Source: Candidatus Termititenax sp.
GTDB lineage: Bacteria; Margulisbacteria; Riflemargulisbacteria; GWF2-35-9; DYQY01
Direction: 5' to 3'
Length of the DNA stretch: 28,544 bases
Assembly (NCBI GenBank): GCA_020719045.1
Contig: DYQY01000017.1
Span: 1-28,544, forward strand
How positions within the stretch are numbered: position 1 is the stretch's first letter; each line of letters starts with the position of its first letter. The notes below the pieces were generated by a model that did not search any database, was not told the origin of the DNA, and saw nothing but the letters and a program-made list of their open reading frames with translations. Positions 1 through 28,544 of the stretch are shown here, piece by piece. Made by a program: the position numbers and the translations under genes.

Positions 1-40
1 TTCCCTCCAGTAGGTTACCCCGTGGCAAGACCACAGGGAA
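1..40. repeat. Short inverted-repeat structure at the window edge
   Basis: TTCCCT (1-6) is complementary to AGGGAA (35-40). Inside, GTGG (22-25) pairs with CCAC (31-34), and CCAGTAGG (7-14) can fold back weakly. The structure ends just before the sequence begins to resemble type III Res. It could be the end of an inserted element or a truncation junction, but its left side is cut by the window, so its full extent is unknown. Confidence 0.3.
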
Positions 41-433
41 TATTTTCATTTAAAAAATACTTTTGAAACAAAAAAATCAATATACAACTATATTGTTTAT
101 GATTCTTCAGGCACAGAAAAAACTTTTGCAGAAGACCTTGAAAATAACGAAGCTGTAAAACTTTATTCTAAATTACCCCCTTGGTTTAAAATACCTACTC
201 CATTAGGTTCATATAATCCAGATTGGGCTGTATTAATTGAAGATAATTACGAAGAAAAACTTTATTTTGTAGTTGAAACTAAATCTAGTACTTGGATAGA
301 TGACCTAAGACAAAAAGAAAGTGCAAAAATTAAATGTGGAGAAAGACATTTTGAAGCGATTGCCATTGGAATAAATAACCCTGCCCAGTTTATAAAAGCA
401 ACCTCTGTAGATGATATGTTGGGGTATGTGTGA
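14..433 (+). pseudogene. C-terminal remnant of type III restriction enzyme Res subunit
   Basis: About 139 codons are open up to the TGA at 431-433, and the same frame is closed by a TAG at 11-13. The protein resembles the extreme C-terminus of type III Res (ATP-dependent restriction) subunits. It carries a short VYDS block, a KLPPWFKIPTPLG block, NPDWAVL (metal-binding Asp) and FVVETKSS (the E-x-K of a PD-(D/E)XK nuclease), then KIKCGERHFEAI. These are the nuclease-domain motifs. The helicase/translocase part, normally about 800 residues, is absent, and no mod gene lies in the window. The first 12 or so codons (to about position 50) do not look like Res and may mark a junction. The stop at 11 means this is a truncated or decayed copy, unless the window edge hides a frameshifted upstream part. 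Seen: motifs and stop. Inferred: decay. Confidence 0.72.
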
Positions 434-444
434 AGGATAACAAT

Positions 445-597
445 ATGAAATTTATATTTAAAGACACAAAAGATAAATGGAAGATAGACCCAATAAGAGC
501 ATATAAAAAATTAAAACAAGATAACTATTATGATTCGGTTGATTTATTTCTAATAGTTTTGCAGACTCTAAAAGGAATCGAGTTTATTCGAGACTAG
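445..597 (+). CDS. Small hypothetical protein downstream of the res remnant (50 aa)
   Basis: An ATG at 445 preceded by AAGGAT (434-439) opens a 50-codon frame ending in TAG at 595-597. It begins 11 nt after the res stop, so it was probably the last gene of the type III restriction operon. The product starts MKFIFKDTKDKWKI and is rich in Lys, Asp and aromatic residues. It has no signal peptide or membrane segment. I do not recognise a family. The ribosome-binding site and close spacing support translation; the short length keeps confidence moderate. Confidence 0.5.
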   Translation: MKFIFKDTKDKWKIDPIRAYKKLKQDNYYDSVDLFLIVLQTLKGIEFIRD

Positions 598-603
598 CGG
601 ATT

Positions 604-629
604 GTTAAGGCTGGCAATGAAGCCTTAAC
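604..629. terminator. Hairpin between convergent genes
   Basis: GTTAAGGCT (604-612) and AGCCTTAAC (621-629) form a perfect 9-bp stem with an 8-nt loop. It lies between the plus-strand small ORF and the minus-strand outer-membrane gene, and its last base is the end of that gene's stop codon. No clear U-run follows on either strand, so it is a weak bidirectional terminator or an mRNA 3'-end stabiliser. Confidence 0.45.
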
Positions 630-1567
630 TACAACAGAACTATTAGTTGAGACTGAACCTTAATGTCTTTTAAATAGTTAGTACTATCTTTTTCCATACA
701 AAATTCGTTCTTCCATATCATATCCTGATTAAGGATAGTTTTAAGTGCTATTGCTCCTCTATAGAAATATTGACCATTTTTAAAAATAGAAGCAAAGGCT
801 GATAAATCTGTATTACTTTCAAAAGGCAATGTAATCTCAAATATTCCACCTACTCCATTATCAGTGATTCCATTATTCTTTCCAGCTAATACTAGGACCC
901 CACCCTTTAGCTTTATATCATAAAAGTTCATCATTGCTTCACCTGTTAATGTTGTGAAATCGTATTGACCATTATCATAGAAGTTGGAATATGCACTTCC
1001 TCTTAACTCAAAAAGGTTCTTAAACATCGTTCTAGCGTAGGCTCCAACAGCCTTCTTTGATTCTAGGGTAGATTCTTGCCATGCATTAGAACCATTAACT
1101 ATGAAAAAATTTAAGTCGTGATTTTTGCCAGTATTATATAGCATGATACCAGTCTCGCAATCAGGGAGAATTGGATTATTAGCTACTTGCCAATTAGTAT
1201 CCCAGAAAATTGGTCTAGAAATAAAGCTACTTTTTTCTTGGCCATTATCTCGTTCCATTGTATTTACCGCAAATCTTCCAATTTTCATCTGAAGTGGAAG
1301 CGAAGTTAGAGTGTCTAGATACAGCTGATTAACTATTTGCGAGCTAGTGCCTGGTGATAAATTTGTTTGTAGGTAAACTTTATATTTTTTATTTAATGGG
1401 AAGTCATAGGATAGAAATAAATTATTTATTTGGAAAGTTCCTGTTCCAGCAGATACTTTCTGTGACCAAACATATCTATTGTCTAAGTATCCAGTAAATT
1501 CGCCTCTGCCAACCGTGATACTAAAAACAAAAGACATCAATAATAGAATAAATAATGTTTGTCTCAT
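629..1567 (-). CDS. Outer-membrane beta-barrel (porin-like) protein
   Basis: The product has 312 residues if it starts at ATG 1567, which is preceded by GGGGG (1573-1577) at 5-nt spacing. A start eight codons upstream (1591) is possible but would put charged residues ahead of the signal. The N-terminus MRQTLFILLLMSFVFS is a signal peptide. The mature part alternates polar and hydrophobic residues with many Tyr/Phe/Asn/Gly, as in transmembrane beta strands (YKVYLQTNL, LPLQMKIGRF, HDLNFFIVNG, IKLKGGVLVL). It contains a 'KIGRF' strand and a 'GIMLYN' strand reminiscent of phosphate-selective or general porins. The C-terminus QSQLIVLL is strand-like but lacks the usual terminal Phe. It follows hisS by 31 nt and is probably the last gene of the tRNA-GT2-hisS transcript. 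The transported substrate is unknown. Confidence 0.7.
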   Translation of the reverse strand: MRQTLFILLLMSFVFSITVGRGEFTGYLDNRYVWSQKVSAGTGTFQINNLFLSYDFPLNKKYKVYLQTNLSPGTSSQIVNQLYLDTLTSLPLQMKIGRFAVNTMERDNGQEKSSFISRPIFWDTNWQVANNPILPDCETGIMLYNTGKNHDLNFFIVNGSNAWQESTLESKKAVGAYARTMFKNLFELRGSAYSNFYDNGQYDFTTLTGEAMMNFYDIKLKGGVLVLAGKNNGITDNGVGGIFEITLPFESNTDLSAFASIFKNGQYFYRGAIALKTILNQDMIWKNEFCMEKDSTNYLKDIKVQSQLIVLL

Positions 1568-1598
1568 TTTAACCCCCAATTTAACTAGCACTGAGCTC

Positions 1599-2858
1599 TT
1601 ATCCTTTAATTACTTTAAGAACCTCTTCAATGCTATCATAGCTATTTTGTCTCTTTGTTGTAAGGTCCTTGAGAGTAATTTTCTTATTCTCAATTTCTTC
1701 CTCACCTAGAATAATAGCGAACTTTGCTTTAAATAGTAAGCCTTGCTTAATTCCATCACTAATAGAGTTTCTTTTAAAATAGTATTCGCATTTAATATTA
1801 TTCTTTCTTAGCACATTCATTATCTGAAAAACCTTATTTTGTGCTTCATTCTCTAAGCCGATACAAAATACATCAATATCCAAGTCTGTTGCAGGCTGTA
1901 GTGATAATTGATTTAAAACCATAACTAACCTGTCTAATCCAATAGCAAATCCGAAAGCTGGTGTTTTTCGACCACCAAGCTCTGCGATAAGATTGTCGTA
2001 TCTTCCTCCACCGCAAATTGCATTTTGTGCTCCTAACAGCATGGACCTAATTTCAAATACAGTTTTTGTGTAGTAATCTAACCCTCTGACGAGATTAGGA
2101 TCAACAACATATTGGATGTTATTTTCATCTAATTGGTCTAAAACGCAAATAAAATGGTCGTTACATTCTTTGCATAAAGCCTTAGACATAGAAGGCATTC
2201 CCATAAAATAGGTTTGACACTTTGGATTCTTACAATCTAGGATTCTAAGTGGATTGTTCTCATATCTGTTTTGACAGTCAGGACATAAGTCACCAACGAT
2301 ACTTCCGACAAATTCTTTTAACTGTTCTTTGATTACTGGCCTACATACATCGCATCCTACTGAATTAATGGCTATTTCAGCGTTTTTAACTCCAAGGCTA
2401 TCAAGAGCATGGATTCCCATAATCATCGTTTCTACGTCAAGCATAGGCGAAATAGAGCCGATTGCTTCAACGCCTAATTGATAAAACTGTCTGTACCTGC
2501 CAGTTTGAGGCCTTTCATAACGAAACATTGGTCCAACATAAGTAAATTTAGCAACTTGCTGCTGCTGGAATTCTGATAAATGTTCTAAATAAGCTCTAAC
2601 GATTGAGGCAGTTCCTTCTGGCCTTAAGGTTATTGATCTGTCTCCTTTGTCTTTAAAGGTGTACATCTCTTTTTCTACAATATCTGTTGTTTCGCCAACT
2701 GCTCTTTCAAAAAGTCCAGAAGACTCAAATATTGGAGTAGTTAGTTCTTGATAGTTAAAAAGATTAAAGATACCTAATAGTTTATTAATAGTTTTACGAA
2801 AGATAGCACTTTCGACTGGCAATAAATCTCTTGTTCCTCTTGGACTTGTGTACTTCAT
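1599..2858 (-). CDS. hisS: Histidyl-tRNA synthetase
   Basis: Class II aminoacyl-tRNA synthetase of 419 residues (usual 420-430) that charges tRNA-His. The class II signatures are visible. There is the N-terminal PRGTRDLLP; TTPIFESSGLFERAVGETTDIV with EKEMYTF; LRPEGTASIVRAY; motif 2 FRYERPQTGRYRQFYQLGVE; the His-specific LVRGLDYYTKTVFE; and motif 3 FGFAIGLDRL. The Cys-rich insert (CDVC...CPDC...LDCKNPKC...CKEC) between motif 2 and the histidine-specific motif is found in many bacterial HisS proteins. The C-terminal anticodon-binding domain follows (about 330-419). The ATG overlaps the stop of the upstream glycosyltransferase as ATGA (2855-2858), so the two are translationally coupled. Confidence 0.97.
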   Translation of the reverse strand: MKYTSPRGTRDLLPVESAIFRKTINKLLGIFNLFNYQELTTPIFESSGLFERAVGETTDIVEKEMYTFKDKGDRSITLRPEGTASIVRAYLEHLSEFQQQQVAKFTYVGPMFRYERPQTGRYRQFYQLGVEAIGSISPMLDVETMIMGIHALDSLGVKNAEIAINSVGCDVCRPVIKEQLKEFVGSIVGDLCPDCQNRYENNPLRILDCKNPKCQTYFMGMPSMSKALCKECNDHFICVLDQLDENNIQYVVDPNLVRGLDYYTKTVFEIRSMLLGAQNAICGGGRYDNLIAELGGRKTPAFGFAIGLDRLVMVLNQLSLQPATDLDIDVFCIGLENEAQNKVFQIMNVLRKNNIKCEYYFKRNSISDGIKQGLLFKAKFAIILGEEEIENKKITLKDLTTKRQNSYDSIEEVLKVIKG

Positions 2859-3571
2859 GATTTTTTTATTTTGTTGTACTCGTTATAGTCCAGATCTGGT
2901 AGTTTATTTCTAACCATGGACCACCATGCTTTTGCAAACATTAATGTTGTTTTTAGGTTGCCACCTTCTTGAAACCTTCTAGCAGAAGAAGAAACCTTAA
3001 GTGATGGAACAAACTTAACTTTACCTAGTTTACTTAATCTTTTACCTAACTCAATATCAGGCGACATTTTCTTAAATTTTGGATCATAACCACCTGCTTT
3101 TTCGTATGCAGCTTTTCTCATAAGGAAATTAAAACCACTTGTATTATGTAAACCAAATAATATAGAAATGTATAAGAAAGCAGTATAACCAAATAAATTA
3201 AAGAAATTAGACAATTTTGAACTGTCATAAGTATCGCAAGTTCCATAAACTACCACTACATTTTTGTCATTAAAGTTCTTCATTGCTTTTTCCGCCCAAT
3301 TTTTAGGATAGACAGTATCAGCATCACAAAAAGTGATAATGTCACCAGTTGCTTCTTTAGCTCCTCTTAAAACTGCATGGATATAACCTTGGTTAGTTTC
3401 AAGGAAAACATTTTTTATATATTTTTTAGCAATTTCTGATGTTTTATCTTTACTATTGTTGTCGATTACTATTATTTCTAGGTCTTTATATGTCTGTGCA
3501 GTTAAACCTTCTAGTGTTTTAGCAATTGAGGCTTCTTCGTTATAGGCTGGAACGATTATTGAAAGTTTCAT
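2855..3571 (-). CDS. Family 2 glycosyltransferase
   Basis: A GT-A fold transferase of 238 residues. The start LSIIVPAYNEEASIAKTLEGL and IIVIDNNSKDKTSEIA form the nucleotide-sugar site, and CDADT (82-86) supplies the DXD metal ligand. MSPDIELGKRLSKLG is the acceptor-side ED-like region. One hydrophobic stretch (about 124-148) may touch the membrane, as in dolichyl-phosphate-mannose-synthase-like enzymes. A perfect AAGGAGG (3578-3584) precedes the ATG by 6 nt, only 7 nt after the 3' end of the tRNA, so the gene is almost certainly read from the tRNA promoter and freed by tRNA processing. The sugar and acceptor cannot be told from sequence. Confidence 0.88.
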   Translation of the reverse strand: MKLSIIVPAYNEEASIAKTLEGLTAQTYKDLEIIVIDNNSKDKTSEIAKKYIKNVFLETNQGYIHAVLRGAKEATGDIITFCDADTVYPKNWAEKAMKNFNDKNVVVVYGTCDTYDSSKLSNFFNLFGYTAFLYISILFGLHNTSGFNFLMRKAAYEKAGGYDPKFKKMSPDIELGKRLSKLGKVKFVPSLKVSSSARRFQEGGNLKTTLMFAKAWWSMVRNKLPDLDYNEYNKIKKS

Positions 3572-3591
3572 TATTAACCTCCTTAAGAATA

Positions 3592-3668
3592 TGGTGGGCC
3601 CAGTAGGACTTGAACCTACGACCCACCGGTTATGAGCCGGTTGCTCTAACCAGCTGAGCTATGGGCCC
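3592..3668 (-). tRNA. tRNA with CAU anticodon, probably tRNA-Ile2
   Basis: A 77-nt cloverleaf reads on the minus strand. The acceptor GGGCCCA pairs with TGGGCCC, the discriminator is A and CCA is encoded. The D-arm contains AGCTCAGCTGGTTAGAGC, the anticodon stem is CCGG/CCGG with loop CTCATAA, and the T-arm contains GGTTCAAGTCC. The CAU anticodon allows elongator Met or Ile2 (lysidine-modified). The acceptor pairs C4-G69 and C5-G68 match the known TilS recognition set of tRNA-Ile2 rather than the U4-A69/A5-U68 of elongator Met. This favours Ile2, by inference from E. coli rules. It is not an initiator tRNA because its first pair is G-C. Confidence 0.93.
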
Positions 3669-3718
3669 CTCTACAATTCCAAGTCTGGTTAACTCTTGGA
3701 TTTTTTGACGTGAATAGT

Positions 3719-3746
3719 ATTATAACCGTAAATAGTGAAAAGTGAA
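3719..3746 (-). promoter_or_regulatory. Candidate promoter for tRNA-GT2-hisS
   Basis: On the minus strand TATAAT (3719-3724) is a perfect -10 box. TTCACT (3741-3746), a 4/6 match to TTGACA at 16-nt spacing, would be the -35 and is supplied by the heptamer tract. Transcription would begin about 45 nt before the tRNA. Only the -10 is strong. Confidence 0.5.
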
Positions 3747-3761
3747 AAGTGAAAAGTGAAT
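3734..3761. repeat. Heptamer tract 1 (AGTGAAA x3 + AGTGAAT)
   Basis: Four head-to-tail 7-bp units, three identical and one differing by one base, lie between the tRNA and the 3' end of the DUF3108-like gene. This is the cleanest tract of the RGTGAAN family in the window. The same family recurs in the same orientation at the 5' end of the neighbouring gene (4432-4495). Confidence 0.9.
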
Positions 3762-3783
3762 GGAATATATATTTATATATAAC

Positions 3784-4503
3784 CTACTGGCTAATCACTA
3801 CAGTTCTTTGTTGGTTTCCCATAAAATCTTTGCCTTCGAATTGAATGAATTGTCTAGGTTCACTTTTAGTAATCCAAAAGTAAAACTTCTGAGAAAAAAG
3901 AGTAGATTCAACTAGACCAGCTGCTCCAACTTCAATCTTGTAACATGAATAATTCTTTTTGTTAATCTGAACTGAATCCTCACCTAAATTTTTAGCATAC
4001 AACAGGAACCCACGTCTAATCTCTGGTAAAAAGCTCCAAAAAGTAATTTCTCTTTCATTTATAGGATAACCTCTCATTAAATGAAAAAATGAATTCATAT
4101 CATAATAGTCTTTTCTATTATCTGGAAAGGAGTATTGCTCTTGTCCGTTATTTAGCTTTACCTGTATTTGATCGCTTAAATATACTAATTGCTTTATTGG
4201 TTTACCATCAGCACCATAATAACTTACACTTTCAGGGTATAAGCTATTATATTTAAGATATATAGTCGCACTTCCTCCATCAGAACCTTCTAGCTTTATT
4301 TTATGGACCTTTTCATTATTTACCACAACAGTACTAATATGTTCTGTTGTTACCAAGCTTTTAGTGCCATCAAAGGTATGATAGATTATTGTTTCTGTAT
4401 CCAGAATTTTATCTGTGAAAGTTGATGAAAAAGTGAATAGTGAAAAGTGAATAGTGAATAGGAAAACAGTGAGCAGTGAACGGTGAAAAGTGAAAGGTTT
4501 CAT
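3784..4503 (-). CDS. Exported DUF3108-like protein with a repeat-encoded signal peptide
   Basis: The product has 239 residues from ATG 4503, which lies 4 nt after the ATPase stop. A TTG six codons earlier (4521) would also be open but has no ribosome site either, so coupling to the upstream gene is likely. The N-terminus (residues 1-30) is hydrophobic and Phe/Thr/Leu/His-rich and acts as a plausible signal peptide, though it lacks the usual run of positive charges; residues 3-24 are encoded by heptamer repeats. The rest is beta-rich and soluble. The pattern (TETIIYHTFDG, KIKLEGSD, YPESVSYYGADGKPIKQL, KNYSCYKIEVG, YFWITKSEPRQFIQFEG) resembles periplasmic DUF3108/outer-membrane-lipoprotein-sorting-like proteins that bind hydrophobic ligands. 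That resemblance is a judgement by eye, and the function is unknown. Confidence 0.6.
   Translation of the reverse strand: MKPFTFHRSLLTVFLFTIHFSLFTFSSTFTDKILDTETIIYHTFDGTKSLVTTEHISTVVVNNEKVHKIKLEGSDGGSATIYLKYNSLYPESVSYYGADGKPIKQLVYLSDQIQVKLNNGQEQYSFPDNRKDYYDMNSFFHLMRGYPINEREITFWSFLPEIRRGFLLYAKNLGEDSVQINKKNYSCYKIEVGAAGLVESTLFSQKFYFWITKSEPRQFIQFEGKDFMGNQQRTVVISQ
4432..4495. repeat. Heptamer tract 2, inside the signal-peptide coding region
   Basis: Eight 7-bp units of the RGTGAAN family (AGTGAAT, AGTGAAA, AGTGAAT, AGTGAAT, then AGTGAGC, AGTGAAC, GGTGAAA, AGTGAAA), broken once by an 8-bp AGGAAAAC. It lies wholly within the reading frame of the exported protein and encodes nearly all of its hydrophobic N-terminus. 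Confidence 0.88.
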
Positions 4504-4507
4504 GTTT

Positions 4508-5662
4508 TTAAAGTTTTTCAAGATCTATAATAAATTTTTTCCAATTCATGACTAAAATATTCCCTACTCTATATTGTTCTTCAGCCTGACATATTATGTG
4601 GCAAGGAACATCAGGATAATCTTCTTGGAACGACTTAAGTCCAGTTAGTTGAGAATTAGAAATAGATTTTGACCATTTTATCTCATATGCACCAATTAAT
4701 TTACCTTCTTTTTCAAGTAACAGGTCTACCTCTGTTCCTGTATTAGTTCTCCAATAATAATAGTTAATATTTTTTTGTAATGTTTTAATGAATTTAATTA
4801 CTTCTAGAATAATAAATTGTTCAAACAATCTACCTAGAAGGAATGAATCACTGATTTTTTGTTCATATCTATTAATAATATTAGTTACTCCGTTATCAAA
4901 AAAATAAAATTTGGGGTGTCCAGATAACCTTTTACGTAAACTTTTTCTCCAAGGTTCTAGCTTAAATCCTATCAACGTATCAGATAGAATTTCATAGTAA
5001 GTTTTTACTGTCATTACAGGTTGCTGACATTCTCTAGCAATTGCGGAATAGTTTACAAGTTCACCAAATTGACTAGAAGCCATGTCTAAAAATTTAGAAA
5101 AAGCACCTATATTTCTAACAATACCTTCACTTTGTATTTCTTCTCTTAAATATACATCAACATAGGCATTTAAAATATCAATTTTATCAATATCATTTTC
5201 TGCATTAAAAACAGGTGGCAATGAACCATATTGTAGAATGCTTGAAAGATTTGCTGTTGATATTTCTTGCCACATTAAAGGAAAAAGAAACCTTTGTACG
5301 GCTCTTCCTCCTAGTAAATTTGCATGACCTCTTTTAAGTTTTCTTGCACTTGAGCCTGATAAAATAAAACATAAAGTTGTATTATCCATTAGGAATTGAA
5401 CTTCATTAAGCAAGGCAGGTACTCGTTGAACCTCATCTATGCATACATGCGTTATTTGAGCATTTTCATATTTTTCTAATACTTCCTTTCTAAACAAGGA
5501 AGGTTCTTTGATATATTTAAAAAATTGTTCACTTAATAGTAAGTTTATTTTGTAAGTATTTTTAGTAAAAGAAAAGTTAATTAGCGTTGTCTTTCCTGAT
5601 TGTCTAGGGCCAAATAAAAAGAAAGATTTATTTGTTGGTAAAACTAATTGCCTATGTATCAT
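4508..5662 (-). CDS. AAA-family ATPase with DUF4143 domain
   Basis: The product has 384 residues. The N-terminal AAA_14 P-loop domain has Walker A GPRQSGKT (18-25), Walker B HVCIDEVQRVP (about 72-82) and the sensor-like FILSGSSARKLKRG. The C-terminal DUF4143 part (about 180-384) holds YYWRTNTGTEVDLLLEKEG...YEIKWSK, a PD-(D/E)XK-like nuclease core (D then E-x-K). Such proteins are widespread, often patchy and laterally moved, and their cellular role is not settled; some genomes carry them near defence genes. The ATG lacks a Shine-Dalgarno and follows a good promoter by only a few bases, so the message may be nearly leaderless. It ends 4 nt before the DUF3108-like gene and probably drives it. 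Confidence 0.85.
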   Translation of the reverse strand: MIHRQLVLPTNKSFFLFGPRQSGKTTLINFSFTKNTYKINLLLSEQFFKYIKEPSLFRKEVLEKYENAQITHVCIDEVQRVPALLNEVQFLMDNTTLCFILSGSSARKLKRGHANLLGGRAVQRFLFPLMWQEISTANLSSILQYGSLPPVFNAENDIDKIDILNAYVDVYLREEIQSEGIVRNIGAFSKFLDMASSQFGELVNYSAIARECQQPVMTVKTYYEILSDTLIGFKLEPWRKSLRKRLSGHPKFYFFDNGVTNIINRYEQKISDSFLLGRLFEQFIILEVIKFIKTLQKNINYYYWRTNTGTEVDLLLEKEGKLIGAYEIKWSKSISNSQLTGLKSFQEDYPDVPCHIICQAEEQYRVGNILVMNWKKFIIDLEKL

Positions 5663-5672
5663 GATGTAAAAT

Positions 5673-5700
5673 TGTAATACATAATTACATTACATGTCAA
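5673..5700 (-). promoter_or_regulatory. Promoter with palindromic operator upstream of the ATPase
   Basis: On the minus strand there is a perfect -35 TTGACA (5695-5700) and a -10-like TATTAC (5674-5679) at 15-nt spacing. Between and over them lies the palindrome TGTAAT-ACATA-ATTACA (5673-5689), placed where a repressor would block RNA polymerase. The implied start (about 5667) is only some 5 nt before the ATG at 5662. The spacing is short, so the exact -10 is uncertain. Confidence 0.5.
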
Positions 5701-5729
5701 TGATTGTGATTACATATAGCCAATATAAC

Positions 5730-5768
5730 ACTCCCCTGTCTCCTCTCAAGACGGGAATTTGAGGGAGT
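5730..5768. repeat. Imperfect hairpin element
   Basis: ACTCC/GGAGT (5730-5734 with 5764-5768) encloses CTCAA/TTGAG (5745-5749 with 5759-5763) with a one-sided bulge. It lies between the ATPase promoter and the porin terminator and is richer in G+C than its surroundings. It resembles decayed palindromic intergenic repeats, but no function is visible. Confidence 0.35.
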
Positions 5769-5772
5769 ATAT

Positions 5773-5805
5773 AAAAAAGGGAGACAAAATTGTCTCCCTT
5801 TTTTT
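5773..5805. terminator. Strong bidirectional intrinsic terminator of the porin gene
   Basis: AAAAAAGGGAGACA (5773-5786) and TGTCTCCCTTTTTT (5791-5804) form a perfect 14-bp stem with a 4-nt AAAT loop. The A/T arms give a U-run on both strands. It lies 22 nt past the stop of the minus-strand porin gene. Confidence 0.9.
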
Positions 5806-5826
5806 AGTTAAACTAAACGTTAGTTA

Positions 5827-6681
5827 CTATAGACCGAAACTTAGACCTACTGATACTGTTTCACCAGCCGATGCTGTTTCCATTGTGTTAGTGTAGTCAA
5901 CTACTGCAGTTACGCTTGAATTAACCATGTACGTATAACCTAATGATAATGCTTTAGTTAATGTCATACCTGCTAAGTCATCATAGTAGATACCATATAC
6001 TGCTTGTTTTGCATCAACAGTATAGTTTGCATAAAGAGCAATAGCTTGTTTTTGAGCTGCACTTTGTGCTTGTAATCCCCATAATACTTGTGCTGTTAAC
6101 GCTAAGTCACCGAAAGCTGTACCATATTCTACTAATAAATCATAATCAGTATATTCTAAACCTGCAACTTTATTCTGTTTCATGATAATTGCATATTTAC
6201 CCATTTTATCAGCGTTGTATGCAATACCTAGCTTACCAACTTGTGTTGATGGACCATTTAATAATGTAGCTGCACCAGTGTATGCTACTGTCCATGCACC
6301 TGTTTCAAATGAAAGGCCATTGCCTACCATATTGTATCCAGTTGCTAAAAAGAAACTAGAATCACCATAGAATCCTGGCGCGAAATAATCACTTACGATA
6401 GGATTAATTCTTCCACCTTGAAGTTTTCCACCAAATACTTTTGTTTCAACAACAAAATATTTAGTAACTGGGTTTACTGCTGTGTTTAAAGCAAAAACTG
6501 TAGAAACTGAAACATCTTTGTTTGCAGCTGATAAAAACAAGTCAGTCTGACCTAATGTAAAATCATTTGTCTTGCTTCCTTGTGGGTTAACATATAATGA
6601 ACCCTTTGCACTTAAATCTGTTGACGCTGCGAAAACGCCTAAACTCATAACTAATAAAACTAATAATGTAATCTTTTTCAC
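5827..6681 (-). CDS. Porin-like outer-membrane protein
   Basis: The product has 284 residues, starting at GTG 6681 behind AAGGAG (6687-6692, 6-nt spacing). MKKITLLVLLVMSLGVFAAS is a textbook signal peptide with a likely cut after FAA or AAS. The mature protein is rich in Gly, Ala, Tyr and Thr with alternating strands and a typical ending VSVGLSFGL close to the C-terminal beta-signal. Strands such as ISVSTVFALN, LSLGYTYMV and TAVVDYTNT match a small diffusion porin of about 12 strands; no specific family is claimed. It is a single-gene unit with its own long leader and a strong terminator, and this layout suggests abundant expression. Confidence 0.78.
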   Translation of the reverse strand: MKKITLLVLLVMSLGVFAASTDLSAKGSLYVNPQGSKTNDFTLGQTDLFLSAANKDVSVSTVFALNTAVNPVTKYFVVETKVFGGKLQGGRINPIVSDYFAPGFYGDSSFFLATGYNMVGNGLSFETGAWTVAYTGAATLLNGPSTQVGKLGIAYNADKMGKYAIIMKQNKVAGLEYTDYDLLVEYGTAFGDLALTAQVLWGLQAQSAAQKQAIALYANYTVDAKQAVYGIYYDDLAGMTLTKALSLGYTYMVNSSVTAVVDYTNTMETASAGETVSVGLSFGL

Positions 6682-6796
6682 TTTTATCTCCTTTTTATTT
6701 TGAAATTAACTTGTCTGAACCGTTTTTTTTTACCTCACCCCCTAGTTATTTAAAAAAACACGATTACTTAACAAAAATGTAACCTTTACGCTTATA

Positions 6797-6826
6797 AGTA
6801 TATAATTAAATACATCTAAAAATCAA
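6797..6826 (-). promoter_or_regulatory. Candidate promoter of the porin gene
   Basis: On the minus strand TTGATT (6821-6826) and TATACT (6797-6802) are separated by 18 nt. This predicts a start near 6790 and a leader of about 110 nt. The leader contains an A-run and a GGGGGTGAGG stretch but no clear hairpin. The boxes are fair matches; the long leader is inferred. Confidence 0.45.
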
Positions 6827-6841
6827 GAAACAAATTACTCC

Positions 6842-7273
6842 CTATAAAACTTCCACGCTTACTAAGGGTTGTCCGTATTCAACTGCTTTGCCTGGCTCTA
6901 CTAAAAAATTAACGACTTTGCAGTCAAAATCTAGTCTTTTATGGTTCTCTAAATTCATTGCTTTAACAAAGTATAGCTCGCGTCCTTTAACTATTCTGAC
7001 ATGTGCATCAATCTCTCTTTGCTCAACTGAAGGATAGAAGATTCCTACTCCTTCTGAAGTAATTTCTTTGATGTTTTTATTAATCTCTGGTTGTACTTCT
7101 TTGGCTTGTGGCTGATGCTCGACTGGTGACTGGTTACTAGTGACTGGTGATGATTGATGAATGACTTTGGCTTTGTTTATTGAGATTTTTGTTTTAGTAT
7201 CACTAAAGTTGATTGTTTGTAATTTTGAGTTTTTTAGCATTTCTGATAGTTGGGTTACTTGTTTAATATCCAT
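6842..7273 (-). CDS. Biotin carboxyl carrier (AccB)-like protein lacking the biotin lysine
   Basis: The product has 143 residues behind AGGAG, close to the usual AccB length. The order is AccB-like. It has an N-terminal region beginning MDIKQVTQLSEMLKNSKL, a Pro/Gln-rich linker (about 38-65, partly heptamer-encoded) and a C-terminal barrel-sandwich domain (GVGIFYPS ... VRIVKGREL ... FLVEPGKAVEYGQPLVSVEV). The second half of the domain is well kept, but the biotinylation motif, normally E-A-M-K-[ML], reads K-A-M-N-L. The acceptor lysine is Asn107 and the preceding Glu is Lys. The Gly of the following hairpin is also lost. It therefore should not carry biotin. No accC follows; map lies upstream as in many map-efp-accB-accC loci, but efp is missing. 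It may be a decayed paralogue or a non-catalytic subunit, and a functional accB would have to be elsewhere. Confidence 0.8.
   Translation of the reverse strand: MDIKQVTQLSEMLKNSKLQTINFSDTKTKISINKAKVIHQSSPVTSNQSPVEHQPQAKEVQPEINKNIKEITSEGVGIFYPSVEQREIDAHVRIVKGRELYFVKAMNLENHKRLDFDCKVVNFLVEPGKAVEYGQPLVSVEVL
7125..7166. repeat. Heptamer tract 3, in the BCCP linker
   Basis: Six consecutive 7-bp units in register: GGTGACT, GGTTACT, AGTGACT, GGTGATG, ATTGATG, AATGACT. They differ from the AGTGAAT form mainly by C for A at unit position 6. On the coding strand they give the Ser/Pro/Val/Gln linker between the two halves of the AccB-like protein. Confidence 0.75.
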
Positions 7274-7336
7274 TTTTTACTCCTAGCCTCTCTTGGCGAA
7301 ATTTATAGAGGTCTTTATTCATATTTTTTTGTCGCC

Positions 7337-7358
7337 ACCCTCTCCTAAAAGAGAGGGT
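7337..7358. terminator. Perfect 8-bp hairpin between map and the BCCP-like gene
   Basis: ACCCTCTC (7337-7344) and GAGAGGGT (7351-7358) form a perfect stem with a 6-nt loop. A T-rich stretch (GGGTTTATTT) follows only on the plus strand, whereas both flanking genes are on the minus strand. As a terminator it points the wrong way, so it may be an attenuating hairpin or a small dispersed palindromic repeat. Confidence 0.45.
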
Positions 7359-7384
7359 TTATTTAAAGCTATATTTTAATAGAC

Positions 7385-8146
7385 TTAAATTCTTGTTAGT
7401 ATGTCTGATCCGTTTTCTGTAATAGCCACAGTATCTTCAAATTGGCATGACCATTTACCATCCATTGTAACAACAGTCCAGCCATCGTCCAACACTTTTG
7501 TTTTCCATGTTCCCATATTTATCATAGGTTCAATAGCGATAACCATGCCAGGAACTAACTCAATCCCAGTCCTCCTGTTTCCATAATGTGGAACAGATGG
7601 AGCTTCATGAAGTTCAATACCTACACCATGTCCAACGTATTCTCTAACTACACTAAAGCCCTGTTTTTCAACATGTTTTTGAATAACAAAACCAATATCT
7701 CCGATTCTATTTCCTGGCTTTGCAACTTCGCAGGCAAGCTCTAAGGCATATTTTGTTGCTTCGACTAACTTTTTTACTTTTGGATTAACGTCACCTATCA
7801 TAAACGTTCTGGTTGCATCACCAATATAACCATTTTTTGTAACACCAAAGTCAACTTTAATAATATCTCCATCTAACAAAACTCTATTGCCAGGAATAGC
7901 GTGCACAACTTCATTATTTACTGCAGTGCAAGTACTGTGGAAATAACCAGTTACATCTTTAAAGGAAGGAGAACAATTATTAGAAGCACAGAACTCTGTA
8001 GCTAGATTATCAATATCGATTGTTTTAATGCCTGCTTTAACAAAAGGTGGTAATACTTTATCAAGAAAAGTAGCAACTAATTGAGATGCTGCCCGTATTC
8101 CATCTATCTGTTCAGATGTTTTAATGATAATCTTGTTACTTTTCAC
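7385..8146 (-). CDS. map: Methionine aminopeptidase, type I
   Basis: The product has 253 residues if started at GTG 8146; a longer frame opens at another GTG (8161). The inner GTG has GAGGG (about 8155-8159) upstream and gives the usual N-terminus ending in IIIKTSEQIDGIRAASQLV, so it is preferred. The metal ligands of the pita-bread fold are present: Asp in IKVDFGV, Asp in GYIGDATRTF, His in YVGHGVGIELHE, Glu in MVIAIEPM and Glu in CQFEDTVAI. It removes the N-terminal Met from nascent proteins. The start region and its ribosome site fall in or next to a heptamer tract. Confidence 0.96.
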   Translation of the reverse strand: MKSNKIIIKTSEQIDGIRAASQLVATFLDKVLPPFVKAGIKTIDIDNLATEFCASNNCSPSFKDVTGYFHSTCTAVNNEVVHAIPGNRVLLDGDIIKVDFGVTKNGYIGDATRTFMIGDVNPKVKKLVEATKYALELACEVAKPGNRIGDIGFVIQKHVEKQGFSVVREYVGHGVGIELHEAPSVPHYGNRRTGIELVPGMVIAIEPMINMGTWKTKVLDDGWTVVTMDGKWSCQFEDTVAITENGSDILTRI

Positions 8147-8161
8147 TATTCCAACCCTCAC

Positions 8162-8203
8162 TGTTTACTGTTTACGATTTACTATTAACAATTTACAATA
8201 ATC
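8162..8203. repeat. Heptamer tract 4, the map/trmB divergent spacer
   Basis: Six consecutive 7-bp units on the plus strand: TGTTTAC, TGTTTAC, GATTTAC, TATTAAC, AATTTAC, AATAATC. The reverse complements (GTAAACA, GTAAATC ...) belong to the RGTRAAN variant also seen at 16521-16541. The phase can be followed leftward into the first codons of map, to about 8137. The tract makes up nearly all of the spacer between the two divergent genes. Confidence 0.72.
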
Positions 8204-8208
8204 CAACC

Positions 8209-8832
8209 ATGAGAGTTAGAAAGCATGCAAATCCGTTTAACTTTAGCAAAGATAAAGAAAAAATACAAATTGATAAAGTTTTTCATAATCCAACCAACAC
8301 TCTTACCCTTGAGTTAGGTTTTGCGCATGGAGAATACCTATTAGATAGAGCAAAAAAGGAAATAAGCAACAATTTCATAGGCTTTGAAGTAAGAGAACAG
8401 CTAGTTGAGAAAGTCCTTAAACTAGCTGAGAAAGATAAGTTAACTAACGTTTATGTTACTCATGCAAGCTCACTAGTAAATATTGATATTATTCCTGATA
8501 ACAGTGTTAATGAAGTAATTGCCTTCTTTTGTGACCCTTGTTTTAAAACAAAGCACCATAAACGTAGAATTATTAACCAAAAATTCCTGACCGAGATTAA
8601 GCCTAAGCTTAAGAAAGATAATACACTATACTTTCAGACTGACGTACAAGAATTGTATGAAGCAACATTGAATTATATAAATAATGATAATGATTATGAG
8701 ATTATTACCAAAGAAATCGTCACCGGAGTGCCGAATAAAACTGGTTCTACCTCTTGGTTTGAGAAGAGATGCTTAGATAACGAGTGGCCAATACACCGAA
8801 TATTATTTAAGTTATCTTCCAAAAGTAGCTAA
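8209..8832 (+). CDS. trmB: tRNA (guanine-N7-)-methyltransferase, divergent
   Basis: The product has 207 residues and is the only complete housekeeping gene on the plus strand. It is a SAM-dependent methyltransferase forming m7G46 in tRNA. The SAM site reads LTLELGFAHGEYLLDRA, then NFIGFEVREQLVEK. The TrmB signature normally around PDPWPKKRHHKRR is FCDPCFKTKHHKRRIINQKFL here, keeping the Asp, Pro, His and Arg residues but lacking the Trp. LYFQTDVQELYEATL matches the kTD...ly motif, and GSTSWFEKR...P matches the C-terminal T-x-[YF]-E block. The ATG has no ribosome site; upstream is the heptamer tract. The 3' end overlaps the convergent phosphohexomutase by 21 bp. Confidence 0.85.
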   Translation: MRVRKHANPFNFSKDKEKIQIDKVFHNPTNTLTLELGFAHGEYLLDRAKKEISNNFIGFEVREQLVEKVLKLAEKDKLTNVYVTHASSLVNIDIIPDNSVNEVIAFFCDPCFKTKHHKRRIINQKFLTEIKPKLKKDNTLYFQTDVQELYEATLNYINNDNDYEIITKEIVTGVPNKTGSTSWFEKRCLDNEWPIHRILFKLSSKSS

Positions 8833-10647
8833 AGCTTCATTTAATATTCCTAAACCAGCATCAGCATAAAGCTTCTGTTTAGCAGCAGGTTCTGTAGCAT
8901 TTAATTCAGTCTTGCTTGTAACTTCATAATATACTCGGAACTTTGGTTCAGTGCCTGATGAACGAACTAATAACCAGCTGTTGTCATCAAATACAAGCAT
9001 GATTCCATCAGCAGTGTTAGTAGCTATCACTTTCTTGGTTTCATCTCCAATTTTAAAAGTTTCTGCATCTTTATATTGGGTTTGAAGTAGCTTCTCAACA
9101 TCTACTCTCAACTTCTTCCAATCAACAATAGAAATATCCTTTACTTCTCTAGGTGACTGAGAAGCATAATAAAAACCATACTTGTCTTGAAGCTCTTTTT
9201 GGTATTCACCAATATCCATTTTTTGTGTCATCATGATTTGTAATGCCATTAAAAATCCTGCAATTCCATCCTTTTCAAGAGTATGACCTCTAAAAGAAAT
9301 ACCATCAGATTCTTCATATTTAACTAAAGAAGCTGTTAGTGGACGGAAAAACTTAAACCCTACTCCAACTTGATAGTTTCCTTGATTATTCTCTGAAGCA
9401 ATTGCAACTGAAAACTTAGACGAAGGAAGAGTTGTAGCAACTGGACCATTATGTCCTTTGCTTAACAAATGACCATAAGCAATTGGTCCAAACTGATTCA
9501 TGGATATATCTTTATTAGCTGTTCCAAATCTTATTCTATCTGCATCTGGGTCTAAAGCTACAACTAAGGTCATTTTTCTGTTTGGCTCAGCTGTTTGTTT
9601 AGCTTTTGCCATATCAATAATTACCTTTTGATTAACTGGATTAGGTTCTGGTTTTACACCGTGGAAAGAATAATCTTCATTAGTGTTAATGAATTGCATT
9701 GCTCCGGACTTAACTAACTCAACAACCAATTCTTCACCAAGTATTTTTTGTATATACCCTCTTGAAGAACCGTGCATATTATCTACCAATATGAATAATT
9801 CATTTTGTTTTTCTTTTAAGAAAGCTCTAATAGCTTGTAAATCAAACAATCCATCACCAGAAGCAAACTGCTCTTCTAGAAAAGCTGTATATATTGTTGC
9901 TGCATCCACTCTACTAATAAAATCAGCATAGGAATCTTCTGCTTTAGAAAAGGTAGATTGACCATCCATATATTTTTCTGATTCTTTCATAATCAAATCT
10001 GTTAAGTTTTTATCAGCTGGTCCGCCATCAGCAGGATTAAACTTAAGTCCAGCATAATTCATTGGATTATGTGATGGTGTCATGTTAATAGAACCAGCAG
10101 CTCCTAACTTAACAACAAGAGCTGAGCCTACACCAGTAGGACATTCTCCAGCAAAATGGATATTAATACCTGCAGCAGCTAGTTCTTTCATAGCTGCATC
10201 CATAAACTCTTCTCCCATAAATCGGTTGTCTCTAAAAACAACAATACCTTTTTCTTGAACTTCCTCAAACGAAGAATATCCATTAGTAGCTAAAAATTCC
10301 GCTGAACGCATCATATCAATAATAGATTTTGTAACTTTATGCACATTAAGAACGGTAAAGTCTTTCCCTATAATACCTCTCCAACCAGATGTTCCAAATA
10401 CAATAGTTGTAGGTTCAATGGAGGTTCTAGCCTGTTCACCCATAAATTCACGAATCTTATTTATAATATGCTTACATGATTTAATTTCAGCTAACGTTGC
10501 TTCTTTGGTATTGTAGTAATTACCTAGAAGATTAGCTACTGCCCATAAGTCAGATTTATCAATTGCTTCTTTTGTTTTTTCAATAATATTAAGGTTATTT
10601 ATTACGCTTAATACTTCTAATTTTATACTTTCTATTAATGTAGACAT
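8812..10647 (-). CDS. Phosphoglucomutase/phosphomannomutase family protein
   Basis: An alpha-D-phosphohexomutase of 611 residues that shifts phosphate between C1 and C6 of a hexose phosphate. FGTSGWRGIIG (84-94) opens domain 1. TPSHNP (190-195) holds the phospho-Ser (Ser192), DPDADR (365-370) the metal ligands, GISFRGHT the sugar loop and RSSGTEPKFRVYYE the C-terminal phosphate site. About 80 extra residues precede the FGTSGWRG block, making it longer than the usual 450-550. The ATG is preceded by GGGAG at 7 nt. Substrate specificity (Glc or Man) cannot be settled. It is transcribed alone and converges with trmB with overlapping 3' ends. Confidence 0.92.
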   Translation of the reverse strand: MSTLIESIKLEVLSVINNLNIIEKTKEAIDKSDLWAVANLLGNYYNTKEATLAEIKSCKHIINKIREFMGEQARTSIEPTTIVFGTSGWRGIIGKDFTVLNVHKVTKSIIDMMRSAEFLATNGYSSFEEVQEKGIVVFRDNRFMGEEFMDAAMKELAAAGINIHFAGECPTGVGSALVVKLGAAGSINMTPSHNPMNYAGLKFNPADGGPADKNLTDLIMKESEKYMDGQSTFSKAEDSYADFISRVDAATIYTAFLEEQFASGDGLFDLQAIRAFLKEKQNELFILVDNMHGSSRGYIQKILGEELVVELVKSGAMQFINTNEDYSFHGVKPEPNPVNQKVIIDMAKAKQTAEPNRKMTLVVALDPDADRIRFGTANKDISMNQFGPIAYGHLLSKGHNGPVATTLPSSKFSVAIASENNQGNYQVGVGFKFFRPLTASLVKYEESDGISFRGHTLEKDGIAGFLMALQIMMTQKMDIGEYQKELQDKYGFYYASQSPREVKDISIVDWKKLRVDVEKLLQTQYKDAETFKIGDETKKVIATNTADGIMLVFDDNSWLLVRSSGTEPKFRVYYEVTSKTELNATEPAAKQKLYADAGLGILNEALATFGR

Positions 10648-10760
10648 ATTACTACTCCCACTTGATATTATTTTCTTATGCTTATTTTACACTCCTTATT
10701 TGATATCGAATACTAGAATATATCGATATTGTATTGTATTAATACATCTGAAATATTTAA

Positions 10761-10886
10761 TATTATTTTTTTGTTGGTCTTCATAGAATAACTGCAAAGG
10801 ATTATGAAGAAAATCCAAATGATTATGGTAAACCATTTCCTCTATACTTAGAAAAACCATTATATAGAGACTTAAATATTAAGTAA
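10761..10886 (+). pseudogene. Possible remnant of an unrelated gene (C-terminal piece)
   Basis: In the 224-bp gap between the HAD and phosphohexomutase genes, one plus-strand frame is open for 41 codons to a TAA at 10884-10886. It encodes a protein-like sequence containing HRITAKDYEENPNDYGKPFP and LYLEKPLYRDL. It has no start codon, and a stop (TAA 10758-10760) closes it upstream. Its composition looks like real coding sequence rather than spacer. The last 15 bp overlap the end of the HAD gene. The family is not recognised. Confidence 0.35.
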
Positions 10887-11705
10887 AATCTTACAGACTT
10901 CTTCATGAGTTGCAACTGTTTTGTATGGTGAGAATTCTGATGCTTTGTTGATTATTTCGATTCTATTCTCATTTTTAAAGGTCTCAAGCAAATGCAACCC
11001 AAGCACATTTAAGGCTGGTCTAGCATTATAAGCTAACTGCATGTCGCTAATACTATCTCCAACATAGTAAATACAACCATACTTCTCAACTTCATTTAGC
11101 TGGTATAACAAAACTGGATTTTGTTTATCCTTACCAAACACTGATAATTCTGGTTTGAATTCAAACCAATTCTTATTCATGTCTTCAACACTTACAACTT
11201 GATCAAAGAAATGGTTAATTTTAAAGTGTTGAATGGCTAGTATTGCTTCTTTGTAGGTTCTTCCAGTAATAATCTTAAAAAGACCAAATTTATTATTTAA
11301 TTCCGATAGTTGTTCAGAAGAAAAAATTAGTGTTTCGGTTTCCCATAATCCTTTAGGTATATTAATAATTGGTTTTTTACCTTCAATTTCTTTAAATAAA
11401 CTATTCCCTAAGTAATAACACTGAAAAACATCTTTAATCTCAGAAAATGATATTTTCTCTAAATCATTTTTCACTGTTTTAAATTCCTCTATCTCTCTAC
11501 TAGTAAGCGCAGCATTGGTTATTGCGTAGGCTACAATCCAATCATTATTAAATCCAGACAACATTTTAGTGTCAGAAATAATCTGTCTATTTATACTCTT
11601 CTTGAGAAAATACTCTACAGTAAGCTTAATTGCCTCTAAATAGGATTTTTCAGTATTAACAAGTGTTCCGTCTATGTCGAATACTAATAGTGAGCTAGTT
11701 CTCAT
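10872..11705 (-). CDS. HAD-superfamily phosphatase
   Basis: The product has 277 residues. HAD motif I is LLVFDIDGTLVNTE (7-20), motif II is KIITGRTYKE, and motif IV is YYVGDSISDMQLAYNA with the acidic pair. A helical cap lies between motifs I and II (about 20-135). The cap begins with SYLEAIKLTVEYFLKK and has LSGFNNDWIVAYAI. This GFNNDW signature is, from memory, that of a small HAD subfamily (IA hypothetical 1, known from cyanobacteria and archaea). The substrate is unknown. It overlaps the LpxB-like gene by 11 bp and is the last gene of the hisIE transcript. Confidence 0.82.
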   Translation of the reverse strand: MRTSSLLVFDIDGTLVNTEKSYLEAIKLTVEYFLKKSINRQIISDTKMLSGFNNDWIVAYAITNAALTSREIEEFKTVKNDLEKISFSEIKDVFQCYYLGNSLFKEIEGKKPIINIPKGLWETETLIFSSEQLSELNNKFGLFKIITGRTYKEAILAIQHFKINHFFDQVVSVEDMNKNWFEFKPELSVFGKDKQNPVLLYQLNEVEKYGCIYYVGDSISDMQLAYNARPALNVLGLHLLETFKNENRIEIINKASEFSPYKTVATHEEVCKILLNI

Positions 11706-12771
11706 AATAAGATTTTATTTTTAAAACCATATTATCTAGTACGCTAGAAGTTTTAGATAGTGATTTGCACTGTTCTTTAATTTTAACTAACTCTTGCTTG
11801 TTATTAATTAATTCCTTTATCTTTAAAGCAATTTGTTTAGCAGTTAATTCTCCAACAAGTTCAGGGAAAATTTCTTTGCCTTCTTTTCTATTAACCAAAC
11901 TAGTGTATTCAATATTCTTCTTCATGTACTCAAGAATCAATCTCTTCTTAATATATCTTCCGCCAGGAAGGTTTGCTAACAGACCTAGTATTCCAGGAAA
12001 ATCTATTACTTTTGGCTCATTAAAAGGGAAAATAATAAGTGAAGGTGCATTCAAGTAGGATAATTGTATATTATTTGTTCCAGGAATTGTTACGCAAAGT
12101 TCAGCTGTCTTCATAAGCTCTGCACTCTTATTTCTATAAGTAGTTAATATTCTTGAGTCGTATTTAGCTTGATTAATAACATCATCTGAAATATATGGGG
12201 ATATGCTATATATGCATTTATATTCACCAGGTAATAACTTTGTTACATCCTGAAAAATAGGAAACAAAGCCTTAAATTGCTTTGGTCTGCTACCTGGAAA
12301 AAAAACAATGTTTTTAGTCTTTTTTAAAGTATCTATTAATGCAGCATCTTCTTGGTAATCTTCAAAAAAAGAATACATTAAATCGCCATCAACGTCACGG
12401 GTAAAAACTTTATCAAAAAAACCTTTAAAACTTTGATTCCCTTCAGTGTAAGCAATTGCTGGGAAATTGTATCTTTTCTTAACAAGTACAGCCTTAGCTG
12501 CCTCTCCTCCCATAAACACAACACAGCCTTTTGTGGATGGCTCAAATGGTAAGTTTATTAGCCTTTGTTTAAATTCTTTTGCAGAAAAAACATAATCAAG
12601 TTCTTTGATCTGCTTTGCTACTTCATATTCATTTCCTGTCTTAAATCTACAAGGAACTATAAATAGAGTAATCCTAATATCTTTAATATCCTTTTTAATT
12701 CTTTTAACAAATGGGTGCACCCACGTTGTTATCTCTCCTGGACCATTAGATGTAATAAACAAATCAAACAT
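11695..12771 (-). CDS. LpxB-like (lipid-A-disaccharide synthase-related) glycosyltransferase
   Basis: The product has 358 residues. It resembles GT19/LpxB in its order of blocks: FITSNGPGEITTWVHPFV at the N-terminus, VFMGGEAAK, FTRDVDGD, a central IVFFPGSRPKQFKALFPIF, then a nucleotide-sugar site with LCVTIPGTNNIQLSYLNAPSLIIFPFN and a helical tail. It lacks several typical LpxB residues and is closer to the 'lipid-A-disaccharide synthase-related' group seen in cyanobacteria and relatives than to true LpxB. No other lpx gene is in the window. The sugar acceptor is therefore open. AGGAG lies 8 nt before the ATG. The start overlaps the PHP gene by 8 bp. Confidence 0.75.
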   Translation of the reverse strand: MFDLFITSNGPGEITTWVHPFVKRIKKDIKDIRITLFIVPCRFKTGNEYEVAKQIKELDYVFSAKEFKQRLINLPFEPSTKGCVVFMGGEAAKAVLVKKRYNFPAIAYTEGNQSFKGFFDKVFTRDVDGDLMYSFFEDYQEDAALIDTLKKTKNIVFFPGSRPKQFKALFPIFQDVTKLLPGEYKCIYSISPYISDDVINQAKYDSRILTTYRNKSAELMKTAELCVTIPGTNNIQLSYLNAPSLIIFPFNEPKVIDFPGILGLLANLPGGRYIKKRLILEYMKKNIEYTSLVNRKEGKEIFPELVGELTAKQIALKIKELINNKQELVKIKEQCKSLSKTSSVLDNMVLKIKSYYEN

Positions 12772-13471
12772 TAAAACACTCCTTAAATAAATTGATATTA
12801 GAATTAACTATTAAATCCTCTGGATAATTTACCTCTTTAGCTAGCTGGATAGACATATCTAACACACCAACTTGCTCATGAAAGTGAGCATCGCTACTTA
12901 GAATTATTTTATTACCTATTTCCTTTGCTAACAACAACATTTTTTTGCCAACCTCATAGGAACCTGGTCTAATATAACCATAAGACGAGTTATTAATCTC
13001 GATTAATACATTTTTTTCTTTAGCTTTTAATAAAACAGACTCGTAATCTACAGGTATAGCTGGATTATCTATATGCCCTAAAATCTTAACTAATGGCTTA
13101 TCCATAACCTTTAGGTATCCATTGGTATATTGCTTCTGAGAGTAATATGCTGGTGATATTCCTGGATGATAACTTGCAATAGCGTAATCCAAAGTCGAAA
13201 GGATAGTACTTTTTAAATCGATAGTCCCTTCATCGTCTAATATATTTAACTCTATTCCCTTTAGTAGACGTACACCTTCTAAATGCTCAGGAAGTATCCT
13301 TAAGTTCATAAAAAAATACTCATGAGGTCCATCGTTCATTGCAGGGCCATGGTCTGTAATTCCTATAACACTTAAACCATTTTGGCTTGCTTGCTTAGCA
13401 TATTCAGTAACAGTTGAATAAGCGTGTTGACTTGCAATTGTATGGAGATGAAGATCTGCACAAATATTCAT
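12764..13471 (-). CDS. PHP-domain phosphoesterase (YcdX-like)
   Basis: A metal-dependent phosphoesterase of 235 residues. The metal-binding motifs of the PHP family are present: DLHLHTIAS (6-14), GITDHGPAMNDGPH (about 38-51), KGIELNIL (Glu), IASYHPG, LGHIDNPA and LSSDAHFHEQVG. The order and length match the YcdX subfamily with its trinuclear metal site. In some bacteria a PHP enzyme acts as histidinol-phosphate phosphatase, and the direct junction with hisIE (TAATG, one shared base at 13471) makes that worth considering. However, YcdX-type sequences differ from HisK/HisJ, so the role is not assigned. Confidence 0.88.
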   Translation of the reverse strand: MNICADLHLHTIASQHAYSTVTEYAKQASQNGLSVIGITDHGPAMNDGPHEYFFMNLRILPEHLEGVRLLKGIELNILDDEGTIDLKSTILSTLDYAIASYHPGISPAYYSQKQYTNGYLKVMDKPLVKILGHIDNPAIPVDYESVLLKAKEKNVLIEINNSSYGYIRPGSYEVGKKMLLLAKEIGNKIILSSDAHFHEQVGVLDMSIQLAKEVNYPEDLIVNSNINLFKECFNV

Positions 13472-14094
13472 TATTTATATCTTTTTATAAGCTCTTTTTG
13501 TATATCTGAAATATCAACACCAGCATCAACTAAAGCTAATAATAGATGAAAAACTAAGTCAGCAGATTCATAAATAATCTCTTCCTTATCCTTATTTTTA
13601 AGCGCTATAACTGTTTCTACAGCCTCTTCTCCAACTTTCTGAATAATTTTATCAGAACCCTTTTTAAATAAAGAAGTAACGTAAGAGCCCTCTGGCATTT
13701 CAGCTTTTCTGCCATCTAGCTTCTTATATAAATCTGTAAAAATAGAAAAAATTGCTGGTTTATCAGTCTCAACTAATGAAATATCTCGATAAAAACAGGT
13801 CTCATTGTTTGTATGACATGCTGGACCTTCTTCTTCTACTAAGTAAATAACGCTATCTTCATCGCAATCAATTAAAATATCAACTATTTTTTGTTTACTA
13901 CCAGATGTCTCACCTTTAACCCATAATTCATTTCTGCTTCTGGAAAAATAGGTAGCAAAATTCGAAAGGACTGTCTGCTCTATTGCTTCCTTGTTAGCAT
14001 AAGCCTGCATAAGCACTTTTCCTGTTAAGTAGCTCTGAGTAACTATCGGCAATAGTCCGTTTTGGTCGAATTTTAAATTAGAATAATCTGTCAT
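13471..14094 (-). CDS. hisIE: Fused phosphoribosyl-AMP cyclohydrolase / phosphoribosyl-ATP pyrophosphatase
   Basis: A bifunctional histidine enzyme of 207 residues catalysing steps 2 and 3 of the pathway. The HisI domain (about 1-110) shows QAYANKEAIEQT, YFSRSRNELWVKGETSG, the metal-binding DCDEDS and the Cys pair in GPACHTNNETCF. The HisE domain (about 112-205) shows the all-alpha NTP pyrophosphatase signature GSDKIIQKVGEEAVETVIA and ESADLVFHLLLAL. No other his biosynthesis gene is in the window. An AGGAGG-like GGAGG (14107-14111) lies 12 nt before the ATG, a little far. Confidence 0.96.
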   Translation of the reverse strand: MTDYSNLKFDQNGLLPIVTQSYLTGKVLMQAYANKEAIEQTVLSNFATYFSRSRNELWVKGETSGSKQKIVDILIDCDEDSVIYLVEEEGPACHTNNETCFYRDISLVETDKPAIFSIFTDLYKKLDGRKAEMPEGSYVTSLFKKGSDKIIQKVGEEAVETVIALKNKDKEEIIYESADLVFHLLLALVDAGVDISDIQKELIKRYK

Positions 14095-14123
14095 ATAAAT
14101 ACTTAACCTCCGTTATCAAAAAA

Positions 14124-14132
14124 AGTATAGCA
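14124..14132 (-). promoter_or_regulatory. Extended -10 promoter for the hisIE operon
   Basis: On the minus strand TGCTATACT (14124-14132) is an extended -10 (TGnTATAnT-like), placing a start about 22 nt before the hisIE ATG. The -35 is poor, as is common with extended -10 promoters. Confidence 0.45.
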
Positions 14133-14214
14133 GAATATAGCTATCTAAGGAAGAAGCTTAAGTGTTGAGTTTTATAATGTATCTAAGTAGGTTCTTAGTT
14201 CATCAGGATCATTA

Positions 14215-14230
14215 GGTAGTGTACACTACC
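14215..14230. repeat. Perfect 16-bp palindrome
   Basis: GGTAGTGTACACTACC is fully self-complementary. It lies in the 276-bp gap between lnt and hisIE, between a small open frame and the hisIE promoter. It could be a dimeric regulator site or the trace of an element end. A GTAGTGT string also occurs near the right edge of the window (about 28493-28499). Confidence 0.6.
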
Positions 14231-14246
14231 CGGAAGAATGCCCCTT

Positions 14247-14363
14247 TTATCTATTATTCTCTAGTCTTTTCTTTATTTCCTTTATCTTCTTGTAATATTC
14301 TTTCCCCATACTAAGTAACTTTTTTACCTTAATTTCAGGGTAACCATGTTTAGATATACACAC
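14247..14363 (-). CDS. Possible 38-residue protein or gene remnant after lnt
   Basis: A minus-strand frame from GTG 14363 (7 nt after the lnt stop) to TAA at 14247 encodes a basic, helical, protein-like sequence with HGYPEIKVKKLLSMGKEYYK followed by a Lys/Arg-rich helix. No ribosome site is visible. The high Lys content and lack of low-complexity spacer suggest past or present coding. No family is recognised; a transposase or DNA-binding tail is only a guess. Confidence 0.35.
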   Translation of the reverse strand: MCISKHGYPEIKVKKLLSMGKEYYKKIKEIKKRLENNR

Positions 14364-14370
14364 ATTAAAA

Positions 14371-15816
14371 TTAATTATTAAAAAAATCTTTTTTATCAAA
14401 CTTTAAAAAAATTAAAAACATGAAAATCCATAAAGGAAAATAGTAGAAAAACTTCATAATAAATGGAGTATTACCTGAAGTTATTTCTAAGTTTTCTGAT
14501 AAATATCCTGCTTTATTATCAGGGATAATTGATAGTAATTTCCCATGATGATTAACTACAGCACTTATGCCATTATTAGTACTATAGACATATGGGGCAT
14601 ATTGCTCGGTTGCTCTAAACTGAACTGTTCTAAGGTGTAACCTTTGAAAATATTTATTAAACCAAGCATCATTTGTAACAACAACACCAAGATCAAATTT
14701 CCTTAAATATGAAAGATTTGGAAAAGCAGACTCAAAACAAACAAGTGGCGCTATTCTTAGACTCTTGATATTAATAGGCCCTGTCATTTTACCTCCATGC
14801 GAATAATAAACTACATCACGAATGTTTTCCCAATTAGAAATTATTGGGAAATATTCACCAAATGGTACAAGTTGCCTCTTATGGTATTCTGCAATATATT
14901 TTGCTTCTTTATAAAAAAGCATCGCATTGTATATCTTTTCACCCCTCTTAACTGGTTGCCCCATTATACATAATCTGTTACCTAAGTTGGTTGAAAAGCA
15001 TAATCTGTCCTTGATTGTGTTCTCCCATAATGCTGGAATGATATTTTCTGGAAGAACTATTATCTCTGTATCAGGATTATCCTTAATAACTCTGTTTATT
15101 AACTTAAAATATATGTCTAAATTATTATTAAATAGGGATTCATCAGTTTTATATTCTTGATCGATATTCGGTTGTATAACAGCAACATGAACTGATTTGC
15201 GCTTAACCTTAATGCTATCAATGTAAGAATCTACACCAACTACAAATACTAAGCAGAAAAATGATACAAAAAATAGTACATTAACTCTATTTCTAATTTT
15301 CCCTACAATAACTAAAGCCAGAAAAGTAGAAAATGTTAACAATAATAAAGTAACCGCATAAGCACTTATAGCTGAATATGCAAGCCACTGGATTGCAGAG
15401 TTTGCTTGAGTTAAATATAGAGACATAAACGGATATCCAAAGGGACCGAAAGTTAATAGCCATTCAAAAAAAGTCCAATAAATTGGAATAAAATAATAAC
15501 CCTTAGGTGTTTGCAGAATATATTTAAACAGATAGAAAAAGATATACCATAATACAAAGAAATATAAGCTTATACCAAGCCATATTAAAATCGCACTTCC
15601 TTGACCAATAAATCTATCTAATGATACAAACCAATGTGAGTGAGTTAGGACAAAGACGCCTAATCCAACAAGAAACTCAGGCTTCTTATAGAAATCATGG
15701 TTTTTTAAAACATAGACCAGAATCGCTGTTATTAATAAAGGAACTATTATGAATAATTCCTTAAAGAAAGCAACTCCAAGTAGCAACCCAATAATAATAG
15801 ATATAATATACTTCAT
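14371..15816 (-). CDS. lnt: Apolipoprotein N-acyltransferase
   Basis: An inner-membrane enzyme of 481 residues that adds the third acyl chain to lipoproteins. The N-terminal half has about six to seven hydrophobic spans (1-195), and one closes the C-terminus. Between them lies a nitrilase-fold periplasmic domain with the expected triad: Glu257 in IIVLPENIIPALW, Lys313 in IAEYHKRQLVPFGEY and Cys360 in IAPLVCFESAFP. It begins at a TAATG junction with the lipoprotein gene (15816), so the two are translated together. Its neighbours lptD and a lipoprotein fit a role in outer-membrane biogenesis. Confidence 0.95.
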   Translation of the reverse strand: MKYIISIIIGLLLGVAFFKELFIIVPLLITAILVYVLKNHDFYKKPEFLVGLGVFVLTHSHWFVSLDRFIGQGSAILIWLGISLYFFVLWYIFFYLFKYILQTPKGYYFIPIYWTFFEWLLTFGPFGYPFMSLYLTQANSAIQWLAYSAISAYAVTLLLLTFSTFLALVIVGKIRNRVNVLFFVSFFCLVFVVGVDSYIDSIKVKRKSVHVAVIQPNIDQEYKTDESLFNNNLDIYFKLINRVIKDNPDTEIIVLPENIIPALWENTIKDRLCFSTNLGNRLCIMGQPVKRGEKIYNAMLFYKEAKYIAEYHKRQLVPFGEYFPIISNWENIRDVVYYSHGGKMTGPINIKSLRIAPLVCFESAFPNLSYLRKFDLGVVVTNDAWFNKYFQRLHLRTVQFRATEQYAPYVYSTNNGISAVVNHHGKLLSIIPDNKAGYLSENLEITSGNTPFIMKFFYYFPLWIFMFLIFLKFDKKDFFNN

Positions 15817-16580
15817 TAGATTACCGTCACCTTTATGGCATATAAATCATTATAACTGCCTGTTGAATAATTTAGTCGCTCTACAAATTGTCCTTTACTG
15901 TTCTTAATAGTATTATCACTATTTCTATAGTAATCAACAACTACTCCTTGATTATCTATAGAAAATAAGTTGAAATAAAAAAATTGGTCAGTTGCTGGCT
16001 TGCTTTCAGAGCCTAGCTTCTGAAGCTCTATCTGAAATTCAATATCATAATTACCACTAGTATTAGTAAAAGAAAAACCAGACTCGTTAGAAATGTTCCT
16101 AGCATAAAAGCTCTGATTGATGCTTTGATTAGCTGTTGAAGGGAAATATGGCGAACTTGGGTCACAAAACTCTTGAGTTTGAGTAGCACCTAACTTTGTT
16201 AAATATATATAATCACTCCAAGTAGAAAAATAGTTTTGATAATAATAATTAATAAAGACATCTTTACTAGCATTAATCGTACCGTTACTAGTAGGTGATT
16301 TAGCTAGGTCGATTGTTGAAAAATCAAAATCCTGGCCTGGTAAGAAAGTATAATAATTAACAGGAATTGCTATCTGACTTTTACTATACACAAAGACATA
16401 CTTATAATCATTTAACATAGGGTCAGCACCTAACTTAATATTAACAACCATCGTACTTCCGGCGTTTGGTTTTGCACCACTTACTGTTTCAGCGCAACCA
16501 GTTAATAGTGAAAGGTGAATAGTAAACAGTGAACAGTAAATAATGAAAAAAAATGCTGTTTTTAGTTTATCTAGCGACAT
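15816..16580 (-). CDS. Lipoprotein of unknown function between lptD and lnt
   Basis: The product has 254 residues from ATG 16580, chosen because GGGAG lies 8 nt upstream and it overlaps lptD by only 14 bp; the longer frame from 16655 would run deep into lptD. Residues 1-28 form a lipoprotein signal ending in the lipobox L-L-T-G-C with lipidated Cys29. Part of the signal (about 11-27) is encoded by heptamer repeats. The mature protein is beta-rich, with many Tyr/Asn/Ser (KYVFVYSKSQIAIPVNYYTF, FINYYYQNYF). It matches no family I know. Its place directly after lptD suggests it could be the partner lipoprotein of LptD (an LptE analogue), but no LptE similarity is visible. Confidence 0.8.
   Translation of the reverse strand: MSLDKLKTAFFFIIYCSLFTIHLSLLTGCAETVSGAKPNAGSTMVVNIKLGADPMLNDYKYVFVYSKSQIAIPVNYYTFLPGQDFDFSTIDLAKSPTSNGTINASKDVFINYYYQNYFSTWSDYIYLTKLGATQTQEFCDPSSPYFPSTANQSINQSFYARNISNESGFSFTNTSGNYDIEFQIELQKLGSESKPATDQFFYFNLFSIDNQGVVVDYYRNSDNTIKNSKGQFVERLNYSTGSYNDLYAIKVTVI
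16500..16548. repeat. Heptamer tract 5, inside a lipoprotein signal sequence
   Basis: Seven 7-bp units: AGTTAAT, AGTGAAA, GGTGAAT, AGTAAAC, AGTGAAC, AGTAAAT, AATGAAA. They mix the RGTGAAN and RGTRAAN forms and are in the same orientation as tracts 1 and 2. The tract lies within the lipoprotein gene, just upstream of and up to its lipobox codons. Confidence 0.82.
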
Positions 16581-18900
16581 CTTGTTGCTCCCATCCATGG
16601 AAAGTAGATCCAGCATCACCAACGGTTGTGCCAAAAGTTTGATCAGGGAAAGCATTTACTCTGAACAAGAATGAATGCTCATGGTTATATTCTCTGTATC
16701 TATATATTAACTCCACACAACCCATGTTTCTTATTATATCAACAAACGGAACTGTGTACTGCTTATTAAAATTATTCCAAACAAATTCTGACCGAACCTT
16801 CCAAGGTTCTTCTTCACCAAATGACTTCCCTACTTGAATCCTACTGTCTCTTACAATTCCTGAAACTAGCTCATAATTCATTCTCCAGATAAGATAGTTA
16901 TCATAGTCTTGTTGATATATAGCATTGCTTTGAAGATTCTGCCATCTTGAATTTTCGTGGTCGTAACCAGTGAAAAGACTAACAGAGCTTTTTGTGTCTA
17001 ATGAGTGTTTAAGGTCAAAATACTCTATGTCTCTTTTGTTATTAATAAAGTCAAAACCATCTCGTACAGTAAAAGTTGTTTTATCTGTAACTTGATAGAT
17101 AAATGAATTATTTAACCTTTTATTAACATAAGAAGACATTTCGTCAAAATAAAATGGAGAATAGCCACCATTATGATACTGAGTATATCTTAAAGAATTC
17201 CTGAAAGGGTTTCCATTAAAGACATCTAATTGATAAGTTTCATTTAAACCATACTGTTTATCTTGAGTTTCATATAAATATTGGTCATAACCATAAGTAG
17301 CACCAAATTGCATGTACTCAGATTTATAAATATCAGCATTAATATCGTTTCTTACTAAAATTCTCTTTAAAGTAATATCCCTATTACCATTTGTTCCATA
17401 TGTTGGGTCTATGTAACGTCTCTCATGGTAGTTTCCAACGATTATTGATGGGGAATATCTAAATATCCCGCTGGTATAAGGATTAAAACTAAGTTCAGCC
17501 TCAGGTATGTTTTCTAAAATTGAAAGATTGTTATCTTTCGTTACTCTGTCACCATCTAAATCAAAAAGCATATCTGTTCGAAGTGCAACTGCCCTAAGAT
17601 TAAGTGGTGCATTAAATAGACTGTAGGTAAGCCCAATTTTAGGTTGCAATAATTCATCCGTCTCACTATTAACTTTATCGTTTTTATAGGTAATATTGGT
17701 ATTTACTTGCAGGTCTCTCACAGGAGAAAAGCTAAGCGCATTATTGTAATACTGATAATCATTATTACCACTTTTGTTAGCTGAATAATTAAAGTTATTA
17801 TTAACCGTTTTTATTGAAGTATTAATGCTAAAGTTTTGTCTTAAAGCCCCTGAATTTGAATAAGTGTCTTTAGCATACTGAACATTATTCTTTGAGTCAC
17901 CAATACTTCCTTGCCATGAATATTTTTCGGTTTTCTGTGCATATTCACGATTATCATAATTATAAGCATACAAGCTTCCTATCTGCTTATTAGAATAGCC
18001 AATGTAACCATCAGTAAATTTCTCAAATCCACCAGACCTTCTATGCATATTCCTTTGTTGTATCCCATACTTAATGTTTTCATCAGGGAAATTAATGGTT
18101 TGGTCCCATTTTAAAGCATAATGATTTGAATCAATAAAATATAAGTATGCTGTAGATGGATCAAATTTATTCTTTCTAATAGTTGCACTGAAACCAAATC
18201 CCCAGCCAAGCTTCTGCATGTGATCAATATAAATTAGAGTCTTAAAATCTTCATTTAAATAATAATCCAGAGCAGTTTTAACATAATCGCCTTCAACTAA
18301 GTTAGTTCCAATAATGGGGAACAGTAGTATTGGATTTGCATATCCAAGCTTAAATTCGTAATAAGGAGAATAAAAAACAGGAACCGGACCTGATTTACAA
18401 TAAACATCGTAGCCAATTATTTTATCATTAGGATAGAATTTAAACCTTTTTGCCTCAATTAGATAATATTGTCTATCATAAGGACAGGTTGATAGAGTTG
18501 CGTCATTACCTTGGAAATATATATTATCCTTACTTATTGTCTTGCTAGTAAAATACACAGGAGCTTGGAGTTCTACAGGATTAAATGTAGCTGATACTGC
18601 TGAAAAAACTAGTTTATCTTCCTTAAGTTTATAAGTAACAACATCTGTATAAAATCGATTTCCTTCATAAACTACATCAATTCCACCAAGAGCAAAGAAT
18701 TCATTAGTTTTTGTATCTATTTCGGCATATTTAGAATTAAGTTTAATGTTTTGATAACTTAGTTCAACATTGCCAGAAGCAATAATTAAGTGATTTTCCT
18801 TATAAATTAGTTCATCAGCTGAAATATCAACCTCACTGGAGAATGAAATGCTAAAAATAATTAATAAAATAAAACTTTTTTTAAATAATGTAATTAACAT
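16567..18900 (-). CDS. lptD: LPS-assembly protein LptD (OstA)
   Basis: The product has 777 residues from ATG 18900; a TTG one codon earlier also fits, with AGGTT about 10 nt upstream. MLITLFKKSFILLIIFSISFSS is a signal peptide. Residues about 25-110 form the OstA/LptA-like jellyroll (VDISADELIYKENHLIIASGNVELSYQNIKL, TKTNEFFALGGIDVVY). The rest is the large beta-barrel with the typical PVFYSPYYEF and many Tyr/Asn-rich strands. It inserts lipopolysaccharide or a related glycolipid into the outer leaflet. It overlaps the TPR gene (20 bp) upstream and the lipoprotein (14 bp) downstream. Together with lnt it shows a full outer membrane. Confidence 0.9.
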   Translation of the reverse strand: MLITLFKKSFILLIIFSISFSSEVDISADELIYKENHLIIASGNVELSYQNIKLNSKYAEIDTKTNEFFALGGIDVVYEGNRFYTDVVTYKLKEDKLVFSAVSATFNPVELQAPVYFTSKTISKDNIYFQGNDATLSTCPYDRQYYLIEAKRFKFYPNDKIIGYDVYCKSGPVPVFYSPYYEFKLGYANPILLFPIIGTNLVEGDYVKTALDYYLNEDFKTLIYIDHMQKLGWGFGFSATIRKNKFDPSTAYLYFIDSNHYALKWDQTINFPDENIKYGIQQRNMHRRSGGFEKFTDGYIGYSNKQIGSLYAYNYDNREYAQKTEKYSWQGSIGDSKNNVQYAKDTYSNSGALRQNFSINTSIKTVNNNFNYSANKSGNNDYQYYNNALSFSPVRDLQVNTNITYKNDKVNSETDELLQPKIGLTYSLFNAPLNLRAVALRTDMLFDLDGDRVTKDNNLSILENIPEAELSFNPYTSGIFRYSPSIIVGNYHERRYIDPTYGTNGNRDITLKRILVRNDINADIYKSEYMQFGATYGYDQYLYETQDKQYGLNETYQLDVFNGNPFRNSLRYTQYHNGGYSPFYFDEMSSYVNKRLNNSFIYQVTDKTTFTVRDGFDFINNKRDIEYFDLKHSLDTKSSVSLFTGYDHENSRWQNLQSNAIYQQDYDNYLIWRMNYELVSGIVRDSRIQVGKSFGEEEPWKVRSEFVWNNFNKQYTVPFVDIIRNMGCVELIYRYREYNHEHSFLFRVNAFPDQTFGTTVGDAGSTFHGWEQQDVAR

Positions 18901-21262
18901 CAAGCAACCTATATGCAGACAATTCCTTCAACAGCCCATACTGTTGGTATTTTTGCCAATTATTAGTAGCCTTTTCGATGTTATTTTGAAGAAAATATAT
19001 ATCTCCAAGCAATAGATACGCTTCAAAAAAATCTTCATCCAACTCAATAAGTTTTTTTACCAAACTTTTTGCCTCGTCAAACTTTTTCATATAATAAGTA
19101 AGAATAAAACCCATATGATAATAGGCTGCTGTTGATGCTGATTTTCTGCTTTTTAAAATACGCTCAAATATCTTTGATGACTCCTGATAGTTCTTATCAA
19201 TTAACGATAATACTGCCCTATTATTCAAAATATTTTTGTGAGATGAATCCATCTGCTCGGCTATCTTTAATCTATCAGAAGCGGATGTTAGTTTTCCTTT
19301 CAAAATATCCTCAACTGCTTCGTTATTTGAAGCCACACCCATAGAAGATTCAAAATGTTCTTTGTGTTTATTCTTAAGTATATTTCTATTAAAAATTACA
19401 GTAATGTCTTTACAGACAATATCTTTAGCAACAACTATTAGCGATTTTCCTGCAACTTCCAAGCATGGTGAATTCTTAAGAATTTCTTCTCTTTTTTTAA
19501 TGTCCTCTCTTTGGAAATCTATCTCTAAGATTCTGCCATATTTCTCAAGAGCTGGGTCGATAGAACCAACAATCTCACAAACTTCTGCGTACTTTGCAAG
19601 CACCATTAAATACTCAGGTGATGTATCAACAAAAATATTTGCAAGTGACTTCTTTAAACTACCAATGGCTGAATAAAAATTATTTAGACCAATAAAGGAA
19701 ATTGCTTGATAGTAAAAAAGCTTGTAGTTGTTATTACTCTTACTAAGCTCTTGGATTCTGATTAAGGAATCACTAAACTGTTTATTTTCTATCATTGACT
19801 TAATATAGTCTAATTGAGAGGCGATATCTTGGTTATTTTTGGATCTATTTCTAAAAAAATCTTTTCTTAGAGACAGCTCTGTCGGATAAATCTCGGAATA
19901 AATAGAATAAATAGTGCCTTTATCGTTACACTCATCCTTAGCTTTTTCAAATGCTTCCCTTAAAGAAACAAAGTCTCTATTACCTGCGTGACTTAAGAAA
20001 AGGATTCTATAAGCTTCCTCTTTATCTTCACCTTTCTCTAGCAATTCGTGAGCAATTTCGATACATCTATGATAATTCTCATTTTTTAAATATGCTTCTG
20101 CCATAGTGAGCTTTGCATAATAATTTTTAGGGTTACTCTCTATTAGCTCTTGGCACTGCTTCATTACACTTATGCTTTTTGAGACATCTGCATTCATAAG
20201 TTTTTTCATGTACTGTAATTCTGCAAAAGTATCATTATTTGCGTGATAGTAATCAGCAAGATACTGAAGCGCAGATACTTGGTTTGGGAAAACCTCAACA
20301 ATTTTCTTAAGACCAGCGACAGCTTTATCTTCATAAAATGAGTTTGATATTATTGCATGATAATCGTCCGCTGATTCAGAATACCTTTTTGTTAACAAAT
20401 ATAGTTCAGCTCTAAGAACTAAGGCATCTTGTAGTTCAGGTGAAGCTTTCAAAATTGAAAACAACTTATCTTCTATTATTAACAACTTATCGTCAAAATC
20501 ATTGTCTAAATAACTCTGTAGAATATCGATTGCTTTAGGAAAATATGAATAAAGAATATACAAATCAAGAAGCTTAGCAATAATGAACTCTTTTTCTGTC
20601 ATTGCATCTCTACATTTCTCAATAAACGAGATAACATCGTTATAACTATTTTTATTTAAGGTGATTCTTTTCTCGGAAATATCAACTGCTTTTAAATAAT
20701 TGCCGATTCTAAAATGTAAATCAGACAATGTTCGATGGTATATCTCTTTTTCACCATTAGTTTGCACCAACTTTTCATAAACAGATATTGCTTTTGATAT
20801 ATTATTACACTCAAGATAGGCTAAAGCTAAGCTATGACATATTTCTTCGTCATAAACCCCAATACTATATGGTTTCTCAACATATTTAATTATCTCGCTA
20901 AAGCGTTGGATTTTTTTAAATGTATTAATAAGCTCTTTATAAATCTCTAGATTTAGTGGATCAGATAAAAGCAAGTCTTCATAAATATCAATAGCTTCCT
21001 CAGGATTACCCTCTAAGCGATAAATATCAGCTAAAGCAAGCCCAAGCTCTGTATCTTTTTCTATTTCAGGATACTTTTTTTCAAATTGCAAAAGAATAGT
21101 TGGCAGCTCTCTTGGCCATAGCTTAATAATACGTTTATAGTGCTGTAAAGCAGCATTATATTTTTTAATTCCAAACAAATAATTTGCAGTTTTAGTTAAT
21201 GAAGACAGAGTTTCATAAGTTTTATTTGTTTTTTGTCTTTCAATATCACTTATAAGATTCAT
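18881..21262 (-). CDS. Large TPR-repeat protein
   Basis: The product has 793 residues, almost entirely helical and composed of tetratricopeptide-like repeats. Repeat cores such as ADIYRLEGNPEEAIDIYEDLLLSDP, LALAYLECNNISKAISVYEKL, AEAYLKNENYHRCIEIAHELLE and LLGDIYFLQNNIEKATNNWQKY are seen along the whole length. A short non-TPR segment occurs at about 595-640 (IVVAKDIVCKDITVIFNRN). It has no signal peptide or membrane span, so it is probably cytoplasmic. It starts 3 nt after purQ and overlaps lptD, so its expression is tied to both. Its role is unknown; the position suggests a scaffold linked to envelope assembly. Confidence 0.85.
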   Translation of the reverse strand: MNLISDIERQKTNKTYETLSSLTKTANYLFGIKKYNAALQHYKRIIKLWPRELPTILLQFEKKYPEIEKDTELGLALADIYRLEGNPEEAIDIYEDLLLSDPLNLEIYKELINTFKKIQRFSEIIKYVEKPYSIGVYDEEICHSLALAYLECNNISKAISVYEKLVQTNGEKEIYHRTLSDLHFRIGNYLKAVDISEKRITLNKNSYNDVISFIEKCRDAMTEKEFIIAKLLDLYILYSYFPKAIDILQSYLDNDFDDKLLIIEDKLFSILKASPELQDALVLRAELYLLTKRYSESADDYHAIISNSFYEDKAVAGLKKIVEVFPNQVSALQYLADYYHANNDTFAELQYMKKLMNADVSKSISVMKQCQELIESNPKNYYAKLTMAEAYLKNENYHRCIEIAHELLEKGEDKEEAYRILFLSHAGNRDFVSLREAFEKAKDECNDKGTIYSIYSEIYPTELSLRKDFFRNRSKNNQDIASQLDYIKSMIENKQFSDSLIRIQELSKSNNNYKLFYYQAISFIGLNNFYSAIGSLKKSLANIFVDTSPEYLMVLAKYAEVCEIVGSIDPALEKYGRILEIDFQREDIKKREEILKNSPCLEVAGKSLIVVAKDIVCKDITVIFNRNILKNKHKEHFESSMGVASNNEAVEDILKGKLTSASDRLKIAEQMDSSHKNILNNRAVLSLIDKNYQESSKIFERILKSRKSASTAAYYHMGFILTYYMKKFDEAKSLVKKLIELDEDFFEAYLLLGDIYFLQNNIEKATNNWQKYQQYGLLKELSAYRLLDVNYII

Positions 21263-21265
21263 ATC

Positions 21266-21907
21266 TTATTTTATATCAAGGATATTCAAACTCTTCCGGT
21301 TTCTAAAAAGACATCTTTCCGGATGAGGCATCATTCCTAACACGTTCTTTTTCTTATTAAAAATCCCTGCAATGTCAGCAATGGAACCATTTGGATTATT
21401 TACATATTTAAAGGCAATCTGGTCATTAGCCATAAGCTCTTTAAGACCATTTTCATCAATATGATAACGTCCTTCGCCATGCGCTATTGGAACTGTAATT
21501 ATCTCGCCTGGTGTAAATGTTTTAGTAAAAGATGTTTGATTGTTAACTACTTCAAGCTCAAGACTTTTACAGATAAATTTCTGAGAAGTGTTCATTAAAA
21601 GTGCACCTGGAAGAAGCCCACATTCTGTTAAAATCTGAAAACCATTACAGATACCAATTACATAACCGCCATTATTAGCAAACTTAATAACTTCTTGCAT
21701 AATTTTAGAAAACTTAGATATCGCACCACATCTTAAATAATCACCATAGGAAAATCCACCAGGTAAAACAATTACGTCTAAACCATTTGGAAGAGAAGCT
21801 TCTTCATGCCATATATAGACAGCTTCTTCGTGCAACTGGTCTGTTACTGCATGGTAACAATCAGAGTCGCAATTAGACCCTGGAAAAACAACAACTCCAT
21901 ACTTCAT
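21266..21907 (-). CDS. purQ: Phosphoribosylformylglycinamidine synthase, glutaminase subunit
   Basis: The product has 213 residues from ATG 21907, one base after the purS stop and behind AAAGGG; a longer frame from 21964 lies inside purS and is rejected. It is a class I glutamine amidotransferase with nucleophile Cys87 in GICNGFQIL and His195/Glu197 in MMPHPER. The N-terminus [20 protein letters not shown] is typical of PurQ. It supplies ammonia for FGAM synthesis together with PurS and PurL (not in the window) in purine biosynthesis. Its length is slightly under the usual 220-230. Confidence 0.96.
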
Positions 21908-21908
21908 T

Positions 21909-22157
21909 TTAGACCCTTTCCATGTAAAATTCATATTTTTCAATAACTGGGTTAGATAAAACATCTTTTGCCATCTTATCTACTTGCGCTTTAGTAGTAG
22001 CCTCGTCAGTACTATCTACCTTAAATTCAATATACTTCCCGATTTTCATATTAGATAGACCTTTATAACCTAAATGGTCCAAAGAATGACTAACGGTCTT
22101 TCCTTGTGGATCTAAAACATCATCTTTTAACATAACATGTACTTTTACTTTAAACAT
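21909..22157 (-). CDS. purS: Phosphoribosylformylglycinamidine synthase subunit PurS
   Basis: An 82-residue small bridging subunit of the PurSLQ complex. [31 protein letters not shown] and the final NPVIEKYEF are standard for the family. AGGAG lies before the ATG. It sits 15 nt after proA and 1 nt before purQ. Confidence 0.95.
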
Positions 22158-22172
22158 TTACTTACTCCTTTT

Positions 22173-23420
22173 TTATTCTCTTACTTGTCCATTACCTGTA
22201 ACCACATACTTATAGGTAGTTAACTCTTTAAGGCCCATAGGACCTCTTGCATGCATTTTTTGAGTACTTATACCAATCTCTGCGCCAAATCCGAATTCAA
22301 AGCCATCAGTAAACCTTGTAGATGCATTAATAATAATAGCTGACGCATCAACCTTTGTGCTAAAAAGTTCTATTGATTTACTTGTTTCAGAAATAATAGC
22401 TTCTGTGTGCTTAGTGCCAAACTTGTCTATATGCGAAATAGCTTCATTTACGTCCTCAACTACTTTTATTGAAATTATATAATCTGAAAATTCAGTTGCA
22501 TATTCTTTATCTGTTGCAGGTAATACTTTATCAGAAAACTTCATAGTTTCTTTACAGCCATACATTTCAACATTGCTAGCCAAATACTCTTTAATAATCA
22601 AAGGTAGCACTTTCTTTGCTATATCTTTGTGAACCAGTAGTGATTCCGCTGCATTACAAACACTTGGTCTCTGAACCTTAGCATTAACAGCTATCTTCAC
22701 TGCATTTTCAATATTTGCTGAATCATCAATAAATACGTGACAATTACCAATGCCTGTCTCAATACAAGGAACAGTTGCAGAGTTTACTACAGCATTAATT
22801 AGGCCTGCACCACCTCTTGGAATAACTAAATCAATATATTCTTTAAGTGTCACTAATTCTAAAACAGTCTCACGTGATGTGTGTTCAACTAAATTAATAG
22901 TATTAGCTGGGAATCCTACTTCAACTAAAACTTTATTTAAAACACTTACAATTGCTATATTTGAATTAATTGCTGACGAAGAGCCCCTTAACAATACAGC
23001 ATTAGAAGTTTTAAGTGTAAGCCCTGCTGCATCAACCGTAACGTTTGGTCTTGCTTCATAGATAATTCCTATTACACCAATTGGAACTCTAACCTTTGAA
23101 ATATTTAAACCGTTTGGTCTGTCCCATTTTTCCATTAACTCATTTATTGGGTCAGGTAAATCGATTACAATCTCTAAACCAATTGCCATATCTTCTATTC
23201 GTTTATCGTTAAGCGCAAGTCTATCTAATAACGCCTTGCTAATATTGTCTTTTTCGCCCTGTTCTAAGTCTTTTTTATTCTCTGCAATAATGTAGGTCTT
23301 ATTATCCCTAAGCGCTTTGGCCATGGACTTTAGGCCATTATTCTTTTGTTCAGTTGAAACAGTTACTAGAAATTTAGATATTTCTTTGGCTTGTTTACTT
23401 TTTAGTAGAACATCAGACAT
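22173..23420 (-). CDS. proA: Gamma-glutamyl phosphate reductase
   Basis: The product has 415 residues (usual 415-420) from ATG 23420, which has GGGAG about 9 nt upstream and overlaps proB by 8 bp; the open frame to 23474 is rejected. It reduces glutamyl-5-phosphate with NADPH, the second step of proline synthesis. The aldehyde-dehydrogenase fold is shown by KVRVPIGVIGIIYEARPNVTVDAA, AVLLRGSSSA, VIPRGGAGLI and the catalytic Cys255 in VQRPSVCNAAESLLV. The end TYKYVVTGNGQVRE is typical. Confidence 0.97.
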   Translation of the reverse strand: MSDVLLKSKQAKEISKFLVTVSTEQKNNGLKSMAKALRDNKTYIIAENKKDLEQGEKDNISKALLDRLALNDKRIEDMAIGLEIVIDLPDPINELMEKWDRPNGLNISKVRVPIGVIGIIYEARPNVTVDAAGLTLKTSNAVLLRGSSSAINSNIAIVSVLNKVLVEVGFPANTINLVEHTSRETVLELVTLKEYIDLVIPRGGAGLINAVVNSATVPCIETGIGNCHVFIDDSANIENAVKIAVNAKVQRPSVCNAAESLLVHKDIAKKVLPLIIKEYLASNVEMYGCKETMKFSDKVLPATDKEYATEFSDYIISIKVVEDVNEAISHIDKFGTKHTEAIISETSKSIELFSTKVDASAIIINASTRFTDGFEFGFGAEIGISTQKMHARGPMGLKELTTYKYVVTGNGQVRE

Positions 23421-24204
23421 TACAACTTTCTCCCATAAACCTAGTTCCACACTCAACACCGTTATATAAATCAATTAACACATTACTCTGGCGCCCACTA
23501 GCGATAATTACATCAATATGGTTCTCAAGTAGGTATTTAGCCGATTGAACCTTCGACTTCATTCCACCCCTACTTACAGCAGAAACAGATTCACTTATCT
23601 TTTCAATCATTTCATCTGACACTTGGGTTAGTTTTCTAATAAGCTGAGCATCTTTATGAACCCTTGGATCTAAATCATATAATCCATCGATGTCAGATAG
23701 AAATATCTGAAGGTCTGCTTGAAGTAGCACTGAAACCATTGATGAAAGGTTATCGTTATCAGAAAACTTAATTTCTTCTACAGCAACAGTATCGTTTTCA
23801 TTAACTATTGGGATAATGCCTCTATCAAGTAAGGTATTAAATGTGTTTTTTGCATATTCAGCACGTGTTGCATCAAGCAATGCATCTTTGGTTAATAAGA
23901 CTTGTGCTATCTTTAAACCTTCTCTTGCAAATAGGTTCTGATAATTTTCCATTAGGATTACTTGTCCTATAGCAGCAGCAGCTTGCTTTTCAGATATACT
24001 TTTAGGAACTACACCTAAACCTTCTGTACCATATGCAATTGCACCAGAAGAAACCACAACGATGTTCTTATTACATTTTTTAATGTAGCTAATCTGATTA
24101 ACAAGATCTCTTAGGTTATTTAAGTCGGGTTTTTTATCCTTTGTAGTAAGGATATTAGAGCCAATTTTGATTACTATTAGTTCTTTTTCTTTAAAATTAA
24201 TCAT
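23413..24204 (-). CDS. proB: Glutamate 5-kinase, short form without PUA domain
   Basis: An amino-acid kinase of 263 residues that phosphorylates glutamate for proline synthesis. VIKIGSNILT, VVVSSGAIAYG, PIVNENDTVAVEEIKFSDNDNLSSMV and FLSDIDGLYDLDPR are the substrate and ATP motifs, and GGMKSKVQSAKYL closes the site. It ends shortly after CGTRF, where longer enzymes (about 367 residues) continue into a C-terminal PUA domain, so that domain is absent. It begins at a TAATG junction with glmS and overlaps proA. Confidence 0.96.
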   Translation of the reverse strand: MINFKEKELIVIKIGSNILTTKDKKPDLNNLRDLVNQISYIKKCNKNIVVVSSGAIAYGTEGLGVVPKSISEKQAAAAIGQVILMENYQNLFAREGLKIAQVLLTKDALLDATRAEYAKNTFNTLLDRGIIPIVNENDTVAVEEIKFSDNDNLSSMVSVLLQADLQIFLSDIDGLYDLDPRVHKDAQLIRKLTQVSDEMIEKISESVSAVSRGGMKSKVQSAKYLLENHIDVIIASGRQSNVLIDLYNGVECGTRFMGESCNV

Positions 24205-26036
24205 TACTCCACCGTTACGCTCTTAGCAAGGTTTCTTGGTTGGTCAACATGACAACCACGTAGGATTGCAGTATAGTATGCCAATAATTGCAGAGGAATT
24301 ACTGATAGTATTGCAGATAATTCTTCCTCACAATCAGGTATATAAATAACATCGTCTACTAAATTCTTTATATTTGTATCGCCTTCAGTAGCTATAGCAA
24401 TAACTTTACCTTGTCTGGCTTTTACTTCAGAAATATTGCTAGCTATCTTCTCATAACTTCTGTTTTTAAGTGCTACTACTACTACTGGCATATTTTCATC
24501 AATTAACGCTATTGGACCGTGTTTCATCTCTGCAGCAGAGTAACCTTCAGCATGGATATAAGATATTTCTTTCATTTTCAATGCTCCTTCTTGAGCAACA
24601 TGAAAACTAATACCACGACCTAAATACAAGAAACTTGGTTTTGTGTAATATTTACAAGCAATTGTATATATATGGTCCTTCTTTAATAAAATTCTTCTGA
24701 TAAGTTCAGGTATTTCGTAAAGCTTTGTAAGTAGATTCTTAGCTTCTTCTTTATTGATTATCCACTTTATCCTTGCTAAGAAAATTGAGAACATATATAA
24801 AGCAGTTATCTGAGTAGTAAAAGCTTTAGTTGAAGCAACACCTATCTCAACACCAGCTTTAGTATAAATAACACCATCAGACTCTCTTGTAATAGTGCTT
24901 CCAGGTACATTACATATGCTAATAATTCTAGCTTTCTTCTGCTTGGCTTCTACAACTGCAGCAAGCGTGTCAGCTGTTTCACCAGATTGAGAAATAGCGA
25001 TAACCAGTGTCTTTGAATCAATAATTGGGTTTCTGTATCTAAACTCAGCAGCATATTCAACTTCTACTGGAACTTGAGCAAATTTCTCTAAGAAAAATTC
25101 ACCTACTAGACCAGCATGTAAGGAAGTTCCACAGGCAGTAATTACGATTCTATTAATATTAAGCAATTCGTTATTATTAATACCAATAAAGTCAAAATTA
25201 ACTTTTCCCTCATCAATAAAGCAACGGTTTGTTATTGTATTAATAATTGACTCTGGTTGTTCATGAATCTCTTTCATCATATAGAAATCATAGGTGCCTT
25301 TTTCAACATCATCTATATTGATTGTGCTTTTAACGATTTCTTTTTCAACAACAACACCTTTATAGTTTTTAACAACTACTGAATCAGTGCTTAACATTGC
25401 ATATTCATTATCATCTAAATAGATAATATTTCTTGTATGCTTCAGTATTGGGCTTACGTCAGATGCACAATAGTTCTCACCTTCGCCAACTCCGATAAGC
25501 AAAGGACTAGACTTCTTAGCTAAAAACATCCTAGATGGATCGTATTCAGAAATACAGCAAATAGCATAAGTGCCTTGTAGCCTTTTAACTGCATAGATAA
25601 AAGATTCTTCAATATTATTACTCTTTGCATAACAAGCAGCAATTAAATGAACAATTACTTCTGAGTCAGTTTGCGAAACAAACTTATACCCGTCTTTAAT
25701 CAAATCGTCCCTTAGTTCCTGATAGTTCTCAATAATTCCGTTATGAACAATAACTATCTTTTGGTCTTTATCATAGTGTGGATGTGCGTTAATCTCTGTT
25801 GGAGCACCATGTGTTGCCCATCTTGTATGACCAATACCAGTAGTTCCTTTTAAGTTCTTAGAACAAATCTTTTCTTCAAGGTCTGATACCTTTCCAACGT
25901 TTTTGAAAATAGCTAGTTTATCGTTCATAGTAGCTACACCAATACTGTCATAGCCTCTGTATTCAAGCTTCTTTAACCCGGTAATTATCTTTTCACTAGC
26001 TTCTTTATCCCCAATGTAACCAAAAATGCCACACAT
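24204..26036 (-). CDS. glmS: Glutamine-fructose-6-phosphate aminotransferase (isomerizing)
   Basis: The product has 610 residues (E. coli 609) and makes glucosamine-6-phosphate for peptidoglycan and lipid A. Cys2 in MCGIFGYIG is the glutaminase nucleophile, with GIGHTRWATHG, HNGIIENY and TDSEV in the N-terminal Ntn domain. Two SIS sugar-isomerase domains follow (ITACGTSLHAG...SQSGETADT, then FLYLGRGIS...MKHGPIALI). The tail LAKSVTVE is standard. GGAG lies 8 nt before the ATG. No glmS ribozyme is seen in the short leader. It is the first gene of the nine-gene run to lnt. Confidence 0.98.
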   Translation of the reverse strand: MCGIFGYIGDKEASEKIITGLKKLEYRGYDSIGVATMNDKLAIFKNVGKVSDLEEKICSKNLKGTTGIGHTRWATHGAPTEINAHPHYDKDQKIVIVHNGIIENYQELRDDLIKDGYKFVSQTDSEVIVHLIAACYAKSNNIEESFIYAVKRLQGTYAICCISEYDPSRMFLAKKSSPLLIGVGEGENYCASDVSPILKHTRNIIYLDDNEYAMLSTDSVVVKNYKGVVVEKEIVKSTINIDDVEKGTYDFYMMKEIHEQPESIINTITNRCFIDEGKVNFDFIGINNNELLNINRIVITACGTSLHAGLVGEFFLEKFAQVPVEVEYAAEFRYRNPIIDSKTLVIAISQSGETADTLAAVVEAKQKKARIISICNVPGSTITRESDGVIYTKAGVEIGVASTKAFTTQITALYMFSIFLARIKWIINKEEAKNLLTKLYEIPELIRRILLKKDHIYTIACKYYTKPSFLYLGRGISFHVAQEGALKMKEISYIHAEGYSAAEMKHGPIALIDENMPVVVVALKNRSYEKIASNISEVKARQGKVIAIATEGDTNIKNLVDDVIYIPDCEEELSAILSVIPLQLLAYYTAILRGCHVDQPRNLAKSVTVE

Positions 26037-26075
26037 ATGTATACTCCATCTTTTTTATATTAATAATATAGAACT

Positions 26076-26081
26076 ATTATA
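26076..26081 (-). promoter_or_regulatory. Candidate -10 box of the glmS operon
   Basis: TATAAT reads on the minus strand 40 nt before the glmS ATG. No convincing -35 is at 17 nt. A TTGAAA (26084-26089) could alternatively be a -35 for an A/T-rich -10 nearer the gene. A promoter here is expected, but which boxes are used is uncertain. Confidence 0.4.
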
Positions 26082-26116
26082 CATTTCAATCGGGCATATC
26101 GCCATAAGTATTTAGC

Positions 26117-26192
26117 GTTACTTTTCCATAATGAAAAGTAACCCAAAAATCTAGAGTGCTCCAATTCTCTTCGTGACTTTTGGGTAATTTTC
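26117..26192. repeat. Three-arm inverted-repeat element
   Basis: Arm A GTTACTTTTC (26117-26126) pairs perfectly with the start of arm B, GAAAAGTAAC (26133-26142), around a 6-nt loop. Arm B continues as CCCAAAAATC (to about 26151) and in full can pair with arm C, GACTTTTGGGTAATTTTC (26175-26192), with few mismatches. The two foldings are mutually exclusive. The rest of the roughly 300-bp gap (26037-26336) has no convincing gene. It holds the glmS promoter on the left and non-coding sequence after the methyltransferase on the right. Confidence 0.65.
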
Positions 26193-26336
26193 AATCCACC
26201 CGCCAAGCTGAAAATATTCTCTTTATCAACTATTCAACATCTGGGAGGGAAATTATCCAACATTTTTTAACAGTAATGGTCAAATGGAATGAAAATTACT
26301 ACAAAGTCATCTAGCTCAGTATCGCACTCGGGGAAA

Positions 26337-27428
26337 TTAAACTAGCTGAAATGAAGGTTCTTTTGATTTAGTTTTATTTAGCGATTGTATCAAGATACAG
26401 GTATTTTGCACTTTCGATTCTTTAATAGCTGGCTTAATAACTTTCATTAAATCTTGTTTAATTTGTTGCGCCAATACTTCTGCCATCTTAACTGGTACAG
26501 CGTTTCCAATCATTTTATATCCATCAGAAATATTATTGTAGTAAAACCTAAAGCTATCTGGAAAAGCTTGAATTCTAGCGCACTCTCTTACACTTAATCT
26601 GCGATATTTATTTTCTTCACCTGGCACAAACATTCTTACGTTTTGTTCAATAAATCTCATTTTTGGAGCTTGTGGGTGTATCGGGGCATGTCTTCCTCCA
26701 GCTTGAATTGTAAAAGAAACCTCATCCCAAGACCTAACTCTATTTCTTGACATATATATAGAAGAAAATCCTCCAGTCATATACTCATGATTAGGAATTA
26801 AACAATCATTGCCATTAGTTTTATTGTTCTTTTTTGCAGGAATAACAGAATCTTCTAAATCCCCTATTGTTTCCATAAGTGTTCTTTTATTTGTTAAAGT
26901 TGTTTCTTTAGGAAACTCAAATTTTATACCTAAATCTTTTCTATATCCAATAAAGAAAACACGTTTTCTGTCTTGTGGTATTCCAAAATCTGAAACATTC
27001 AATAATTTAAAAGAAAGGTTATATCCACTATCTTTAAATAAGTTTTTAATGACTGCTAAAGCATCTGCATGTCTTGGAATGAGCATCCCAGAAACATTCT
27101 CTGCAAGAAAAAATAATGGTTGTTTATCTCTAAGTATTCTAATAAAATCAAAAAATAATTGCCCCCTTGAATCATTAATTCCTCTTAAGGCACCAGCTTC
27201 ACTCCAGCTTTGACAAGGAGGTCCTCCAATAATTCCATCACAGTCAGGTATTTCGTTTGATGATATGTCTGTAATACTCCTTCTGTCTAAGGTTGTATTT
27301 AAGTGATTTTTCTCATATGTTTCCCAAATATCTTTATCATATTCATTTGCCCAAATTGTATTAAATCCAGCATTTGTAAAACCAAGGTCAAGACCACCAG
27401 CTCCTGAAAAAAATGAAACAATATTCAT
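26337..27428 (-). CDS. DNA cytosine-5 methyltransferase, M.HaeIII-like (predicted GGCC)
   Basis: The product has 363 residues. The m5C methyltransferase motifs are in order: motif I FFSGAGGLDLGF (6-17), IV GGPPCQSWSEAG with catalytic Cys72, VI FFLAENVSGM (Glu110), VIII QDRKRVFFIGY, a target-recognition region with SRNRVRSWDEVSFTIQAGGRHAPIHPQAP, IX RRLSVRECARIQAFPDSF and X YKMIGNAVPV. The whole chain, including the target region, closely follows M.HaeIII as I recall it, hence GGCC is predicted. About 30 extra residues trail the fold. The ATG overlaps the endonuclease stop as ATGA. It protects host DNA. Confidence 0.92.
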   Translation of the reverse strand: MNIVSFFSGAGGLDLGFTNAGFNTIWANEYDKDIWETYEKNHLNTTLDRRSITDISSNEIPDCDGIIGGPPCQSWSEAGALRGINDSRGQLFFDFIRILRDKQPLFFLAENVSGMLIPRHADALAVIKNLFKDSGYNLSFKLLNVSDFGIPQDRKRVFFIGYRKDLGIKFEFPKETTLTNKRTLMETIGDLEDSVIPAKKNNKTNGNDCLIPNHEYMTGGFSSIYMSRNRVRSWDEVSFTIQAGGRHAPIHPQAPKMRFIEQNVRMFVPGEENKYRRLSVRECARIQAFPDSFRFYYNNISDGYKMIGNAVPVKMAEVLAQQIKQDLMKVIKPAIKESKVQNTCILIQSLNKTKSKEPSFQLV

Positions 27429-28390
27429 CTTATACCTCTAATCTCATGTCTATTTATAAATAATGCATTTGGTGCGCTTAATAAATTAATATCAAATTTT
27501 AAAGAATTTTCTATTCTTGAACTAGCGTTATGAATTCTAAAAGAAAGCTTCCAACCTTTATCAAAAGAAACAATTAATGTAGTGTCAGTTCCTTCTTTAT
27601 AATTAATGCTATAAATAGTTTGTGGAAGCTCAATTTGTGGAGTGTTAAATTTTGGCTTAATATCTTTAAAAGGGAGATTAAGTGTTCCGCAAATATTGAA
27701 TGCATGAATTTCTAATGTCTTACTTTTTTTTATAACTTTGTAAAAATCTTTTTTTCCAACTAAATATTCTACTAAATTATTTGCAACTAATGATTTATTT
27801 GAATCGTATAATCGTTGAAGCTCATTTTTAAAAGCATCTAAAATAGGTTTATAAACTGATAAATAATAATTACCTAAAGATTTCCATGTTTCATCTTTGT
27901 GTTCATTAAGCCACTTAAATATTGGTGTTATTGTTTCGAAATATTCTTTAGAAGAATTGACGCCTAACCATTTTTTTCCAAAATCGATACTTGGCGATAG
28001 TCTGGAATGTTTAACTGCAGCATGATTATTTTTTGCAGATATCCCAATTTCCCACTTTTGGTTTATACGAATAATTATTATGTCTCTTACATCGCCATCC
28101 TGACCCTGTTGGTCTTGAAGAATGCCAAGCTGTAAAACATCCTGATTATTTATTCCATGTGACAATCTAGGCTCTATATCAATTAAATAGTTTACAGTGG
28201 AGCTGGCATAGAGGACATATAGTCCTTGAGTGTGACTGTCAAATGATGTGAAGCAATATTTTGAAGTTTCAAGTGCAGAACTATTAATTATCTGAACATT
28301 TGTTAGTAACGTTAATCTTTCCTTTAATTCCTTAAGGATTGCATATTCAAAAGCTTTACCATTCCTCATTTGTGTTGATATTTTATCCAT
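27425..28390 (-). CDS. Type II restriction endonuclease, HaeIII family
   Basis: The product has 321 residues (HaeIII about 318). It starts MDKISTQMRNGKAFEYAILKEL, with the N-G-[KR]-A-[FY]-E-Y start of the family. GQDGDVRDIIII (96-107) and WEIGISAKNNHAAVKHSRLS (113-132) form the likely metal-dependent nuclease core. It continues with DFGKKWLGVNSS and a C-terminal LIVSFDKGWKLSFRIHNASS block. The pairing with an M.HaeIII-like methyltransferase supports GGCC cleavage. GGAG lies 6 nt before the ATG. It is upstream of its methyltransferase in one transcript with a 4-bp overlap, and no separate controller gene is visible. Confidence 0.85.
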   Translation of the reverse strand: MDKISTQMRNGKAFEYAILKELKERLTLLTNVQIINSSALETSKYCFTSFDSHTQGLYVLYASSTVNYLIDIEPRLSHGINNQDVLQLGILQDQQGQDGDVRDIIIIRINQKWEIGISAKNNHAAVKHSRLSPSIDFGKKWLGVNSSKEYFETITPIFKWLNEHKDETWKSLGNYYLSVYKPILDAFKNELQRLYDSNKSLVANNLVEYLVGKKDFYKVIKKSKTLEIHAFNICGTLNLPFKDIKPKFNTPQIELPQTIYSINYKEGTDTTLIVSFDKGWKLSFRIHNASSRIENSLKFDINLLSAPNALFINRHEIRGIR

Positions 28391-28544
28391 TTTGTCTCCA
28401 AAAAAACTAAACTAATGTATATGCTATAGTTTAACAATTATTACTAATAACCACAAACTCAACTCTAATGTTATATTTTCTGGTCATACCAGTAGTGTCC
28501 GGTAGTTTTTCAGCCAAAGCCGAAAGATAACTGAGTACAAGGCA
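28391..28544. other. Upstream region of the restriction-modification operon
   Basis: No gene is seen in 28391-28544. On the minus strand TATAGC (28423-28428) with a TTATTA about 16 nt upstream could be the operon promoter. AAACTA (28409-28414) and TAGTTT (28427-28432) form an inverted repeat over it that might be an operator. Further right, CTGGT-CAT-ACCAG (28480-28492) is a small hairpin followed by TAGTGTCCGG (about 28494-28503), which looks like the end of a mobile element but cannot be confirmed before the window ends. Confidence 0.35.

Follow-up and report, generated by a model that had tools for sequence, protein, structure and literature searches.

Repeat DNA that is read in frame within bacterial proteins is known from the palindromic elements of Rickettsia, which are tolerated at permissive sites. 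These elements are palindromes of about 100-150 bp that must keep the reading frame. The STRR repeats of cyanobacteria are heptameric repeats that are comparable to the one described here. Heptanucleotide direct repeats with the unit TAACTGA occur in Beggiatoaceae, Cyanobacteria, and Bacteroidetes, and regulation at the start codon was proposed for them (MacGregor 2015, PMC4679880); signal peptides are mentioned 0 times in the main text of that paper. Another such family is formed by the heptameric repeats GGGAATC and GGGGA(C/T)T of Xanthomonas and Nostoc, and the sections of their description that we draw on give no signal-peptide cases (PMC4692102). Reviews of small mobile repeats within coding genes include PMC2229807 and PMC10969869. 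For the exact repeat studied here, TTCACTN, or for its peptide, we found nothing relevant in the literature.

The window, that is, the whole stretch of DNA that we analysed, is a contig of 28,544 nucleotides (C5) from G000, a marine, Margulisbacteria-like Candidatus Termititenax genome of 1.75 Mb in 31 contigs. Its phosphoglucomutase-like protein is 59% identical to a protein from an uncultured Ca. Marinamargulisbacteria MAG. G001 is the only relative from the genus that we compared, G003 and G004 are order-level relatives that are richer in tracts than G000, and G019 belongs to a different family of the phylum. Within the window, the relevant features are:

3724..3760, minus strand: intergenic heptad tract; lies 24 nt past the DUF3108-like gene, on the upstream side of a gene beside tRNA-Met
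3784..4521, minus strand: gene for a DUF3108-like predicted secreted protein (PF11306, E = 8e-4, below the cut-off)
4429..4498, minus strand: heptad tract in two segments, encoding the core of the DUF3108-like protein's signal
8138..8196, plus strand: intergenic heptad tract, separated by 13 nt from the downstream trmB-like gene (judged by eye); the tract is also present in G001
14371..15816, minus strand: lnt, apolipoprotein N-acyltransferase (TIGR00546, E = 9.6e-58; Pfam CN_hydrolase), directly downstream of the lipoprotein gene
15816..16580, minus strand: lipoprotein gene with a conserved ATG at 16580; its ortholog in G001 begins with an identical MSLDKLK
16500..16549, minus strand: heptad tract (TTCACTN)7, encoding the lipoprotein signal's hydrophobic core together with part of its lipobox
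16567..18903, minus strand: LptD-like gene (778 aa), so labelled in the original prediction and by synteny with lnt only

The window's TTCACTN tracts score 15.8-30 in our heptad scan, as compared to a maximum of 13.8 across 60 Markov shuffles of the window. (We relied on Markov shuffles because the reversed TTCACTN heptad is nearly the same as itself, which makes a reversed-pattern control invalid.) The contig has about five tracts where the mean density across the genome predicts 0.5-0.6 (P about 2e-4); the tracts are thus locally clustered.

The tract in the lipoprotein gene scores 30.0. From 16548 to 16500, the minus strand reads TTCATTA TTTACTG TTCACTG TTTACTA TTCACCT TTCACTA TTAACTG, or seven TTCACTN units, and 37 of the 42 fixed positions match. 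TRF gives this tract a period of 7, 14, or 21. No inverted repeat was reported locally at 16500-16548; the units are direct and not palindromic. We prefer the start codon at 16580, which is conserved, over a longer open reading frame from 16655 that was called mechanically. The first 14 nt of the gene (ATGTCGCTAGATAA) overlap the 3' end of the upstream LptD-like gene, whose product has no sequence match in Pfam, NCBIfam, or PDB (including to the OstA/LptD domain). The signal of the lipoprotein has 29 residues (MSLDKLKTAFFFIIYCSLFTIHLSLLTGC), and the tract encodes residues ~11-27, ending one residue before the Gly-Cys of the lipobox. The original prediction that most of this signal is made of the repeat is therefore correct. 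The protein has a positive n-region, a hydrophobic core, and a lipobox of the form L-x-[GAS]-C (MSLDKLK...LLTGC). The Gly-Cys is invariant across six aligned orthologs, and distant orthologs retain GC or SC. On these features, the lipoprotein is a predicted substrate of signal peptidase II (SPase II).

A similar repeat core had also been proposed for the DUF3108-like protein, and we confirmed it at 4429-4498. (The match of this protein to PF11306 is 19.7 bits, as compared to Pfam's cut-off of 26.) Its likely start is MKPFTFH, which is preceded by an in-frame extension, LKNFKN. The mature parts of the two proteins are unrelated, with a best BLASTP E value of 1.9. The signals share an S-L-F-T-I-H-x-S-L core because 7 mod 3 = 1, so that every frame meets one and the same set of seven codons. 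Whatever the frame, the TTCACT strand translates as FT[FILV]H[SFYC]SL, mostly without stops, while the opposite (NAGTGAA) strand has stops in every frame. In the set of tracts of at least 30 nt used for this count, 277 of 306 sense frames were open and 303 of 306 antisense frames were stopped. As the core is forced by the repeat, neither common ancestry nor selection is needed to explain the likeness of the two signals.

The relatives bear on the history of these signals. In G001, the signals of both orthologs are likewise built from the repeat, with the heptad register of G000 (MSLDKLKSSLLFTLHLSLFTIFLFFITGC for the lipoprotein; MKPFTFHRSLLTVFLFTIHFSLFTF in G000 and MKLVTRHLSLFTFFLFTFHLFTFTF in G001 for the DUF3108-like protein). 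Overall, the lipoproteins of the two genomes are about 50% identical and the DUF3108-like proteins are about 72% identical. At the order level, the same loci carry unrelated signal cores: the three lipoprotein orthologs have the signals MLKMPKDKHFLHSITFLILVAAFLLTGC, MINIRKKLLIIFILIITVCMLSGC, and ...IILNCLLISIMLVFFVGC, and the two DUF3108-like orthologs have MKKILLILLVSLCQA... and MKKGLTLFIACQAFFF... (the DUF3108-like signal from G003 is cut off at the edge of its stretch). These five signals have TTCACT heptad scores of just 4-8.4. More distant orthologs have no TTCACT tract but ordinary signals or, once, another heptad. An alignment of six lipoprotein sequences does not require a tract-sized insertion, so the old core was replaced and not lengthened. 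The signal of the DUF3108-like protein is 6-12 residues longer than its relatives' signals. Since G001 has the tracts, and the orthologs at the order level and beyond have non-TTCACT signals, an existing core appears to have been replaced before the genus split, as dated by comparison to one relative from the genus, G001. Comparison of these sequences thus supports the view that in both G000 and G001, the repeat is the hydrophobic core of both predicted signals and replaced another core.

We propose that heptad arrays are retained at sites that tolerate their peptide, that signal cores are among these sites, and that two arrays came to lie in such cores in the ancestor of the genus. We consider this to be the probable explanation. 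Degenerate TTCACTN arrays are scattered across these genomes at gene edges, and would have arrived by insertion or local expansion. If an array lands on coding DNA, then the stop strand would end the protein, which would be tolerated at 3' ends, and the open strand would add a fairly hydrophobic peptide whatever the frame. An open reading would survive only at permissive sites such as loops, tails, linkers, and signal-peptide cores. In the ancestor of the genus, two arrays would have taken over the signal cores of the lipoprotein and the DUF3108-like protein in place of the old cores. These arrays, which presumably work as signals, may then have been kept or tuned to higher hydrophobicity by selection.

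Alternatively, arrays might be preferentially placed or recruited at the 5' ends of genes so as to provide or swap export signals. Both of the window's genes, with signals conserved in the genus, fit this idea, but a census of tracts makes it unlikely. A pattern search found about 35 TTCACTN tracts in G000, at many sites, and none besides the window's two is in a signal. (Signal peptides were called by a simple composition rule, on which the expected counts also rest.) In an additional 400 kb of G000, with 46 signal-like genes including the window's two, we saw no other clear periodicity at lag 7 at the N-termini. Uniform placement predicts 0.12 signal tracts in G000, as compared to two observed (P = 0.006). 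However, if tracts are confined to permissive DNA (non-coding DNA and signal cores in the sense orientation; about 28 tracts), then 1.3 are expected, and the observed count is not unusual (P = 0.38). For G003 and G004, this model predicts 4.0 signal tracts, and among about 85 tracts, 0 are in signals. (Several short open reading frames over tracts in G004 were counted as doubtful.) So, the proposal that the repeat supplies or replaces export signals holds for these two genes, whose cores were replaced, but not as a general role.

Occurrence of the peptide inside cytoplasmic proteins had been named as a refuting result, and we observed it: the peptide lies within cytoplasmic and other proteins, which is a further argument against a dedicated supply of signals. 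In WecB from G001 (TIGR00236), KLFTFHSSPF lies in a loop of variable length (L128:3612-3640). HATPase_c domains of two histidine kinases from G003 contain HSPFTIHPSP and PSPFTIHPSP. A surface protein of G000 with about 4000 amino acids and Ig-like domains has five in-frame TTCACTN tracts inside its domains (L105:3-11960; G000:C18), and an ORF similar to P-type ATPases has an open reading of a tract in its C-terminal tail. Since the repeat is found in cytoplasmic enzymes and between genes as well as in signals, this looks like an accident that was put to use, and not like a dedicated system for making signals.

Other repeats show similar placement. In WecB from G005 (L218), the same variable loop holds another repeat-like peptide (LTPAPSPQAERG), so this permissive site seems to collect repeats. 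Within the window, a GACTGGT heptad at 7121-7150 is translated as SPVTSNQSPV, which lies in a biotin-carrier-like protein's linker; the linker differs in G001, so repeats also enter cytoplasmic linkers. In several copies across G000 and G001 (L098, L111 twice, and L130), a tract is flanked by a serine-recombinase-like gene on one side and, on the other, by a gene with the end CGGCWEGAYKAVYLK; the repeat and the mobile gene may travel together.

Three N-terminal cases (smpB, a HypA-like gene in L163, and L149) were rejected, as the tract lies in an extension upstream of the likely start. For smpB, the loci are:

L114:8012-8524 (G000:C28): smpB with upstream tract
L120:3460-3906 (G001): smpB with upstream tract

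Here, about 5 nt separate the end of the tract from the start codon, and an upstream ATG shares the frame of the tract (MSFHSSLFTVYVLLLTI-MTNSF). The tract is also present in G001. Gene-finding programs may wrongly annotate a signal-like extension at this site. An in-frame tract just upstream of a start could turn into a leader, as expected if arrays were a supply of signals. For annotators, an N-terminus of the FTxHxSL type may be a real signal, as is likely for the window's two genes, or it may be an artefact of extending a gene across a repeat at its 5' end, as in smpB.

The orientation of the tracts fits the idea that arrays survive where their reading does the least harm. At the 3' ends of genes, the stop strand is in the coding sense in 46 cases and the open strand in 11 (P = 3e-6), and these tracts often provide the stop codon itself, as in a FolD-like protein that ends with ...LNSEK and a stop. 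At 5' ends, it is the open strand that is more often in the coding sense, by 39:22 (P = 0.04). This bias would also be expected if arrays were directed to 5' ends to make signals, but it fades if duplicates within the genus are removed (P = 0.25).

It is also improbable that the tracts are primarily regulatory elements in RNA or DNA, with binding sites near start codons and the coding cases as side effects. Many tracts do stop 5-20 nt short of a start codon (those of smpB, the trmB-like gene, an aspS-like gene, and an ABC transporter), G000 and G001 have some of the 5' tracts in common, and the TAACTGA repeats provide a precedent (PMC4679880). But tracts at 3' ends (57) are as frequent as those at 5' ends (61) and are oriented the opposite way, a pattern that would not follow from one regulatory role, and by eye, the functions of the neighboring genes have no obvious pattern.

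Finally, signals in general do have slightly raised self-similarity of their DNA at lags of 5, 6, 7, and 8, but it is hardly credible that the AT-rich codons of hydrophobic signals coincide by chance with the heptad, as none of 3000 draws of synonymous codons gave a heptad score as high as the observed one in any of the four signals (both proteins in G000 and G001; P = 3e-4 each), signals of the same genes in the outgroups score just 4-8.4, and the lag-7 values of the remaining signal-like genes from the 400 kb of G000 do not exceed 20, as compared to 25-26 for the window's pair. Because the synonymous-codon null is exceeded, the signals reflect a repeat at the DNA level and not hydrophobic convergence alone. 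The original prediction had taken two cases in one window as an argument against coincidence. The number of cases is as expected for permissive DNA, and the shared core is automatic.

If arrays persist where they are tolerated, as we propose, then selection might have refined them afterwards. Within the tract, the 10-residue hydropathy of the four signals is 1.99-2.35, which is reached by 0.4-2.5% of 240 readings of other tracts; the four sequences come from two events, so this is a small sample. Also, both of the signal tracts are common to G000 and G001, as compared to roughly 4 of 24 intergenic tracts (Fisher P = 0.046, again a small sample). These results are only suggestive of selection behind the shift in hydropathy and the retention of the signal tracts, and the best-fitting tract could simply be the one that survived.

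In G019, the ortholog of the lipoprotein has a signal (MARSLIVVSCLLLVVSLVGC) that is encoded by a second type of heptad, TTAGTTG (INDEPENDENTLY). This is an independent case:

L038:1479-2144 (L267 coordinates; G019:C29): lipoprotein ortholog with TTAGTTG-built signal LIVVSCLLLVVSL

The heptad score of this signal is 28.2, as compared to a maximum of 16.0 under the synonymous null, and its lag-7 value is 27, as compared to a maximum of 21 for shuffles. There are about six TTAGTTG tracts in G019, and the others lie outside of genes or near their edges. A few other N-termini in G019 reach lag-7 values of 21-24. That TTAGTTG independently builds the signal of the same lipoprotein would also fit a dedicated supply of signals. 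Another possibility, which we find doubtful, is that heptad arrays in this phylum repeatedly end up in signal cores, with TTCACTN (in genus g1) and TTAGTTG (in G019) having independently rebuilt the same signal. If so, frame-independent repeats would be a repeatable source of new export signals.

Signal peptides diverge quickly and their origin can rarely be traced, and in this case the raw material is visible. Since any frame yields one and the same peptide, which is probably hydrophobic enough to work after little change, these arrays offer a testable route from a non-coding repeat to a targeting sequence.

Like the TAACTGA repeats (PMC4679880), TTCACTN arrays are tandem 7-nt units with stops in all frames on one strand and a single repeating peptide on the other (LSVISYQ for TAACTGA), and they are mostly intergenic or at the edges of proteins and rarely in protein loops. 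However, the unit here (TTCACTN / NAGTGAA) is from a different heptad family, and, unlike the TAACTGA repeats, it forms a large part of two predicted signal cores that are conserved in a genus. According to the sections of PMC4692102 that we draw on, the heptamers of Xanthomonas and Nostoc are also tandem 7-nt repeats that are abundant between genes near gene ends and under-represented in ORFs, but those are G-rich and are thought to act as G-quadruplexes. In contrast to the palindromic elements of Rickettsia, heptad arrays have no palindromic structure, and the peptide that they encode does not depend on the frame. TTCACTN arrays are a known kind of repeat, and their use as a predicted export-signal core is described neither in PMC4679880 nor in PMC4692102, as far as the sections that we draw on go.
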